DNA of 64,000 nt from Candidatus Desulfofervidus auxilii (GTDB taxonomy: Bacteria > Desulfobacterota > Desulfofervidia > Desulfofervidales > Desulfofervidaceae). The position numbers and the translations under genes were made by a program. Under the pieces are notes generated by a model. The model made no database searches and was not told the origin of the DNA. It worked only from the letters and a program-made list of their open reading frames with translations. The stretch covers positions 2,344,656 through 2,408,655 of the forward strand of contig NZ_CP013015.1 of the NCBI RefSeq assembly GCF_001577525.1, given 5' to 3'. Positions 1 to 64,000 of this stretch are shown piece after piece; the first letter of the stretch is position 1, and each line of letters begins with the position of its first letter.

Positions 1-844
1 GTCTTTTACCTATTTCTTTAAGTGTAAGAGGTTTATCTGCTAACAAACGTAATTCTAAAATATCTTTTTCCTTAGGAGAAAGTTCTTTTTTAATGACCTC
101 TATTTTTTGAGCTACTAGTTCTTTAATTTCATTCCTTGCCCAGATTTCTTCTGGGGATTTCTCTGGTAAGGGAATAACTTCCTTAAAAGTGTCTTTTGTT
201 TCAGGATTAAGGGGTGCATCCAGAGAAAATTCGCCTCCTTCCATACGTTGTTCCATTTCAATAACATCCTTTTCTCGCACATTAAGCTTTTTAGCGATTA
301 ATTTAGGGATAGGTTCATAACCTAGCCGGGTCAAATTTTGTTTTTCTTTCTGAAGGTTATAAAACAATTTTCGTTGGGCCTGAGTAGTGCCTACTTTTAC
401 TAATCGCCAATTATCCAAGATAAATTTTAGAATATAGGCCTTAATCCAAAAAGATGCATAATAAGGAAAGCGAATGCCTTTATCTGGGTCATACTTTTTT
501 AAACCCATCATGAGCCCAATATTTCCTTCTTGAATTAAGTCCATCAAATTGCTTGCCCAGAAACTTTGAAACTCCAAGGCAATCTTTATTACTAGACGAA
601 GATTTGAAGTAATAAGCTTAAAAGCCGCTTCCTTGTCTTTTTTTTCTTTATAAAGGTGAGCTAAACGAAATTCTTCCTCAGGTGTAAGTAAAGGATATTG
701 GTTAACTTCCCACAAATACCTCTGAATAATAGCGGCACCAGAGGGGGGAACCAAAGTATTTTTCACCTCTGGTGGTGACAAAGAGGGTATTTCTTGAACC
801 TCTACTTCTTCCATAAAATCGTTTTCTTTATCAAACTTTTTCAT
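1..844 (-). CDS. rpoH: RNA polymerase sigma-32 (heat-shock) factor, C-terminus cut by window edge
   Basis: Read by hand from the minus strand; the gene runs off the left edge, leaving about 281 residues. Region 2 is clear (LRLVIKIALEF, then NLMDLIQEGNIGLM and FPYYASFWIKAYI). It is followed by QRKLFYNL, the RpoH-box-like motif that separates sigma-32 from housekeeping sigma-70. The last visible residues (LSPKEKDILELRLL) begin region 4. The product should direct RNA polymerase to heat-shock promoters. The start at 844 gives MKKFDKEND; a second in-frame ATG lies at 814. Neither start has a good ribosome binding site. A promoter-like pair ends only 7 bases before the first ATG. The family assignment is firm; the start is not. 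Confidence 0.9.
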   Translation of the reverse strand, partial: MKKFDKENDFMEEVEVQEIPSLSPPEVKNTLVPPSGAAIIQRYLWEVNQYPLLTPEEEFRLAHLYKEKKDKEAAFKLITSNLRLVIKIALEFQSFWASNLMDLIQEGNIGLMMGLKKYDPDKGIRFPYYASFWIKAYILKFILDNWRLVKVGTTQAQRKLFYNLQKEKQNLTRLGYEPIPKLIAKKLNVREKDVIEMEQRMEGGEFSLDAPLNPETKDTFKEVIPLPEKSPEEIWARNEIKELVAQKIEVIKKELSPKEKDILELRLLADKPLTLKEIGKR

Positions 845-851
845 AAAAATT

Positions 852-880
852 ATGTTACCACAGAGAGACAGGGTTGCCAA
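852..880 (-). promoter_or_regulatory. Sigma-70-like promoter in front of rpoH
   Basis: On the minus strand TTGGCA (875-880) and TAACAT (852-857) are separated by exactly 17 bases. The start of transcription would fall at or next to the ATG at 844. This would make a leaderless message, or else move the true start to the ATG at 814. The -10 box is weak (4 of 6 matches). Confidence 0.35.
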
Positions 881-911
881 GGTAGGTATAAAATGACAAA
901 TTAGTTAAAAT

Positions 912-1409
912 ATGCAGTCAATGCAGAAATTCAATCAACAACTGGAAATCTTTTCTTTTTGCTCTCCCCAAGAGTTTAAGTCTTTTTTAGTCTCATTGAT
1001 AAATGTGTATCTTTCTGGATATAAAGGATTAGAAGGATATGCCTATACTGACAAGGGAGATGTGAAAAGGTATTTGAAATGGCTTTATAAAAAGGATCCA
1101 GAGGCATTTTTTGTAGCTAGTTTGAAAAATAAAACAGTGGGCTTTGTCAGTGGTTGCCGTTACTGGCACGATAGAATATATGGAGAAATCGGAGAACTGC
1201 ATGAAATAGTAGTAGATAAATCCTTTCAAGGACAGGGAATTGGTAAGGCACTGCATGAAACCATGTTGTCATTTCTTTTCAAGTATCATAGGATAATAGG
1301 ACTTTGGGTAGGAGAGAAAAATAAAAAGGCCATAAAATTTTACCAGGATTCTGGATTTAAGATTGTTGGTCAGGTAGGTAAATGGTTCAGGATGATAAAA
1401 GAGAAATAA
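912..1409 (+). CDS. GNAT-family N-acetyltransferase
   Basis: A 165-residue protein of normal GNAT size. The acetyl-CoA binding segment is visible near residues 92-115: IVVDKSFQGQGIGKAL contains the Q-x-x-G-x-G signature. It is followed by the late beta-strand motif KKAIKFYQDSGF, typical of RimI-like enzymes. It should transfer an acetyl group from acetyl-CoA to an amine; the substrate cannot be read from sequence. The gene is divergent from rpoH, and its 3' end overlaps the M20 gene by 28 bases in another frame, so the two are probably cotranscribed. An alternative ATG lies at 921; neither start has a clear Shine-Dalgarno. Confidence 0.85.
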   Translation: MQSMQKFNQQLEIFSFCSPQEFKSFLVSLINVYLSGYKGLEGYAYTDKGDVKRYLKWLYKKDPEAFFVASLKNKTVGFVSGCRYWHDRIYGEIGELHEIVVDKSFQGQGIGKALHETMLSFLFKYHRIIGLWVGEKNKKAIKFYQDSGFKIVGQVGKWFRMIKEK

Positions 1410-2440
1410 TTCAATTATTGCTTACCCTTCTTTCTATTCCCAGTCCCAGTGGGGAAGAAATGCCTTTATTACAATGGATAGAAACCTATCTATATAATTG
1501 TGATTTCAAGACCTATTGGCAAAAAGTAACAGATAATAGGGCTAATTTGTGTGCTTATCGTGGACATCCCCAATACCTCATAGCTACTCATGTGGATACA
1601 GTTCCTGCTTGGGGTCACCCTTATGCATTTTCACCCAAAATTGAAGGAGGAAAAATTTGGGGAAGAGGGGCCATAGATACCAAAGGTCAACTGGCTGCCT
1701 TACTTAAGGCCATAAAGGAAACAGATGCTTCTTGTGCCATAGCCCTTTTTATAGATGAGGAAGAAGAGGGATTGGGTTCAGAGAAATATATTCCTCCCTT
1801 TTCATTTAAAGGAGCAGTGGTATTAGAACCCACTAATCTATCTTTGGCCATAGCTGAAGCAGGTAATATTGAGATTTATTTAAAGATTAAAGGTAAGGCT
1901 GCTCACGGTGCTTTGTTTGGTAGAGGGAAAAATGCCATAGAAGTCTTTTGTGATTTTTATCAAAGGCTAAAATTATTACCTGATTTGCAATATTCTCATT
2001 CTTTTTTTAAATATTCAGGTATAAATATTGGGAGAATAAAGGGGGGTATTGATTGTCAATTGGTAGCAGAAGATTGCGAGGCTGAAATAGATATCCCTGT
2101 TTTGCCTGGAAATGATTTAGAAAAAGTTTGGCAAGAAATTAAAGATTTGTTAAATGAATTTCCCCTTACCTGGGAATTGAAGTCATTTGATGCTCCTTGG
2201 GAGATTTCGCCTCAAGAACAAGTAGTAAAAAGATTGGTAGAATGCATAGAAGCAGAGATGTTTGTTAGTTTTAGCGGTATGAACGCCTGGACAGATGCAG
2301 CCAATTTATTCAAAAAGGGAATTCCCAGTGTGGTTTTTGGGGTAGGAGATTTGGCCTTGGCCCATACTGCTGATGAGCATGTGGATATAGAAGAAGTGTT
2401 AAAGTTGAGCAGAATTTTAAAAAGATTTTTGGAAGTCTAA
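1382..2440 (+). CDS. M20-family metallo-deacylase (ArgE/DapE/LysK-like)
   Basis: A 352-residue zinc amidohydrolase. Metal and catalytic motifs are in the family order: ATHVDTVP (His, near residue 70), GRGAIDTKG (bridging Asp, near 100), DEEEEG (general-base Glu, near 128), VLEPT (Glu, near 150) and AHTADEHV near the C-terminus. AHGALFGRG marks the dimerisation/lid domain. The short length and motif spacing resemble the LysK clade that deacylates LysW-bound lysine or ornithine. No lysW or lysine-biosynthesis neighbour is visible, so the substrate stays open. The start overlaps the acetyltransferase by 28 bases, and the glycosyltransferase begins 6 bases after the stop. Confidence 0.85.
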   Translation: MVQDDKREIIQLLLTLLSIPSPSGEEMPLLQWIETYLYNCDFKTYWQKVTDNRANLCAYRGHPQYLIATHVDTVPAWGHPYAFSPKIEGGKIWGRGAIDTKGQLAALLKAIKETDASCAIALFIDEEEEGLGSEKYIPPFSFKGAVVLEPTNLSLAIAEAGNIEIYLKIKGKAAHGALFGRGKNAIEVFCDFYQRLKLLPDLQYSHSFFKYSGINIGRIKGGIDCQLVAEDCEAEIDIPVLPGNDLEKVWQEIKDLLNEFPLTWELKSFDAPWEISPQEQVVKRLVECIEAEMFVSFSGMNAWTDAANLFKKGIPSVVFGVGDLALAHTADEHVDIEEVLKLSRILKRFLEV

Positions 2441-2446
2441 AAACTA

Positions 2447-3175
2447 ATGGAAAACACTTTTTTATCGGTAATCATTCCTGCTTATAATGAGGAAGCACGC
2501 ATTAAAAATACTCTAGAAAAAATCCATTCTTACTTAAAAAACCAGGATTACACCTATGAGATAATAATAGTAAATGATGGAAGCACAGATAATACATGGG
2601 CATTAGTAAATGAAATAGCTCAAAAAATAAAAGAAGTTAGGATTTTAAAAAATGAAAAAAACAGAGGTAAAGGATTTACTATAAAAAAGGGGTTTTTGAA
2701 TGCCAAAGGGAAATATCTACTTTTTACTGATGCTGATCTTTCTACTCCCATTGAAGAAGTGGAAAAACTTATATCTTGGTTAAAAAAAGGATATGATATT
2801 GCTATTGGCTCAAGGGCTCTAAAGGAATCTCATATCCAGATTCATCAACCCTGGTATCGTGAACTAGCAGGCAGAATTTTTAACCTTTTTGTTCAGGCTA
2901 TGGCTGTGCCAGGAATAAAGGATACTCAATGTGGTTTTAAGTGTTTTGCTCAAAAGGCTGCCTTAGAGATTTGTGAAAGACAAAAAATAGAAAAATTTAG
3001 TTTTGATGTAGAAATGCTTTATATAGGCAGAAAACTTGGTTATAAAATCAAAGAAGTCCCTATTTGCTGGTTTAACAACCCTCATACCAAGGTAAATTTC
3101 CTCAAAGATGGGTATAGGATGTGCCTGGATTTGATAAGAATTAGGCTTAATGAGTTAAAGGGAATGTATGATTAA
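2447..3175 (+). CDS. Family 2 glycosyltransferase, polyprenyl-phosphate glucosyltransferase-like
   Basis: A 242-residue soluble GT2 enzyme. It shows SVIIPAYNEEARI at the N-terminus, IIIVNDGSTDNT (first Asp motif), FTDADLSTP (the DxD metal/nucleotide-sugar motif) and DTQCGFKCF further on. The DADLSTP form and the length match the dolichyl-/undecaprenyl-phosphate glucosyltransferase branch, which makes lipid-monophosphate-linked sugars. No membrane anchor is present, unlike ArnC. The next gene, a large membrane GT-C-like protein, overlaps its end by 8 bases. The pair therefore suggests synthesis and use of a lipid-linked sugar donor. Confidence 0.85.
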   Translation: MENTFLSVIIPAYNEEARIKNTLEKIHSYLKNQDYTYEIIIVNDGSTDNTWALVNEIAQKIKEVRILKNEKNRGKGFTIKKGFLNAKGKYLLFTDADLSTPIEEVEKLISWLKKGYDIAIGSRALKESHIQIHQPWYRELAGRIFNLFVQAMAVPGIKDTQCGFKCFAQKAALEICERQKIEKFSFDVEMLYIGRKLGYKIKEVPICWFNNPHTKVNFLKDGYRMCLDLIRIRLNELKGMYD

Positions 3176-5309
3176 TGAAAAAAAGACCCTCTTTATAGTT
3201 TTGATAGGGTATGTATTTATTACATTATTAATGACTTATCCGCTTGTTTTTCACCTCACCACCCACATTCCGGGAGATGCAGGAGACGGACATCAAAATC
3301 TATGGAATATATGGCACTTTAAAAAAAGACTGCTTAATTTTCAAAATCCATTTTATACCAACTATCTTTATTACCCTATTGGGGTTAAACTCATTTTTCA
3401 TACATACGGTGTATTTAACAATCTACTTGTTTTACCATTTAATAATATAGTTTTGGCCTATAATTTTATTGTTTTATTTTCCTTTGTTATGTCTGCTATG
3501 GGGATGTATTTTCTTTCATTTTACCTAACACAGGATAAGTTTGGTTCGTTTATTGCTGGAGTTATCTTTTCCTTTTGTCCTTATAAATTTGCTCACCTAT
3601 TAGGTCACCTAAATTTAGTATCTACAGAGTGGATTCCATTTTATATTTTGTATTTAATAAAAACATTTAAAGAGCCGTTTAGTTATAAAAACATTTGTCT
3701 AGCAAGCATATTTTTTCTCTCTACCATTCTTTGTTCCTATTATTATGTTTTTTATCTTATAATATTTACTACTTTATTTTTTACTTTTGAAGTTAAAAAT
3801 AGGATATTCACCAAAAGAACTTTCTTTCTGATACTCTTTATCTTCATTTCAGTATTTCCTCTCTTAGTTATGGGATTTCAAGCATATTTAGAAGGTGATT
3901 TTATAAAAGGAAGTGGCTATAAACAGTTTTCAGCAGATTTATTGGCCTTTTTTATCCCAAGTCCTCTTCATCCTCTGTTTGGTCCTTATGTCAAACCTAT
4001 TTATTCTGCATTTCGAGCCGGCGGAACCGAGGGAATAGTTTTTATGGGTTATATTGTTTTGGCATTATTTATTTACAGCGTCCTTTCTTCTCAAAGAAAA
4101 AAACTTAAATTTTGGCTAATCTCTGCTTTGTGTTTTTTTATTCTTTCCTTAGGTCCTATGCTTCAAATATATGGACATGGCATTTTCCTCTTACCATACC
4201 AACCTTTATACCATCTGCCTTTAATAGGTGCTTTCCGGGTCCCCAGTAGATTCGATATCATGCTCACTTTATGTTTAGCTATTATTGCTGGTTATCAAAT
4301 AAAACTTTTCTTATCAAAATTTTCTTTAAAAAAGAGATTTATCTTAACCTCTATTTTCTCTGCATTTATCATATTTGAATATGCTGCTTTTCCTTATCCC
4401 TTGGACCCCTGGCCATCAAGCAGATTGGCCCATGATATAAAACCTGCATTTAAAGGTCCATCAAAAGGTTCTATTTTATTTATTCCCTTTGGTGATTGTG
4501 GTCAATATGGGGCGGCAACACTTATGTACTTTCAAACTATCTTCAATCGGCCCATGCTTGGAGGATACATTTCACGGACTCCGCCTTGGCTGGTAAATTA
4601 TTATGAAAATGCCCCTATTATAGGCACAATAAAAAAACTAGCTAGGGGAAACCAAGTAAGTAAAGAAAGGATAATTAAGGATAGAGAATTAATAGAAGAA
4701 ATGATAAGACTTTACAATATTCAATATATTGTAGGTATTAAGGAATTTCTCAATGAATCTTTAATAGAATATTGCACTACAATATTTAGTCAACATGTTA
4801 TTTCTTGCAAAAAGCTTGATGATATTTTAATAATATGCCCTTTAAGACCAATACCTCCTTCAAAAGGTCTTAGGATAGATTTTTCAAAATATGCTTCAAA
4901 ACTCTACATTATAAAAGGGTTAACAGATGGGTTGGTTTCAGAAAAACATATTAAATTAGCTCAAAAGAAAGGTTCTTTCCTTATTCTTCCTCCTTTAGGA
5001 AAAGGCAGTCATAAATTGATATTAAAAATGAAATCTTTTACTGATAAGGGTGAAATTAATATCTTTTTAAATAAAGAGAAAGTTCTTCAACGAAAACTAA
5101 GCAAGGGAAATTTAGTCTTTGAATTTAAGCCATCTGAAAATTTAGCTCAAAAACATAACTTTTTAGAGCTTAAATATAAAAATGTTCCCTCTTTAAAAAA
5201 ATCAGATTATCAAAATAATTTTATCTATTGCCCAGATAAAAAAGCCTTGCCTCTATCCTTTATTTCTCTTGAAATCACCTCCAACCTACCATCATTACCC
5301 CAACCATGA
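3168..5309 (+). CDS. Large polytopic membrane protein, GT-C glycosyltransferase-like
   Basis: A 713-residue protein with about 11 hydrophobic segments in the first 430 residues and a soluble C-terminal domain of about 280 residues. The first periplasmic loop after TM1 carries HIPGDAGDGHQNLWNIW, an acidic motif where GT-C enzymes (PMT/ArnT fold) keep their catalytic Asp. Residues GAFRVPSRFD in a later loop are also typical of this uncharacterised family. By fold and context it would transfer a sugar from a polyprenyl-phosphate donor made by the preceding GT2 to an external acceptor. The acceptor is unknown. Its 3' end overlaps the convergent flippase-like gene by 35 bases. Confidence 0.7.
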   Translation: MINEKKTLFIVLIGYVFITLLMTYPLVFHLTTHIPGDAGDGHQNLWNIWHFKKRLLNFQNPFYTNYLYYPIGVKLIFHTYGVFNNLLVLPFNNIVLAYNFIVLFSFVMSAMGMYFLSFYLTQDKFGSFIAGVIFSFCPYKFAHLLGHLNLVSTEWIPFYILYLIKTFKEPFSYKNICLASIFFLSTILCSYYYVFYLIIFTTLFFTFEVKNRIFTKRTFFLILFIFISVFPLLVMGFQAYLEGDFIKGSGYKQFSADLLAFFIPSPLHPLFGPYVKPIYSAFRAGGTEGIVFMGYIVLALFIYSVLSSQRKKLKFWLISALCFFILSLGPMLQIYGHGIFLLPYQPLYHLPLIGAFRVPSRFDIMLTLCLAIIAGYQIKLFLSKFSLKKRFILTSIFSAFIIFEYAAFPYPLDPWPSSRLAHDIKPAFKGPSKGSILFIPFGDCGQYGAATLMYFQTIFNRPMLGGYISRTPPWLVNYYENAPIIGTIKKLARGNQVSKERIIKDRELIEEMIRLYNIQYIVGIKEFLNESLIEYCTTIFSQHVISCKKLDDILIICPLRPIPPSKGLRIDFSKYASKLYIIKGLTDGLVSEKHIKLAQKKGSFLILPPLGKGSHKLILKMKSFTDKGEINIFLNKEKVLQRKLSKGNLVFEFKPSENLAQKHNFLELKYKNVPSLKKSDYQNNFIYCPDKKALPLSFISLEITSNLPSLPQP

Positions 5310-5637
5310 TGGTAAATATTCCCAACCACTGCATAGGAGAGATAGTTTCACCTAAAAATAGCCTGGAACCTAAGGCCACAAAGACATATCCTAAACTGAG
5401 TATAGGATAGGCATAACTGAGCTCAAATTTTGATAACACCACTATCCAAAGAAGCATACTTATTCCATAAAGACTCACTCCTGTGATGAAAAAAGGAGAA
5501 GAGATAAGAAATAAAATATTCTCTTGGCAAGAAACAGCCCTTTTTAAAAAAAGCTGGGCTATTACCCCTAAGAAAACACAAAGCAAGAGTAAAAAAACAC
5601 TTTTTAGCCTTGAAAGAGGAAAAATATGCCTATACAA
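5275..5637 (-). CDS. Small 4-TM DMT-superfamily protein (ArnE/ArnF-like subunit)
   Basis: A 120-residue protein with four predicted membrane helices and the half-EamA layout of the SMR/ArnE-ArnF group. Conserved features are AQLFLKRA in TM1, ELSYAYPILSLGYVFVALGS in TM3 and LGIFTIMVGVMMV in TM4. Such proteins work as paired subunits; ArnEF flips a polyprenyl-phosphate-linked aminosugar across the inner membrane. Its start overlaps the end of the upstream paralogue (5604-5954) by 34 bases, as expected for coexpressed subunits. The plus-strand GT2 and GT-C-like genes beside it support a role as flippase for their lipid-linked sugar. This is inference. Confidence 0.7.
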   Translation of the reverse strand: MYRHIFPLSRLKSVFLLLLCVFLGVIAQLFLKRAVSCQENILFLISSPFFITGVSLYGISMLLWIVVLSKFELSYAYPILSLGYVFVALGSRLFLGETISPMQWLGIFTIMVGVMMVGWR

Positions 5638-5954
5638 ATTGAACTAACTCCTAACCAGCGATGTAAAGGTACTTTTTCTTTAAAACCAATTTTGCCTACC
5701 AGTGTTATAATAACATAACTCAAAGAAAGCATGGGATAGGCTATAGATAATTTTACTGTCCTTAAAACAAACAACCAGCTCAACATGCCTAAAGCTAGAC
5801 TTATGCCTGCTAGAAGCACATAAGGTGTTGAGAAAATTTTGATAAAAATTCTTTTAACACAATTAATATTTCTGGAGGCCAATTTTTGGAATATCTGACC
5901 TAGAGAAATAAACACTATGGTTGCACTTATAAGGGAAATTTCTACAATATCCAT
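5604..5954 (-). CDS. Small 4-TM DMT-superfamily protein (ArnE/ArnF-like partner)
   Basis: A 116-residue, four-helix membrane protein paralogous to the next gene. It has SLGQIFQKLASR in TM1, KLSIAYPMLSLSYVIITLVG in TM3 and SSICIGIFFLFQG at the end. It is first in a two-gene minus-strand operon. Two adjacent half-size EamA proteins are the usual signature of a heteromeric transporter. Generic drug exporters of the EmrE type have different TM1 residues (a central Glu), and none is seen here. A lipid-sugar flippase is therefore the better reading. Confidence 0.7.
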   Translation of the reverse strand: MDIVEISLISATIVFISLGQIFQKLASRNINCVKRIFIKIFSTPYVLLAGISLALGMLSWLFVLRTVKLSIAYPMLSLSYVIITLVGKIGFKEKVPLHRWLGVSSICIGIFFLFQG

Positions 5955-6015
5955 TTAATTTTAGAACTGTAACAAGCCTCTATCGAGATGTCAATCTTAC
6001 TTGAAAAATAACCAA

Positions 6016-6101
6016 TGGTGCCGAAGGCGGGATTTGAACCCGCACGAGGAACCCCTCACCAGACCCTGAACCTGGCGCGTCTGCCGTTCCGCCACTTCGG
6101 C
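6016..6101 (-). tRNA. tRNA-Leu (anticodon CAG)
   Basis: The minus strand folds as a class II tRNA. The acceptor is GCCGAAG paired with CTTCGGC, followed by discriminator A and an encoded CCA. The anticodon stem CCAGG/TCTGG holds loop TTCAGGG, so the anticodon is CAG. A long variable arm and a T-arm with GGTTCAAATCC are present. It lies alone between the flippase pair and ribF. Confidence 0.95.
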
Positions 6102-6161
6102 CTTGCTTTTTCTTTAAAATTTTTTATAAAGAAAAATCTTTTTTGTCAACAAGGTATAGAA

Positions 6162-7097
6162 ATGGAAATTGTTAATTCGGTGAATGAGATCACTAAGCCT
6201 TTTTTGAATGCCGTGGTGACGGTAGGTAACTTTGATGGTGTCCATTTGGGACATCAAATGTTATTTAAAAAAGTCATAGAAAGGGCTCAAGATATTGGAG
6301 GCACATCTGTTGTCTTTACCTTTGACCCTCATCCAGTGGAAGTTTTAAAGGGAATACATGTCCCAGTTATCACTCCCCTCCCTCGAAAAATGGAACTCAT
6401 AGCCAGTAAAGGCATTGAAGTAGCTATATGTCAGCCTTTTACCTTGAAGTTTGCTCAGATTACGGCCGAAGAGTTTGTAAAAGATATCTTGATGCAAAAA
6501 ATTGGCATGAAAGAAATAATTGCTGGTTATGATTATAGCTTTGGCAAAGGGAGAGAGGGAAACTTAGAACTCCTTAAAAAATGGGGAGATGAGTTGGGAT
6601 TTAAGGTGCATGTAGTAGGGCCAATAAAGGTAAATGGAGTGGTGGTAAGTAGCACTAAGGTAAGAGAATTGATCCAAGAAGGCAAAGTAGAAAAAGTAAG
6701 AAAATTCTTAGGCCGTTATTACCAAGTGACTGGTAAGGTTATCCGAGGAAGGGACCGCGGAGGGAGGCTTTTGGGCATTCCTACGGCTAATCTGGCCTTG
6801 GTAAATGAGGTCTTTCCCAAGCTTGGCGTTTATGCTGTGGAAGTGATTTATCAGGGGAAAAAGTACCAGGGTGCGGCAAACATCGGCTTTAGCCCTACTT
6901 TTGGCAATAATGCCCTCTCGGTTGAGACCCATATTTTGGATTTTAATCAAGATATTTATGGAGAAGAGATTAAAATAAACTTTGTTAAAAAATTGCGTGA
7001 TGAAAGGAAGTTTTCCCGTGTGGAGGAATTGGTTACTCAAATTAAAAAAGACATTGAGACCGCTAGGAAGATATTATCTCAATTTTCTATTGCTTAG
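6162..7097 (+). CDS. ribF: Bifunctional riboflavin kinase / FAD synthetase
   Basis: A 311-residue protein. The N-terminal FMN adenylyltransferase domain has GNFDGVHLGHQ near residue 20, FTFDPHP near 55 and VSSTKVRELI near 165, and makes FAD from FMN. The C-terminal riboflavin kinase domain has VIRGRDRGGRLLGIPTANL near 195 and THILDFNQDIYGEEI near 265, and makes FMN from riboflavin. The ATG at 6162 has AAGG upstream and fits the usual length. The frame stays open back into the tRNA, but that extension reads tRNA sequence and is not credible. Its end overlaps the MEMO-AMMECR1 reading frame. Confidence 0.95.
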   Translation: MEIVNSVNEITKPFLNAVVTVGNFDGVHLGHQMLFKKVIERAQDIGGTSVVFTFDPHPVEVLKGIHVPVITPLPRKMELIASKGIEVAICQPFTLKFAQITAEEFVKDILMQKIGMKEIIAGYDYSFGKGREGNLELLKKWGDELGFKVHVVGPIKVNGVVVSSTKVRELIQEGKVEKVRKFLGRYYQVTGKVIRGRDRGGRLLGIPTANLALVNEVFPKLGVYAVEVIYQGKKYQGAANIGFSPTFGNNALSVETHILDFNQDIYGEEIKINFVKKLRDERKFSRVEELVTQIKKDIETARKILSQFSIA

Positions 7098-8532
7098 CCT
7101 TGTTTTAAACCTGTCTTCTAGCTGGGCTATAATACGTCCCTCAGCAGTAGCAGGGAAATGGTATAGAGAAGACCCCAAGGCACTTAAAGCCCAGATAGAG
7201 ACTTTTCTAAAAGACGCAAAATTGCCTTCCTTACCATCAAAGATTAATGCCCTGATTGTCCCCCATGCAGGCTATCGGTTTTCTGGCCCGACTGCGGCTT
7301 ATGCTTATAAGGCCATTGCCGGGCGAGGCTATAATCGGGTGGTGATTCTGGCCCCTTCTCATTATGCCCATTTTTATGGAGCATCTACTTTAGATGTGGT
7401 TGCTTATGAAACGCCATTAGGACAAGTGCCTGTGGATAGGAAAGTAGTGAAGGCATTATTAAAAAATCCTTTGTTTAAAGAACGTACTATGGCCCACTTA
7501 AGGGAACATGCCATTGAGGCCCAACTGCCCTTTCTACAAATAGTTTTAAAGGATTTTAAGATTGTTCCTATCTTGATTAGTGAGGTAAAGGATGAAGATA
7601 TTTTTATCCTGGCAGATATTTTAAAAAAAGTCTTGGGCAAAGATATAAAAAATACCCTTTTTATTGCCAGCTCTGATTTTACCCACTTTGGTCCTATGTA
7701 TGGTTATGTGCCTTTTAAAGAAAATATTTCAGAAAAAATCAAAAAAATGGATATGGAGGCAGTTGAGTTTATTAAAAAGGGTGATTCCAAAGGATTGTTA
7801 GATTATTACCATAAAACAAAAATCACTATTTGTGGCATTTATCCCATCGCTATTACTATTTCTTCTTTAGCTAAACAGCCTAAGGGATTTCTTTTACATT
7901 ATACGACTTCTGGAGAGATATTAAGCAATTACAGTAACTCTGTGAGTTATGTAGCCATGCTTTTAGATGAGCCTGGATTGAATCAGAATGAAAGGGAAAA
8001 CTTGTTAAAATTGGCCCGATTTACTTTAAAATATTACTTTAATCATGGTCATCCTCCTGCGGTTGAGGAAATTCCCATAAAAGTTTCTCCTGTCTTAAAA
8101 GAGAAAAAAGGGGCATTTGTTACCTTAAAAAAACACGGACAATTGAGGGGATGCATTGGATTTATAAGACCCATTTTCCCTCTTTATAAAACCGTCATGC
8201 AAGCAAGTCTTCAGGCAGCCTTTGCTGACCCTCGTTTTTTACCTTTACGTCAGGAGGAATTGAAAGAAATAGACATTGAGATTTCTGTGTTGGGGCCCAT
8301 TATTCCTGTAAAAAAAGTTGAAGAGATAAGAGTTGGTCGTGATGGACTTATCATTAAAAAAGATGGTCAGCAGGGACTACTTTTACCTCAGGTGGCAACT
8401 GAATTTAATCTGGATCGGCTAAAATTTTTAGAGTTGACTTGTAAAAAAGCAGGTCTTTCTCCCTCAGCCTGGAAAAAAGGGGCATCTATTTACCGCTTTA
8501 CGGCTGAGGTGTTTGGAGAGAAGAAACATTAA
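7018..8532 (+). CDS. MEMO-AMMECR1 fusion (AmmeMemoRadiSam proteins B and A) with apparent signal sequence
   Basis: About 505 residues. The first domain is MEMO-like: GKWYREDPKAL, LIVPHAGYRFSGP, VILAPSHYAHFYG, HAIEAQLPFLQ and SSDFTHFG keep the His residues of the dioxygenase-like metal site. The second is AMMECR1-like, with LRGCIGF and AFADPRF. The radical-SAM third member of this system is not in the window. A basic stretch and a hydrophobic run ending SSSWA precede the MEMO domain and look like a signal peptide, which would be unusual. I chose the GTG at 7018 because GGAAG sits 7 bases upstream; ATGs at 6982 and 7000 are alternatives. All of them overlap ribF. The biochemical role of the family is unsettled. 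Confidence 0.8.
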   Translation: MWRNWLLKLKKTLRPLGRYYLNFLLLSLVLNLSSSWAIIRPSAVAGKWYREDPKALKAQIETFLKDAKLPSLPSKINALIVPHAGYRFSGPTAAYAYKAIAGRGYNRVVILAPSHYAHFYGASTLDVVAYETPLGQVPVDRKVVKALLKNPLFKERTMAHLREHAIEAQLPFLQIVLKDFKIVPILISEVKDEDIFILADILKKVLGKDIKNTLFIASSDFTHFGPMYGYVPFKENISEKIKKMDMEAVEFIKKGDSKGLLDYYHKTKITICGIYPIAITISSLAKQPKGFLLHYTTSGEILSNYSNSVSYVAMLLDEPGLNQNERENLLKLARFTLKYYFNHGHPPAVEEIPIKVSPVLKEKKGAFVTLKKHGQLRGCIGFIRPIFPLYKTVMQASLQAAFADPRFLPLRQEELKEIDIEISVLGPIIPVKKVEEIRVGRDGLIIKKDGQQGLLLPQVATEFNLDRLKFLELTCKKAGLSPSAWKKGASIYRFTAEVFGEKKH

Positions 8533-8559
8533 ACGGGAGTTTTGGGCTGGCAACTTAAG

Positions 8560-8588
8560 TTGACAATCCCTTTTTTTTATGCTATTTT
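8560..8588 (+). promoter_or_regulatory. Sigma-70 promoter of the shikimate operon leader
   Basis: A perfect TTGACA (8560-8565) is followed after exactly 17 bases by TATTTT (8583-8588, 4 of 6). Transcription would begin near 8595, about 20 bases before the leader peptide start codon. This is a normal distance for a translated attenuator leader. Confidence 0.65.
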
Positions 8589-8617
8589 CACCTACGTTTT
8601 ATTGAGAAAGGGTAAAA

Positions 8618-8686
8618 ATGCAACAATTGAAGGGTGGTTTTTATTATTTTAGCTATTTTGATTTGGGTCTGCCCACTGTTTCATAA
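8618..8686 (+). CDS. Phe/Tyr-rich leader peptide of the shikimate operon attenuator (22 aa)
   Basis: A short reading frame with a good ribosome binding site (AAAGGG, 5 bases before the ATG). It encodes 22 residues starting MQQLKGG, then FYYFSYF (residues 8-14), then DLGLPTVS and TAA. Six of seven consecutive codons are TTT or TAT, and no Trp codon is in frame. Codon runs for the end product are the hallmark of leader peptides such as those of the trp, his and phe operons. The 3' part of the frame contains the first arm of the attenuator (8666-8676). The peptide itself probably has no function beyond ribosome positioning when charged tRNA-Phe or tRNA-Tyr is short. Confidence 0.85.
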   Translation: MQQLKGGFYYFSYFDLGLPTVS

Positions 8687-8773
8687 CCAAGGCCCAATTG
8701 CGATAATGGCCGTGGGCAGACCAGTGCCCACGGCTGAAAGGAAAGCCGTGGAGAGAACCTTCACGGCTTTTTT
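8666..8773 (+). promoter_or_regulatory. Transcription attenuator with five competing RNA segments
   Basis: Five segments pair in alternative ways. A (8666-8676) pairs with B (8712-8722) over 11 perfect bases. The overlapping B region 8709-8718 pairs with C 8725-8734 over 10 bases. C 8728-8735 pairs with D 8744-8751 over 8 bases. D 8742-8750 pairs with E 8762-8770 over 9 bases and forms the terminator. If A is free, A:B releases C, C:D forms and the terminator cannot. A ribosome that finishes the leader peptide (stop at 8684-8686) would cover A, so B:C and the D:E terminator form. A ribosome stalled at the early Phe/Tyr codons leaves A free and allows readthrough. The mechanism is inferred from pairing. 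Confidence 0.8.
8742..8773 (+). terminator. Rho-independent terminator of the attenuator
   Basis: AAAGCCGTG pairs with CACGGCTTT across an 11-base loop and is followed directly by a T-rich run (TTTTTTATTATTT). It lies 27 bases upstream of the first structural gene and inside the leader, so it is regulatory rather than the end of a gene. Confidence 0.85.
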
Positions 8774-8800
8774 ATTATTTATAAAATAGGAGGTTAAAAG

Positions 8801-9619
8801 ATGGGAATGGAATTAGCAGGCAAGCAAATCGGCAAAAGGATCAGGCTAGAGCGAATCTTCGATCGGGAGACAGGTAAAACCGTAATTATTCCAATGGATC
8901 ATGGGGTTACAGTGGGTCCTATTCCGGGTTTGACTGATATGAAAGAGATTATCAACCAGGTGGCCCTAGGAGGTGCCAATGCCATTGTCATCCACAAAGG
9001 GATTGTCACTGCTGGACATAGAGGGGGTGGTCCTGATGTGGGTCTTATCATTCACCTTTCAGGTAGCACTTCTTTATCTCCCTTCCCAAATACAAAAACT
9101 CTAGTTTGCACAGTAGAGGAGGCTATAAAACTAGGTGCAGATGCAGTTTCTATCCATGTTAACTTGGGAGATGAAAATGAAAGGGAAATGCTGAGAGATT
9201 TTGGAGAGGTTTCTAAAAAGGCCTTAGATTGGGGGATGCCTTTATTGGCTATGGTTTATCCTAGGGGACCAAAGATTAAAGATAGTTATGACCCTGATAC
9301 CATTGCTCATTGTGCCAGATTAGGAGCTGAGTTAGGAGCAGATGTAGTAAAAGTGTCTTATACCGGATCAGAGGAAACTTTCAGAAAGGTAGTAGAAGGT
9401 TGCCCAGTGCCAGTAGTGATTGCTGGTGGTCCAAAAATGAATTCGGATAGAGAGGTAATAGAAATGGTCAAAGGGGCAATAGAAGCTGGAGGTGCAGGTG
9501 TTTCTATTGGAAGGAATGCCTTTCAACATGCAAATCCCACCAAAATAGTAAGGGCTATTGCTCAAGTGGTCCATAAAAATGTCAGTGTAGAAGAAGCCTT
9601 AAAAGAATTGGAGGGTTAA
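8801..9619 (+). CDS. 2-amino-3,7-dideoxy-D-threo-hept-6-ulosonate (ADTH) synthase
   Basis: A 272-residue class I aldolase-type TIM barrel of the archaeal MJ0400 family. It joins 6-deoxy-5-ketofructose 1-phosphate and aspartate semialdehyde in the archaeal-type route to dehydroquinate, replacing DAHP synthase. Visible landmarks are [10 protein letters not shown] near residue 30 (active-site Asp), AMVYPRGP near 150 (Tyr), [11 protein letters not shown] near 185 (Schiff-base Lys) and VVIAGGPK. The start has a strong AGGAGG. DHQ synthase II follows after one base. The pairing with that partner separates it from ordinary fructose-bisphosphate aldolase of the same fold. Confidence 0.92.
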
Positions 9620-9620
9620 A

Positions 9621-10613
9621 ATGAAACAGGTTTGGGTAAAGGTAATACCATGGCAAAAAAAATTGGTAACCACGGCCATTGAAGGTGGGGCCGATGCCAT
9701 TTTGGTAGAGAAAGGTAAAACAGAGGCGGTTCATGCCTTAGGCCGCATCAAAACCATAGCCCCAGACGGTGACTTGAAGATAGATAAAGACGTCATCTTT
9801 GCAGAAATAAAAAGCAAGGAAGACGAAGAAAGGGTTTTAAAACTTACCAAAACAGCTATAGTGGTAGTTACAGCCAAGGACTGGAAGATTATTCCTTTAG
9901 AAAATCTGGTTGCCCAAACAAATAACTTATTTGCTGAAGCTGCTACAGTGGAAGAAGCAAAAACATTATTAGGCGTATTAGAAAAAGGAGTAGATGGTAT
10001 TTTAGTAAACACTACTAATATCAATGAATTAAAAAAGATACTGGATTTGGTGAAAAAATGGTCAGAGAAATTAGAGCTTTATTCAGGAAAGGTAACCCTT
10101 ATTAAACCCTTAGGAATGGGATATAGAGTATGTGTGGATACCTGCGATTTAATGGAAATAGGTGAAGGGATGTTGATAGGTAATAGTAGTGCAAGCATGT
10201 TTTTGGTTCATGCGGAGAATATAGAAAATCCTTATGTGAGTCCCAGGCCATTTAGGGTCAATGCAGGCCCAGTGCATGCTTATATTAAGGTTCCAGGGAA
10301 TAAGACAAAATACTTATCTGAATTAAAGGCCGGAGATGAAGTATTGATTGTCAATGCTAAAGGGGAAACCAGGACAGGGATTGTAGGCCGAGTAAAAGTA
10401 GAAAGACGTCCCTTGCTCTTGGTAGAGGCAGAGGTAGATGGTCAGAAGGTGAGCACCATTTTACAAAATGCAGAGACTATCCGCTTGACTACACCAAAAG
10501 GCAAACCTATCTCTGTAGTCCAGTTGAAGCCTGGAGATGAAGTAGTGGTGGCTATGGAAAAGGGAGGGAGACATTTTGGCCATAAGATAGAAGAAACTAT
10601 TATGGAAAAATGA
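9621..10613 (+). CDS. 3-dehydroquinate synthase II (archaeal type)
   Basis: A 330-residue member of the MJ1249 family, unrelated to AroB. It carries out NAD-dependent oxidative deamination and cyclisation of ADTH to 3-dehydroquinate. Recognisable segments are MGYRVCVDTCDLMEIGEGML near residue 165, SSASMFLVHAEN near 190 and PFRVNAGPVHAYI near 213, plus a C-terminal beta-rich domain. The Shine-Dalgarno GGAGGG lies in the end of the preceding gene. Its stop overlaps the aroE start by 4 bases (ATGA). It completes the alternative entry to the shikimate pathway in this operon. Confidence 0.93.
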   Translation: MKQVWVKVIPWQKKLVTTAIEGGADAILVEKGKTEAVHALGRIKTIAPDGDLKIDKDVIFAEIKSKEDEERVLKLTKTAIVVVTAKDWKIIPLENLVAQTNNLFAEAATVEEAKTLLGVLEKGVDGILVNTTNINELKKILDLVKKWSEKLELYSGKVTLIKPLGMGYRVCVDTCDLMEIGEGMLIGNSSASMFLVHAENIENPYVSPRPFRVNAGPVHAYIKVPGNKTKYLSELKAGDEVLIVNAKGETRTGIVGRVKVERRPLLLVEAEVDGQKVSTILQNAETIRLTTPKGKPISVVQLKPGDEVVVAMEKGGRHFGHKIEETIMEK

Positions 10614-11434
10614 TGCCTATTGATGCAGAAACCAGTTTATATGGTATTATTGGCCATCCTGTAAGGCATAGCTTAAGCCCGATTATTCAAAATTTGGCGT
10701 TTACTTCCTATAATATAAATGCTGTTTATCTGGCCTTTGAGGTAACTGAGCTTTCTGGGGCCATAAAAGGGGTGAAGGCCTTAGGCATAAAGGGCTTGAG
10801 TGTAACTATTCCCCACAAGATAAATATTATGTCTTTTTTGGATGAAATAGATATAATGGCTCAAAAAATTGGAGCTATAAATACAGTAGTAAATAGAGAT
10901 GGCTATTTATTGGGATTTAATACCGATTGGTTAGGGGCCTTACTTAGTCTAAAAGAAAAAACAGAGATAAAGGGGAAAAGATTTGTTATTTTGGGTGCCG
11001 GTGGAGCAGCTAGGGCCATTGCCTTTGGGTTAAAAAAAGAAGGGGCAGAAATAATTATCGTTAATCGCACTTATGAAAAAGGCTGTGCTTTGGCCAAAGA
11101 GATAAATGCCCATGCCTTCCCTTGGGAAAAATTACCTGTGCTAGCTGGTGATGTGCTCATTAATACTACTCCCATAGGAATGTGGCCAGAGATAGATACT
11201 TCTCCAGTGGATGAAAAGGTATTAGCCAAATTTGAGCTAGTGATGGATACGGTATACAGACCATTAAAGACTAAACTCCTTCAAATGGCGGAAAAGATGG
11301 GTTGTAATACCATTGGCGGATTAAAAATGCTCATTTATCAAGGGGCAGAACAATTCCGTTTGTGGACAAAAAAAGAACCGCCAGTAGAAAAAATGTTGAA
11401 AGTGGCTGAAAAATTTTTGGAAAAGGAAAATTGA
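10610..11434 (+). CDS. aroE: Shikimate dehydrogenase (NADP-dependent)
   Basis: A 274-residue enzyme reducing 3-dehydroshikimate to shikimate. Substrate residues are visible in HSLSP near residue 20, TIPHK near 67 (catalytic Lys) and NTDWLG near 103 (catalytic Asp). The Rossmann motif is LGAGGAARAI near 128, and VNRT near 150 is the NADP-phosphate-binding loop. GGLKMLIYQGAEQF near the end is the conserved C-terminal substrate helix. It overlaps DHQ synthase II by ATGA, and its stop overlaps the aroA start, so it is translationally coupled on both sides. Confidence 0.95.
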   Translation: MMPIDAETSLYGIIGHPVRHSLSPIIQNLAFTSYNINAVYLAFEVTELSGAIKGVKALGIKGLSVTIPHKINIMSFLDEIDIMAQKIGAINTVVNRDGYLLGFNTDWLGALLSLKEKTEIKGKRFVILGAGGAARAIAFGLKKEGAEIIIVNRTYEKGCALAKEINAHAFPWEKLPVLAGDVLINTTPIGMWPEIDTSPVDEKVLAKFELVMDTVYRPLKTKLLQMAEKMGCNTIGGLKMLIYQGAEQFRLWTKKEPPVEKMLKVAEKFLEKEN

Positions 11435-12690
11435 AAAAGCTAATCACTCCTATCTCAAATCACCTAAAACTTACCATCACTGTTCCTGGCTCGAAGAGCC
11501 TTACCCATCGGGCATTGATTACGGCTGCTTTGGCCAAAGGCCATTCTACTCTGGAAAACATTCTTTTGGCAGAAGATACCCTTTTGACCACAGAGGCTTT
11601 AAGGCAGATGGGTGTGAAGATAGATATTTCTAATACCCAGGCTGTGGTGCAAGGGATAGAGAAAAAATTAATTCCTCCTAAAAGACCTGTTTATTTAGGT
11701 AATTCAGGCACTTCTATGCGTCTTTTGACTGCCATTTGTGCTATAGGTCAGGGGCGTTTTGTCCTTACAGGAAATGAAAGGATGCAACAAAGGCCAATTC
11801 AACCTTTATTGGATGCCTTAAATCAATGGGGAGTAAAGGCATATAGTGAAAGGCAAAATGGATGTCCGCCTGTGGTTATTGAAACTCAAGGTTTAAATGG
11901 CGGTAAGACAGAGATAGACCCTACCATAAGCAGTCAGTTTCTCTCTGGTCTTCTTTTGGCTGCTCCTTATGGGAGAAGAGATAGTGTGATTGAGGTAAAA
12001 GGCAAGATTGCCTCGCTTCCTTATGTGGACTTAACCATAGATGTAATGGAAAAATTCGGTATTTCTGTAAAGAATTTGAATTATAAATGTTTTGAAGTAA
12101 AAAAAGGTCATTATCAGGCCTGCCAATATACCATTGAAGGTGATTGCTCAACTGCTTCTTATTTTTGGGCGGCAGCTGCTATTTTAAAAGGTGAGGTTAC
12201 TGTAAGACCCATTGCTCAAACCTCCAAACAGGCAGATATTGGATTTGTTAATGTATTGAAAAAAATGGGATGTCAAATAATTCCCCAGGGAGATGGTATT
12301 AAGGTAATCGGTAGAAATAATTTAAGGGGTATTACAGTGGATATGAATAAAATGCCAGATGTAGTGCCTACTCTAGCGGTGGTGGCGGCCTTTGCTAAAG
12401 GAGAAACAGTGATTAATAATGTAGGACATTTAAGGGTTAAGGAGTGTGATAGGCTACAGGCCGTGGCTACTGAATTAAAAAAGATGGGCATTGAGGTAAA
12501 AGAAAAAAAAGATGGTCTTATTATCAAAGGCGGTCAACCGCAAGGGGCTGAGATTGAGACTTATAATGACCATCGTATCGCTATGAGCTTTGCCATAGCC
12601 GGGTTAAAAGTGCCTGGGATAATAATTAGAAATCCTGATTGTGTAAAAAAATCCTTTCCGGGATTTTGGGAAACAGGTCTATTTAAATGA
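11431..12690 (+). CDS. aroA: EPSP synthase (3-phosphoshikimate 1-carboxyvinyltransferase)
   Basis: A 419-residue enzyme adding the enolpyruvyl group of PEP to shikimate 3-phosphate. Motifs: PGSKSLTHRALI near residue 20, LGNSGTSMRLL near 90 (PEP site), GNERMQQRPI near 115, PDVVPTLAVVAAFA near 310, KECDRLQAVATEL near 336 (catalytic Glu/Arg region) and DHRIAMSFA near 385. The start codon is TTG, placed so that TTGA overlaps the aroE stop. AAGGA lies 4-5 bases upstream. Its own stop overlaps the next small gene by ATGA. Confidence 0.95.
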   Translation: MKKLITPISNHLKLTITVPGSKSLTHRALITAALAKGHSTLENILLAEDTLLTTEALRQMGVKIDISNTQAVVQGIEKKLIPPKRPVYLGNSGTSMRLLTAICAIGQGRFVLTGNERMQQRPIQPLLDALNQWGVKAYSERQNGCPPVVIETQGLNGGKTEIDPTISSQFLSGLLLAAPYGRRDSVIEVKGKIASLPYVDLTIDVMEKFGISVKNLNYKCFEVKKGHYQACQYTIEGDCSTASYFWAAAAILKGEVTVRPIAQTSKQADIGFVNVLKKMGCQIIPQGDGIKVIGRNNLRGITVDMNKMPDVVPTLAVVAAFAKGETVINNVGHLRVKECDRLQAVATELKKMGIEVKEKKDGLIIKGGQPQGAEIETYNDHRIAMSFAIAGLKVPGIIIRNPDCVKKSFPGFWETGLFK

Positions 12691-12998
12691 GTAAAAAACA
12701 GATAAAAAACCTTCACCAGAAATTGCAACAAGAAATAACTAAACTTAAAAAGACATTTGAGGAAGATGTCTGTCCAACTTTTGTTCCTGCCCCACCTGAA
12801 CTTACCAGAAATTTTAATCATTACTTAGAAGAGGCAAAACGTATTTGTCCTGAACATGAAGGAATTCAGTTATTGGATCCCCTAAATGAAAAAGGATGTA
12901 AAATGGGGCAGGTTTTAAGAGCAAGCATAGCCCTATCTGAATTTTTATCTGAATGCCAAACTAATGCCAATTGCTCAGGCCCCACGAGGGAAAATTAA
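12687..12998 (+). CDS. Small hypothetical protein at the end of the shikimate operon
   Basis: A 103-residue protein I do not recognise. The first 25 residues are strongly helical and lysine-rich. The rest contains four Cys residues spread singly (EDVCPTF, RICPEH, KGCKMG, ECQTNANC). ATGA overlap with aroA makes it part of the operon. It is not a chorismate mutase: the Arg/Lys/Glu pattern of AroQ is absent. A chaperone-like or regulatory role for the pathway is possible but nothing visible shows it. Confidence 0.6.
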   Translation: MSKKQIKNLHQKLQQEITKLKKTFEEDVCPTFVPAPPELTRNFNHYLEEAKRICPEHEGIQLLDPLNEKGCKMGQVLRASIALSEFLSECQTNANCSGPTREN

Positions 12999-13024
12999 AT
13001 AAAAAATTGTTTTTTCCAATAGAA

Positions 13025-13045
13025 GCCAAAATCCGCGATTGATTT
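13025..13045. repeat. 21-bp dispersed repeat, copy 1 (inverted relative to 46185)
   Basis: These 21 bases are the exact reverse complement of 46185-46205. Here the copy lies between the shikimate operon and the polyprenyl synthase gene. The other copy sits at the precise point where a permease pseudogene loses its 5' part. The core is a CGCGATT segment. Confidence 0.7.
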
Positions 13046-13080
13046 TTTATTCTAACGTCTCTGCCCCGAACGGCAGGTGG

Positions 13081-13110
13081 GCCTGCCCGCAGGCAGGCGG
13101 GTTTTCTTTT
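13081..13110 (+). terminator. GC-rich hairpin with T-rich tail after the shikimate operon
   Basis: GCCTGCC pairs with GGCAGGC across a 4-base loop, followed by GGGTTTTCTTTT. It can end the shikimate operon transcript. It is built from the same CCTGCC/GGCAGG palindromic unit scattered at five other places in the window, so it may be a repeat serving as a terminator. Confidence 0.55.
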
Positions 13111-13179
13111 CCTCCCATTGACAGAAGGAAAGGAATACTCTATATCCTTTTTAAATAGCTTATTAAATTAAGAAATTCC

Positions 13180-14139
13180 ATGTCTCCTTTGGTAAAACTT
13201 GATTCTATTTTGTCTTCTATTGAAAAAGAAATAGATGTGCATTTAAAGGCACAAACACCTTTGGCTAAAACCATCAGTCAATATATTTTAAAAAGTGGAG
13301 GCAAAAAGTTAAGGCCATTATTATTTGTGCTTTCTGCCCGGCTGTGTGGTTGTGAAACTGGGGAAGAAATAAAATTATCTCCTATTTTTGAATACCTCCA
13401 TGTAGCTACCCTTTTACATGATGATGTGATTGATGGAGCCAAGACACGTAGAGGAAAACCGGCCTCTCATGAGGTTTGGGGTAAGACAGTAGCTATTTTA
13501 ACTGGTGATTTTTTGTTAGCCAGGGCCTTGGAATTAGCCGCCTCTTCTGGAAATCTGCGAATAGTAGAAATGCTCTCTAAAACAGTATCTATTCTAGCTC
13601 AGGGGGAAATTTTGGAATTTGCTAAAACAGGTAGCCTTGACTTAAGAGAAGAAGAATATTTTGAAATTATTGATGGCAAGACAGCCGCTTTAATTGCCCG
13701 TGCCTGCCATTTAGGAGGAGTTCTAGCTGGGGCAAGTGAGGAGCAAGAAAATGCCCTTTATGCTTATGGTCATAATCTGGGGCTAGCCTTTCAAATTGTA
13801 GACGATATTTTGGATTATATTGGTAGTGAAAAGGAGTTTGGTAAACCTATTGGCCAAGATATAAGAGAAGGTAAGGTCACTTTACCCTTTATTTATGCCT
13901 TACAAAATGCCAATCCTGATGAAAAAGATATGATTGAATCTTTTTTTAATAAAAGACAACAAAAAGACATTGAGAATATAGTCTCTTTTGTGAAGAATAA
14001 AGGAGGAATCACTTTGGCTAAAAATAAGGCACAAATTTTTATTTCTAAAGCAAAAACAGCTCTGTCTATTTTTCCGCCTCATTACATAAGAGAAAGTTTA
14101 TTTCAATTGGCCGATTTTATAGGCAAACGGAATTATTGA
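13180..14139 (+). CDS. Trans-polyprenyl diphosphate synthase
   Basis: A 319-residue isoprenoid synthase. It has the first Asp-rich motif in LLHDDVIDGAKTRRGKPA near residue 80 and the second in FQIVDDILDYIG near 207, plus GGKKLRPLL near 40. Length and motifs fit octaprenyl/heptaprenyl diphosphate synthase (IspB class), which makes the side chain of menaquinone. Short-chain FPP/GGPP synthases cannot be fully excluded. No clear Shine-Dalgarno precedes the ATG. The cation exchanger gene follows without a gap, so both may share a transcript. Confidence 0.88.
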   Translation: MSPLVKLDSILSSIEKEIDVHLKAQTPLAKTISQYILKSGGKKLRPLLFVLSARLCGCETGEEIKLSPIFEYLHVATLLHDDVIDGAKTRRGKPASHEVWGKTVAILTGDFLLARALELAASSGNLRIVEMLSKTVSILAQGEILEFAKTGSLDLREEEYFEIIDGKTAALIARACHLGGVLAGASEEQENALYAYGHNLGLAFQIVDDILDYIGSEKEFGKPIGQDIREGKVTLPFIYALQNANPDEKDMIESFFNKRQQKDIENIVSFVKNKGGITLAKNKAQIFISKAKTALSIFPPHYIRESLFQLADFIGKRNY

Positions 14140-14141
14140 CT

Positions 14142-15125
14142 ATGTCAAATTCTCTATTTCTCCTCTGGTTGCAATTCTTTATATGTAGTATTTTTATTTT
14201 CATTGCTGGTACTCGGCTTTCGCTTAATGCCGACATCATTGCGGAAAAAATGGGGCTAAGTAAAAGCTGGATTGGTATTTTACTATTAGCTCCTATAACA
14301 TCTGGCCCTGAAGCGTTTAATGGCTTGAGTGCTGTTTTATGGGTAAAGGCCCCTGATATTGCCATAGGTGGAATTTTAGGGAGTTGTGTTTGCAACTTAT
14401 TTATTTTAGCCCTTTTGGGCCTTACAATCGGTTTAGGTTTATCACTTGTCCAAATAAAAAACAATCATTTCCTATCTATTAGTTTTGGAATACTCATGCT
14501 TGCCGTGGCAGGTGTAAATATCTTATTAGGTCAACACCTTGCCTTTGGTTGGATAAGTGGGGGTAGTTTAATCTTATTTTTTCTTTATCCATTAGCTATG
14601 TTTTTTATTTATAAAGCAGAAAGGCTAATAGAGCAAAAAAAACTGAATGAAAATTATAGAGATATTTCATTATCTCATGCCTTTAAAAATTTTGCACTCA
14701 ATGCATTTATTATCTTAATAGCAGCTACTTGGTTACCAAAAGTAGGAAATGATTTAGCTGTTGCCACGAGTCTGGGTCAGACCTTTGTAGGAAGTATATT
14801 TATTGCCATTTCTACTTCTCTTCCAGAAGCAGTGGTTTCTTTTTCTGCCTTTAAATTTAGTATAGATATGGCTATAGGCAATATCTTGGGTAGTAATATT
14901 ACTGACTTATTTTTCCTTCCTATATACGATGTAATTTTTTTAAAAGGGCCAATTTTTGCCTTTTCCCATCAAAATCAACTGCTAAATGTCATTTCTGCCA
15001 TTATCATGACTGCAATCTTTGGTTTGATGTTGAAATTCCAAAAACCATTACTGGTTATTTTAGGCAATTTAACTATGATTTTAATCTATTTTTTAAATTT
15101 GAGTATCCTTTATTATCTGCGTTAA
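14142..15125 (+). CDS. CaCA-family cation (Na+/Ca2+-type) exchanger
   Basis: A 328-residue membrane protein with about 10 helices and the two internal alpha repeats of the family. The first has ITSGPEAFNGL and DIAIGGILGSCVCNLF; the second has STSLPEAVVSFSAF and DMAIGNILGSNITDLFFLP. The acidic residues in each repeat bind the cation. It should exchange Ca2+ or a related cation for Na+ or H+ at the inner membrane. The first repeat has SGPEA rather than the usual TSLPE, a small departure. I take the ATG at 14142; a TTG at 14136 is possible. Confidence 0.85.
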   Translation: MSNSLFLLWLQFFICSIFIFIAGTRLSLNADIIAEKMGLSKSWIGILLLAPITSGPEAFNGLSAVLWVKAPDIAIGGILGSCVCNLFILALLGLTIGLGLSLVQIKNNHFLSISFGILMLAVAGVNILLGQHLAFGWISGGSLILFFLYPLAMFFIYKAERLIEQKKLNENYRDISLSHAFKNFALNAFIILIAATWLPKVGNDLAVATSLGQTFVGSIFIAISTSLPEAVVSFSAFKFSIDMAIGNILGSNITDLFFLPIYDVIFLKGPIFAFSHQNQLLNVISAIIMTAIFGLMLKFQKPLLVILGNLTMILIYFLNLSILYYLR

Positions 15126-15290
15126 TTATCTGTTTTATGAAAAATACAGGAACTCGGCAAAGTTTACTTTCCCAACCTTAACTTCAAGGTAAAGCGGACA
15201 CAAACCTATGCGAAGCACGCCCTGCTGAGAAATTAATTCTGATTGACTTTTTTAAAAAGTATGTTAATAGTCAAGTTGATGTTTGTATAA

Positions 15291-15320
15291 ATTAACATAA
15301 ATTAACAAAAATTAACAAAA
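15291..15320 (+). repeat. Three 10-bp tandem repeats just before a ribosome binding site
   Basis: ATTAACATAA is followed by two copies of ATTAACAAAA, immediately upstream of GGAGAG and the carbonic anhydrase ATG. An A/T-rich tandem array here could bind a regulator or simply keep the ribosome site unstructured. The function is unknown. Confidence 0.6.
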
Positions 15321-15331
15321 GGAGAGAAACA

Positions 15332-16060
15332 ATGATTACACGCCGCCAATTATTAAAGGGATTTACTATTGGGACAGCCGGCTTGATGTTATCCAGAGTC
15401 GAAGGTTTGAATGTGTTTGCATCAGAAGAACATCATGGCAGTGGACATATTCTTGTTTCTCCAGATGAAGCCATCGCTCGTTTAAAAGAGGGTAATGCAC
15501 GCTACGTTTCTATGAAACGCTTAAGTGATCCGGGTGTGGGGCCTGAGGCGCGTAAACCCCTTACTAAAGGCCAGTGGCCTTATGCTACTATCCTAAGCTG
15601 TTCTGATTCTCGTGTACCTCCAGAATTGATTTTTGATGAAGGGTTAGGAAAGCTTTTTATTGTGCGTGTGGCCGGCAATATTATCAACCCTGCCCTCTTA
15701 GGGAGTATTGAGTATGCCTCTTTGCATTCTACCAGCCGTTTAATTATGGTTATGGGACATGAGTCTTGCGGTGCTGTGGGGGCAGCCGTGCATGCTTTTG
15801 AACATCCAGAGACAAAGGAGACGCCAGGAATTGAAGATATTATTAACCGGCTTATGCCGGCGGTAAAAAAGGCCCATAAAAAAACAGGGACTAAAGGCAA
15901 GGCATTGGTAGAAGCAGCTGCCAAAGAGAATGTTCGGATGGTGATTGCACAAATTTCTAAGGAAAGCGCGCCTTTGGCAGAAATGCAGAAAAAGGGTGAG
16001 CTCAAAATCATTGGTGCTTACTACTACCTTGGTAGTGGTAAAGTTGAATTTTGGGTGTAA
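15332..16060 (+). CDS. Beta-class carbonic anhydrase with Tat signal peptide
   Basis: A 242-residue protein. The N-terminus has RRQLLKG followed by a moderately hydrophobic run, a twin-arginine signal, so the enzyme is exported folded to the periplasm. Zinc ligands are in SCSDSRVPPE near residue 89 (Cys, Asp) and MGHESCGAV near 142 (His, Cys). FIVRVAGN is also conserved. It interconverts CO2 and bicarbonate. Tat export fits a metal cofactor inserted in the cytoplasm. The start has GGAGAG at good spacing. It stands alone, with the minus-strand radA after it. Confidence 0.92.
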   Translation: MITRRQLLKGFTIGTAGLMLSRVEGLNVFASEEHHGSGHILVSPDEAIARLKEGNARYVSMKRLSDPGVGPEARKPLTKGQWPYATILSCSDSRVPPELIFDEGLGKLFIVRVAGNIINPALLGSIEYASLHSTSRLIMVMGHESCGAVGAAVHAFEHPETKETPGIEDIINRLMPAVKKAHKKTGTKGKALVEAAAKENVRMVIAQISKESAPLAEMQKKGELKIIGAYYYLGSGKVEFWV

Positions 16061-16159
16061 GCCCTAAAGCGCCCTTGGCAGATAACAAAGTAATTTGCTA
16101 GGCTACAAATTGGGTAAGGTGAAGTTGTGGTGTTGTATGTGGAGAGAATTCCTAAGTCT

Positions 16160-17512
16160 TTAAAATAATACCTCAAAGGCCTTTTCTATTTTGTGGATTC
16201 CAATAGTTGGCAAAGGGGTTTTTTTTAGATGTTTTAAGTTGCTCTGAGGGATTATGCATTGTTTAAACCCCATCTTTTCTGCTTCTATCAAACGAATTTC
16301 TGCCTGAGTAATAGCTCTAACTTCTCCAGTGAGACCTACTTCACCCAGTAAAACCCATTGAGGTGGAATGGGTTTATTTAAGAAACTAGAAGCAATAGCA
16401 GTTACTATACCCAAATCTGCAGCAGGTTCTTCTATCTTTACTCCCCCAGCTACATTAAAAAAGATATCTTGTTGTCCTAAGTTAAGGCCTACTTTTTTTT
16501 CTAAAATGGCCACCAGTAGATTAAGCCGGTATGGGTCAACTCCAATGCTTGTCCGCCTAGGCATGGCCAGAAAGCTGGGACTGGTTAAGGCCTGTAATTC
16601 TATTAAAATAGGACGGCTACCTTCTAAAATGGGCACTATCACAGAACCAGAGGTGTTTACAGGGCGCTCAGCCAGGAAAAGCTCTGAAGGATTGTTCACT
16701 TCTACTAATCCATATTCTTGCATTTCAAAAACTCCTATCTCATTAGTAGAACCAAAACGGTTTTTTACCGCACATAAAATACGATGGGGATGGCCTTTTT
16801 CTCCCTCAAAATAAAGCACAGTATCTACCATGTGCTCCAACATCCTTGGGCCAGCAATAGCACCCTCCTTGGTTACATGACCTACAATAAAAATAGAAAT
16901 ATTCCTATTTTTAGCCAAACGCACTAATTTTCCAGTAACTTCTCTCACCTGAGAAACACTCCCTGGAGCAGAGGTCAACGCCGTAGTAAACATAGTTTGA
17001 ATGGAATCAATTACTACAATTTGAACATCTATTTTTTCTATACTGCTTAAGATATGTTCTAAGGCGGTTTCAGTGAGCAAATAGAGCCTTGGATGTTCAA
17101 CATGCAGACGCTCCGCCCTGAGTTTAATTTGAGTAGCAGACTCTTCACCTGAAACATAAAGAGTATTTAATCCCTGCTTAGTGAGGTTAAATAAGGCTTG
17201 AAGGGTAAGGGTTGACTTTCCAATACCTGGTGCACCACCAATTAAGACCACTGACCCTGGGACTAATCCTCCTCCTAATACCCGGTCTAATTCCAACAGA
17301 CCTGTTTTTAACCGAGGTAATTTTAGAGAATCTATCTGGGTAATAGGAATAGGGGTGGAAGGCGTATCTAGAGAAGTGGAAGAAGGTTTTAAGGAAGAAA
17401 TTTCTTCCACAAAGGTATTCCACCCCCCACAATCAGGACATTTACCCAACCATTTGGGAGAGCAATATCCACACTCCTGGCAAATAAATTGCACTTTTGC
17501 TTCTTTAGCCAT
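16160..17512 (-). CDS. radA: DNA repair protein RadA/Sms
   Basis: A 450-residue protein. The N-terminal zinc finger is CQECGYCSPKWLGKCPDCGGW. The RecA-like ATPase has Walker A GGAPGIGKST near residue 95, Walker B VVIDSIQT near 165 and the RadA-specific KNRFGS near 252. The C-terminal third is the Lon-protease-like domain. It acts as a DnaB-type helicase helping branch migration and processing of recombination intermediates. Its length is normal and all motifs are intact. Confidence 0.95.
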   Translation of the reverse strand: MAKEAKVQFICQECGYCSPKWLGKCPDCGGWNTFVEEISSLKPSSTSLDTPSTPIPITQIDSLKLPRLKTGLLELDRVLGGGLVPGSVVLIGGAPGIGKSTLTLQALFNLTKQGLNTLYVSGEESATQIKLRAERLHVEHPRLYLLTETALEHILSSIEKIDVQIVVIDSIQTMFTTALTSAPGSVSQVREVTGKLVRLAKNRNISIFIVGHVTKEGAIAGPRMLEHMVDTVLYFEGEKGHPHRILCAVKNRFGSTNEIGVFEMQEYGLVEVNNPSELFLAERPVNTSGSVIVPILEGSRPILIELQALTSPSFLAMPRRTSIGVDPYRLNLLVAILEKKVGLNLGQQDIFFNVAGGVKIEEPAADLGIVTAIASSFLNKPIPPQWVLLGEVGLTGEVRAITQAEIRLIEAEKMGFKQCIIPQSNLKHLKKTPLPTIGIHKIEKAFEVLF

Positions 17513-17835
17513 TTCTTAGAACATCCCTCTAAATATAAAAACACATTTCTCAAAAAACACAATACATACAAAAACACAATTTGATATGTCCTATCTGAGA
17601 CAAATTTTAGCTCAACTTTGACACCTAAAAGTCAAAACTTACTTATATTTGGGCATTTTTCACCTATAAACTCAGACGTACCCACTACATTACCCCTGGC
17701 ATATTTGTTATAGATGTGTCTTGAAGAAAGGAAGTCAGAAACGATGGATGAGATTGTAAAAGAAGTTTTTTGTGTTATTCCTAAAATTAAAAATTTTTCT
17801 TGTGATTATTGAGTGCTTATAGTAAAAATATTTAA
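17513..17835. other. Intergenic stretch with one tiny reading frame
   Basis: An A/T-rich gap between radA and a small hypothetical gene. A 22-codon frame (17744-17812) starts MDEIVKEVFCVI after a GAAAGGAAG-like site and ends in TGA; it may be the front end of a lost gene. No RNA gene or convincing terminator was seen. Confidence 0.4.
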
Positions 17836-18051
17836 ATGAAGAATTTAAATCATTGGCAAAAATTTTATGAATGGGAAGAAAAATATAACAAAAAAGTTTT
17901 TTCTACACCAAAAGAAAGGATGAATGCTTATATTTCTCTTTATGATTTGGTCTTTTCTTTGAAGTCTCCTTCTTTAAAAGTTTTTAAAAACGATGTTCAT
18001 GTTAAGTATTTTACGGAATTAAAAAGAAAGCTTGGCTATTTTAATGTTTAA
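17836..18051 (+). CDS. Small hypothetical protein paired with a nucleotidyltransferase
   Basis: A 71-residue, Lys/Phe/Tyr-rich protein that I do not recognise. It overlaps the following nucleotidyltransferase gene by 8 to 20 bases, depending on that gene's start. This coupling is usual for toxin-antitoxin pairs. No DNA-binding or nuclease motif is visible, and the size is too small for an AbiEi-type partner. Confidence 0.5.
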   Translation: MKNLNHWQKFYEWEEKYNKKVFSTPKERMNAYISLYDLVFSLKSPSLKVFKNDVHVKYFTELKRKLGYFNV

Positions 18052-18604
18052 GACTGCTTTAAAAGAATTTATCACTTGTTTAGAAAGGGCAAAAATTGAT
18101 TATATGGTGATGGGTGGATTGGCAGTTGCTTATTATGGTGAAGTGCGATTGACGCAAGATATAGATGTGACAGTTAATCTTATGCCAAATGAAGTAGAAA
18201 AATTACTTTTAGCAGTAAAAGAAAAATTTTTTCCTTTAGTAGAAGATGTGAATAGTTTTGTTAAAGAAACATGGGTTTTACCGCTTAGACATAAATTTGT
18301 TGAGGTGAGAGTAGATGTGGTTTTTGCAGGAACTTTTTTAGAAAAGAAAGCTATTTTAGAGGCCAGATTGGTTGATTTTGGAGAAATTAGAATAAAGTTT
18401 ATCCCTGTTGAATATTTAATCATTCAAAAAATCCTTGCTGGTCGCCCAAGAGACTTGGAAGATGTAAAGGGAATCCTTAAACACCAAAGAGATTTAAATT
18501 GCCAAAAAATTACTGAGATTTTAGATAAAATATCTCAAGAATTAGGAGAAACAAAATGGCTAAAACTATGGAATTCATTGAAGGAATTAACTGATTATGC
18601 GTGA
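18044..18604 (+). CDS. AbiEii-like nucleotidyltransferase
   Basis: About 186 residues. The N-terminal part has YMVMGGLAVAYYGEVRLTQDIDVTV: a GG motif followed by a D-x-D in T-x-DIDV, the DNA polymerase-beta-type nucleotidyltransferase core of the AbiEii/MNT-like group. A third acidic residue is plausible in EVRVDVVFAG near residue 88. Such proteins act as toxins or antitoxins by modifying tRNA or a partner protein. The ATG at 18044 gives MFKTALKEF; an ATG at 18032 is also in frame. It is coupled to the small upstream gene, so the pair may be a toxin-antitoxin or phage-defence unit. Confidence 0.7.
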   Translation: MFKTALKEFITCLERAKIDYMVMGGLAVAYYGEVRLTQDIDVTVNLMPNEVEKLLLAVKEKFFPLVEDVNSFVKETWVLPLRHKFVEVRVDVVFAGTFLEKKAILEARLVDFGEIRIKFIPVEYLIIQKILAGRPRDLEDVKGILKHQRDLNCQKITEILDKISQELGETKWLKLWNSLKELTDYA

Positions 18605-18740
18605 TGCGTTTGATTATCTCATGGCCTATGGGCTGTGTGTTTTAAATAAAGAAAGGGCTAAGGAACAAGGAGAAAAGCCGATGAGGAAAGAAGGGGATAA
18701 TTGTTTAATCACGCTAATTTTAGCAATATCAATCCAATAA
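18597..18740 (+). CDS. Possible 47-residue small protein
   Basis: A short frame starting inside the stop region of the nucleotidyltransferase gene (MRDAFDYLMAYGLCVLNKER at the start). It ends within the convergent transporter gene. The first half looks protein-like; the last 15 residues are read from the complement of the transporter and are doubtful. It may be the intact start of a truncated third gene of the cassette. Confidence 0.25.
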   Translation: MRDAFDYLMAYGLCVLNKERAKEQGEKPMRKEGDNCLITLILAISIQ

Positions 18741-19578
18741 TAATTAAAATTGAGGCCATGGTGCGGCTAAAACCATGAGATTCCTTGAAAAATAAGATAC
18801 CTAGCCACACACCTATAAGGATTCCTCCTCTCCTAACTGCAACTGCATAGCTAATAGGACAGATTTTTATCCCATAACGAAAAAAGACAAATGAACCAGA
18901 AAGCATCAATCCCCCAATTAAAATTTGGATGGGATATTTTTTTATTTCTCCCAATATTATATTTTTAGGGAAACGAATCCATGCCCATATACCAAGGAAA
19001 AACAGCATAAACATAATCATAAGGGTTATATAATGGATTAGAAGGGATTGAGGTATTAAATCTACACCTGCTTTATCTAAGACAGCACCCATTGAAGCAA
19101 AAAAAGATGCACTTAATGCCCAAAGGGCCGCTTTTTTGTTTTTCTTATTTGTTTTTTCCTCTGAATAAGGGCTAAAGTGAATTAGACATGCTCCCAAGGT
19201 TGTGAGCAAGATGCCTATTATCCCTAAAAAACTTAATCCTTCATGCAGAAAACAGACTGCCCAAATTGGAACAAAAAGAGGAGTTAAATTGCTTAATGGA
19301 TAGACTACTGAGAGATCACCTTTTTGATAGGCCTTAGCAGTGCAAAGTTGATAAAAACTGAACATAAAACCTGCACTAAGGCAAGCGAGTGTAGATTTGG
19401 TGGGCATTGCCTCCCATCCTGAAAAGTGAAAAATGCTAATGGGCGAGGACACTAAAAAAGCACTAGTAAACATCCACCAGATATATATTTGTTTATTTTT
19501 GCTGTTTTTTACCCAGAAATTCCAGCCTACATGAAATAAAGCAGATATAAACACCAGAAATAAGGCTTCAAAACTCAT
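18709..19578 (-). CDS. EamA/DMT-family membrane transporter
   Basis: A 289-residue protein with about 10 helices and two EamA repeats. The end of repeat 1 has SVVYPLSNLTPLFVPIWA, and the corresponding part of repeat 2 has ISYAVAVRRGGILIGVWLG. It probably exports a small metabolite or amino acid, but the substrate cannot be told. Repeat 2 carries RRGGILIGV, typical of the uncharacterised branch related to phosphonate-utilisation permeases. It is a single gene, divergent from sbcD. Confidence 0.8.
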   Translation of the reverse strand: MSFEALFLVFISALFHVGWNFWVKNSKNKQIYIWWMFTSAFLVSSPISIFHFSGWEAMPTKSTLACLSAGFMFSFYQLCTAKAYQKGDLSVVYPLSNLTPLFVPIWAVCFLHEGLSFLGIIGILLTTLGACLIHFSPYSEEKTNKKNKKAALWALSASFFASMGAVLDKAGVDLIPQSLLIHYITLMIMFMLFFLGIWAWIRFPKNIILGEIKKYPIQILIGGLMLSGSFVFFRYGIKICPISYAVAVRRGGILIGVWLGILFFKESHGFSRTMASILIIIGLILLKLA

Positions 19579-19643
19579 GGTAAGTAAATATTACATAATT
19601 ATACTTGAAAAGAAAATTTACTTATAATACAGTTGAATAACTC

Positions 19644-20807
19644 ATGCTTAAACTCCTTCATACCGCAGACTGGCATTTGGGAAAGACATTTAAAAATACT
19701 GATTTTTCCTTATTAGAGATTCAGCAAGAGATTCTTAAAGAAATTGTAGAAATAGCAGAAAAAGAAGATGTAGATATAGTGTTTATCGCTGGTGATATCT
19801 TTGATAGCTACAATCCTCCTTTTAAGGCTGAAGAATTATTTTATAGCACTTTAAAAGAATTAACGGCTAATGGAAGGAGACTTGTAATTGCTATTGCTGG
19901 TAATCATGATGCCCCAGAAAAGTTTGATGTGCCTCGTCCTCTAGCCGCGGGTTTTCATGCGATGGTGATTTGTGGCAGTCCGCAGGACGATTTAACCCTT
20001 TTTTCCTTTAAGACAAATCATTTTGAACTTAAAGGGGAAAGAAATTTCCTTCACGCCAGTTTTCCATCAAAAAATACATCTATTTCTTTGCTTGTATTGC
20101 CATATCCTTCAGAGGCACGCCTTAAAGTTAGCACAAATTATGAAGAGCATCTTAAAAATATTTTGCAGGCCATACCTCCATATAGAGCAGATGATTATAT
20201 TATTGTCTCTCATCTTTTTGTCCAGGGTGGGCAAAAATCTGGTTCAGAAAGGGATTTCACCATCGGTGGAGCACAATTAATCCCTTCACACTTTTTCCCA
20301 AAACATGCCAGTTATGTTGCCTTAGGACATTTGCACCGCTATCAACGCTTGGGAAAAAATATTTTTTATTCTGGCTCTATTTTTCCCTTTGATATACAGG
20401 AAGCAAATCAAAAGAAAGGTGTTTTAATAAGACGGCCTGATGGGAAGGTTGAATTTTATCCTTTTGCTTACCAAAAATCTGTCAAATCTCTTAATTTTAA
20501 TACTATTGATGAGGCCTTAGAGCAAAGTGCTAATTATAAACATAGTCTTGTTTTTCTGCGTTTTCCGCCACTTGCAGTGGGTACTGAAGAAATTGTTAAA
20601 CTTAAGCAAGCATACAGTCAAAATCTTTTAGGCATTCATTTTGAGATGCCTAAAATTGAGATTGATAGACCAATATCTGTAGTAGATTTAACCCCCAAAG
20701 AACTTTTTATAGAGTTTTATAAAGCCCAGTATAATCAGACACCAAATGAAACTATGGTGGAGCTATTTTTGAAATTTGTAGAAGAGTTAAAGAATGAAAC
20801 CCATTAG
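19644..20807 (+). CDS. sbcD: Nuclease SbcCD subunit D (Mre11-like)
   Basis: A 387-residue metallophosphoesterase. The di-metal motifs run in order: HTADWHLGK near residue 5, AGDIFDS near 50, GNHDAPE near 88, SHLFVQGG near 195 and GHLHRYQ near 225. It is the double-strand exonuclease and hairpin endonuclease subunit of the SbcCD complex. It starts 65 bases after the divergent transporter and overlaps sbcC by 14 bases, the usual arrangement. Confidence 0.95.
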   Translation: MLKLLHTADWHLGKTFKNTDFSLLEIQQEILKEIVEIAEKEDVDIVFIAGDIFDSYNPPFKAEELFYSTLKELTANGRRLVIAIAGNHDAPEKFDVPRPLAAGFHAMVICGSPQDDLTLFSFKTNHFELKGERNFLHASFPSKNTSISLLVLPYPSEARLKVSTNYEEHLKNILQAIPPYRADDYIIVSHLFVQGGQKSGSERDFTIGGAQLIPSHFFPKHASYVALGHLHRYQRLGKNIFYSGSIFPFDIQEANQKKGVLIRRPDGKVEFYPFAYQKSVKSLNFNTIDEALEQSANYKHSLVFLRFPPLAVGTEEIVKLKQAYSQNLLGIHFEMPKIEIDRPISVVDLTPKELFIEFYKAQYNQTPNETMVELFLKFVEELKNETH

Positions 20808-23800
20808 CTTAGAGATTGAAGGTCTTTATAGTTACAGGGAAAGACAGGTTATAGATTTTACTCCTTTTTATGGGTATCGTCTTTTTGGTATTTTTGGAAA
20901 GACTGGTGATGGTAAATCCACTATCCTTGATGCCATGACTTATGCCCTTTTTGGAAAGGTAGATCGCCTTGATAAAAAGTCTATAAAAGAGGCTATTAAT
21001 CCAGGTAGCAACCAATTGAAGGTAATATTTAACTTTGAAATTGATGGAATAGTATATGAGATAATACGAGGAATAGATAGATATGGTCATAGTTATGTGA
21101 GACTTTATAAGGTAGTTAAAGACCATAAGGAGCCTATTGCAGAAAAAATAACTGAAGTAAGCAATCATTTGGATCATATCTTGGGGCTTGAGTTTAAAGA
21201 CTTTACAAAGGTAGTTATTCTACCCCAAGGGAAGTTTTCAGAGTTTTTGAGGCTTTCTCCTGCAAATCGGGCTGATATTTTAGAAAAGATTTTTGGACTT
21301 GAGATTTATGGTGAAGCCTTATGGAAAAGGATCACTCAGTATCTTGAGAGACTCAATGCCTCAAAGGAGGAAAAAGAAAAACAACTCTTGGCCTTAAAAG
21401 ATGTAAGTAAAAAAGTAATAGCTGATAAAAAACAAGAAGTTAAAAAGACAAAGAAGGTCTTAAAAGAAAAGGAAGAAAGCAAAAAGAAGCTTGAAAAATA
21501 CCATCAAATTTTAATCAAATTAGCCGATTTTTTAGAACGAAAAAAGGAATTAGAAGAAAAACTTAATAAATTAAAGGCAAATGAGCCAATTATAAAAGAA
21601 AAAGAAAGGCGTTTAAAACAGGCAGAAGAAATAGCGCCCCTTGTCCATATATTTAAAGAATATGAACAATTGAAAAGCTCTATCCCTAAAATAGAAAGAT
21701 TATTAAAAGATTTGCGAAATAAAGAAGCAAAATTAGAGAAAAAATGGCAACTTGCGGAAAAACAACTAAAAGAATTTGCAGAAACCCTTCCTCAAAAATT
21801 AGAAGAACTTACCCATTTGGAAGAAAACGCCAGACAGGCGCAGAAACTAGAGAAAGATTTTATGGAAAAACAAAAACAGCTTGATAAAAATAAAAAACAG
21901 CTAGATGAAAACAAACAGGCATTAAAGGATACAGCCCATATTTTAAAGAAATATAGAACACAAAAACAAGCCCTGTTGCATAGACAAAAACGGGCAAAAA
22001 AGACCTTAGAAAGCAATGCCTTCAATAAAGAAGAAAAAAGAATTTTTAATATCTTACATAAATATGCTTCTCATTTAGGCAAATTAAAAAGCTGGGAAGA
22101 GGAGATAGCAGAACTTAAGGAAAAAATAGAGATATTTAAAAAAGAAAAAAAAGACTCCCAGATAGGAATAAAAAAAATATGGCAGAAATGGCTGCCTGAA
22201 ATTGTATTGCCTTCCCCTGAAAATGCAGTAGATATATTAGAAGACTTTAGGCTAAAATGTGAGGAGACATTAAAGACTTTTGATAAAGTTTTAGAAAATT
22301 TCCGCCAAAGACACCTGGCAGTGAGTTTGGCCATCAGACTTAAACAGGGGCATCCTTGCCCTGTTTGTGGCTCTACTATCCATCCTAAACCTGCACAGGA
22401 TGAGGAGATCACTGCAAAAATAGAAGATACTCAGAGGGAAAAACACAAGCTTGAGAAAAAAATAGAGACAATAAATCAACTCAGAAAAAAGTTAAAACCC
22501 CTTGTTGAAAAATTGGTGCAAATAAATACCAAGTTAGAGGATAAACATCAACAATACTCAGAAAAATCTGCTGATTTTAAAAAAGAAATAGAAGAAATTT
22601 TAAGGAAATTAGGTTTAAGGCTTAATCTAAAAGGATTAAAAAATCTGTTTGATGAATTACAAAACAAATTTGAATTGCAAAATAAGGCTAGCGAAGAACT
22701 TAGAGAGATTGCAGAAAAATTGCAACAGCAAGAAGAAAAAATACAAAGACAAAGGCGTAAAGCCGAGGGGCATAAAAAAGAAATTAAGCACTTATTGAGT
22801 TTAATAGGAAGTTTAGAGAAAGAATTAGCACATATAAAGAGAGAAATAATAGAAAAAATTGATAAAAAATCCCCTGAGCAACTTTTAAAGCAAACTAAAG
22901 AACAAAGGGAAAAATTAGAAAAAAAGAGACAAGATTTGGAAAAAACAAGGCAAAAAGCACAAAATGATTACTTAAATATTAAAGAAAAATTAGATAAAAC
23001 CAAAGAACAGTTAAGGATTGAGATAAAGAAAAAACAAGAGTTAACAAAGATTCTCATAAAAGAGGCAAAAAAGAGACATTTAGATTTAGCAGGTTTAAAA
23101 CATCTTTTGCTTTCAGAAAAAGAAATAAATGCCTTAAAGCAAGCTATAGAAAAATGGAAAGAAGAGATAGAGAATATCAAAGGGCAATTAGGACAAATAA
23201 AAACTCAGATAGACGACTTGCCTATTCAGACTCTGCCTTTAGGTGAACCTGAAGCTACTTCTGAAAAACTGGAAAAATTAAAAAAAGAAATAAGACATTT
23301 GCAAAATCAAGAAGGGGCATTAGAAAACGAAATAAAGAACTTAGAAGAGAAATTAAAACAAAAACAAAGGCTTGAAACAGAAATCAAAAAGGACCAAGAA
23401 GAAATTAAAATAGCTTCTACTTTAAAAGACTGCCTTTATGGGAAGGCCCTGGTAAAATTTGCTGCCAGACATTTATTTCAAAGTATCTTATATGAAGCCA
23501 ATCGCATTTTGAAAGACATAATCGGAGAGAGATTTGTCATTCAAATGAGTAGGGAGGGCTTTAATTTTTCTGTTTATGACCCCTCTATAGGGCACATTCG
23601 TCTAATTGAAACGCTTTCTGGAGGAGAAACCTTTTTGGTTTCTTTTTCATTGGCTCTGGCCCTTTCTTCATATATCCAAAAAACAAAGGCGCGTCCTATC
23701 CACTTTTTCTTTATTGATGAAGGTTTTGGAAGCCTTGATGAAGATTTATTAGATGCAGTCGCAGAAGTGCTTAACCAACTAAAGCAACAAGAAAGACTAG

Positions 23801-23904
23801 TAGGCATTATTACCCATTTAGAAAAATTTAAACAACTTTTGCCAGCCTATATTTTGGTAAAAAAAGATTTTACCTCCACAAGCGTGGTAAAATTGCATGT
23901 ATAA
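20794..23904 (+). CDS. sbcC: Nuclease SbcCD subunit C (Rad50-like ATPase)
   Basis: A 1036-residue SMC-like protein. Walker A is FGKTGDGKST near residue 37. Two long Lys/Glu-rich coiled coils flank the zinc hook CPVCGSTIHP near 525. The C-terminal lobe has LSGGETFLVSFSLALA (ABC signature, near 935) and FFIDEGFGSLD (Walker B, near 970). With SbcD it opens and degrades hairpins and blocked DNA ends. Length and architecture are complete. The start codon lies inside sbcD. Confidence 0.95.
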   Translation: MKPISLEIEGLYSYRERQVIDFTPFYGYRLFGIFGKTGDGKSTILDAMTYALFGKVDRLDKKSIKEAINPGSNQLKVIFNFEIDGIVYEIIRGIDRYGHSYVRLYKVVKDHKEPIAEKITEVSNHLDHILGLEFKDFTKVVILPQGKFSEFLRLSPANRADILEKIFGLEIYGEALWKRITQYLERLNASKEEKEKQLLALKDVSKKVIADKKQEVKKTKKVLKEKEESKKKLEKYHQILIKLADFLERKKELEEKLNKLKANEPIIKEKERRLKQAEEIAPLVHIFKEYEQLKSSIPKIERLLKDLRNKEAKLEKKWQLAEKQLKEFAETLPQKLEELTHLEENARQAQKLEKDFMEKQKQLDKNKKQLDENKQALKDTAHILKKYRTQKQALLHRQKRAKKTLESNAFNKEEKRIFNILHKYASHLGKLKSWEEEIAELKEKIEIFKKEKKDSQIGIKKIWQKWLPEIVLPSPENAVDILEDFRLKCEETLKTFDKVLENFRQRHLAVSLAIRLKQGHPCPVCGSTIHPKPAQDEEITAKIEDTQREKHKLEKKIETINQLRKKLKPLVEKLVQINTKLEDKHQQYSEKSADFKKEIEEILRKLGLRLNLKGLKNLFDELQNKFELQNKASEELREIAEKLQQQEEKIQRQRRKAEGHKKEIKHLLSLIGSLEKELAHIKREIIEKIDKKSPEQLLKQTKEQREKLEKKRQDLEKTRQKAQNDYLNIKEKLDKTKEQLRIEIKKKQELTKILIKEAKKRHLDLAGLKHLLLSEKEINALKQAIEKWKEEIENIKGQLGQIKTQIDDLPIQTLPLGEPEATSEKLEKLKKEIRHLQNQEGALENEIKNLEEKLKQKQRLETEIKKDQEEIKIASTLKDCLYGKALVKFAARHLFQSILYEANRILKDIIGERFVIQMSREGFNFSVYDPSIGHIRLIETLSGGETFLVSFSLALALSSYIQKTKARPIHFFFIDEGFGSLDEDLLDAVAEVLNQLKQQERLVGIITHLEKFKQLLPAYILVKKDFTSTSVVKLHV

Positions 23905-24110
23905 AGACAAGCTGTAGAAATAAATCAGATACTGTAGTCTGTTGGTTGATTTGGTTTATGGACTGCTCAACCCACTTTATAGGTGGAAAGGTAATGAATC
24001 TGACTCATAAAGACCATACATATTTTTGATCTCTAATGACAAAAGACAAATAAGGAAGGTAAATAAGAAGGCATTTCCTGTCAGTTAAATGTTCTTGTAT
24101 AAAAACAATG

Positions 24111-24139
24111 TTGACAAAAGTAAGGCATTTGAATAAATT
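24111..24139 (+). promoter_or_regulatory. Sigma-70-like promoter before the secreted beta-helix protein
   Basis: A perfect TTGACA (24111-24116), a 17-base spacer and TAAATT (24134-24139, 4 of 6). The ATG follows 41 bases later, with AGGAGG-like AAAGGAGGGCAAC before it. Confidence 0.55.
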
Positions 24140-24180
24140 AAAAGTTAAGAAAAGAAGGGTTTCACAAAAAGGAGGGCAAC

Positions 24181-25485
24181 ATGCAGAAAAAATTTATATG
24201 TCTGAGCATTGTGGCATTAATGCTGTTGTTTGCCTCAGTGGCAAGGGCGGGAACCTTCAATGTCTCGGAGATTACGGGGTTTCAGGACCCCCTTACAACT
24301 GCTCAAAGTAATGGGAAGAATGATACCATCGACGGAAACTGCCATACTCTTAACGGACAAAGCTTGGTTCAGATAATGAACATCAACACAGACACCAGTA
24401 ATGAGGGTGGCGCCTGTGTGGGGACATACGATGACTCGGCTACAGCACAGATATATAACAACATTATTTATGACAACACTGCTAATGCAGGCGGAGACGC
24501 TCTTTATGTGGAATCTGACGGAGATGGAAACGGCACAGGCTCAACCATAGCGCTTTTCAATAACAATCTTGGCCCAGACAAACACAACCGTGACAATAAC
24601 ATCACTTCTGCTCCCATGCTTGTTGACCCTGAGAATGGAGACTTTCACCTTCAATCCGATTCCCTCTGCACAGATGCAGGCAATAACTCTGCCCCTGGTA
24701 TTCCTGATACAGACTTTGAGGAGGACCCAAGGATAGTAGGTGTAGCTCTAGATATAGCTGCAGATGAATATTCAGAACCACCCGTACCCATTCCTGACAT
24801 AAAGGCAAATGGCTCAGACGAGCCCATTACACTAAATCAATCAGATACACTGACTATTACTGTATCATTAAATAACAATGACTTAACAGAAAATGCAGAC
24901 TGGTGGCTGGCGGCTGATACACCATTTGGGCTTTACTTTTACACCTTTGACGGTTGGACAACCGATTGGGTACCAGCATATCAAGGCCCACTATTTTATC
25001 TAGATTCATATGAAGTATTAAACATACCCGTTTTAGGACTCCCAGCAGGTACATATACGTTTTACTTTGGTGTTGATACCAATATGGATGGAAATGTAAC
25101 ATGGGAGAGTGTTTATTATGATACTGTGGTGGTTAATGTAATAGAATACATATCTGATTTTTCTGGAACTTGGGAAGGTAGTTGGCATAGTACTTGGTTC
25201 CCTGAGTATTCAGGTAGTGTCAGTATAACAATTAGTCAAGTCAGTAATAATCTTAGTGCAGATGTAACTGTAACTAACACCGATTTTGGGACTATTACTG
25301 CTAACCTTTCTGGAACAGTTAATGGAAATACGTTTGAGTTATCAGGTGAGTGGTCTGGGGGAGGTTATAGTGGACGCTTAGACATCAATGGAACTCTTTC
25401 AGGTAATACTATCACAGGAAATTACGATCTTTATGTGGATAATTTGGTTTACTATGACCACGGCACTTTTATCCTTGAACGCTAA
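24181..25485 (+). CDS. Secreted modular beta-rich surface protein
   Basis: A 434-residue protein. It begins with a signal peptide (MQKKFICLSIVALMLLFASV, cut after ARA). Residues 25-195 resemble the ends of right-handed beta-helix passenger proteins: FNVSEITGFQDPLTTAQSNG at the front, then APMLVDPENGDFHL, CTDAGNNSAPG and ADEYSEP at the end of the helix. Most of the usual helix rungs are missing between them. A repeat-free domain with DNADWWLAA-like and LPAGTYTFYFGVDTNMDG elements follows, then a C-terminal beta-barrel-like domain (SGTWEGSW, ISQVSNNLSADV). No sorting signal is visible. The role is unknown; extracellular adhesion is a guess. Confidence 0.7.
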   Translation: MQKKFICLSIVALMLLFASVARAGTFNVSEITGFQDPLTTAQSNGKNDTIDGNCHTLNGQSLVQIMNINTDTSNEGGACVGTYDDSATAQIYNNIIYDNTANAGGDALYVESDGDGNGTGSTIALFNNNLGPDKHNRDNNITSAPMLVDPENGDFHLQSDSLCTDAGNNSAPGIPDTDFEEDPRIVGVALDIAADEYSEPPVPIPDIKANGSDEPITLNQSDTLTITVSLNNNDLTENADWWLAADTPFGLYFYTFDGWTTDWVPAYQGPLFYLDSYEVLNIPVLGLPAGTYTFYFGVDTNMDGNVTWESVYYDTVVVNVIEYISDFSGTWEGSWHSTWFPEYSGSVSITISQVSNNLSADVTVTNTDFGTITANLSGTVNGNTFELSGEWSGGGYSGRLDINGTLSGNTITGNYDLYVDNLVYYDHGTFILER

Positions 25486-25507
25486 CTGATATCGAAGGCA
25501 AATAAAG

Positions 25508-25529
25508 TTTGTAGGGTCAAACCTACAAA
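25508..25529. terminator. Hairpin after the secreted protein gene
   Basis: TTTGTAGG and CCTACAAA form an 8-bp stem with a 6-base loop. There is an A-rich run on one side but no strong T run on the plus strand. On the minus strand the stem is followed by CTTTATTT, so it may end tRNA-side transcription instead. Confidence 0.35.
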
Positions 25530-25657
25530 ATACAGTTAATCCAATTTGCTGTAGTGACCTGTATTGCAACAAGGTTTCATGGAAAATGTGGAGACCTATA
25601 TGGACACCAAGGCAAATTTGCTAAAATATCCAATTTCTGAAAATGCTTACTCTTATT

Positions 25658-25732
25658 TGGAGCCAGCGAGGGGATTTGAACCCCTGACCTGCTGATTACG
25701 AATCAGCTGCTCTACCACTGAGCCACGCTGGC
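25658..25732 (-). tRNA. tRNA-Thr (anticodon CGT)
   Basis: On the minus strand GCCAGCG pairs with CGCTGGC, with an encoded CCA. The anticodon stem CTGAT/ATCAG holds loop TCGTA with anticodon CGT. The T-arm has GGTTCAAATCC. It is last in a three-tRNA minus-strand cluster. Confidence 0.95.
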
Positions 25733-25736
25733 TTTT

Positions 25737-25812
25737 TGGTAGTCCCAACGGGATTCGAACCCGTGTCTCTGGCGTGAGAGGCCAGTATCCTTAACCACTA
25801 GACGATGGGACC
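25737..25812 (-). tRNA. tRNA-Glu (anticodon CTC)
   Basis: Acceptor GGTCCCA pairs with TGGGACT (a G-U pair at the end), with an encoded CCA. The anticodon stem CTGGC/GCCAG holds loop CTCTCAC, so the anticodon is CTC. The T-arm has GGTTCGAATCC. Four bases separate it from tRNA-Thr. Confidence 0.94.
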
Positions 25813-25822
25813 CCTTCAAAAA

Positions 25823-25896
25823 TGGCTGGCGGACGAGGATTCGAACCTCGGTTAGCAGATCCAGAGTCTGCCGTCCTACCACTAGACGATCCGCCA
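25823..25896 (-). tRNA. tRNA-Gln (anticodon CTG)
   Basis: Acceptor TGGCGGA pairs with TCCGCCA, with an encoded CCA. The anticodon stem GCAGA/TCTGC holds loop CTCTGGA, so the anticodon is CTG. The T-arm has GGTTCGAATCC. It is first in the cluster. Confidence 0.94.
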
Positions 25897-25950
25897 TCTT
25901 TTTAATAAAGATAACTAAATTTTGAAAACCAGTCAAGGGAGCAGGGGATG

Positions 25951-26355
25951 TTAGCTTTTTTCAAAATGCATCAATTTTTTTTCCAGAACTACCAAGCAGG
26001 TTCCCACCTTAGTCTTTGCCAATATCAAGCCCAACAATACCCCACCACTATTAGCAAGCATATCAGTATATTCAAATGACCGCTGGTGGCTCATACCTTG
26101 TAAAAATTCTAAGACTATACCCATTGAGACAAAACCTACAAATAACAACAGGTGTATATTTCCTAGGGAGTAAATCTGAGCAAACCACAGCATTAAAAAA
26201 AGATAGGTCACAAAATGAACAAATTTGTCACTTTGGGAAAAACCAACTATCTGAGGCGGTGTAGGTATTAAGGAAAAAAATACCACCACAGCAATCATTA
26301 GGAAGCCTATTGTTAGCCATAGTTTGGTGAATTTAAGTGGAGACTTTGATTGCAT
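25951..26355 (-). CDS. VanZ-like small membrane protein
   Basis: About 134 residues with four hydrophobic segments. The VanZ-like core is SDKFVHFVTYLFLMLWFAQ followed by EFLQGM near the third helix, and YTDMLANSGGVLLGLILA with the conserved D-x-x-x-N-x-x-G. The family is found in glycopeptide resistance and in envelope-related settings; its role here is unknown. I place the start at 26355, because the stop of the small exported-peptide gene (TAA) precedes it by one base. A start at 26397 is possible but would overlap that gene. Confidence 0.75.
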   Translation of the reverse strand: MQSKSPLKFTKLWLTIGFLMIAVVVFFSLIPTPPQIVGFSQSDKFVHFVTYLFLMLWFAQIYSLGNIHLLLFVGFVSMGIVLEFLQGMSHQRSFEYTDMLANSGGVLLGLILAKTKVGTCLVVLEKKLMHFEKS

Positions 26356-26356
26356 T

Positions 26357-26458
26357 TTAATAAATATAATAAGTTGGGACCAAGTAGCCCTTGACATCTT
26401 CCGCCGTGGCCATTCCTAAAATTAGAAATAAACACAAAAATGATAAAAAAGTTTTCAT
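26357..26458 (-). CDS. Possible 33-residue exported peptide or signal-peptide remnant
   Basis: A short frame encoding a clean signal peptide (MKTFLSFLCLFLILGMATA) followed by only 14 residues (EDVKGYLVPTYYIY) and a stop. The stop and the VanZ ATG form TAAAATG, so the genes would be translationally coupled. No Shine-Dalgarno is visible. It is either a very small secreted peptide or the 5' end of a degraded outer-membrane protein gene. Confidence 0.4.
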   Translation of the reverse strand: MKTFLSFLCLFLILGMATAEDVKGYLVPTYYIY

Positions 26459-26552
26459 ATGGTCAATTTACATTTTAATAGAAATCTGTCAACTCTTTAT
26501 CTATTCTAATTAAACTACTTTGCCGTATCCCTGGTTGGGAAAACCATATTCC

Positions 26553-26581
26553 TTGACTTTAAATAATTTAACCACTATAAT
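26553..26581 (+). promoter_or_regulatory. Strong sigma-70 promoter of rpsU
   Basis: TTGACT (26553-26558), a 17-base spacer and a perfect TATAAT (26576-26581). The rpsU start codon follows 36 bases downstream, with GAGGGGG in between. This is the best canonical promoter in the window. Confidence 0.8.
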
Positions 26582-26617
26582 TAGTTTTTATCCGATATGA
26601 GAGGGGGTGGATTATGA

Positions 26618-26830
26618 ATGGTAGGTGTGAAGGTACACCCAAATGAGCCTTTTGAGAGCGCTCTTAAACGTTTTAAAAAGGAAGTAGAGCGGGAAGGGAT
26701 TCTTTCAGAACTGAAAAAACGGCAATTTTATGAAAAGCCTAGCGTGCGTCGGAAAAAGAAAGCCATGGCTGCCCGTAAAAGGCTATTAAAACGGATGAAA
26801 CGCCTTGGTCTTTTACAACAGAGAGGTTAG
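26618..26830 (+). CDS. rpsU: Small ribosomal subunit protein bS21
   Basis: A 70-residue basic protein with the S21 pattern: [20 protein letters not shown] near the start, then [19 protein letters not shown] and a lysine/arginine-rich tail. It belongs to the 30S subunit and helps initiation at the anti-Shine-Dalgarno site. It has a strong promoter and ribosome site. yqeY follows after two bases, the common rpsU-yqeY pairing. Confidence 0.97.
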
Positions 26831-26832
26831 AA

Positions 26833-27291
26833 ATGTCTCTATATGAAGAGATTAACGAACATCTGAAAGAGGCATTGAAATCCAAGAAAACAGATGCATT
26901 GAATGCCCTTAGGGGATTAAAGGCTGTTATTAAAAATAAAGAAGTAGAATTAAGGCGAAAGCTAGAAGATAATGAGATTATTCAGTTAATAGCTAAGCAG
27001 ATTAAGCAAAGGAAAGAGTCCATTGCTCAATTCCAAAAAGGGAATAGGCCTGATTTAGTAGAGAAAGAGGAAAAAGAGTTAAAAGTATTGGAACAATTTA
27101 TGCCTCCTCCACTTTCAGAGGAGGCATTGGATAAAATCTTGCAGGAGATTATTACTGAGACAGGAGCTATAGGGCCTCAAGATATGGGTAAAGTGATGAA
27201 AGTAGCTATGTTTCGCTTAAGCGGACGGGCTGAAGGCAAAGTAATAAGCCAAAAAGTGAGGCAATTTCTCACCCAATATAATTCCCATTGA
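26833..27291 (+). CDS. yqeY: GatB/YqeY domain protein
   Basis: A 152-residue helical protein similar to the tail domain of GatB. Features are LNALRGLKAVIKNKEVELRR near residue 24, IAKQIKQRKESIAQFQKGNRPDL near 52, LEQFMPPPLSEEAL near 83 and the GKVMKVA...GRAEGK pattern near the end. Free-standing YqeY proteins are thought to bind tRNA; the precise role is unsettled. The gene is full length and cotranscribed with rpsU. Confidence 0.93.
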   Translation: MSLYEEINEHLKEALKSKKTDALNALRGLKAVIKNKEVELRRKLEDNEIIQLIAKQIKQRKESIAQFQKGNRPDLVEKEEKELKVLEQFMPPPLSEEALDKILQEIITETGAIGPQDMGKVMKVAMFRLSGRAEGKVISQKVRQFLTQYNSH

Positions 27292-27298
27292 AAAGAGA

Positions 27299-27620
27299 AG
27301 GAAAGGCCTGTAAATGAATTAGAGGAAGCAGTGGAGTTTAATGAAAACAAATTAAAGCTTATCTGTGTAGATTTTATCTCATAAAAGAGGACGATATGGT
27401 AAAAAATTAAAAGGGCTACCTATGAAAATCTTTTAGATAAAGTCTCAAACCTTCTCAGATTGTCGGATGATTTAACAAAAAGATACGGCAGAGGATTTTC
27501 AGTTGATAATTTAGAAGCAATGCGAATTGCCTTAAGTTTGGTTTTCTCTAACCAAGAAACAAAAAACATAACAATGAATGATATTAAACAATTCATAGAA
27601 AGCCATATCCCTAAAGGTGT
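27299..27620 (+). pseudogene. Collapsed relic of a helicase-nuclease-methylase defence locus
   Basis: Three fragments follow each other in the order of the intact locus at 29.9-38 kb. Bases 27299-27456 closely match the helicase 3' end and nuclease start (32939-33095), including the TCATAAAAGAGGACGAT junction. An extra A after the nuclease ATG causes an early stop. Then comes a fragment reading LTKRYGRGFSVDNLEAMR, a DUF1016 segment related to but different from the intact copy. Bases 27562-27610 match the first codons of the methylase (IKQFIESHIP). The large interiors are missing. The relic starts within a few bases of the yqeY stop. Confidence 0.8.
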
Positions 27621-27699
27621 TTTTTGAGGTAAGTTGCTTATTCCATTTTTTAGTTTAATTTTAGAATAAGGTTATCCGTTGTTCCAAAATAATGGAATA

Positions 27700-27723
27700 C
27701 CTGCCTGCCTGCAGGCAGGCAGG
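27700..27723. repeat. 24-bp perfect GC-rich palindrome
   Basis: Three CCTG-type units run into their exact reverse complement (12 + 12 bases, CCTGCCTGCCTG then its inverse). It lies between the defence relic and the TatD-like gene. The same unit recurs near 13081, 32919, 45508, 45805 and 51518. Confidence 0.8.
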
Positions 27724-27780
27724 AACGAAGATGGCTAAAAAACCTTTTATTTCCCACCAGAAGAGGAATAGAACTTATAT

Positions 27781-28542
27781 TTAAATTTTCCAGCATTCTT
27801 CTGCATTGCGGAAGGCTATGGCTTCTAAAAAAGAAACATCAACTCCATGGAGTTTTAACCAATGCACAGCTTGAGGTACAGCGTCATAACGCCGATAAAC
27901 AAAGTTTATGTAATCACTATTTAACATGCCTCGCTGGAATAAAGGAGCATTTTCTAAAATATCTTGCGGAGAAAGTCGTCCTTCTCCTAGAGAAAGGCCA
28001 GCATAGGCTCCAAATTCATTAACCATTTTAATGACGTCGGTATGAACATGCTCAATCACTACCTTTTGAGGATCAATGCCCACTTTAGCCAAGATGTCTA
28101 AGGTTTTTGTAACTACTTCTGAGCGGTTTTTAGGGGGCAGATGCAAATCAATAGGCACATTTAAAGACTTAGCTAACTCTACTTGGGATTTTAATACCTC
28201 TGCTTCCAAGGCAGTATCAAAATGAAGGCCAACTTCTCCTAAACCAATAATGGTCTCTTTTTCTAAGAAAGTAGGAAGAATATCAATTACCTTGGGCCAA
28301 TCTTCGGGAATGCCTAATGGATGGATACCTACCGTAATAAATAATTTTAGCCCATTTTTCTGCGCGTTATTGGTAAAAATTTTAAGTAATTGGTGATAAT
28401 GATCAAACAAGGTAGTAGCCCGGGTGGCTCCCACATAACAGGAATGGGTAATAATTCTATTTACTCCTTTTAACGCCAATTCCTCATACGCCTCATAAGG
28501 CATTAAATCTGCATGGGTATGAGCCTCAATTAAATTTGTCAC
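27781..28542 (-). CDS. TatD-like metal-dependent hydrolase
   Basis: A 253-residue TIM-barrel amidohydrolase-superfamily protein. Metal-binding motifs are EAHTHADL at the N-terminus (H-x-H), VGIHPLGIP near residue 91, GLGEVGLHFD near 116 (Glu), LHLPPKNRSE near 153 (His), IEHVHTD near 184 and an Asp in LNSDYINF near 228. It resembles the archaeal-type TatD-related hydrolases more than E. coli TatD. Activity as DNase or on small metabolites cannot be decided. It stands between two accessory segments but looks like a normal, intact chromosomal gene. Confidence 0.82.
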   Translation of the reverse strand: MTNLIEAHTHADLMPYEAYEELALKGVNRIITHSCYVGATRATTLFDHYHQLLKIFTNNAQKNGLKLFITVGIHPLGIPEDWPKVIDILPTFLEKETIIGLGEVGLHFDTALEAEVLKSQVELAKSLNVPIDLHLPPKNRSEVVTKTLDILAKVGIDPQKVVIEHVHTDVIKMVNEFGAYAGLSLGEGRLSPQDILENAPLFQRGMLNSDYINFVYRRYDAVPQAVHWLKLHGVDVSFLEAIAFRNAEECWKI

Positions 28543-28639
28543 TGTTCTCCTCCATAAGATAATGCACTATATTTGCCACTTTTTACAATATAATACAACT
28601 CCCTTTCAAATGGAAATATACTTGAGGTAGAAAATGAAT

Positions 28640-28687
28640 CCCAACTTTTATATTGATTATCCATGATAAAAACGATATAAAACTAAA
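28640..28687. repeat. 48-bp direct repeat, copy 1 (upstream of mntA-hepT)
   Basis: Matches 29803-29850 with one mismatch. It contains TTGATT and TATAAA 17 bases apart, so it is a promoter-bearing repeat. After it comes a remnant reading IEEAIKRNLRELGF that resembles the tail of a restriction-methylase gene, then mntA. Confidence 0.85.
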
Positions 28688-28739
28688 ATCGCAAGAATTG
28701 AAGAGGCTATAAAACGTAATTTAAGGGAGCTTGGGTTTT

Positions 28740-29042
28740 ATGAAAACTAAATCTTTAGAAGAAATTAAAAACTTACTCAAAGAACATAAAAAAATTTTAC
28801 GAAAGCAGTTTGGTGTCAAAGAGTTAGCGATATTTGGCTCTTATGTTAGAGAAGAACAGACGCTTGCTAGCGATATAGATGTTCTTGTGGAATTTGAAAC
28901 TGGGTGTAAAACGTTTGACAATTACATGGACTTAAAGTTTTACCTTGAAAATCTTCTTGGCCTGAAAGTAGATCTTGTCACCAAAAAAGCAGTAAAGCCC
29001 AGATTACAGCCTTACATTTTTAAGGAACTTGTCTATGTCTAA
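28740..29042 (+). CDS. mntA: MntA-type antitoxin (minimal nucleotidyltransferase)
   Basis: About 100 residues with the MNT catalytic core [24 protein letters not shown] followed by D-x-D. A further acidic residue sits in [13 protein letters not shown]. In type VII toxin-antitoxin systems MntA adds AMP groups to the HEPN toxin and silences it. It overlaps the hepT gene by 8 bases. The ATG at 28740 is preferred over an upstream TTG at 28731. The pair lies between the two copies of the 48-bp repeat. Confidence 0.85.
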
Positions 29043-29376
29043 GAAAGAGCTAAAAATTATTTTACAAGAAATACTTGATGAAATTGATCGCATTAGGAGA
29101 TTTACGCAAGGCATTTCTGCTTTAGAAGAATTTGTAGAAAAAGAAGTTGCATTTTATGCGGTGTTAAAATGTTTGGAGAATATCGGTGAAGCTGTAAAGC
29201 AAATTCCAGAAGATAAAAGGAAACTCTATCCCTTGGAATGGAGAAAAATTGCCGGACTTAGAGATATTTTGATACATGAATATTTTGGTATTGATAAGGA
29301 AATTATATGGGATGTGGTTAACCGGAAATTGCCAGAGCTTGAAGCCGCGGTTAAGTATCTGCTTGACTACATATAA
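29035..29376 (+). CDS. hepT: HepT-type HEPN toxin
   Basis: A 113-residue helical protein. The signature [12 protein letters not shown] near residue 80 is the R-x4-H-x-Y RNase motif of HepT toxins; the Tyr is the usual AMPylation target of MntA. The upstream [11 protein letters not shown] is also typical. It would cleave RNA when not modified. The ATG at 29035 lies inside the end of mntA. Both genes look intact. Confidence 0.87.
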
Positions 29377-29432
29377 ATTAACTTGTCGAAATTAAAAAAC
29401 TTAAGGAGTCTATAAGATGCAACTAAAAGAGC

Positions 29433-29766
29433 TTGGGTTTGGAGAATATCCAGCACATCCAGCAGAGCATTGAGCATGGTTGGAGCCGAAACGTCCTGGT
29501 CCACCAGATAGAAAGCGGCTTTTATCACGCTCTTTTTATCCTTGAATTAGGCGTTGGCCTTACCTTTGTGGGAAACCAGGTTCATCTCTATACTTTCAAG
29601 CCGATAGGCGTTTCTTCTTATAGACTAATACGTGCACTTCCAGAGGAGATGAAGAGCAATTTGCCGAGTGTTGAAGAATTAGAGAGAAAGTTGGGGAGTT
29701 GAGATGGGGTTTGAGGCGTTTTATACCCGCTGCCACGCCATTCTTGAAAAACGAGAAGAGGCATAA
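29433..29766 (+). pseudogene. Internally deleted DUF1016 nuclease remnant and tail fragments
   Basis: An open frame of 89 residues joins three separate parts of a DUF1016 (YhcG-type) nuclease: SIEHGWSRNVLVHQIESG from the N-terminal domain, ILELGVGLTFVGNQVHLY from before the nuclease core, and PIGVSSYRLIRALPEEM with LPSVEELERKLG from the C-terminus. The catalytic strand with the D-x-K segment is absent. A 20-codon frame (29704-29766, MGFEAFYTRCHAILEKREEA) follows and looks like another fragment. A short piece upstream reads KELGFGEY, the tail of a methylase-type gene. The segment is debris, not a working gene. Confidence 0.7.
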
Positions 29767-29802
29767 ATTCTACTATCAATTTCTCTTTTTTAAAAACCAG
29801 CC

Positions 29803-29850
29803 CCCAACTTTTATATTGATTATCCATCATAAAAACGATATAAAACTAAA
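29803..29850. repeat. 48-bp direct repeat, copy 2 (upstream of the helicase)
   Basis: Same sequence as 28640-28687 except one base. It ends two bases before the helicase start codon. The two copies bracket about 1.1 kb containing mntA, hepT and nuclease debris. Confidence 0.85.
29816..29844 (+). promoter_or_regulatory. Promoter inside the 48-bp repeat, driving the helicase operon
   Basis: TTGATT (29816-29821), a 17-base spacer and TATAAA (29839-29844). The helicase ATG is only 8 bases after the -10 box, so the transcript would start at or next to the ATG. No Shine-Dalgarno precedes that ATG. Both facts suggest a leaderless message. Confidence 0.55.
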
Positions 29851-29852
29851 TC

Positions 29853-32800
29853 ATGTACCGCCCTGAATATTTAATTATTGATAATAACAACCTCAAGCTT
29901 TTTGAAGAATTAAATAATATCCTAAAAGAACAAAAATCCATTGATATAGCCAGTGCCTATTTCAACATCGCAGGATTTTGGCTTGTAAAAGATGCCTTGT
30001 CAAATGCTAAAAGATTAAGACTGCTGATGGGCATTTCTCCTCAAATAGGCGAAAAAGAGCCTGATCTCTTTCAACCAGAAGAGCAATATAAAAAGAGTTT
30101 CCGCCGTGACTTAGAGGAGGAAGCATTTGAAAGGGATAAAAAAGAGGCTGTAATATCTTTAATTAAGCTTTTGCAAAATCCTGCTTGGGAAGTTCGCCTT
30201 TATGATAAGGGGTTTCTCCATGGCAAGGCCTATATTTTTGATAAGCTAGCCATTGTGGGCTCTAGTAATTTCACCCACTCGGGTTTCACTTCTAATACAG
30301 AGCTTAACGCTGTTTTAGATGAAGCTCATGCAAGATATATAAGGGAAGAATGGTTTGAAAAATTTTGGAATGATGCTCGTGACTTTAAAGAAGAGCTTAT
30401 TAAAATTCTTGATGAATCAAAATTTGGTACTAAAGAATACTCACCTTATCATATTTTTATAAAGGCCTTATATGAGCTTCAAAAAGAGGATATTTTATTT
30501 GAATACGACACACCATCGGCTTTACCCGCAAGTGAAGTAGATTTGGCCAATTTTCAGGAAGATGCGGTTAAGCGTATTTATTCAAGGCTTAAAACTTATA
30601 ATGGTGTTCTCATTGCAGATTCTGTTGGACTTGGAAAGACCTGGATTGCCAAAAAGGTCATTGAAGACTTTGGTTTTTATAGACGAAAAAGATTTGTTGT
30701 TATTTGTCCTGCCTCAGTAGATGAACCTTTATGGAGGCCAGCCCTAAAAGACATAGGAGTTTCTGAAAACATTATCCATATGGAGGAGCTTGGAAGAGAG
30801 GACCTTAATTTCTCAGAACTTGAAAGGAAATTAAATTTTAGGCTTGAAGACATAGCCTTGATTGTCATTGACGAGTCTCATAACTTTAGAAACCCATTTT
30901 CTAATCGATATGAAAATCTGTTCACTTTAATAGAAAAAACCAGCATTGAAAACAAACCAAAAATTTTGCTCCTTACCGCAACGCCGATGAACAACACTCA
31001 TTGGGATCTCTACTTTCAATTGATGTTATTAGCCCAAAATAATAAGAGAATTTTTTTTAAAGAAGGCATCTTTGATTTAGAAAAGGAATTTAAAAAGGCA
31101 GATAAAGGTAATATTTCCCAATTAGCAGATATTTTGCAGATTATCTCCATCAGGAGAACCAGACAATATATAAAGGATAACTACCCGGATGCAAAGTATA
31201 AAGATGAAACGGAGAATTGGATACAAATTAAATTTCCAGAACGAGAATTAGATGAGATAAATTATAGTCTTAATGAGACCTATCAAGGTCTTTATCACCA
31301 AATTGCCGAGAAGATAGAAAAAGGACTAAATCTTGCCTACTACAGACTTGAAGAATATCGGATAGCTGGCAAGAGAAACGAGATGGAACTAGGAAGAATG
31401 AAGGCCTTGGGGGGTATCTTACAGACCCTCCTCTTAAAACGCTTGGAAAGCAGTGTAAAAGCCTTTAGAAAAAGTATCCAGACACAAATAGATTTTCTTT
31501 CTACTTTTAAAGAGATCTTTCAAGAGGGTAAAATATTAAGAAAAAAGTTCTATGATAAATACCTTACTTATTTAGAGGAAGAAACGGAAAACGCAAGTTA
31601 TTTAATAGAACAATTAAAGAGGAACCTTGAACCAGTGAAATTAGCAGAGTTTAATACAAAAAAGTTTTTTGAAGATTTAGACAAGGATATAAAAATATTT
31701 CAAGAAATAAAGGCCCTCGTTGCCCCTATAGATAAAAATCAGGACGCTAAGCTAAAAAAATTAAAAGAAAAATTGATAGAGCTTAAAGATAAGGGGAAAA
31801 TACTTCTTTTTTCATTCTATGCAGATACCATTGACTATCTCTATGAGGCACTTATTCAAGACAAAGTGTTTTGCACTAAATTTAGTAAAAAAATAGCCAA
31901 GATAACGGGTAAATCTTCACCCCACGAGAGAAAGGAAAAAATTAGTAACTTTCTTAATTCGGATACAGATTTGCTCCTTTCTACAGATATTTTATCAGAA
32001 GGCCAAAACCTCCAAAAGGCAAGGATAGCCATAAACTATGATTTACATTGGAATCCAGTAAGAATGATTCAGCGGGCAGGAAGGATTGATAGAATAGGCT
32101 CACCCTTTGATGAGATATACATCTATAATTTCTATCCGGAAAAGGAATTAGAAAGCCTGTTAGAGTTGGTAAAGATATTACAGACAAAGATAGAAATGAT
32201 AAATGAAACTATAGGCTTAGACGCTTCCGTTTTAGGCGAAAAGATTAATCCCAAGGTCTTTGGGATCATACGAGATTTAAGAGGGACCAAAGACAAAAAA
32301 GAAGTGATTCTTAAGGAACTTGAAGAGGAACAATTCGGAGGGGGAGAGCTTTTCTGGCAGCCACTAAAAGACTTTGGTCTAGAAAGATTAAAGGAATTCT
32401 GTGAGTCTCTTCCCCACGGCATTCAAAGTGGTCTAAAGAAAGGATTTAAGGGCATTTTCTTCTCGTATAAATATGAAGAAGACTATCATCTTTGGTATCT
32501 TTATGACGCTATCAATGACCGCTTTATCACTAATAAAACAGAGATATTAAATTTTATCTCCTGCAAAGAAGATGAGCCAAGAGTAATCCCTGAAGATTTA
32601 GATGTGTTTGAAATCCACAAAAAGGTAAGGAGGAAAATAGAAGAGTTTTTCTCTGAAGGTTTAATAGCCACAAAGATACGCGCTGTTCATGGCCGGATGG
32701 AGAAAACATTGCGAGACATGAGGGATGAGCTAGTATTTATCCAAGAGAATTACCTGGAAGAAAACGATGCATTAATACAAAAAGTTGATAATATAATAAA

Positions 32801-33026
32801 TGGCCTTCCCAACATCTCTTTTACCAAGAAAAGGATGAAAACCTTAAGAAAAATCTGGAAAGATTATAAGCAGTCCAGAAATTGGCATATTATGCTGGCA
32901 AGGCTTAGTGAATTTTTACCTGTCTGCCGAACAGGCAGGAAGGAAAAGCCTGTAAATGAATTAGAGGAAGCAGTAGAATTTGATGAAAGTAAATTAAAGC
33001 TTATCTGTGTGGATTTTATCTCATAA
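29853..33026 (+). CDS. SNF2-type helicase with N-terminal phospholipase-D nuclease domain
   Basis: A 1057-residue protein. Residues 1-180 form a PLD-like domain with HGKAYIFDKLAIVGSSNFT (the H-x-K...G-S-x-N motif). Residues from 225 are a SNF2-like helicase: DSVGLGKTW (Walker A), IDESHNF (DEAD-like box) and LLTATPMNN (motif III). Motifs V and VI are STDILSEGQNL and MIQRAGRIDRIGS near 710-755. A helical C-terminal region follows. Such proteins occur with DNA methylases in defence islands as the motor and nuclease of restriction-like systems. The nuclease and methylase genes follow after 11 bases. Close to its end a GC-rich repeat unit lies in frame (PVCRTGRKEK). Confidence 0.88.
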   Translation: MYRPEYLIIDNNNLKLFEELNNILKEQKSIDIASAYFNIAGFWLVKDALSNAKRLRLLMGISPQIGEKEPDLFQPEEQYKKSFRRDLEEEAFERDKKEAVISLIKLLQNPAWEVRLYDKGFLHGKAYIFDKLAIVGSSNFTHSGFTSNTELNAVLDEAHARYIREEWFEKFWNDARDFKEELIKILDESKFGTKEYSPYHIFIKALYELQKEDILFEYDTPSALPASEVDLANFQEDAVKRIYSRLKTYNGVLIADSVGLGKTWIAKKVIEDFGFYRRKRFVVICPASVDEPLWRPALKDIGVSENIIHMEELGREDLNFSELERKLNFRLEDIALIVIDESHNFRNPFSNRYENLFTLIEKTSIENKPKILLLTATPMNNTHWDLYFQLMLLAQNNKRIFFKEGIFDLEKEFKKADKGNISQLADILQIISIRRTRQYIKDNYPDAKYKDETENWIQIKFPERELDEINYSLNETYQGLYHQIAEKIEKGLNLAYYRLEEYRIAGKRNEMELGRMKALGGILQTLLLKRLESSVKAFRKSIQTQIDFLSTFKEIFQEGKILRKKFYDKYLTYLEEETENASYLIEQLKRNLEPVKLAEFNTKKFFEDLDKDIKIFQEIKALVAPIDKNQDAKLKKLKEKLIELKDKGKILLFSFYADTIDYLYEALIQDKVFCTKFSKKIAKITGKSSPHERKEKISNFLNSDTDLLLSTDILSEGQNLQKARIAINYDLHWNPVRMIQRAGRIDRIGSPFDEIYIYNFYPEKELESLLELVKILQTKIEMINETIGLDASVLGEKINPKVFGIIRDLRGTKDKKEVILKELEEEQFGGGELFWQPLKDFGLERLKEFCESLPHGIQSGLKKGFKGIFFSYKYEEDYHLWYLYDAINDRFITNKTEILNFISCKEDEPRVIPEDLDVFEIHKKVRRKIEEFFSEGLIATKIRAVHGRMEKTLRDMRDELVFIQENYLEENDALIQKVDNIINGLPNISFTKKRMKTLRKIWKDYKQSRNWHIMLARLSEFLPVCRTGRKEKPVNELEEAVEFDESKLKLICVDFIS
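32919..32939. repeat. GC-rich palindromic unit inside the helicase coding region
   Basis: CCTGTCTGCC, a short spacer and CAGGCAGG lie in frame in the helicase gene and encode PVCRTGR. The homologous relic at 27299 begins exactly after this point. The unit is the same family as the intergenic CCTGCC/GGCAGG palindromes. Confidence 0.6.
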
Positions 33027-33037
33027 AAGAGGACGAT

Positions 33038-34123
33038 GTGGTAAAAATTGAAAAGGCTACGTATAAAAATCTTTTAGATAAAGTCTCAAACCTTATTGAA
33101 GAGGCAAGAAGGAAGACAGTCAGACATATAAACACAGTTATTACCCAGACTTATTGGGAGATTGGAAGACTTATTGTAGAGGAAGAACAGAGAGGCATGG
33201 CAAGGGCAGAATATGGTGAAGAACTTGTAAAAAGGTTATCAAAGGACCTTACAAAAAGATTTGGCAAGGGATTTACCATGTCAAACCTCTGGAATATGCG
33301 TCAATTCTTCTTAACTTACCCAAAACTCTACGCACTGCGTAGAGAATCTATGGATGAAAAACTCTACGCACTGCGTACACAATTGAGCTGGACACATTTT
33401 AGAATTTTGATGAGGATTAAGGATGAAACAGCAAGGCAGTTTTATGAAATAGAAACAATAAAGAACAATTGGTCCACCCGTGAGCTTGAGAGGCAAATAG
33501 ACTCAGTGTTGTTTGAAAGGCTCACCCTAAGCAAGAACAAAAATAAAGTAATGGAACTTTCCCGGAAAGGCCAGATTATTGAAAGACCTGAGGATGCTAT
33601 AAAAGACCCCTATATACTTGAATTTTTAGGACTACCAGAAAAAAGTTATTATACAGAATCCCAATTAGAGCAAAGACTAATTGACCACCTTCAAGAATTT
33701 CTATTGGAGCTTGGTAAAGGTTTCACCTTTGTGGCCCGGCAGAAAAGGATTACTATTGATAATGAACACTATTATATTGACCTTGTCTTTTATCACAGGA
33801 TATTGAGATGTCTTATATTAATCGACCTAAAAGTTGGCAAGCTAGAACACAAAGATGTTGGACAAATGAATTTTTACCTCAATTATATAAAGGATAAGGA
33901 AATGCTCGAGGGTGAAAACCCACCTGTAGGAATTATCCTCTGTACGGAGACTGGTAGGAGTAGGGTATTTGTAGAATATGCCCTTGGTGGATTAAGTAAT
34001 AAGGTCTTTGTTTCTAAATACAAATTGTATTTGCCCACTAAAAAGGAGTTGGAGGCTGAGATCAAAAAAGAAGCCGCCCGATTCTCCCTAATTAAAAAAA
34101 AGCAAACAACTAATAATGATTGA
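33038..34123 (+). CDS. DUF1016 (YhcG-type) PDDEXK nuclease
   Basis: A 361-residue protein. The N-terminal DUF1016 domain has YWEIGRLIVEEEQRG near residue 40, GKGFTMSNLWNMRQF near 80 and LSWTHFRILMRI near 120. The C-terminal PDDEXK-like domain has HYYIDLVFYHRILRCLILIDLKVG near 245, containing the D and D-x-K catalytic set. Members are often carried inside type I restriction loci. The start is GTG with AGAGGA upstream; the relic copy at 27.4 kb has ATG there. A palindromic KLYALR codon pair occurs twice near residues 100 and 110. Its 3' end overlaps the methylase start by 8 bases. Confidence 0.85.
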   Translation: MVKIEKATYKNLLDKVSNLIEEARRKTVRHINTVITQTYWEIGRLIVEEEQRGMARAEYGEELVKRLSKDLTKRFGKGFTMSNLWNMRQFFLTYPKLYALRRESMDEKLYALRTQLSWTHFRILMRIKDETARQFYEIETIKNNWSTRELERQIDSVLFERLTLSKNKNKVMELSRKGQIIERPEDAIKDPYILEFLGLPEKSYYTESQLEQRLIDHLQEFLLELGKGFTFVARQKRITIDNEHYYIDLVFYHRILRCLILIDLKVGKLEHKDVGQMNFYLNYIKDKEMLEGENPPVGIILCTETGRSRVFVEYALGGLSNKVFVSKYKLYLPTKKELEAEIKKEAARFSLIKKKQTTNND

Positions 34124-37100
34124 TATTAAACAATTTATAGAAAGCCACATCCCTCAAATGGATAGCCCTGAAAAGGTCTATCAACTCTTTCAAGGCCTAG
34201 GATACAAAACCTTAGATCCATCTTATAAAGGAAAGGAGGCATGGGGACTTAGAGAAAAAGATAAGGAATTCATAAAACAGATTTATGCTATTGCCAATTA
34301 TAAAAAGAAATTTCAAATCTTTCTGGTAGAACTAAAGACCCTCTCGCCAGGCATTCTAAGAGAAATCCCCCTCTATTTTGAAAGAGAAATCCAATACCCA
34401 TTCTTTATTTTCACCCCTGATTATCAAAACTATACCTTTGTTTTGATAGAAAAAATCCGTGAGGATGTGGGGGTATGGAAGCGAAAAATTATCAAACTCA
34501 ATCTGGATAGAGAGAATGCTTATTACACAGATAAATGGATTCTATCTGAGATAGCTCTCAAAGATCCTACAGACGACCCCAAAAAGATATTTAAATCCTT
34601 ACAGCAGGCCTTTGGCATTCAGAAGGTAACAAAAAGGTTTTTTGTAGAATATCACAAAAACTTTGATATGTTAATAGAATCCTTAAAAAGGAATAATAGG
34701 GGTATCCCGCTGTTTAATTATCCGGAGCGCCTTTATGCCTTTGCCCAAAGATTTATGGGCAGACTAATGTTTTTATACTTCCTCCAAAAAAAAGGTTGGC
34801 TAGCAGGGGATAAAAAGTTCATTACAAACTGGTTCAACAAGACCAAAAGAGAGAGGAAAAATTTCTATCAAAGCATCTTAAAACCGCTATTCTTTGAAAT
34901 ACTCAACCGCAAAAGGCCAAATGATAACTCCCCCTTTGGGAAAATACCTTTTCTCAATGGTGGCCTATTTGAAAAAGACTATGATGAATTAGTTTATATC
35001 CCAGATACAACTATAGAAAATATTCTTAAATTCCTAAATTTCTATAATTTTACTATTTCAGAAGAAGTACCCCTTGAGGTAGAAGTAGCCGTTAATCCCG
35101 AGATGCTTGGAAAAATCTTTGAAAGTATGCTCCCAGAGTATGAACGTGGGGAAAAAGGCACATTTTATACGCCTCGTCCAATTGTTCATTATATGTGTAG
35201 GGAAAGCCTAAAAGAATACCTGGTAAGTTTTAGTGATATACCAAGATACAAAATCCTACCACTCATAGAAGAAGGAAGAGTAAAACAATTAACAGCAACC
35301 GAGGCCAAAAAAGTCTATGAATTACTGAGAAATGTGAAAATTCTGGATCCTGCTGTGGGTTCTGGTGCCTTTTTAGTGGGAATGATGCAAGAGATAATTC
35401 GTTTGAGAAAGGCATTAGGTTCAATTTTAGAAGAAAAGATATTAGATGCTGAGTTAAAAAGAGAGATAATTCAGGAAAATCTCTATGGCGTAGACATCGA
35501 ACCAGAGGCAATTGAAATTGCCCGTCTAAGACTCTGGCTCTCTTTAGTAGTAGATGAAGAGAAACCTGAGCCCTTACCGAACCTTGATTATAAAATCCTA
35601 CAAGGTAATAGCCTAATAGGAACTATAAAGGGATATAACCTCTTAAAACTTTTTGAATCAGGAAAACTTGAACTCCAAATTGGTAAAAAAGAAGTTATCC
35701 CTAGTAAACAGCTTGAATTGTTTAGTAAGATTGAAACGTTAAAAAAAGAAAAACTGAAAATTGAAGAAAAAATAAAAAAAGGCGCCTACACACTCTCTCA
35801 AGGTAAGTTAAAGTTTCTTAATTTTCAGCTTTATCAAATAAATAATCAATTAAAAAAATTAAAGCCCAAAGATAATATAAAAGTAGTAAAAAACCAGGAT
35901 ATGTTCGGCATCCAGGTTGAAGTGAGCGATTATCACAGATTAAGAAATCAGTTTGCCTTTATAACTGACCCTTTAAAGAGAAAAGAGGCAAAAGAAAAAT
36001 TGCAATTATATGAAAAAGAGATATTCCGCATCGCTAAAGAGCAAATCATATCCAAATTCAGACAAGATATAAATAATATCAGAGAGAGATATAAATTTCG
36101 TGATATTCCCAAAACCAAGCAAAATAAGATAAACAAATTAGAATTGACCATCTCTGAAATAGATAGAATATTTTCCCAATATGAAAAAGACAAGGTTAAG
36201 CCCTTCTTTCTTCCCCAGTGGGAGTTTAAAGACATATATAGAGAAAAGGGAGGCTTTGATATTGTTATCGCCAATCCACCTTATGTAAGGACACAAAAAC
36301 TTTCCGACCTACCTTATAGAGAGGATTTGAAAAACCACCATGGATATATTGATGACCTCTATGTACATTTTACCTTCCGTGCCTTTGAGCTTGCCAGATC
36401 AAGAGGCATAATAACCTTCATTACCTCTGATACCTACCTCACCTTGGCCTGGAAGGAGAGAATGCGCAGGCTTCTCCAAGATTACCGGCTTCGTAGGTTA
36501 ATTTTAACTCCCAAGGCATTTGAGGCAACCGTTAATACTGCTATTTATATTGCCCAAAAAGAAGTGCTTTCTGATTATAACCTAACCTTCATAGATGCCA
36601 GAGAAATCAGCAGCAATGAAGACCAAAACTGGGAGGATAGACTTATTGTATTTGAGGAATTAAAAGAGATTGAAGCCTATGATACCCAAACCCCCGTAAG
36701 GCTGGGAAATAAAGAATTAGAGGTGTCTTATAGTCGTTATGCCGATATAGGGCAATACCGAGTACCTATTGAAATCTATAAAAAATCAGTAAAAAGGGTC
36801 TTCTTCCCTCCCACCGAGAAAAATCTCAAAATCTATCAAAAATTTATGCCCAAAATGAATGAACTTTATGAGAAATGGTGGGATAAGATAAAATCGAGTA
36901 AGGATATACAAAAGCATAAAAAAGAAATAAAAGGATATCTTTCTACTTTAAGGCCAGGGGATATTACTCTTCTGGGACTGATAACAGAGGGTGGACAAGG
37001 ACTTGCAACTGCAGATAACGGCAGATTCTTGGCTGTGCTAGAAGGCACAGAAGAGGCAAAGAGGATTGAGGAGAGACTTAAAGATTTTGAGAAAAAGTGG

Positions 37101-37922
37101 AAGAAAAAAGATAGCAAAATTTATGAAACTTATCAGGAGCTGCTGAAAAGATATCCAAGAAACGAAGCATTGGATAAATTAAGAAGGAAATTTGGTGAAA
37201 AAAAATTGGGTTTCCCAAGGGGATTTATTTATAAAATTATCAAAAAAGAGGATGTTTTTGACATTGCCTCTCATTTATCGAAAATCACTGGCTTTGAAGA
37301 CCAAGAGGCTGAACGACAGCGCATAATATTTGAGGGTTTGGAAACACCGAGATACTGGGTATCCTTTGAGACCACCAAAAGTGCAGAAGATGTCTACTTC
37401 TGGTCGCCAAATGTTATCTGTATTAACTGGTCTAAAGAAGTGGTGAAATGGTTTTTCAGGTACTCTGGGAAAAATGCTTATAGAATGCCTGTAATCCGCA
37501 ATCCCCATCTTTATTTTTGTAAAGGGGTTATCCTATCTCGTTTTCACAGATTACGAGCAAAAGTAGTTGGTTATAGTATATTTGACGATTCTCATCCATT
37601 TTTGACAGTAATCAACAACATACTAGGTAATAATTCAGAAAAAATGTTATCTGCACTTTTAAACTCTTCAATCCTTGGTATTATATTTGATGAGTTTTAC
37701 GCCACCAAGAAATTTGAACTTAACGCCCTCCGTCTCTTGCCCATCGTCATTCCCAGCGCATCACAGCAAAAAGGAATAGAAACTCTAGTTAACAAGGCCA
37801 TTGCGATTCAAAAGAAGCGCTATGCCACAAAGGATGAAGATGAAAAATCCCGATTGTGGCAAGAACTTCAAGAAGTGCAACGGCAAATAAGTAGGAAGGT
37901 AGAAGAAATTTATGGGATTTAG
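34116..37922 (+). CDS. Eco57I-like adenine-specific DNA methylase, possible restriction-modification fusion
   Basis: A 1268-residue protein. The N-terminal 150 residues include KFQIFLVELKTLSPG near residue 75; the E-x-K would fit a PDDEXK nuclease as in type IIG enzymes, but the other acidic residues are uncertain. The methylase core has ILDPAVGSGAFLVGM near 410 (motif I, SAM binding) and FDIVIANPPYVRTQ near 715 (motif IV, N6-adenine). The region after about 1080, with CKGVILSRFHRLRAK, looks like a target-recognition part. It would mark host DNA. With the helicase and DUF1016 nuclease it forms a three-gene operon with overlapping or near-overlapping ends. Confidence 0.87.
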   Translation: MIDIKQFIESHIPQMDSPEKVYQLFQGLGYKTLDPSYKGKEAWGLREKDKEFIKQIYAIANYKKKFQIFLVELKTLSPGILREIPLYFEREIQYPFFIFTPDYQNYTFVLIEKIREDVGVWKRKIIKLNLDRENAYYTDKWILSEIALKDPTDDPKKIFKSLQQAFGIQKVTKRFFVEYHKNFDMLIESLKRNNRGIPLFNYPERLYAFAQRFMGRLMFLYFLQKKGWLAGDKKFITNWFNKTKRERKNFYQSILKPLFFEILNRKRPNDNSPFGKIPFLNGGLFEKDYDELVYIPDTTIENILKFLNFYNFTISEEVPLEVEVAVNPEMLGKIFESMLPEYERGEKGTFYTPRPIVHYMCRESLKEYLVSFSDIPRYKILPLIEEGRVKQLTATEAKKVYELLRNVKILDPAVGSGAFLVGMMQEIIRLRKALGSILEEKILDAELKREIIQENLYGVDIEPEAIEIARLRLWLSLVVDEEKPEPLPNLDYKILQGNSLIGTIKGYNLLKLFESGKLELQIGKKEVIPSKQLELFSKIETLKKEKLKIEEKIKKGAYTLSQGKLKFLNFQLYQINNQLKKLKPKDNIKVVKNQDMFGIQVEVSDYHRLRNQFAFITDPLKRKEAKEKLQLYEKEIFRIAKEQIISKFRQDINNIRERYKFRDIPKTKQNKINKLELTISEIDRIFSQYEKDKVKPFFLPQWEFKDIYREKGGFDIVIANPPYVRTQKLSDLPYREDLKNHHGYIDDLYVHFTFRAFELARSRGIITFITSDTYLTLAWKERMRRLLQDYRLRRLILTPKAFEATVNTAIYIAQKEVLSDYNLTFIDAREISSNEDQNWEDRLIVFEELKEIEAYDTQTPVRLGNKELEVSYSRYADIGQYRVPIEIYKKSVKRVFFPPTEKNLKIYQKFMPKMNELYEKWWDKIKSSKDIQKHKKEIKGYLSTLRPGDITLLGLITEGGQGLATADNGRFLAVLEGTEEAKRIEERLKDFEKKWKKKDSKIYETYQELLKRYPRNEALDKLRRKFGEKKLGFPRGFIYKIIKKEDVFDIASHLSKITGFEDQEAERQRIIFEGLETPRYWVSFETTKSAEDVYFWSPNVICINWSKEVVKWFFRYSGKNAYRMPVIRNPHLYFCKGVILSRFHRLRAKVVGYSIFDDSHPFLTVINNILGNNSEKMLSALLNSSILGIIFDEFYATKKFELNALRLLPIVIPSASQQKGIETLVNKAIAIQKKRYATKDEDEKSRLWQELQEVQRQISRKVEEIYGI

Positions 37923-37924
37923 AA

Positions 37925-38005
37925 ATGGCACATGAAATATACCCTATACCTTCCATATTCTCTGGTTTAAGTAAACAGGAATTCATTGAACTACTGAGGA
38001 GGTAA
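37925..38005 (+). CDS. Possible 26-residue small protein in the defence operon
   Basis: A short frame starting two bases after the methylase stop (MAHEIYPIPSIFSGLSKQEF at the front, ending in ELLRR). Its stop lies within the GAGGAGG ribosome site of the next gene. It could be a coupling peptide, or the front end of a lost gene. Confidence 0.3.
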   Translation: MAHEIYPIPSIFSGLSKQEFIELLRR

Positions 38006-38010
38006 AAAAT

Positions 38011-38913
38011 ATGAAAAAGAAAAAGGATTATGAGGAGAATTATTGCCCAATATGCGGTCATAAAAATGTACTGGAAGAAAAAGCTCAGAGAAAAAGTCCT
38101 TCCTATAAAAACAAAGAATACTCTTATTATGAATGTCCACGATGTGGTGATTTTTTCATATCTTATGAACTAGACAGAAATCTTCAAAGTGAACAGAAAC
38201 CGCTTACTTTGATTTCATCTTGGATAAGGGAACAAAATGAAATAGGAAGAGAAGTATCTTTAACGACTGAGGCTTATGAAAGGCTTAAAAAAGATTTACG
38301 GATGCCAAGCGTCAGTGAAAAACAATTTAAATTAATGCAAGCACTCGAAAGACGCACCAGACCAGGGAAATGGATTGATTTCAGAGAAAATAAGGAGGCC
38401 CTTATAGCAGCCGGATGGTGTACTAGCTTAGAAGAACTTATCTTTTGGATAAAAACATTAATTGAAAGAAAGCTCCTAAAAGAAAAAGGTACCCAAACCT
38501 ATAGGGCTACTCCTGGGGGTATTAGACTAGATGGACCTTCACATATTCAGATTACCGGTTCTGGTTGGGATTACTTGGATGAATATAAACGTCGGAAACC
38601 AAAGGATTCAAAAAAAGCCTTTATAGCCATGTGGTTTGACAAAAGGATGGATTCTATTTTGGACAATGCTATATATCCTGCTGTTGAGGAGGCTGGATAT
38701 GAGCCAATAAGAATAGACCGTGTTGAACATATTGATAAAGTTGATGATAAAATCATTGCTGAGATTAGATCATCAAAATTCGTCATTGCAGACTTGACAA
38801 AACACCGAAACGGTGTTTACTTTGAAGCTGGCTTTGCTCTTGGACTTGGTATCCCTGTGGTCTGGTGTGTTAGAGAGGATCAACTAGAAAAAGCACACTT
38901 TGACGTAAGCTAG
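38011..38913 (+). CDS. Zn-ribbon protein with nucleoside 2-deoxyribosyltransferase-like domain, amber codon near its end
   Basis: A 300-residue product. A zinc ribbon (CPICGHKN and CPRCGDFF) starts the chain. A central helical part follows. The C-terminal domain from about 205 has KKAFIAMWFDKRM, a central EIRSSKFVIADLTKHRNGVYFEAGFALGLGIPVVW, the pattern of the 2-deoxyribosyltransferase/TIR-like fold. These domains are used as nucleotide-degrading effectors in defence. The frame stops at TAG 38911-38913 but continues open for 25 more codons (FNLIIWENEKDLKEKLLNRI) to TAA at 38991. That tail matches the expected end of the family, so the gene has either acquired an amber mutation or is read through. 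A strong GAGGAGG precedes the start. Confidence 0.78.
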   Translation: MKKKKDYEENYCPICGHKNVLEEKAQRKSPSYKNKEYSYYECPRCGDFFISYELDRNLQSEQKPLTLISSWIREQNEIGREVSLTTEAYERLKKDLRMPSVSEKQFKLMQALERRTRPGKWIDFRENKEALIAAGWCTSLEELIFWIKTLIERKLLKEKGTQTYRATPGGIRLDGPSHIQITGSGWDYLDEYKRRKPKDSKKAFIAMWFDKRMDSILDNAIYPAVEEAGYEPIRIDRVEHIDKVDDKIIAEIRSSKFVIADLTKHRNGVYFEAGFALGLGIPVVWCVREDQLEKAHFDVS

Positions 38914-39067
38914 TTTAATCTTATCATTTGGGAAAATGAGAAGGATTTAAAGGAAAAATTGCTTAATCGTATTAAAGCTGTAATTGTCTAAAAGATGCCT
39001 GAAACAAATAAGATGACCAATTGTAACTTATATAAACATTGACACTTGTTTTCCTAAAATTCATGGT

Positions 39068-40144
39068 TTATGGGTCTATATACTCTTCAAAGTTATTACG
39101 CCAAGTCACATTTTGATTAATAAAATTCCCAAAGAAATTGACTATTTTTTCCTTTATATTTTGATCAGGGTTAACAATTGTAAGAGATGGTTTATTTGTA
39201 TTTTTACAAATGGCCCTTTTAAATAGCCATTTTGCTTCAATATCTATATCTGGAAAGGAATATCCAATTATGATGAGTCTATCAGCCCGTTTTAAATAAT
39301 CTTCTGCAACCTTCCAGACATTGGCTAAGGGTTCAGGAAAATCCTTAAAATATGTTGGGGGAACTAAGATAGGTTCCAATTGATTTTTGCATTCTGGACA
39401 GCGTTTTTTAAATATGCTCTTATATCTCCGATAGAAGGCAAGGGATACTTTCTTACAGTGTGGACAATATCCCCAATTAAGTGATCCATGAAGCTTGAGC
39501 AAATGTATATCTTTCTCTTTCCATCCATGCGTTAATCGGTCTTCATAGCTGGGGAAGTTTTCTATATGTTTAAATGGCAAGTGATAATTGCCAACAATAC
39601 GGTGATTATTTATTACAGCAGCTTTATCAAGAAAGAGGTCATAGTTGAAGGAAATCATGCAGTTAACTTCATCTATTGGCATTACATAATCTATGAGCTT
39701 GTCATAGCAATTTCGACGTCGATCAGCACCGGAACCAGCACGCTTCCAGATGGTACTTTGTTCTAATGTAGTAAAAATAAACTCATAAAGGGCACGTTGG
39801 AACTCTTTAAAAGGCAACCACTTTTCTCCCCCTCGGCGCCCAAGGTCTACAAAGCTTAACAGTTCTTCAATATTAATAGAACTTAGGTAGTTGATGGACG
39901 TTAGGTAGTTATCAGGAAGTGGGTCATTAATTAGTTTCTCTAAGTTAGTCCCGTATAGTCTGTCTATAAGTTGAGCAGTTAGTCTAAAGGGCCTATCATC
40001 TTTAATTTCATAAATTCCATGCTTCTTGGCATCACGATAAAGAGAAAAACCTTTATACACGAAATCCTTTGTTACTGGTGCTTCAAGATGTACAGACGCA
40101 CCAGCACCAAACACATATACATTTACTTTTCGGCTCTTCATCAT
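39068..40144 (-). CDS. SIR2-family protein with zinc-binding insert
   Basis: A 358-residue protein. The NAD-binding Rossmann start is VFGAGASVHLEAP. CMISFNYD near residue 165 and KLHGSLNWGYCPHC near 222 carry the conserved Asn-Asp and catalytic His of SIR2 proteins. CPHC and CPEC form a zinc site. IIGYSFPDIDIEAKW near 295 is the late NAD-binding segment. SIR2 proteins in defence islands often degrade NAD+ on phage infection, although deacetylase activity is possible. It is transcribed toward the defence operon and ends about 80 bases from the open tail of the previous gene. Confidence 0.85.
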   Translation of the reverse strand: MMKSRKVNVYVFGAGASVHLEAPVTKDFVYKGFSLYRDAKKHGIYEIKDDRPFRLTAQLIDRLYGTNLEKLINDPLPDNYLTSINYLSSINIEELLSFVDLGRRGGEKWLPFKEFQRALYEFIFTTLEQSTIWKRAGSGADRRRNCYDKLIDYVMPIDEVNCMISFNYDLFLDKAAVINNHRIVGNYHLPFKHIENFPSYEDRLTHGWKEKDIHLLKLHGSLNWGYCPHCKKVSLAFYRRYKSIFKKRCPECKNQLEPILVPPTYFKDFPEPLANVWKVAEDYLKRADRLIIIGYSFPDIDIEAKWLFKRAICKNTNKPSLTIVNPDQNIKEKIVNFFGNFINQNVTWRNNFEEYIDP

Positions 40145-40636
40145 AACTTAAGATTAAAATACCCTACAAAATGCTCCAAGTAAAGTAGATCCTACAATTT
40201 TTGTGGAATTTTTTTATGCAACATCTATCTTTCCAGAGGCTATGAGTTTCTCAGAGATATTTATGAAAAATACCAAAAGATAAATTGATTATCTCTTTCC
40301 CAAACAGTATATAAAATTATGCCCATTCTGTTAAGCTTGATTATTCTCAGTTACTGAGAGAAAGAATACACTAAACAAACGCAAAAAAGCTGGTAGAGGA
40401 GTTTAAAAAAATATATCATGATTGGGTGAATGAAATAAAATATCTTTTCAAAGGAGGCTAACAATGAATTTCTAGATATAGATTTTGCTGATATACGAAA
40501 TAAAAAACCTACCCTTGGATACCGGTCTTTTAATAATTACAAACTGCAAAACTTACCGTGTAAAGAGGCCCAAAAAAGGTTATAACATTGTATAAGACAT
40601 CCAAGATTAAAAAGTATTGGATAGGCGGAGGATAAA
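40145..40636. other. Intergenic debris between sir2 and a DUF2283 gene
   Basis: No intact gene. Two protein-like fragments lie in different frames: one ends KKIYHDWVNEIKYLFKGG (stop near 40463), the next reads NEFLDIDFADIRNKKPTLGY and ends near 40582. Their parent genes are not recognisable. They suggest a decayed accessory gene pair. Confidence 0.45.
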
Positions 40637-40852
40637 ATGAAGGTAATATTTGACCCAGAAACCGATACTCTAAGTATCATTTTTAGAGATGATAAAATCT
40701 CTGAGAGCAATGAGATAAGGGAAGGCATTATTATTGATTACAGCAAGGACGGAAAGATTGTATCTATGGAAATCATGGATGCCTCTGAACAGGTATCAGA
40801 ACCTCAAGGTATATTTTATGAGTTAAGAACTAAAGAAAAAGCTGTTGCTTAA
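40637..40852 (+). CDS. DUF2283-family small protein
   Basis: A 71-residue protein beginning MKVIFDPETDTLSIIF and continuing EIREGIIIDYSKDGKIVSMEIMD, the beta-rich DUF2283 pattern. The family is common beside toxin-antitoxin and defence genes, but its biochemical role is not known. A GGAGG at proper spacing supports translation. It survives between two stretches of gene debris. Confidence 0.82.
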   Translation: MKVIFDPETDTLSIIFRDDKISESNEIREGIIIDYSKDGKIVSMEIMDASEQVSEPQGIFYELRTKEKAVA

Positions 40853-40910
40853 GATGAAAGTGGCCTAGCAATTAAAATTATTACAGAAAAGATATGAGAA
40901 AGATTAAATA

Positions 40911-40979
40911 CAAATTGTCTATAAGCTTTATGGGCTGACAGAGGAAGAAATAAAGATTGTAGAAGAAAGTAAAAAATGA
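40911..40979 (+). pseudogene. Tail fragment of a type IIG-like restriction/methylase gene
   Basis: Twenty-two codons read QIVYKLYGLTEEEIKIVEES and end in TGA. YxLYGLTEEEIxxVE is the usual C-terminal end of Eco57I/type IIG specificity regions. Nothing upstream continues the frame. It is a leftover of a second restriction-modification gene at the right edge of the island. Confidence 0.55.
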
Positions 40980-41062
40980 AAATTATGCCATTGTCTTTGA
41001 CATCCGCCCTCCTGTAGGCGAAGAGTTTGACGATTGTCTTAAAGGGTTTATAATAAAAATAA

Positions 41063-42256
41063 ATGCGAGTGATCCTTTTTTCTGGAAAAGGCGGAGTAGG
41101 AAAGACCACCCTGGCGGCAGCTACGGGCATTAAAATTGCCAAAAGGGGAAAACGCACCTTAGTTATGTCTTTGGACCCTGCACATAGTCTAAGTGATGCC
41201 TTTGACCTGAAACATGGCCTCATGGAGAGAAATAAAGGTAAACCTTTAAAAATTACTAAAAATCTTTATATCCAGGAACTAGATGTCCATGAGGAGTTAA
41301 AAAAACACTGGGGAGAGATCCATAAATATCTTTCGCTCCTTTTAAATGTCTCGGGGTTTGAGGAAGTATTGGCAGAAGAGTTGGCTATTTTACCAGGTAT
41401 GGAAGAAGTGAGCGCCCTTTTATACCTTAACCATTATTATCGTCAAAAGACTTATGATGTGATTATTCTTGACTGTGCCCCTACGGGTGAATCTATACGT
41501 TTCGCTAGTATTCCTACAGCTTTAGAGTGGTATATGAAAAAAATTTTTAAATTGGAAAGAAGGGTAGTGAGATATATGAGGCCTTTTACGAAGCGTCTGA
41601 GCGACATTCCCTTACCAGAAGAACCTTATTTTGATGCTATTGAAAAACTCTTTCAACGCCTTGAAGGGGTAGACCGTTTGTTAACCAATCCAGAAGTTAC
41701 TACCGTGAGGTTAGTTACCAACCCAGAGAGAATGGTGATAAAAGAGACACAAAGGGCTTATCTCTATTTTAATCTTTATCAAATTTGCACCGATGCAGTT
41801 ATAATTAACCGGATTATCCCAGAGGATATTGAAGAATCCTTTATTTCTTCTCTTCAAAAATGGCAGAGAGAGTATATCCGTCTTGCTGAAAATTATTTTT
41901 CTCCTATTCCCATATTTCATGTATTCCTCTCTTGTGATGAAATGGTTGGTTATGAAAAACTTTCTCATTTAGCAGAGACAGTTTATGCTGAGAAAAATCC
42001 TGCTTTGATATTTTATCAACAAAAGCCTTATGAGTTTTTAAAAGAGAATAACCAATATATGTTACGCCTTTACCTACCTTTTATTACTAAAGGAGAGATC
42101 GAGCTTACTAAAAGCAATGGCGAACTTATTGTTAGGATAGGGAGTTTCAAAAGACATATTCTTTTGCCTCGGTCTTTTGCCCTTGCTCATCCAGAGAGGG
42201 CAAAGATTAAAGACAAAGTGCTTACTATCAATTTTAAAGGAGGAGAAAATGGCTGA
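41063..42256 (+). CDS. ArsA/Get3-type anion-transporting ATPase
   Basis: A 397-residue P-loop ATPase. The deviant Walker A is FSGKGGVGKTTLAAAT near residue 8, the switch I region is SLDPAHSLSDAFD near 38, and switch II is ILDCAPTGESIRFASIP near 135. A C-terminal small domain (LPFITKGEIELTKSNGEL) is typical of bacterial ArsA-like proteins. No arsenite permease or regulator is nearby, so a role in arsenic resistance is unlikely; a chaperone-like role is possible. The following small gene starts inside its last codons. Confidence 0.85.
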   Translation: MRVILFSGKGGVGKTTLAAATGIKIAKRGKRTLVMSLDPAHSLSDAFDLKHGLMERNKGKPLKITKNLYIQELDVHEELKKHWGEIHKYLSLLLNVSGFEEVLAEELAILPGMEEVSALLYLNHYYRQKTYDVIILDCAPTGESIRFASIPTALEWYMKKIFKLERRVVRYMRPFTKRLSDIPLPEEPYFDAIEKLFQRLEGVDRLLTNPEVTTVRLVTNPERMVIKETQRAYLYFNLYQICTDAVIINRIIPEDIEESFISSLQKWQREYIRLAENYFSPIPIFHVFLSCDEMVGYEKLSHLAETVYAEKNPALIFYQQKPYEFLKENNQYMLRLYLPFITKGEIELTKSNGELIVRIGSFKRHILLPRSFALAHPERAKIKDKVLTINFKGGENG

Positions 42257-42467
42257 AAAAAAGGAAAAAAAAGAAGAAGTAATTTGTCCATTATGCCTTT
42301 TTATGAGAAGCCTTTCAGAAAAGCAAAAGCAGTATCAACAGTTTTTTGAGCATTTAAATAAGGCGAGAATAGAAGTCCTTGAGGCATTTAAATCTTTGAT
42401 TGAGGGAAGGATTGAAGAGATAAAAAAGGAAAAGAAAAAAGTGGAAAAGATAAAAGTAGAAAGCTAG
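42249..42467 (+). CDS. Small charged coiled-coil protein between arsA-like gene and polA
   Basis: A 72-residue protein, Lys/Glu-rich at both ends, with a single CPLC motif near residue 13 and a helical middle (KQKQYQQFFEHLNKARIEVL). It overlaps the ATPase stop by 8 bases, has AGGAGGAG upstream, and ends directly before the polA ATG. It is part of the same operon. The function is not recognised. Confidence 0.6.
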   Translation: MAEKKEKKEEVICPLCLFMRSLSEKQKQYQQFFEHLNKARIEVLEAFKSLIEGRIEEIKKEKKKVEKIKVES

Positions 42468-45140
42468 ATGCCCAAGCAAATTTATCTTATCGATGGAAGT
42501 TCCTATATTTACCGTGCTTATCATGCCTTAACCCCTCTTTCTAATTCCCGAGGATTTCCCACTCATGCCATTTATGGCGTTACCAATATGATTTTGAAGA
42601 TACTGAGAGAAAAAAAACCTGATTATATAGCGGTAGTCTTTGATGCTAAAGGCCCTACTTTCAGACATAAAGAAAGTCCTACTTACAAGGCAAATCGTCC
42701 CACTATGCCTGAAGATCTTTCTCAGCAAATACCCTACATAAAAAAAATCATCCAGGCCCTGGGTATTACTTTTTTAGAAAAAGAAGGATATGAGGCAGAT
42801 GATATTATAGCCACTTTATGTAAACAATTTGCCCATCAAGATGTAGAAATTGTTTTAGTTTCAGGAGATAAGGATTTGTGGCAATTGCTTTCTTCTAAAA
42901 CAAAATTGTGGGATTCCATGCGAGATAAAATTTTGGAAGAAAGAGACATTTTGGGAAAATACAAATTACCACCCTCACGCTTAAAAGAAGTTATGGCCCT
43001 TACTGGAGACAAAATAGATAATATTCCTGGGGTGCCAAAGGTAGGAGAAAAAACCGCTATTAAGCTTATTCAAGAATTCGGTTCTTTAGACAATCTTTTA
43101 GCCAATATAGAAAAAGTCAAGTCTCGCCTATTAAGGGAAAATTTACTCCAATATAAAAATCAAGTTTTAACTAATTTAAAGTTGGTCAGCCTTGATGAGA
43201 ATGTTCCATTAAATCTGAGACTGCAACACTTATCTCCTCAACCAATAGATAGAGAAACTTTGATAAAATTATTTACTGAACTGGACTTCAAAAAGCTCCT
43301 GAGGGAGCTTTTACCTGAACCATCTTTAGCAGAAGTGAAATATGAGTGCGTGTTAGATAAACCAACCTTAAATAGGATGATAGAGAGGCTAAAAACCAAA
43401 AAGAGTGTTGCTTTAGAAGTCCAGACTACAGAAAGAGACCCTATCTCGTCTGAACTGGTGGGCATTTCATTTTGCTGTGAACCAGGTGAGGCTTGGTATA
43501 TTCCTCTAAAGCACTTTTATCTGGGTGTGCCTTCCCAGTTACCTTTAAAAGAAGTCTTAGAAGGATTAAGAGAGATTTTAGAAGATGGAACATTCTTGAA
43601 AGTAGGACAAGAAATAAAACATACCCTTTTGGTTCTCCGAAGGTATGGGGTTGAGCTTAAGGGTGTCTATTTTGATACTATGGTAGCGGCTTATGTTTTA
43701 CAACCTGGACAGACAAGTTATAATTTAGAAGAATTGGCTCAAACCTACCTGAAAGTGAGAAAGAAGAGTTATAAGGAGCTAGTATCTAAGGATCGTAAAC
43801 CAATAACTTTCTCACAAGTTCCATTAGAAAAAGCTAAAAATTATGCCTGTGAAAAGATAGATATAATTTTAAGATTAAAACACATTCTAGCTGAAAAAAT
43901 AGAAGCCTCTTCTCAAAAAGCGTTATTTCAGAATATAGAACTACCTTTGATTCCCGTTTTAGCGGATATGCAGTGGTGGGGGGTGAAAATAGATAGTAAT
44001 TACCTAAGGAGGCTTTCTAATATCTTTAGTGATAGATTGCGGAATTTAGAAAGACGCATCTTTAAGCTGGCCGGAGAAGAATTCAATATTAGTTCCCCTG
44101 CCCAATTGCGGCATATTTTGTTTGAAAAATTGAAATTACCTGTGATCAAGAAAACAAGAGGTAAAACAGGTTATTCTACAGATGCTGAAGTCTTAAATAG
44201 TCTAGCCGTTATTCATCCTTTACCTCAAGAAGTAATTAATTATAGAAATCTGATGAAGCTTAAATCGGGCTATATAGATGCCTTACCTAAAATGGTTAAT
44301 CCTAAAACAGGGCGTATCCATACTTCCTATAATCAAACGGTCACGGCTACAGGACGTTTGAGTAGTAGTGAACCCAATTTACAGAATATTCCAACACGGG
44401 GGGAAGATGGAAAAAGTATTCGCTGTGCCTTTATCCCTGAGACAGGTTGGCTTTATTTAGCAGCAGATTACTCTCAGATTGAATTAAGACTTCTTGCTCA
44501 TTTTTCAGATGATGTTGCTTTAATAGAGGCGTTTCACCGCGGAGAGGACATTCATTCCCGCACAGCTTCTGAGATATTTCAAGTTAAACCCCAATTAGTT
44601 ACACCAGATATGCGACGACAGGCTAAAGTAATCAACTTTGGCATTATTTATGGAATGAGTCCTTATGGTCTTTCTAAAGAATTAGGTATTGATGTAGCCA
44701 CAGCTAAAAAATATATTGAGGAATATTTTGCCCGTTATCCTGGAGTTAATGAATATATTGAAAATAGCCTTAATAAGGCCAGAAAAAACGGCTATGTTGA
44801 GACTTTTTTTAAGCATAAACGTTTCATTCCTCAAATAAACAGCAAAAATAGTATCCTACGTAAATTTGCTGAAAGGGTAGCGATTAATACTCCTATTCAG
44901 GGCACAGCAGCAGAAATAATAAAGTTAGCCATGATTCATCTATGGCAGGTTATTAAAGAAAGGCATTTAAAGACAAAAATGATTATGCAAGTTCATGATG
45001 AGCTTATTTTTGAACTACCTCCTCAAGAAGAGCAAACTTTAAAATCATTAGTTAAAGATATTATGGAAGGGGTAGTGAATTTAAAAGTGCCCTTAAAAGT
45101 CAACATTAAAATAGGAAAGAACTGGGCTGAGGTAAGTTAA
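42468..45140 (+). CDS. polA: DNA polymerase I with inactive proofreading domain
   Basis: An 890-residue protein. Residues 1-290 are the 5'-3' exonuclease (IYLIDGSSYIYRAYHAL, YEADDIIATL, GDKIDNIPGVPKVGEKTA). The middle domain aligns with the 3'-5' exonuclease but has lost its acidic residues: VALEVQTTERD where E. coli has D-x-E, VGQEIKHTLL where the second Asp should be, and YACEKID for the third motif. The polymerase is intact: DYSQIELRLLAH near 668, RRQAKVINFGIIYGMS near 716 and MQVHDEL near 840. It fills gaps and removes primers but should not proofread, as in Taq polymerase. Confidence 0.95.
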   Translation: MPKQIYLIDGSSYIYRAYHALTPLSNSRGFPTHAIYGVTNMILKILREKKPDYIAVVFDAKGPTFRHKESPTYKANRPTMPEDLSQQIPYIKKIIQALGITFLEKEGYEADDIIATLCKQFAHQDVEIVLVSGDKDLWQLLSSKTKLWDSMRDKILEERDILGKYKLPPSRLKEVMALTGDKIDNIPGVPKVGEKTAIKLIQEFGSLDNLLANIEKVKSRLLRENLLQYKNQVLTNLKLVSLDENVPLNLRLQHLSPQPIDRETLIKLFTELDFKKLLRELLPEPSLAEVKYECVLDKPTLNRMIERLKTKKSVALEVQTTERDPISSELVGISFCCEPGEAWYIPLKHFYLGVPSQLPLKEVLEGLREILEDGTFLKVGQEIKHTLLVLRRYGVELKGVYFDTMVAAYVLQPGQTSYNLEELAQTYLKVRKKSYKELVSKDRKPITFSQVPLEKAKNYACEKIDIILRLKHILAEKIEASSQKALFQNIELPLIPVLADMQWWGVKIDSNYLRRLSNIFSDRLRNLERRIFKLAGEEFNISSPAQLRHILFEKLKLPVIKKTRGKTGYSTDAEVLNSLAVIHPLPQEVINYRNLMKLKSGYIDALPKMVNPKTGRIHTSYNQTVTATGRLSSSEPNLQNIPTRGEDGKSIRCAFIPETGWLYLAADYSQIELRLLAHFSDDVALIEAFHRGEDIHSRTASEIFQVKPQLVTPDMRRQAKVINFGIIYGMSPYGLSKELGIDVATAKKYIEEYFARYPGVNEYIENSLNKARKNGYVETFFKHKRFIPQINSKNSILRKFAERVAINTPIQGTAAEIIKLAMIHLWQVIKERHLKTKMIMQVHDELIFELPPQEEQTLKSLVKDIMEGVVNLKVPLKVNIKIGKNWAEVS

Positions 45141-45149
45141 AATGCTCTT

Positions 45150-45419
45150 TTATTTTTCCACAATAAATACAATTTCCCCTTTTTCGGTAAAACCCATAGT
45201 GTGCCGAATAATGGTTTTAAGATAAACAGGGTCGGTTTGGATACGTTTAATTTGTTTTTTTAATTTTTGGTTTTCAGTAACTAACCGTTGATTTTGGGCA
45301 TGAATATTCTGATAGGTTTTTTGAAGGGAAATAAAATCTAAATAGCCATTTTTGCCAAATAAAAGCAAAATTATAGAAAAAACTAAAGTAATTATGATGA
45401 AAAAAAACTCCTTCCGCAT
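45150..45419 (-). CDS. ftsB: FtsB/DivIC-like septum protein
   Basis: An 89-residue protein: a short cytoplasmic start, one membrane helix (FFFIIITLVFSIILLLFG), then a coiled coil (YQNIHAQNQRLVTENQKLKK) and a C-terminal region RIQTDPVYLKTIIRHTMGF with the D-P-x-Y-x-E-x-x-AR-like motif of FtsB. It links FtsL and FtsQ in the divisome. The gene is convergent with polA, with nine bases between the stops. Confidence 0.8.
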   Translation of the reverse strand: MRKEFFFIIITLVFSIILLLFGKNGYLDFISLQKTYQNIHAQNQRLVTENQKLKKQIKRIQTDPVYLKTIIRHTMGFTEKGEIVFIVEK

Positions 45420-45507
45420 AATTTTTTAATATAACATGTATTTTTTATAAAAAGCAAGTCCAAATTTTACCCAAAATCCTTGTTTGTCCTACAAGAAACC
45501 CCGTAAG

Positions 45508-45549
45508 CCTGTCTGCCCCCGCCTGCCTGTCGGGCAGGGAACAGGCAGG
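45508..45549. repeat. GC-rich palindromic repeat
   Basis: CCTGTCTGCC... and ...GAACAGGCAGG frame an inner GCCTGCCTGTC/GGGCAGG pair. It is one of six members of the CCTGCC/GGCAGG family in the window, in strong contrast to the AT-rich surroundings. Confidence 0.75.
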
Positions 45550-45623
45550 TATGCTATAATAAAGCGATTTTGAGAAATACCTTTCACCTAAAAGGTGAAA
45601 ATACACTCACGGGGGTAAGAACA

Positions 45624-46050
45624 GGCTATTGAGGATATAAGAGAGATTAAAGTAGATGAAGGCTTAAGGGAATTATATTGTAACGTCCGCACGTTTGATA
45701 TAGATGCGACGGGTATTTCAGGACAAAAGAAGGAAGCAGAGATGACCTGCAGCCAGAAACCTGGAGTTTATAAAGCAGTGTGAAAGGCAGATGTCTAAAG
45801 GCAACCTGTCTGCCCCTGCCGGCAGGCGGGGACAGGCAGGAAAGAAGATGAATGGAGGCCATACGAAAATAGACATATTGCCGAGACAGTACATTGCATG
45901 GAAAAGACAAATCAGGCATTTAGGCTAATTGTGGTAAGGAGACCCTATCAGCCAAGGCTACGCCGTAAGATATGGATATTTTGCTGTGATAGTTCATAAA
46001 GAATCTTTGTTTATTAAAGGGAATTATTTTAAGAAAGGAGAGCTGCGTCT
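45624..46050 (+). pseudogene. Degraded IS1380-like transposase
   Basis: The first fragment reads RTFDIDATGISGQKKEAEMT, which matches the DDE-transposase core D-x-D-A-T-x-I-x-G-x-K-x-E-A. After a stop and a GC-rich repeat, a second fragment reads HIAETVHCMEKTNQAFRLIV and VVRRPYQPRL, then shifts frame into RYGYFAVIV. Both pieces are in the order of IS1380-type transposases. At least one stop, one frameshift and an inserted repeat disable it. No clear terminal inverted repeats were found. Confidence 0.65.
45805..45840. repeat. GC-rich palindromic repeat inside the transposase relic
   Basis: CCTGTCTGCCCCTGCC is followed by GGCAGGCGGGGACAGGCAGG, a near-palindrome with a TGCC/GGCA centre. It separates the two transposase fragments, as if inserted into the dead gene. 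Confidence 0.75.
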
Positions 46051-46162
46051 TAAATAGGTCATTTTTCGCTTAATTTAAGAGTTATTGTAAGTATTTACTT
46101 TCCTGCGGCAGACAGCTTAGATGAAAATTTCTACCTTTCTCTCCTAATTTTTTCTCATTTTC

Positions 46163-46966
46163 TTGTTTAAATACCCTTATCCCCAAATCAATCGCGGATT
46201 TTGGCGGGCAGTGGCTGTTTTGGGCTCTAAGGTAGCCGAGGAACTCTTTCCTAATGAATCTCCCATTGGGAGCATATCCTTATTGATTAGAAGGCTCTCT
46301 GTGCAGGTAATAGGGGTCTTGGGGGAAAGGGGTGGGGCTATAGGGAGGAAATATTTGGACGATAGGATTGTCATACCTATTACAACATTAATGAGGAGAA
46401 TCCTAAATGAAGAAAGGTATATAACCCTAATCCGTGTAAGGACTTCTGCCCCCTTAAAGGAAACAGCAGAAAATATAAGGGCACTTCTTCGAAGAAACCA
46501 TGGCCTTTCAGGAAGCAAGCCCGATGACTTTAGGATTAGGACAGCAGAAGAGGTATTGAAATATCTAATGGTAGTCTCAGGTACACTCATTATATTCTTG
46601 GGGACTTCTGGGGTAATATGCCTTCTTGTTGGCGGCTTTATCTTGGCAAATCTATTTTATCTCTCTATAAATGAAAGAAGAAAGGAGATCGGCATAAAAA
46701 GGGCATTTGGGACCAGGGAAAAGGATATCTTCAGATTCTTTCTCTTAGAGATAGTGGTTACTACTATATTTGGAGGAATTTTGGGGATACTATTGGCACT
46801 TATAGGGGGATTTGTCTTAGAACATTTTGGGAATATCCCTATGGTCTTCTCTTATAAGGTATGGTCAATTGTATTTATATTGAGTCTCTTAGTAGGCCTT
46901 ATCTCAGGCATGAGGCTAGCTATGAGGGCAGCCAAGATTGCCCCCATTTTGGCAATAAGAGGTTGA
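46163..46966 (+). pseudogene. 5'-truncated MacB/FtsX-type ABC permease
   Basis: Coding similarity starts at RAVAVLGSKVAEELFPNES (base 46206), in the middle of the periplasmic domain of a MacB-like permease. The first helix and the first half of the periplasmic domain are missing. The last three helices are intact (SGVICLLVGGFILANLFYLS, RRKEIGIKRAFGTREKDI, LLVGLISGMRLAMRAAKI). The truncation point coincides with the end of a 21-bp dispersed repeat (46185-46205). The next permease starts at its stop, so this was the first of two in an exporter operon. Confidence 0.75.
46185..46205. repeat. 21-bp dispersed repeat, copy 2
   Basis: Exact reverse complement of 13025-13045. It ends one base before the surviving part of the permease pseudogene begins, so the repeat marks the breakpoint. 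Confidence 0.7.
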
Positions 46967-48170
46967 GAGAGAATATCTTAATCAAGGTAGCCTGGCAACA
47001 CCTCACCCTCCACAAAAGGAGGACCCCCCTTTCACTTTTAGGCATTCTATTTGGCATTTTGGCCTTGGTAGCGGTAGGAAACGTCTCTTTGGCAATGAAA
47101 AGGAGGATGGAGATAGAACTGAATAAGTTTGGGCCAAATCTCGTTATAGTCCGTGCAGGGGTAGTCTATGTCCACGGTCGTTCCCAAAGGCAATTCTCCT
47201 TTGCAAAGACGCTAAGAGATGTTAAGGCTATAAGGCATTCTATCTTGGGGATAGATATAGCCATCCCCCTCTCTGAAAAGGAGTTTTCTATAAGGTATAA
47301 ACAAAATAAGACAACAGCCAGGCTTATAGGAGCAGGCCCAAAGATCTTTGAGTTGAGGAACCTGGGGCTCTTAAAAGGAAAATTCTATTCAGAAGGGGAT
47401 GAAAGACTTGCCCCAAGGAATGTAGTCTTGGGGTATAAGGTTTGGTAGACCCTATTTTCTGGAGGGGATGCAATTGATAAGACTATATTGATCCGTCGTG
47501 TGCCTTGTAAGGTAATTGGCATCCTAGAGAAAAAGGGGGTTGACCTAGCAGGTGAGGATCAGGATAGCGTAATTTATACCCCACTTAATACCATGATGAG
47601 GCGTTTTTTAAATGTAGACTATTTCTCTACTATCCTCATTAAGGCAAAGGAGAAGAAAAATATTGCCAATATCAAAGAAGAGACAGAAAGGCTTTTAAGG
47701 AAAAGGCACAAAATAGGGCCTGGGGCAAAGATGACTTTACTGTCTATACCCTTTCTGAGATGACAAAAAAGAAAGAGGAGGGCCTAAAACTGGTTTCTCT
47801 CTTGAGTAAGATGGCAGCAACTATATCCTTTTCCATAGGGGTCTTAGGCATCTTTGCCATGATGCTCCTCTCTGTATCAGAAAGGAAGAGGGAGATTGGG
47901 ATAAAGAGGGCAGTAGGTGCAAAAAGGAGGGATATCCTGATTCAATTTTTGGGTGAGTCACTCTTTATCTCCCTTTTTGGTGGAATAGGAGGGGTAGTAT
48001 TGGGAATTATAATTAGCCTTATTATAATTATCTCTGGACTACCCTTGGTGATAAACCCAATACACCTTGCCCTAGCATTTTTTATCAGTATTTCCTTAGG
48101 GGTCTTATCAGGCCTATATCCTGCCTACCTTGCCACATCCATAGAACCACTAGAGGTCCTAAAGGCCTAG
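46963..48170 (+). pseudogene. Second MacB-type ABC permease, broken by an amber codon and a frameshift
   Basis: The frame opens with a TTG overlapping the previous stop (TTGA), giving RENILIKVAWQHLTLHKRR, the usual permease N-terminus, then the first helix and periplasmic domain. TAG at 47446-47448 interrupts it (VVLGYKVW, stop, TLFSGGDAIDKTI); the same frame then continues. Near 47735 the frame shifts: KDDFTVYTLSEMTKKK is in another frame, consistent with loss of one A in an A-run. The last three helices read through to the end (LLSVSERKREIGIKRAVGAK). No ATP-binding subunit gene is present. Confidence 0.8.
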
Positions 48171-51100
48171 CTTACAGGTAAAGTAACCTTAAAATACCAT
48201 AAATAATAAGGAGAGGTACTCCAGTTAAAGGTATTAAGGTCAGTATTTGCAGGCACTACTAGTACATAGCCCCAGTAATCACCAGGCAGTAATGATGCTA
48301 CATCCCCTGTAAAGATGACTTGGTCTAGAGGTTCAACTTGTTCTGTCCTCCAAGGCACAATAGATGCTAAATCAGTGAAAAGTACTAAGTTATTATTGCT
48401 GTCAAAGAGATAGATATTCCCATCAGGAAGGGCAATAGCTACATAGATATCCACTGGTCCTGAAAAGGTAGGAAGGGCTACCCTTACTGTGGCAGTACCT
48501 GTAGTCATGTCCCCAAAGGAGAATGGCCTTGCTAAAAATGGATCTTTGTTTATGACAGGTGCAGTGACGGGGTCATAATAGATAAAATTAGGGCTATTAG
48601 GCACAGGCATCTGGTAACCAGGGATGCCCCCTACCCTAAGGGATGGGTCTCCAAAGAGGACAAATTTCTGGAACATAAAGAACTTTGCTACAGGATACCA
48701 GTATCGTATCCGTTCAAGCGTTGTCTCATCTTCGTTTATTTTTATCTCCTCGTCCCACCACTCCGGCACTGTCTTAGCGGCATGTTCATTGTAATACTTA
48801 ATTACTGCCTCCCTCCACATATCCCCTATTAATCTGTACCCATGTGTATATGCCTCAAATAGCCATTTTCCTAAATCATATTGGGGATCCTGAGAGGCAC
48901 GACTGCAGGCATAATAGGCAATGGCACCACAATGAGGACATTCACAAATCAAAAACTCAGGATAGGAACCCTCTCTCTCTTCATCCTGTATAGTAGCAGG
49001 TTGTGGTGGCCAGCTATAACAATCGAAATGCTCACCTGCTTTAAAGCCTGCGTGTGAAATCCCATAAATATCTTTATACCCATCAAACATCAAAGAACTT
49101 GGGCCAAATTCACCTGCAAGGCATCCACCATGAAAGACTATGGGAAACATAGGCTTATTTTGATCCTCTTGGACTTTCTGCCAGTCCCTAGTCCGTTGTC
49201 CCATCCTCCCAGGACCATGGTCCATAAAATAAAGAAATCCTATCCCCTCTTGAAGCCCGGCTCTTATATCATCATCACCAGGCTCTTCATGTGTTATAAC
49301 TAATTCTGTATCAAATCCAGCCGATTGCATAATATCGAACGTCTGTTCGCCTGCATCTACCCAATCGTCTCTTTCATCGCTTGCAATAACTAATGCCCTT
49401 TTAAACCAATCACTATTCCAAGCACATGACTCATATGCAATTACCTTATCTACATAGTTTTCTACCTGCTCAACAGTAGAGGCAGGCACCCTGCCCACAG
49501 CTACATCTGGGATATAGTCAATCCCCTCTGGATTTAAGTTATCCCTATATATCTCTCCAAAATAATCATTGCCATTGCTGTCCCATGTCTCAAATTGTCC
49601 ACTACTGTCATAAAGGTCTGCATAATAGAGGTCTGTCAGTGTAAAGTTATTAACAAAGGCACTCATCCCATCATGCCAATCCCCACCATTGCACCAATTC
49701 CAGCCCCAATCAGGGTTATTTAAATATTCTGTCATAAATGGCTTGCCTTCTTCATAGGCCCTAAATGTATACCTTACAGGTAATTTCTCTGAGTCCCCTA
49801 CCAGCATGACATAGCGCACCCCATGCTCCCGATAATAATAGTCAATGCTATACTTTATCCTCTCTGCATTATCCCTTCCATAGGTAAGCCTTTCCCAGCT
49901 CACTATATAAGTAGGGATGCCCGTACTATTTTTCCAATCCACAAGGCGCTGTAAAGGATTCCAGAATTCCTCAGCAGTGACTATAAGTAAGGCACCTGAA
50001 ATAGTATTCCATGGGGCATCAAAATAAAGCCCCTTTTTTCCATAATAAGAAAAAACCACACCTCCACCCCCTGCCCATGCCCCTGGTGAGTAGACAATCC
50101 TAGGGGCTACATCCTCTGGCCAGGATGTGACATCCTGATCATTTACCTCTGTGATATCATGCCAATTCAATGGGTCTGATTGTGATGTCCAGGCCCAATA
50201 GGCCCTCCGGTAGGTGGCTTCTTCATCGTATATATAGACCATATTTATATATTGATTTGGATAACCTTTATAATATTTGATATCAGCTATATATTCATCA
50301 ATATATACATGCTGTGAGATGTCAGTATAAGAAGGGAGATACTGTTCAGAGATATAACACATTTGTAAATCTATTCGACGTGGGACTTGAGCACCACCCC
50401 TATCCACATTATACAATATCCAGGCACCAGAATTATCCACATTGGCAGCCGCCACCCTTGGGTCATATTTTGGATAGTTATCATGCTTTAATTCTTGCTG
50501 CGTCCAAGTTGATCCCCAATCACTAGATTTCAATAGATAAATGGCACTGCCTGTAGCTGTATGACCACTGTAAGCAACATAGAGATTATTAGGAGGCCCC
50601 CAGGCTATACTTGCCCTTTTGCCTTCAGCCTCTGTCCAATCAAAGGTTTGACTATAACATTGAGATATCTCTTCTTTACACCCATCAGCACCACAAACTA
50701 GGGAGGATCGAAAAATCCTTATTTTCTTTCTACCAGTCCCAGCATCTTCTAACCAGACAACATAAAAGGTCGGAGGCTTGAAAGTAACATCAAAACTGCT
50801 CTCTATAATAGGGGTATCACTTAGTCGGTGTCCTGAAAAGTTCCAATAGCTTAAATAATATTGATGCATATAGAGATATCCTTCCCCATCAAGATGGAAG
50901 ACCTTAAGTTCATTTCTATCTTCATCCACAATCAGTTTCAGCCTTAGGATGTTTGAAGGAATAGTTTGTGTTCCTACCCATGGATTGGTTATAGGATTCA
51001 TCTCAGTCCAGCTAAATCCATGGTCTTTTGATTGATAAATGCGAATCTTATCCTCTCCCTCTACCTGAAAGGCCACAAACATAGTGCCATCCATGGCATA

Positions 51101-51235
51101 ATCCACATCAAAGCAATTTATAGTACCCTCTGTCCAGATAGGGATATCAGGCCCCCAAGCAAGGGCACTGATGCTATAAATAGACAAACAGACCATAAAA
51201 ATTAGCCCAATTTTTTTAAGATTAAATTTCTTCAT
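48167..51235 (-). CDS. Exported C25 (gingipain-like) cysteine peptidase
   Basis: About 1022 residues. The ATG at 51235 gives a signal peptide (KKFNLKKIGLIFMVCLSIYS, ending SALA) and has GGAAGGGAAGG upstream. Residues 25-400 are beta-rich, with sialidase-like Asp-box-type stretches (SKDHGFSWTEM, SSDWGSTWTQQ). The peptidase domain starts near 415 (ALLIVTAEEFWNPLQRLVDW). VMLVGD and GRVPAS are conserved landmarks. The catalytic His is in MDHGPG near 655 and the Cys in VFHGGCLAGEF near 690. An Ig-like domain follows, without a type IX sorting signal. It probably digests external protein. The only intact gene in a decaying region. Confidence 0.8.
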   Translation of the reverse strand: MKKFNLKKIGLIFMVCLSIYSISALAWGPDIPIWTEGTINCFDVDYAMDGTMFVAFQVEGEDKIRIYQSKDHGFSWTEMNPITNPWVGTQTIPSNILRLKLIVDEDRNELKVFHLDGEGYLYMHQYYLSYWNFSGHRLSDTPIIESSFDVTFKPPTFYVVWLEDAGTGRKKIRIFRSSLVCGADGCKEEISQCYSQTFDWTEAEGKRASIAWGPPNNLYVAYSGHTATGSAIYLLKSSDWGSTWTQQELKHDNYPKYDPRVAAANVDNSGAWILYNVDRGGAQVPRRIDLQMCYISEQYLPSYTDISQHVYIDEYIADIKYYKGYPNQYINMVYIYDEEATYRRAYWAWTSQSDPLNWHDITEVNDQDVTSWPEDVAPRIVYSPGAWAGGGGVVFSYYGKKGLYFDAPWNTISGALLIVTAEEFWNPLQRLVDWKNSTGIPTYIVSWERLTYGRDNAERIKYSIDYYYREHGVRYVMLVGDSEKLPVRYTFRAYEEGKPFMTEYLNNPDWGWNWCNGGDWHDGMSAFVNNFTLTDLYYADLYDSSGQFETWDSNGNDYFGEIYRDNLNPEGIDYIPDVAVGRVPASTVEQVENYVDKVIAYESCAWNSDWFKRALVIASDERDDWVDAGEQTFDIMQSAGFDTELVITHEEPGDDDIRAGLQEGIGFLYFMDHGPGRMGQRTRDWQKVQEDQNKPMFPIVFHGGCLAGEFGPSSLMFDGYKDIYGISHAGFKAGEHFDCYSWPPQPATIQDEEREGSYPEFLICECPHCGAIAYYACSRASQDPQYDLGKWLFEAYTHGYRLIGDMWREAVIKYYNEHAAKTVPEWWDEEIKINEDETTLERIRYWYPVAKFFMFQKFVLFGDPSLRVGGIPGYQMPVPNSPNFIYYDPVTAPVINKDPFLARPFSFGDMTTGTATVRVALPTFSGPVDIYVAIALPDGNIYLFDSNNNLVLFTDLASIVPWRTEQVEPLDQVIFTGDVASLLPGDYWGYVLVVPANTDLNTFNWSTSPYYLWYFKVTLPVS

Positions 51236-51313
51236 TGCCTTCCCTTCCAATAATTATCAAGCTTAATATTGTTTTATATCAAAAGTTTAAAAAAATCAAT
51301 ATTTATCTTTACC

Positions 51314-51419
51314 CAACCTGTTCCCTAGTTTAGCACGCCGTTTTCCGTTTCACTTCGCACCCTTTGGGCTTACGGCTTTGACAGTGCTTTGCAGCGTGCT
51401 CCTGAAAAATTAAGGTTGG
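51314..51419. repeat. About 106-bp imperfect inverted repeat
   Basis: CCAACCT, 12 bases, AGCACGC on the left mirror GCGTGCT, 12 bases, AGGTTGG on the right with equal spacing. An inner GCCGT/ACGGC can also pair. It lies between the C25 peptidase and the kinase relic and could be a folded RNA element or a small non-autonomous mobile element. Confidence 0.45.
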
Positions 51420-51517
51420 CGAGAAAGAAAAAAACTTTTTCCTTTCAACCAACCCTACTTTTATCACTGTCACCTAAAAGATGAAACAACCAATACCAAA
51501 GGTTTATAAAGAGTGCT

Positions 51518-51581
51518 CGCCCGCCTGCCTGCCTGTCGTCAGACACGGCCGTCAGGCAGGCCCGCCTGCCGTCAGACAGGG
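51518..51581. repeat. GC-rich palindromic repeat cluster
   Basis: Several CCTGCC/GGCAGG and CCTGTC/GACAGG units packed in 64 bases. It sits exactly at the edge of the histidine kinase relic, where the surviving ATPase-domain fragment is cut off. Confidence 0.75.
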
Positions 51582-52174
51582 GAATAGTCTCATTAGGAGA
51601 TACTTTTACAAGTTCGGTTTTAATTATGATTTTTCCACGTATTGTTAAAATTATGGGCAAATCCTCCTGCTAACCGGCCCAAAGATTCCATTTTTTGTGC
51701 CTCCATTAATTGCTGTTGGGTTGATTCCAGTTCTTTGTAAGCTAGTTGTAAAGAATTATTTTTTTCTATAAGCATTTGTTTAGCCACCCGGAGTTCTTCG
51801 ATTGTTTTCTTTATATCAGAATAAAGTCCTTTAGGTTTGTTAAATATACTTTCTAAAATCCCGGCAATAAATCCACAAGTGAAATAACATACTGGAGAGT
51901 GCCGACGTCCATATTTGGCTAACTAAGCAGTGACATAATAGGAAGAGATTGCTTTGGCTATTCCACCTTGTTCATTAAGACCACTCAAGTCTAATTTCCC
52001 AAATCCAAAGGCATAATACATTTGTGAAGTAGCCTGTAATTTATCTGCTATAGTTTTTAGATAATCAGAGAAAGCCTGGAGATAAACTTCTTCAGTGGTT
52101 TTGATGAATAAGCCTAATCCATCTTTTTGAGAGCAATCTGTGTTGTAGGAAAAGTCAATATCTGCTCTTCCCAA
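51582..52174 (-). pseudogene. Broken V4R-domain histidine kinase
   Basis: Reading the minus strand: a V4R (4-vinyl reductase) domain starts with GRADIDFSYNTD and runs to AISSYYVTA. There TAG interrupts it, and the same frame continues LAKYGRRHSPVCYFT and CGFIAGILESIF. A coiled coil leads to the phospho-acceptor motif KMESLGRLAGGFAHNFNN. The next residues belong to the ATPase domain in a different frame (RGKIIIKTELVKVSPNETIP), so about 100 residues are deleted, and a GC-rich repeat ends it. No proper start codon is visible. This was a sensor kinase, possibly upstream of the Hdr cluster's regulator. Confidence 0.75.
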
Positions 52175-52226
52175 AATCCTAGTTGATTTTTAGGAGAGGA
52201 TTTACTACTTCGTGTTCATATTTCAC

Positions 52227-52255
52227 TTGACATATTAATTGCTTAGTGCTAAAGA
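52227..52255 (+). promoter_or_regulatory. Promoter of the Hdr/FrhB/MvhD operon
   Basis: A perfect TTGACA (52227-52232), a 17-base spacer and TAAAGA (3 of 6). The ATG at 52274 has GGAGGGG in front of it. The -10 box is weak. Confidence 0.45.
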
Positions 52256-52273
52256 TTGAACAAGGAGGGGATA

Positions 52274-53356
52274 ATGGCAGAAACAAAGTTAAATTTTTTA
52301 GGTTTTTTAAGTAACTTATTAGAAGGTAAATTGGTAAAGGGAATAATAAGTTTGCGTGCCTTGGATGTTAACTCGGGGAAGGTTGCTTATTCATTGGTTG
52401 TTTCAAAAGATAATATTACTGAGTTGGTTCCTGATTTTCCAGCTATGCCTGCCAATGGAGGTAAAGTAGTTTCTAGGTTTACTTTAAACAGTTCTCCTTT
52501 AGTCCCTGTAGCCGTGGTATTGAGACCTTGTGAAATAAGGGCCTTAATAGAATTGGTAAAATTAAACCAGGCCCATCTTGAAAATATCTTGATAATAGGG
52601 ATGGAGTGTGGCGGTGTTTATCCTTATCAAAGTTTAATTACTAAGCAAGACATAGACAATCTGTTATCGGAATACAGAGAATCTTTGAAAAAAGGTGAAA
52701 ATCCAGCAGGGATTAGGCCTGTATGTGCAGGCTGTACAGATTTTCGTCCTGTATTGGCCGATGTGATAGTTTCACAGATAGGGAGAGATCAACCAGTGCT
52801 TTTTTTTCCTACAGAAAAAGGCAAAGAGGTTGCCCAGACTTTAGGATTAACTTTAGTAGAGGAAATGATATACACCCCTGTTTCTGATGCCCTTTTGAAA
52901 AAAAGACAGGAAGAAAAAGAAAATATGGTTAAGAAAATAAAAGAAGAAATAAACGGTCTTGAAGGACTGGTTAAAATTTTTGATAACTGCATTGCTTGTC
53001 ATTGTTGTTCTCATGTTTGCCCTATTTGTTATTGTAAGGATTGCTTTTTTGAATCTGCCACCTTTGATTATAGGCCTACGGATTACTACGCTGTGCTTCA
53101 GGATAAAGGCACTTTAAAATTACCTATGGATACTCTGCTGTTTCACTTAGGCAGAATGACGCATATGGCTACATCTTGTGTAGCTTGTGGGATGTGTGAA
53201 GATGTATGTCCTGTCAATATTCCTGTAGCCAGGATATTTAAGACAGTAGGCAGTGAGCTTCAGCAACTATTTGATTACCTTCCTGGTAGAGACCTGGAAG
53301 AGACATTACCGCTCACTACTTATAAACCAGAGGAATTTCAAGAAGTGGAAACATAG
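52274..53356 (+). CDS. FrhB/FdhB-like iron-sulfur flavoprotein (first copy)
   Basis: A 360-residue protein. VVLRPCEIRALIELVKLNQ near residue 85 is the signature of the FrhB-like family, F420- or NAD(P)H-linked flavin domains. A 4Fe-4S cluster region is CIACHCCSHVCPICYCKDC near 240, and a second is CVACGMCEDVCPVNIP near 300. It probably feeds electrons from a soluble donor into the HdrA module. F420 use cannot be judged; formate, NADH or ferredoxin partners are as likely. A strong ribosome site supports the ATG. MvhD follows after 9 bases. Confidence 0.85.
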   Translation: MAETKLNFLGFLSNLLEGKLVKGIISLRALDVNSGKVAYSLVVSKDNITELVPDFPAMPANGGKVVSRFTLNSSPLVPVAVVLRPCEIRALIELVKLNQAHLENILIIGMECGGVYPYQSLITKQDIDNLLSEYRESLKKGENPAGIRPVCAGCTDFRPVLADVIVSQIGRDQPVLFFPTEKGKEVAQTLGLTLVEEMIYTPVSDALLKKRQEEKENMVKKIKEEINGLEGLVKIFDNCIACHCCSHVCPICYCKDCFFESATFDYRPTDYYAVLQDKGTLKLPMDTLLFHLGRMTHMATSCVACGMCEDVCPVNIPVARIFKTVGSELQQLFDYLPGRDLEETLPLTTYKPEEFQEVET

Positions 53357-53365
53357 GGGGTAAAT

Positions 53366-53788
53366 ATGGCTGAATTTAAACCCAATATAGTGAGTTTTCT
53401 TTGTAATTGGTGTAGTTATACTGCGGCTGATTTGGCAGGGGTAAGCAGACTTAAATATCCTCCTTACATAAAAGTCATCCGGGTGATGTGTTCTAGTAGA
53501 GTGGATCCGGTATTCATTTTGAAATCTCTTTTAGATGGGGCTGATGGTGTGTTAGTTGGAGGTTGCCATCCTGGAGATTGTCACTATCAAAAGGGAAATT
53601 ACTATGCCAGAAGGAAAATAGCTTTAGTTAAACAATTATTAAAAACCTTGAACCTAGAACCTGAAAGGGTGAGACTTTCTTGGATAGGGGCATCTGAAGG
53701 TCCAAGGTTTGCCGAGGTTTGCACCGAATTTACAGAAGAAATTCAAAAATTGGGCCCTAATTCTGCCAAACAAGAAATCTTCTTGTGA
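53366..53788 (+). CDS. MvhD-like hydrogenase iron-sulfur subunit (first copy)
   Basis: A 140-residue protein with the MvhD pattern. CNWCSYTAADLAG near residue 13, RVMCSSRVDP near 37 and GGCHPGDCHYQKGNYYARRK near 65 supply the Cys ligands of a 2Fe-2S centre. MvhD relays electrons between an input enzyme and HdrA. Here it sits between the FrhB-like and HdrA-like genes, with 10 bases on each side. Confidence 0.92.
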   Translation: MAEFKPNIVSFLCNWCSYTAADLAGVSRLKYPPYIKVIRVMCSSRVDPVFILKSLLDGADGVLVGGCHPGDCHYQKGNYYARRKIALVKQLLKTLNLEPERVRLSWIGASEGPRFAEVCTEFTEEIQKLGPNSAKQEIFL

Positions 53789-53798
53789 GGAGGCAAGT

Positions 53799-56759
53799 AT
53801 GGAAAGCACTGTGCTCATATATGGAACAAGCCTTGCGGGTTACAGATTGGCCTATGCTTTAGGGAAAATGGGGTATAAGAGTATTATCCTTAATAGGGGT
53901 AGTTATGTAGACCAGTATAAAAATCAAGTATTATCTCAACTACCGCTTGATTTCTGCTGGATATGCGGGGCCATGCCTCAAAGGCTTTTTATTGGCTTAG
54001 GGGCCTTGCAAGTATTTTATAATGCAGAAATTTTAAAGGTCTCTGGTGAGCCTGGAAACTTTAAAGTAAAGGTTAAAAAGAAAGACCAATATGTAAACAA
54101 CTTGGCTTGCACAGAGTGTGAGGCTTGTATTGAAGCTTGTCCGGTAGAAGTCACTGAAAATGGAGAGAAAAGAAAGGCCATTTATGTTATACCCAAAATA
54201 GGCTGGGAAAACATATTTATGATTGACGACGAACATTGCACCAAGTGTGGAGAATGTGAAAAGGTATGTCCTACAGGCTGTTTAAAAATAGATAGACCAG
54301 AGGAGATATTAGAAATAAATGTAGGGGCGATTGTATTGGCTCCTGAATTTGAAGAACCTTCTCAAAAAGACCTAGCCCCGTTTGGATATGGCAAATTAGC
54401 TAATGTGGTAAAATCATGTGATTTAGCCAGAAAATCATTATTGACCAATTTTATTAAGAATTCTTTAAAGCGGCCTTCTGATGGTAAACTTCCTGAAAAG
54501 ATAGCTATTGTGGTAACACCTCAATACAATCAAGGAATGGAGTATGAACCTTATAATTGTAGCATATCTGCTATTTATAGAGCATGTAAGATAAAAGAAC
54601 TTTTGTCAGAAGCAGAAGTGAGTGTGTTTTTACGAGAGTTTAAAGGTGTAGGAAAGAGGCATTATCGCTGGTATAAAAAGGCGTTGGATAAAGGTATAAA
54701 CATTGTTAGGGCAGAATCACTGGGAATAGAAGATGCCCCAAAAGAGAATTTGACAGTCAAATATGCATTAGGTGGACAGAAAAAAGAGTTAGAGGCAGAA
54801 TTAGTTATTCTTATTACGGGTCAGAAACCACCAACTTTGATGGAAAGGCTTTCTGAGATTACTGGGATAGAAGCTGAATCACATGGATTTTGCAAAATAC
54901 TGCCATTCACCTGTGCTAAAACCACTCAAGAAGGTATCTTTGCTGTAGGTGAATTTACTGGACCAAAGGGCAATCCAGAAACCATTTGGGAAGGTTATGC
55001 GGGAGCTATTGAGGTATTAAATTATTTAGCATCTCCTAATTTTTCTCCTCCATCTCCTCCTCCCTTGAGAGATGTAAGAGGCGAAGTACCAAAAATAGGG
55101 GTGTTTATTTGTTCGTGTTTTAGCAAATTTAACAATTATATAGATTTAAATGCCTTGGTGGAAAAAGTAAAATGTCTTTCTGGTGTAACTCATGTAGAGA
55201 TAATAGATGCCTGTTGCACACTCCCTACTATTAAAGAAACAGCAGAAAAGATTAAGGCCTCAGGGGTAAATCGAGTAGTTTTAGCTGTTTGCACACCTTT
55301 ACAGAAATTGCTTAAGTTCAGAAAGACAGTGATGATGGCAGGGCTTAATCCACTATTAGCCGAATTCCTGAGGTTAAGAGAAGATGTCATCAGAGTTCAT
55401 CAAGATAAAGAAACCATGTTAGAAAAGGCCCTTGCTCTAATAGCCTCTGGTATAGAAAAGGTAAAGCGTGCTGAAGCTGCGCCACCTCCAGTAGATACAT
55501 TTGAGGGCAGTGCTTTGGTTATAGGGGGAGGGGTAGCAGGTATGGAAGCAGCTCTTAATCTAGCCAGAAGAAATTTTGCTGTTACTTTGGTAGAAAAAAC
55601 TGATAAATTGGGTGGTTTGGTAAGAAGCATAAAGCAGGACTTAGAAGGGAATGATATTTCAGATTATGTAAATAAATTGATAAAAGAAGTCAAAGAGAAT
55701 CCAAATATTACTGTTTATCTAAAGGCAGAGATAAATGATATCTATGGATATGCAGGCCATTATTATGCAGAAATTAAAGATGGAGAAAATAACCTCCATT
55801 CTATTCAGGCTGGAATAATAATGCTGGCTACCGGGGCCAAATGGTTTGAACCAAAGGGAATGTTCCTTTATGGAGAAGATGCAAGGGTCCTTACCCAGAG
55901 GGAATTAGAAGAAAAATTAGAAAAAGGTGAGATTTCAGCTAAAAAGGTGGTAATGATTCAATGTGTGGGTTCTAGAGATGAAAAACACCCTTATTGTAGC
56001 CGGATATGTTGTGCGCAAGCATTAAAAAATGCCTTGGCTCTCAGAGAAAAGGGGATTGAGGTAACCATTCTTTATAGGGATTTAACCCTTTATGGTTTTA
56101 AGGAAGATTACTATAAGCAAGCCTTAGAAAGGGGAATAAAGTTTATTCGGTTTAATGAAAAAAGATATCCTGAGGTAAAAATTAGTAATAATCAGTTAGA
56201 GGTAGAAGTAGAAAATTTGTCTTTAAATCCCGAGCTTGTAGTGCTAAGTGTAGGGATAGTGCCAGATGAAAATAATAGAAAATTGGCAGAACTTCTAGAT
56301 TATAAATTAGACAAAGATGGATTTTTTGATACCGATACCAATGCATATCCTTATGAAGAAGCCATTAAAAGGATAATGAAGCCCTTTGAGCTTTCTACCA
56401 ATGGTATTTTCCCTGTAGGGCTGGCCCATTCTCCTAGAGATTTATCAGGAGCAATACTTACTGCCAAAGATGCCGTAGGTAAGGCCTTAACAGTATTGCC
56501 TAAAAAGAAACTGCCAGCCCCAAATGCCATGTTTGTGTCTGCAGTTAAGGAATCAAAATGTGTGGGTTGTGGGATTTGTGTGGAGGTATGTCCATATAAT
56601 GCTCGTGAAATAGATGAAGAGAAAGGTATAGCAAAGGTAAGACCATTCTTGTGTGATGCTTGTGGTGCCTGTATTGTTGCCTGTCCCAGTGAAGCAGCTT
56701 ATCTCCGAAGTGCACGGGGTGAAATGATGATAGGAAGTATTGATGCCTTATTAAGGTAG
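53799..56759 (+). CDS. Double-length HdrA-like flavoprotein
   Basis: A 986-residue protein. The first half has a FAD-type start (YGTSLAGYRLAYALGKMGYK), two 4Fe-4S motifs (CTECEACIEACP near 104, CTKCGECEKVCP near 147) and its own reductase-like remainder. The second half from about 430 is HdrA proper: KIGVFICSCFSKF, VIGGGVAGMEAALNLA near 575 (FAD), QCVGSRDEKHPYCSRICC near 725, then the ferredoxin pair CVGCGICVEVCP and CDACGACIVACP near 925-955. The ATG at 53799 has GAGGAGG. HdrA carries the bifurcating flavin in related complexes. The added N-terminal module suggests a fusion of two HdrA-like units. Confidence 0.88.
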   Translation: MESTVLIYGTSLAGYRLAYALGKMGYKSIILNRGSYVDQYKNQVLSQLPLDFCWICGAMPQRLFIGLGALQVFYNAEILKVSGEPGNFKVKVKKKDQYVNNLACTECEACIEACPVEVTENGEKRKAIYVIPKIGWENIFMIDDEHCTKCGECEKVCPTGCLKIDRPEEILEINVGAIVLAPEFEEPSQKDLAPFGYGKLANVVKSCDLARKSLLTNFIKNSLKRPSDGKLPEKIAIVVTPQYNQGMEYEPYNCSISAIYRACKIKELLSEAEVSVFLREFKGVGKRHYRWYKKALDKGINIVRAESLGIEDAPKENLTVKYALGGQKKELEAELVILITGQKPPTLMERLSEITGIEAESHGFCKILPFTCAKTTQEGIFAVGEFTGPKGNPETIWEGYAGAIEVLNYLASPNFSPPSPPPLRDVRGEVPKIGVFICSCFSKFNNYIDLNALVEKVKCLSGVTHVEIIDACCTLPTIKETAEKIKASGVNRVVLAVCTPLQKLLKFRKTVMMAGLNPLLAEFLRLREDVIRVHQDKETMLEKALALIASGIEKVKRAEAAPPPVDTFEGSALVIGGGVAGMEAALNLARRNFAVTLVEKTDKLGGLVRSIKQDLEGNDISDYVNKLIKEVKENPNITVYLKAEINDIYGYAGHYYAEIKDGENNLHSIQAGIIMLATGAKWFEPKGMFLYGEDARVLTQRELEEKLEKGEISAKKVVMIQCVGSRDEKHPYCSRICCAQALKNALALREKGIEVTILYRDLTLYGFKEDYYKQALERGIKFIRFNEKRYPEVKISNNQLEVEVENLSLNPELVVLSVGIVPDENNRKLAELLDYKLDKDGFFDTDTNAYPYEEAIKRIMKPFELSTNGIFPVGLAHSPRDLSGAILTAKDAVGKALTVLPKKKLPAPNAMFVSAVKESKCVGCGICVEVCPYNAREIDEEKGIAKVRPFLCDACGACIVACPSEAAYLRSARGEMMIGSIDALLR

Positions 56760-56768
56760 GAGGGAAAA

Positions 56769-57188
56769 ATGGAATTTACACCAAAAATTATCTACTTTCT
56801 TTGTGCCTGGTGTGGTAGTGGAGGTTCAGAAACAGCCGCTGCCTATCGGCTTAAATATCCTGAAAATGTCCGTCCTTTCAGGGTAATGTGCACAGGTGCA
56901 CTAGACCCTGTCTATATTTTGAGGAGTCTTATTGAGGGGGCCGATGGCGTAGTAGTGAGCGGATGTCATCCTGGCGATTGTCATTATAATTTTGGCAATT
57001 TTAGGGGAAGAAGGAGGATTGCCATTATAAAAAGAATATTAGATAGCTTAGGATTAGATGGTGAGCGATTGTGGTTGCGCTGGGTAGCGCATGGGGAAGG
57101 AAAAAAGATGGTAGATACTGCCAAAGAATTTAATAACTATATAATCCAAAAAGGTGCAAATCCTCTAAGTAATCGTTGGGATACATAA
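56769..57188 (+). CDS. MvhD-like hydrogenase iron-sulfur subunit (second copy)
   Basis: A 139-residue paralogue of the MvhD gene at 53366. It has CAWCGSGGSETAA near residue 12, RVMCTGALDP near 38 and SGCHPGDCHYNFGNFRGRRR near 65. It lies between HdrA and the second FrhB-like gene, with 9-10 base gaps. Having one MvhD on each side of HdrA suggests two electron entry or exit points on one complex. Confidence 0.92.
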   Translation: MEFTPKIIYFLCAWCGSGGSETAAAYRLKYPENVRPFRVMCTGALDPVYILRSLIEGADGVVVSGCHPGDCHYNFGNFRGRRRIAIIKRILDSLGLDGERLWLRWVAHGEGKKMVDTAKEFNNYIIQKGANPLSNRWDT

Positions 57189-57198
57189 GGAGTTTGCC

Positions 57199-58323
57199 AT
57201 GAATACATTAGTAAAAATAGAAGAAGGAAGAAAAAAGGGAATTATTTCTTTTTTAAAATCTCTTTTAGAAAAGGGCATTGTGACCCAGGCATTGGTGCCT
57301 ATGCGAGTTCCCACTGGGACATCTTTTGCCTATATCCTTACTAAAGATCCTAATATTCTAGAAAATTGTGAACCCATAGCCCCTGTGATGCCTATCCAGG
57401 GGGCAAGGATAGTTTCCAAACTGACCAAAAAAGGTCCATTAAAGGGGGTTACGGCCGTTATTTTGCGACCTTGTGAAATAAGGGCCTTAAGAGAATTGGT
57501 AAAATTAAACCAGGTTCAGCTTGATGGTTTACTGACCATTAGTTTTGATTGTCCTGGGGTCTTTCCTTTAAAGAGTTATCTTAATGGCCATAGAGAACAG
57601 ATGGATGAGGTATTTTGGCAGGCTATTGATAAATGTGAACTTGAGGGAGCAAGGCCTGTTTGTTCTATATGTTACCTATTTAGCGGAGAATTGGCTGACC
57701 TAGAGATAGGCTTTGGTGGTATCACCTCTGATGCCTTTTCTCTTACTCCTCATTCAGAAATAGGAGAGAAGGCATTGCGTGAGTTAGGCTATGAAGAAGC
57801 ATCTTTGGAAGGCCGACAAAAATATTTAGCAGCATTAAGAGAAAAGAGGGAGATAAAAAGGAAAAATTTCTTTAAGGAATTTCGCTCTCAAGTAGAAGGT
57901 CCAGAAGGGATTATGTCTGTGCTGGCTAATTGTATCAATTGCCATAACTGTATGCGAGTTTGTCCTGTATGTTTTTGTAGAGAATGCTTTTTTGATTCTG
58001 AAGCTTTAAAAGTCTCTCCTGAGGATTATATGATGCGGGCCGAAAGAAAAGGTGGGTTAAGATTTATGCCTGATACCTTGCTCTTTCACCTTGGGAGGAT
58101 GAATCACATGAGTCTTTGTTGTGTATCTTGTGGAATGTGTGAAGATGCCTGTCCTGTCTTTGTGCCAGTAGCCAGGCTTTTTGCTTTAGTGGCAGATGAA
58201 ACCCAAAATATGTTCCATTATATTCCAGGAAGGGATTTAGAAGAGCCCATACCTTACCTTGATTATCAAGAGGAAGAACTTAAAGAGTATGAGCAGTCTT
58301 ATATTGAAGAATATGCACCTTGA
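57199..58323 (+). CDS. FrhB/FdhB-like iron-sulfur flavoprotein (second copy)
   Basis: A 374-residue paralogue of the gene at 52274. It has VILRPCEIRALRELVKLNQ near residue 92, CINCHNCMRVCPVCFCREC near 252 and CVSCGMCEDACPVFVPVARLF near 310. A 48-bp stretch (57467-57514) is almost identical to 52524-52571, although the rest of the genes has diverged. It ends the plus-strand operon and overlaps the convergent hdrA by 25 bases. Confidence 0.85.
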   Translation: MNTLVKIEEGRKKGIISFLKSLLEKGIVTQALVPMRVPTGTSFAYILTKDPNILENCEPIAPVMPIQGARIVSKLTKKGPLKGVTAVILRPCEIRALRELVKLNQVQLDGLLTISFDCPGVFPLKSYLNGHREQMDEVFWQAIDKCELEGARPVCSICYLFSGELADLEIGFGGITSDAFSLTPHSEIGEKALRELGYEEASLEGRQKYLAALREKREIKRKNFFKEFRSQVEGPEGIMSVLANCINCHNCMRVCPVCFCRECFFDSEALKVSPEDYMMRAERKGGLRFMPDTLLFHLGRMNHMSLCCVSCGMCEDACPVFVPVARLFALVADETQNMFHYIPGRDLEEPIPYLDYQEEELKEYEQSYIEEYAP

Positions 58324-60317
58324 TGTAAGATTCCCTTCATCTCTCCTAGAATTTGCTCATCTCTAAACAGCCTTTGGGCAATAGCCTTAGAAGGACAGGC
58401 ACAAGCACAGGATCCGCAACCCTTACAAAGGGCCTCGTTAACCCTAACTACTCCCTTTCCTTTATCAAAAGAAATGGCAGCGTAAGGACAAACACTCATA
58501 CATATTTGACAACCAGTGCACCTTTCTTCATCTACGATGGCGGTGCTTGGTTCAAGTTCTACGTGTCCCCTATCAATTAAGGCCATGGCCTCTGCAGCTG
58601 CCCCTCCTGCTTGAGCAACAGTGTCAGGAATATCCTTAGGTCCTTGGCAGGCACCGGCAATAAATACACCATCAGTAAATGTAGAAACTGGAGCTAATTT
58701 GGGATGTTTTTCTAAAAACCACCCTTCAGCAGAACACGAGATATTCAAAAGCTTTCTTATTTCCTGAGCATCCTTTTGTGGTTCTAATCCCACAGCGAGA
58801 ACAACCATATCTACCGGTATCCTTTTTATCTTTCCTAGGAGTGTGTCTTCCACCACAATTACCAACTTACCCAGTTCTTTTTCTTCTTCTGACTCAAAGA
58901 TATCTGTAACTTCAGCTACTTTTCCCCTCATAAAAATTGTGCCTTCATCCATGATTTTTTTATAGAATTCCTCATATCCTTTTCCTGCAGCCCTTATATC
59001 AATATAAAAATTGTATATCTGAGCGCTTGTTCTTTCTCGGACTAAGTGGGCTATCTTCATAGAATACATACAACAAACCTTTGAGCAATATACATTGTAA
59101 TTTTCATCTCTTGAGCCAACACAATGAATTATGCCTACTCTTCTAGGTTTTGAACCATCCCTCAAAATTACCTCTCCAGAGGTAGGTCCAGAGGCATTTA
59201 AAAGCCTTTCAACCTCCAAGGAGGTATATACATTGGGATATTTTTTATAACCATATCTGCTTATTCTGCTGGCATCAAAGGTCTTAAAACCAGTGGTTAC
59301 GATAATTGTACCTACTTCAATTTCTATTTCTTGCTCTTTCTGGTCAAAATTAATAGCAAATCTCTGTGAGATTTTTTCACAGGCCTCTTTACACTTCTTC
59401 TCGCATTTATGGGTCTTAAATTCAATGCAGGTTTGGGGGTCAATGACGGCTGCTAGGGGAACTGCCTGCGGGAAGGGAATATAAATAGGCTTTCTTAAGC
59501 CAAGACCTTCATCAAATTCAGAAGGAAATTTTGGCTTTTTATAAATGCAATTTTCCACACAGGCATAACACCCAATGCATTTTTCTTCATCTACATATCT
59601 TGGTTTTTTCCTAATCTTAACCTTGAAGTTTCCTACAAATCCACTTACTTCCTTTACTTCAGAGTAAGCCATCAAATGAATGTTGGGATGGTCTTTTACA
59701 GCGGTCATTTTGGGTGTCAGGATGCAGGCAGCACAATCTAAAGTAGGGAATGTCTTATCAAATTTGGCCATGTGCCCACCTATGGAAGGTTGTTTTTCCA
59801 CTAGATAGACTTTTTTCCCTGCATCGGCCAAGACCAAAGAGGCAGTTATACCAGCGATTCCTCCTCCGATTATCAAGACATCAGGATTTACTTTTACTTC
59901 CTTTGTCTCAAGAACTTCATGCTCTTTTACCCTGTTCACTGCGGCTGCAATAAGGGCCTTGGCCTTTTCCGTAGCCTCTTTGGGGTCTTCTGTTACCCAG
60001 GAAACAAGCTCTCTAATACTGACCATCTGAAAAAGAAATGGATTTAAACCGCCTTCTTGGGTGGCCTTTCTAAAAGTATGTTCATGGAGGTGGGGAGAAC
60101 AAGAGGCAACGATTATTCTGTTAAGGCCCAGATTTTTAATATCTGTTTTTATCAAATTTTGACCAGGGTCAGAACACATATATTTATATTCCCTGGCTAC
60201 CGCTACCCCTGGCAATTTTTCTGCAAATTTAGCCACTTCAGCCACATCCACCTTTGCAGCGATATTAATGCCACAATCACACAAATAAACACCTATTTTA
60301 ATTCCCTCTTTATCCAT
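58299..60317 (-). CDS. hdrA: HdrA-like FAD/iron-sulfur subunit
   Basis: A 672-residue protein of canonical HdrA layout. YLCDCGINIAAKVDV starts the chain, MCSDPGQ and VASCSPHLHEHTFR follow near 50-85, then the FAD motif IIGGGIAGITASLVLA near 150. LDCAACILTPKM holds HdrA-specific Cys residues. Cluster motifs are CIGCYACVENC near 250, CTGCQICMSVCP near 597 and CKGCGSCACACP near 635. It is last in the etf operon, 11 bases after the membrane oxidoreductase, with AGGAGG. It may form a soluble module with that protein's HdrD-like part or bind the MvhD/FrhB partners from the neighbouring operon. Confidence 0.93.
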   Translation of the reverse strand: MDKEGIKIGVYLCDCGINIAAKVDVAEVAKFAEKLPGVAVAREYKYMCSDPGQNLIKTDIKNLGLNRIIVASCSPHLHEHTFRKATQEGGLNPFLFQMVSIRELVSWVTEDPKEATEKAKALIAAAVNRVKEHEVLETKEVKVNPDVLIIGGGIAGITASLVLADAGKKVYLVEKQPSIGGHMAKFDKTFPTLDCAACILTPKMTAVKDHPNIHLMAYSEVKEVSGFVGNFKVKIRKKPRYVDEEKCIGCYACVENCIYKKPKFPSEFDEGLGLRKPIYIPFPQAVPLAAVIDPQTCIEFKTHKCEKKCKEACEKISQRFAINFDQKEQEIEIEVGTIIVTTGFKTFDASRISRYGYKKYPNVYTSLEVERLLNASGPTSGEVILRDGSKPRRVGIIHCVGSRDENYNVYCSKVCCMYSMKIAHLVRERTSAQIYNFYIDIRAAGKGYEEFYKKIMDEGTIFMRGKVAEVTDIFESEEEKELGKLVIVVEDTLLGKIKRIPVDMVVLAVGLEPQKDAQEIRKLLNISCSAEGWFLEKHPKLAPVSTFTDGVFIAGACQGPKDIPDTVAQAGGAAAEAMALIDRGHVELEPSTAIVDEERCTGCQICMSVCPYAAISFDKGKGVVRVNEALCKGCGSCACACPSKAIAQRLFRDEQILGEMKGILHQGAYSSI

Positions 60318-60328
60318 TTATGCCTCCT

Positions 60329-62671
60329 TTATTCTATGGCTTCTTCAACTAGTTCGATAATATCTTTGATCCTTAATTTGTTCTCTAAGCCTGTAATTTT
60401 TACAGCATCGCTAAACATAGATAGATCTTTGGGACAAGTTATGATAAGGATTTCTGCACCTGTAGCAGTAGCTTCTTTTACTCGGCATTCGGCTGGTCTT
60501 TCTCCCTCAACCTTTACTTCCTCCATCCATATCTTACCTCCACCTGCACCACAACAAAGGCTCAAATTCCTGTTTTTAGGCATCTCTATAAACCTCACCC
60601 CAAGCATTTTTAAAACATTTCTTGGAGGTTCATAAATGCCATTATATCTACCTAGATAGCAAGGATCGTGATAGGTAACACAGTAATTTAACTTGTTTTT
60701 TATTTGAAGTTTTCCTTCTTTTAAAAGTTTCTCAAGGATTTCTGTATAATGATAAACTTCATATTTGGCTCCAAACTCTGGATATTCATTTTTCAATGTA
60801 TGATAAGTATGGGGGTCTGTGGTAACAATCTTTTTAAATTTGGCCTTTTCTAAAACCTTTATATTCTTTGAAACAAGCATTTCAAAAAGCCCTTCTTCCC
60901 CCACTCTCCTTACATCATTCCCGCTGTTTCTCTCCCCATCATAAAGTATCCCAAAATCTATTCCTGCTTTGTTTAAAACTCGGGCAAATTTTTTTGTATT
61001 TTCACTTATAATGGGATCATAAGAGGCAAAATCTCCCACAAACCAGAGATATTCTACTTCTTCTTTTCTGGCATCTTTTATTTTGAAATCAAGTCCTTTG
61101 GTCCACTTTGCCCTCATTCTATCTGATTGTTTAAGGGAATTTCCTCTTTTAACTAAACTCATTAAGGCATCCTGAAGCCGCTCATCTACTTCTCCTTGCT
61201 CTACTAAATACCTTCTTAAATTGACCATAATAGGAATGTGTTCTATTTTTATAGGACACCTTTCCATACAGGCAAAACAGGTCATACAAGACCATAAAGT
61301 ATCCTTGCTAATAATTTCGCCTGCAAGTTTATCCTCCTTTTGCTGATTCACTGCTTCCCTTAGGTTTAAAATAAACATTCTTGGAGATAAGGGAAATCCT
61401 CCCATAGCCGCTGGACAAACTTCATAACATCTTCCACATTTTGTGCAGGCATCCAACTGGAGGAGCTCCTTTTGGGTTAAATCTTTCCAGGTAGTATACC
61501 CTGCAGATTCCCCCTCTAAGGCAGGGGGCAATACCCGCCCGGCCTGTTCATCATGAAGGGCAATGGAAAAGAAGTCTAAAATAATATGTCTTGCCTTTGA
61601 AAAGGGAATATAGCCAATAAATAAAAAGGCAGAAATGACATGAAACCACCAAAAAGGTTTATAAATTTGTTCAGAGGCAGAACTTGATACACCCAAAGCC
61701 TTCAAGAAATAAGCTGTTCCTAATCCTGTAAAGGAATGGGTTTTAAGGGAGGTACAATGCAATAAAATCCTGAAACCTTCAAGGAAAATGCCACCAAGGG
61801 CCAAAATAAATATGAATATTACAAAAAGCCAATCCTCAACCAAAAGCTTTGTTAAAGATAGATTTCCTATAATTTTATAATTCAGTCTCTTTGGTTTTAT
61901 AAATATCCTTCTCACCATGACTAGAAGAATGCCCACTATTACAATTAAGGCCGCTAAATCAGTAAAATATGAAAATACACGGTAGAACCAATTATAAAGA
62001 AATTGGGCATTGGGGAAAAAATATTGAAAAAGGAGCTTATCAAACCAAACAATGAGATTTCCTATAAAAAGGAGCAGAAAACCCCAGAAAATAAATAAGT
62101 GAAATATGCCTGCATAAGTATCATTTGAAAAAATACTTGCATTTGTTAATGTCTCTTTTATTGCCTTAAAAACTCCTTTTTTAAAAAGAGTTTTAATCTC
62201 TATTTTTCTTCCTTTTTTATACTTGGCATATTTTATAAAAAATCCTGTAAAGAAAGCAGCAAGGGAGACAATAGTAAAGGCGATAAAATAAATACTGCCT
62301 CCTACCATAAAAATACCCGCCCTCTTTGTAAAATGGGCAGAATGACATTCAATGCAGTTAGGTGAGCTTTCGGTAAACACGTATTTTCCTGTCTTGGCAT
62401 GACACTTTCCACAGATAATGATTAAGTCGTCTTTTTCAGGCACGCCGATAAAACCAAACTGTTCATCCATTGAGGTCTCATCATTTATCTCAGGATTTCC
62501 ACCGTGACAGTCTTGGCAATATACTCCTGCTTTTTTATGAATACTCTTTTGAAAGGCGAGTACAGGTGTGGCGTCAACTCCTAAATGACAAGTCAGACAG
62601 GTATTATTCTCTGCCTTCAACATAGAAGGAAAGATTAAAACCAGGGATAAAATAAAAATCTTTTTAATCAT
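60329..62671 (-). CDS. Membrane FeS oxidoreductase: tetrahaem c + NarI-like b + HdrD-like fusion
   Basis: A 780-residue protein. A signal peptide (KKIFILSLVLIFPSMLKA) leads to four CxxCH haem motifs (CLTCH, CQDCH, CGKCH, CIECH) in residues 20-115. Five membrane helices follow (about 125-365), with His residues fit for haem b, as in NarI/DsrM. The cytoplasmic part has 4Fe-4S motifs CTKCGRCYEVCP near 412 and CMTCFACMERCP near 470, then an HdrD-type CCG region (CCGAGGGKIWMEE near 725). The NarI+HdrD layout next to etfAB matches the Etf:menaquinone oxidoreductase (EMO) type. The N-terminal tetrahaem domain is an addition. It overlaps etfA by 4 bases. Confidence 0.85.
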   Translation of the reverse strand: MIKKIFILSLVLIFPSMLKAENNTCLTCHLGVDATPVLAFQKSIHKKAGVYCQDCHGGNPEINDETSMDEQFGFIGVPEKDDLIIICGKCHAKTGKYVFTESSPNCIECHSAHFTKRAGIFMVGGSIYFIAFTIVSLAAFFTGFFIKYAKYKKGRKIEIKTLFKKGVFKAIKETLTNASIFSNDTYAGIFHLFIFWGFLLLFIGNLIVWFDKLLFQYFFPNAQFLYNWFYRVFSYFTDLAALIVIVGILLVMVRRIFIKPKRLNYKIIGNLSLTKLLVEDWLFVIFIFILALGGIFLEGFRILLHCTSLKTHSFTGLGTAYFLKALGVSSSASEQIYKPFWWFHVISAFLFIGYIPFSKARHIILDFFSIALHDEQAGRVLPPALEGESAGYTTWKDLTQKELLQLDACTKCGRCYEVCPAAMGGFPLSPRMFILNLREAVNQQKEDKLAGEIISKDTLWSCMTCFACMERCPIKIEHIPIMVNLRRYLVEQGEVDERLQDALMSLVKRGNSLKQSDRMRAKWTKGLDFKIKDARKEEVEYLWFVGDFASYDPIISENTKKFARVLNKAGIDFGILYDGERNSGNDVRRVGEEGLFEMLVSKNIKVLEKAKFKKIVTTDPHTYHTLKNEYPEFGAKYEVYHYTEILEKLLKEGKLQIKNKLNYCVTYHDPCYLGRYNGIYEPPRNVLKMLGVRFIEMPKNRNLSLCCGAGGGKIWMEEVKVEGERPAECRVKEATATGAEILIITCPKDLSMFSDAVKITGLENKLRIKDIIELVEEAIE

Positions 62672-63630
62672 TTTCTAGCTTTTATTTCTTCCACCAAGGC
62701 AGGCACTATATCAAAAATATCCCCTACCACACCATAATGAGCAGTTTGGAAGATAGGGGCATTGGGGTCTGTATTTATAGCAATGATTAAACCCGCATCT
62801 TTCATGCCTTCTACATGCTCTGGAGCGCCTGAAATGCCGAGGCTGAGATAAAGCTTGGGCTTGACAGACTTACCTGACCTTCCTACGACCCTGGTTAAAG
62901 GTAACCAGCCTTGATCAACCACAGGCCTTGACGCCGCTAAAGCACCTCCCAGTGCCTGAGCAAGTTCTTCTACTACTTCCAGGTTTTCCTGATTTTGAAT
63001 CCCTCTGCCTACAGCGACAAGGATATTTTCCTTTGTAATATCAATATCTTCTACCTCAGGAATGATAAATCTTTCAAATTTGATTTTTTCCTCTATTTCT
63101 GATAGAGAAAGCTCTTCCACCTCTTTTGTCCCTTCTACTTTCCCCTTTTCTGCAGGATAAGAACCTGGCAAAACGAGACACACCCCTTTATTATCCTTGA
63201 TTTTAACATCTGCCAGAATTTTCCCACCACATATAAGAGAAGTAGCCATTAAATGGCCGTTTTCTGCTTTTACATTCTTGCAGAAGGCCACCATGGGAAA
63301 ATTTAACTTTAAGGCAACAAAGCCTGCTAAATCCATGCCTATGCTGGTGTGACCAAATAAAATAAGCTCAGGTGCTCTATCTTTTAACACTTGAAACAGG
63401 ATATTTTGATAAATAAAAGGAGAAACCCCTTCTAATTTTTCATTATCTAAGAGCAATATCTTATCTGCCAAACCAAACTGAGGGACAAATTCTTTTACAC
63501 CCTTCCCAGCAAGCAATACATGCAAATCACCACCAGTTTTTTCTTTTATTTCCTGAGCCAACCCCAAAATTTCAAATGAGATCTCTTTCACCTCTCCTTG
63601 ATAAACTTCAGGAAAAACAAATATCTTCAT
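62668..63630 (-). CDS. etfA: Electron transfer flavoprotein alpha subunit
   Basis: A 320-residue protein. The C-terminal FAD-binding domain is clear: VGRGIQNQENLEVVEELA near 207, then RPVVDQGWLPLTRVVGRSGK, YLSLGISGAPEHVEGM near 263 and AINTDPNAPIFQTAHYGVVGD near 285. With EtfB it accepts electrons from acyl-CoA or similar dehydrogenases and passes them to the membrane oxidoreductase encoded next. The ribosome site AAAGGAGGAG is excellent. The N-terminal domain is normal in length. Confidence 0.95.
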   Translation of the reverse strand: MKIFVFPEVYQGEVKEISFEILGLAQEIKEKTGGDLHVLLAGKGVKEFVPQFGLADKILLLDNEKLEGVSPFIYQNILFQVLKDRAPELILFGHTSIGMDLAGFVALKLNFPMVAFCKNVKAENGHLMATSLICGGKILADVKIKDNKGVCLVLPGSYPAEKGKVEGTKEVEELSLSEIEEKIKFERFIIPEVEDIDITKENILVAVGRGIQNQENLEVVEELAQALGGALAASRPVVDQGWLPLTRVVGRSGKSVKPKLYLSLGISGAPEHVEGMKDAGLIIAINTDPNAPIFQTAHYGVVGDIFDIVPALVEEIKARK

Positions 63631-63642
63631 TTTCTCCTCCTT

Positions 63643-64000
63643 TTATAGAAGGCCCTTGTTTTGAAGGGCTTCAGCAATCTTCTTTGCTACTTCTTCTGGT
63701 TCTCCTTCTATCATTTCAGCTCCTTTACCCACTTCTGGCATATACATCTTTTCTATCTCTATACCCGTTTCTACTTTAATTTCAGGGGCATCTATTTCTT
63801 CTATTTGAGCCGACTTCATAGCCGCCCGAATCTTGGCCACAGGTACATACCGAGGCGGTTTCTCGGCGGTCATCACTCCTAGTACCGCAGGGAGTTCAAC
63901 CTTATACTCACCATAGACACCACCAGGAAATTCTTTATTTACACAAAGGCTGCCATCTTCTTTTTTATATTTGGAGACAAGACCAATGTATGGAAGACTG
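63643..64000 (-). CDS. etfB: Electron transfer flavoprotein beta subunit, N-terminus beyond window
   Basis: About 119 C-terminal residues are visible; the frame continues past the right edge. EFPGGVYGEYKVELPAVLGV and MTAEKPPRYVPVAKIRAAMK are the conserved C-terminal EtfB segment, including the recognition-loop region and AMP-side residues. Twelve bases separate it from etfA, so it is the upstream gene of the operon. An internal ATG at 63876 is not the start. Confidence 0.92.
   Translation of the reverse strand, partial: SLPYIGLVSKYKKEDGSLCVNKEFPGGVYGEYKVELPAVLGVMTAEKPPRYVPVAKIRAAMKSAQIEEIDAPEIKVETGIEIEKMYMPEVGKGAEMIEGEPEEVAKKIAEALQNKGLL

Follow-up and report, generated by a model that had tools for sequence, protein, structure and literature searches.

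A very probable five-segment ribosome-mediated attenuator before the ADTH synthase operon of Candidatus Desulfofervidus auxilii, with relatives across Desulfobacterota and a candidate counterpart in Archaea

RESULTS

The operon and its leader

The window, by which we mean the whole stretch of 64,000 nucleotides that was analysed, comes from Candidatus Desulfofervidus auxilii, whose genome is a single contig of 2.54 Mb; among named relatives, Candidatus Desulfofervidaceae MAGs are the closest, with 88% identity in ADTH synthase (2-amino-3,7-dideoxy-D-threo-hept-6-ulosonate synthase; ADTHS). The element described here lies on the plus strand between a Memo/AMMECR1 gene, which ends at position 8532, and the ADTHS operon, which starts at 8801 on the same strand. 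The first structural gene is preceded by the Shine-Dalgarno sequence AGGAGG (8788-8793) and encodes a DeoC/LacD aldolase (8801-9619; PF01791, E 1.4e-71) that is named ADTHS because it is paired with 3-dehydroquinate synthase II (DHQS II; 9621-10613; PF01959, E 2.9e-133). Shikimate dehydrogenase (aroE; 10610-11434; PF08501, E 8.6e-28) and EPSP synthase (aroA; 11431-12690; PF00275, E 1.7e-131) follow, and the operon ends with a 103-aa ORF that overlaps the end of aroA and has no Pfam match (12687-12998). Elsewhere in the window, an Rfam tRNA match on the minus strand (6019-6101) is antisense to the 5′ part of the ORF that begins at 6015, and the true start of that ORF is therefore probably further downstream.

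The promoter, leader Shine-Dalgarno sequence and operon order named in a sequence-only reading of this DNA are all present, the last through the Pfam assignments above. The predicted sigma-70-type promoter, TTGACA-N17-TATTTT (8560-8588), matches the consensus at 10 of 12 positions, and a TTGACA-N17-TA box with the same 17-nt spacing is found in two relatives, L017 and L018 (also labelled L003 and L002). A purine-rich, Shine-Dalgarno-like stretch, GAGAAAGGG (8604-8612), lies 5 nt 5′ of the ATG of the leader ORF, MQQLKGGFYYFSYFDLGLPTVS, which has 22 codons (8618-8686) and its stop codon at 8684. Codons 8-14 (8639-8659) read FYYFSYF, with six Phe or Tyr codons in seven, as that reading had stated; both the aromatic run and the GLPT/A-type tail of the peptide are kept in the relatives L016-L019. 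Shuffling this AT-rich intergenic stretch produces an equally dense aromatic run in 2.8% of cases, and a few other short ORFs in the 64-kb window have such runs. The codon run by itself is thus only moderately unlikely, and it is the sequence conservation described below that excludes chance. No comparable aromatic leader stands directly upstream of the prephenate dehydratase or prephenate dehydrogenase genes of the same genome. The aromatic short ORFs at 2827-3154 of L296 are located downstream of the gene.

Five RNA segments with overlapping complementarity start in the closing codons of the leader ORF: A (GGUCUGCCCAC; 8666-8676), within the ORF; B (GCCGUGGGCAGACC; 8709-8722), with A or C as alternative partners; C (UGCCCACGGCU; 8725-8735), with B or D; D (AAAGCCGUGG; 8742-8751), which pairs with C as an antiterminator or with E as a terminator; and E with its U tract (8762-8773). 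The stem lengths given by the sequence-only reading proved correct throughout: A:B has 11 bp (8666-8676 with 8712-8722), B:C 10 bp (8709-8718 with 8725-8734), C:D 8 bp (8728-8735 with 8744-8751) and D:E 9 bp (8742-8750 with 8762-8770), and T6 at 8768-8773 follows the last. Both a terminator scan and covariation mark D:E as an intrinsic terminator. A small 7-bp hairpin, in which 8663-8669 pairs with 8691-8697, competes with A:B, and a similar pairing is visible in L017-L019. The leader of 241 nt has a minimum free energy of -76.2 kcal/mol (z = -4.6), a value equalled by 0 of 200 shuffles. The element thus has an ORF rich in codons for the end products and an intrinsic terminator before the first gene, as attenuators do, together with an antiterminator that, according to computed folding and covariation, is mutually exclusive with the terminator and depends on ribosome position. 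It departs from the four-segment trp type in having five segments and a codon run (8639-8659) that lies upstream of A.

A structured and conserved 5′ region could also belong to a leader that binds a protein or small molecule, such as a riboswitch or a TRAP- or T-box-like element, in which case the ORF would be accidental. Rfam families, including Phe_leader, Trp_leader and T-box, gave no match to the window leader at gathering score, nor to 20 related loci save for one tmRNA, and the aromatic content of the ORF and its near-fixed distance from the stop codon are conserved in 65 leaders; we regard this explanation as extremely improbable. The weak Rfam hits to BTnc231, rimP and SAM-II (E 0.03-2.5) were far under the gathering scores and were rejected as identities for the leader, and a search of a phage collection for the leader gave no match.

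A model for the window attenuator and folding of the growing RNA

We consider the window element to be, very probably, a ribosome-mediated transcription attenuator that controls ADTHS, DHQS II, aroE and aroA by sensing how fully tRNA-Phe and tRNA-Tyr are charged. Its sequence, conservation and covariation, and the thermodynamic consistency of its alternative folds, are observed; stalling, termination and a response to amino acids are predicted by the following model. Under a shortage of charged tRNA, the leading ribosome would stall in the FYYFSYF run with its footprint stopping short of A, and A:B would pair; this would leave C free to pair with D, so that D:E would come too late and RNA polymerase would continue. 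With ample charged tRNA, the ribosome would reach the stop codon at 8684 and cover A; B:C would then form as C is synthesized, D would be left free for E, and transcription would end. In such an odd-numbered relay the ribosome would affect the first segment only on finishing the ORF, and readthrough should therefore be the default for untranslated RNA. The extra hairpin, B:C, would set the decision early, before the ribosome departs from the stop codon.

The model was examined by partition-function folding of the growing RNA, with a ribosome represented by the A-site codon plus about 12 hidden nucleotides. For a ribosome placed on F8 or F11, A:B and C:D both had computed probabilities of about 1.0 when the RNA had grown to 8755, and of 0.68-0.97 when it had grown to 8765. 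For a ribosome on the stop codon, B:C was computed at 0.955-1.0 and C:D at no more than 0.045 for the same two lengths. Shortly before E emerges, D is therefore predicted to be available when the ribosome has finished, and to be sequestered when it has stalled. The RNA without a ribosome behaved like the stalled case, with A:B and C:D at about 1.0 at both 8755 and 8765, and so the termination of an untranslated leader (superattenuation) that characterizes trp- and his-type attenuators did not appear in the computed folds of the window. The claim that stalling on early Phe and Tyr codons frees A agrees with these snapshots, in that codons 8-11 are predicted to work best; it does not extend to the end of the run, because a ribosome at Phe14 covers part of A and gives weak predicted antitermination.

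For the complete transcript at equilibrium, D:E wins in every case. The decision must therefore be kinetic, as it is for known attenuators, and equilibrium folding of the whole leader, which returned the terminator every time, was set aside as an uninformative readout of regulation.

Conservation and covariation before ADTHS in Desulfobacterota

Two signs that the sequence-only reading had proposed as checks, covariation of the stems and a conserved aromatic run in relatives, were both found. Defined as at least six Phe, Tyr or Trp codons within nine codons of a short ORF, an aromatic leader is present in 66 of 120 upstream regions of ADTHS genes in Desulfobacterota, compared with 0.5% of shuffles, none on the reverse strand and, as a control, a maximum of 4 in 11 distant paralogues (<40% identity). 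Every one of the 65 leaders that were parsed has a terminator-like hairpin and T run after the stop codon, and in 61 of them the last aromatic codon begins 21-39 nt 5′ of the stop, a spacing that a stalled ribosome requires if it is to leave A uncovered.

The number of hairpins varies. There are two, formed from five segments, in 23 of the 65 leaders, and a single one, with three segments and a choice between A:B and a terminator B:C, in the other 42. Most of the two-hairpin relatives have a T run after the first hairpin also, that is, tandem terminators; in the window's own family this T run has been lost, and the first hairpin acts as a protector only. A tandem duplication of the terminator in a simpler three-segment ancestor is the probable origin of the five-segment form.

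For covariation we aligned 18 five-segment leaders, in which all four stems have compensatory changes, including 5 of the 11 pairs of A:B. In the readthrough fold (A:B with C:D), 91.2% of cells are paired and both partners have changed in 8 of the 19 pairs, a result given by 0 of 500 shuffles; when the segments were slid as a control, 31-44% of cells were paired. The termination fold (B:C with D:E) has 93.4% of cells paired and seven pairs changed on both sides, a number reached by 11 of 500 shuffles; when individual cells with changes on both sides are counted instead, none of the 500 shuffles does so. Because B, C, D and E overlap, the covariation does not fully separate C:D from B:C and D:E. 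As a separate measure, B forms a stronger duplex with A of its own genome than with A swapped in from others (n = 65, mean z -1.2), with a nominal p of 8e-9 that is too small because the sequences are related. The same duplex swap showed C:D pairing to be no stronger within than between genomes, as is explained by the shared GCCGUGG/CCACGGC motif. Another measure, the average pairing between the terminator arm and A zones that had been shuffled or swapped, had too high a background to discriminate, and the duplex swaps took its place. In distant relatives the A and B sequences diverge: one clade has GCCUGUGGUC with GGCCGCAGGC, and another has GCGCCUCG...CUUUUAAAAG with CUUUUAAAAGCCGUGGCGC.

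The prevalence of single-hairpin leaders among the relatives, together with the dominance of D:E at equilibrium, could be taken to mean that the window element has a three-segment core, in which the C:D versus D:E switch is all that counts and A:B is incidental or a pause hairpin. In the window, however, C lies about 40-50 nt past the stop codon, and a ribosome on the leader can reach C:D only by way of A:B and B:C; moreover, A:B has the compensatory changes and the within-genome fit just described. We consider a three-segment core unlikely and retain the five-segment relay for the window.

The same RNA before other aromatic genes

A covariance model, R1, was built on the RNA that follows the codon run, with the codon run itself left out. 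Searched against 148 Desulfobacterota genomes at E <=0.001, it hit 72. We examined 27 matches outside ADTHS: the gene that follows is a DAHP synthase (DAHPS) in 13, trpE in 10, and a TrpB-like gene and an aminotransferase in one each. All 10 trpE leaders have at least two Trp codons close together, for example in the runs NNNWWWWQDS (L317), KKYWWWRKE (L330) and LNYWWWLLR (L336, from the window's own family). The DAHPS leaders have mostly Phe and Tyr codons but also Trp, as in FFAYWYYTYF (L319), YYFWYFF (L313) and WWW (L315). The loci with a Trp-codon leader and tandem-hairpin RNA before trpE are L310, L317, L322, L326, L328, L330-L333 and L336, and those before DAHPS are L304, L309, L313-L316, L318-L320, L323, L324, L327 and L335, with L316 read by eye.

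This fit between leader codons and gene product, for a model that had no codon input, supports sensing of the end product and is the strongest evidence for it. It also bears on the possibility of nascent-peptide arrest of the TnaC or Erm kind, in which a free aromatic amino acid or other ligand would be sensed rather than tRNA charging. Parts of the peptide after the run are indeed conserved in places (GLPTVS in the window's family and CASTFK in another clade), as an arrest sequence would be, but these tail codons sit in segment A, and their conservation is accounted for by that location. Furthermore, F, Y and W interchange freely in the runs of relatives, and Trp takes the place of Phe and Tyr before trpE, which is expected for the counting of codons and not for an arrest sequence. 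Peptide arrest thus appears very unlikely, and codon counting by tRNA charging is the reading that we keep. The logic put forward in the sequence-only reading, that a finishing ribosome covers A and an early stall frees it, draws support from the covariation, from the folding snapshots and from this codon-matched RNA at other loci. The window element apparently belongs to a Desulfobacterota-wide family that is absent from Rfam.

Some matches outside the main groups are recorded here. L334 has the leader MKFNNFFFFFFVFTRAHPCP, with the run FFFFFF, and tandem hairpins before a PLP-dependent aminotransferase gene. L321 and L325 are matches before a glutamine-amidotransferase-like ORF (judged by eye) and a PtsP-like ORF; L321 has no aromatic run, and L325 has GGGFYRFYQTK.

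DISCUSSION

Relation to known attenuators

Several properties of the window element have precedents. An attenuator before the Desulfovibrio vulgaris operon aroA'-aroB'-pheA-aroF-tyrA-trp was predicted in 2005 (PMC1173090, Table 7, taken from Merino's website), and that operon, like the one in the window, starts with ADTHS and DHQS II and belongs to the same phylum. The sequence-only reading knew of no attenuator for such an operon; that part of its novelty claim falls to the earlier prediction, and what stands is the leader peptide and the mechanism, since the table and its accompanying text describe neither a leader peptide nor a structure or mechanism. In the literature covered, which has most subscription journals outside its scope, we found no description of a leader peptide of the window type, of the five-segment form or of the family.

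Enterobacterial pheA and trp attenuators share with the window element the presence of end-product codons in the leader and the competition between terminator and antiterminator, but their control codons form part of segment 1 in a chain of four, whereas in the window the codons are upstream of A. The his attenuator of E. coli and Salmonella is similar in that it combines a regulatory codon run with an extra hairpin before the terminator. It is an even chain of six segments (A:B, C:D and E:F versus B:C and D:E); a stalled ribosome there sits on the first segment, and the RNA terminates when it is not translated. In contrast, the window has an odd chain of five, in which a stalled ribosome would leave A free and readthrough is the prediction for untranslated RNA. 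The extra hairpin of his locks the decision early and cuts basal readthrough (Elf and Ehrenberg, PMC1183508), and by analogy B:C plausibly has the same role of an early decision and lower basal readthrough. The extra segment relative to trp, to which the sequence-only reading drew attention, is therefore real but not unprecedented. The trp attenuators of Corynebacterium and Streptomyces (PMC1262725) have three mutually complementary segments, like the single-hairpin relatives described here; they differ in that no second hairpin is described for them, in responding to Trp only and in belonging to another phylum. The three-hairpin ilvBNC attenuator of C. glutamicum (PMC11857589) has the same logic of terminator, antiterminator and anti-antiterminator, but with one layer fewer, and is concerned with branched-chain amino acids.

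What is new, then, is the odd-numbered relay, the predicted default readthrough and the family; the prediction of an attenuator and the extra hairpin were already known. The odd-numbered relay adds a design to the known attenuators and suggests a rationale for both kinds of chain, namely that the chain would be even or odd according to which ribosome, the stalled or the finishing one, has to act on segment 1. In addition, a single RNA module appears to have been reused before non-homologous first enzymes (ADTHS and DAHPS) and before trpE, with exchange of the codons, and as a result the sensing and switching parts can be compared across a phylum.

A candidate counterpart in Archaea

Upstream ORFs that end in aromatic codons also precede ADTHS genes in Methanomicrobiales (L010-L014 and L154-L220). 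Across 72 genomes, the last 14 codons of these ORFs have a mean of 7.9 Phe, Tyr or Trp codons, and 96% of the genomes have at least six, compared with 2.2% of shuffles and a reverse-strand mean of 1.5. The run uses TTC, TAC and TGG and is therefore more than a T tract. It reaches to 3-15 nt from the stop codon, in contrast to the 21-39 nt of the bacterial leaders. A TATA-like box was found in 42 of the 72, mostly 28-39 nt 5′ of the upstream ORF, as would be the case for a leaderless mRNA.

The nucleotides right after the stop codon of the archaeal ORF are computed to pair with the Shine-Dalgarno region of ADTHS, forming a hairpin, and there are compensatory differences between species (CCCCCUGU/ACAGGGGG in L185 and CGAUCGCC/GGUGAUCG in L158). 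Partners from one genome pair better than partners taken from different genomes (65 loci, mean z -1.0), with a nominal p of 1e-7 that is affected by relatedness of the sequences. Placing a ribosome at the last aromatic codon raises the computed exposure of the Shine-Dalgarno sequence from 0.31 to 0.50. A ribosome stalled for want of charged tRNA would thus open the hairpin that hides the ADTHS Shine-Dalgarno sequence, and on this model we strongly infer translational attenuation. On balance, it seems probable that Archaea count amino acids before ADTHS by translational control, and that the bacterial family uses an odd relay in which Phe/Tyr codons are swapped for Trp codons between operons. 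If the archaeal system works in this way, it would extend leader-peptide attenuation to Archaea and would be the first such description as far as we have found, the literature covered (with most subscription journals outside its scope) having yielded no report of an archaeal leader-peptide attenuator.

Substitutions in the archaeal run were counted between close pairs, with 13 synonymous and 39 non-synonymous changes, and the aromatic class was retained in 16 of the 31 changes that touch an aromatic codon. This pattern does not have the signature of a conserved peptide, and it only mildly supports conservation of the aromatic class. The aromatic upstream ORF is absent at 24 ADTHS loci of other Halobacteriota, where one ORF scoring 7 in 12 was rejected because its end is not an aromatic run. 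No Trp-codon leaders were found before archaeal trpE; a recurrent MPVEW ORF at that position is accounted for by the trpE Shine-Dalgarno region.

The operon at L012, as assigned by eye, consists of ADTHS, a second ADTHS-like gene, DHQS II and ORFs that resemble prephenate dehydrogenase and prephenate dehydratase. The N-terminal part of the archaeal upstream ORF is conserved as well (MSVFSPVNVFI). Many of the Methanomicrobiales ORFs start with a near-repeat, for example GTGAGTGTTTTTTCACCGGTGAACGCTTTTATCAC in L010, with the palindrome TTCACCGGTGAA near the expected start of transcription; this palindrome may be an operator or other DNA-binding site that overlaps the N-terminus of the ORF. Palindromes are also found upstream of ADTHS in other Halobacteriota, at L293 and L294 (TGCTACTATGTGACATAGTAGCA / TGCTACTGTGTATCACAGTAGCA), and could possibly be a repressor site that replaces the upstream ORF.
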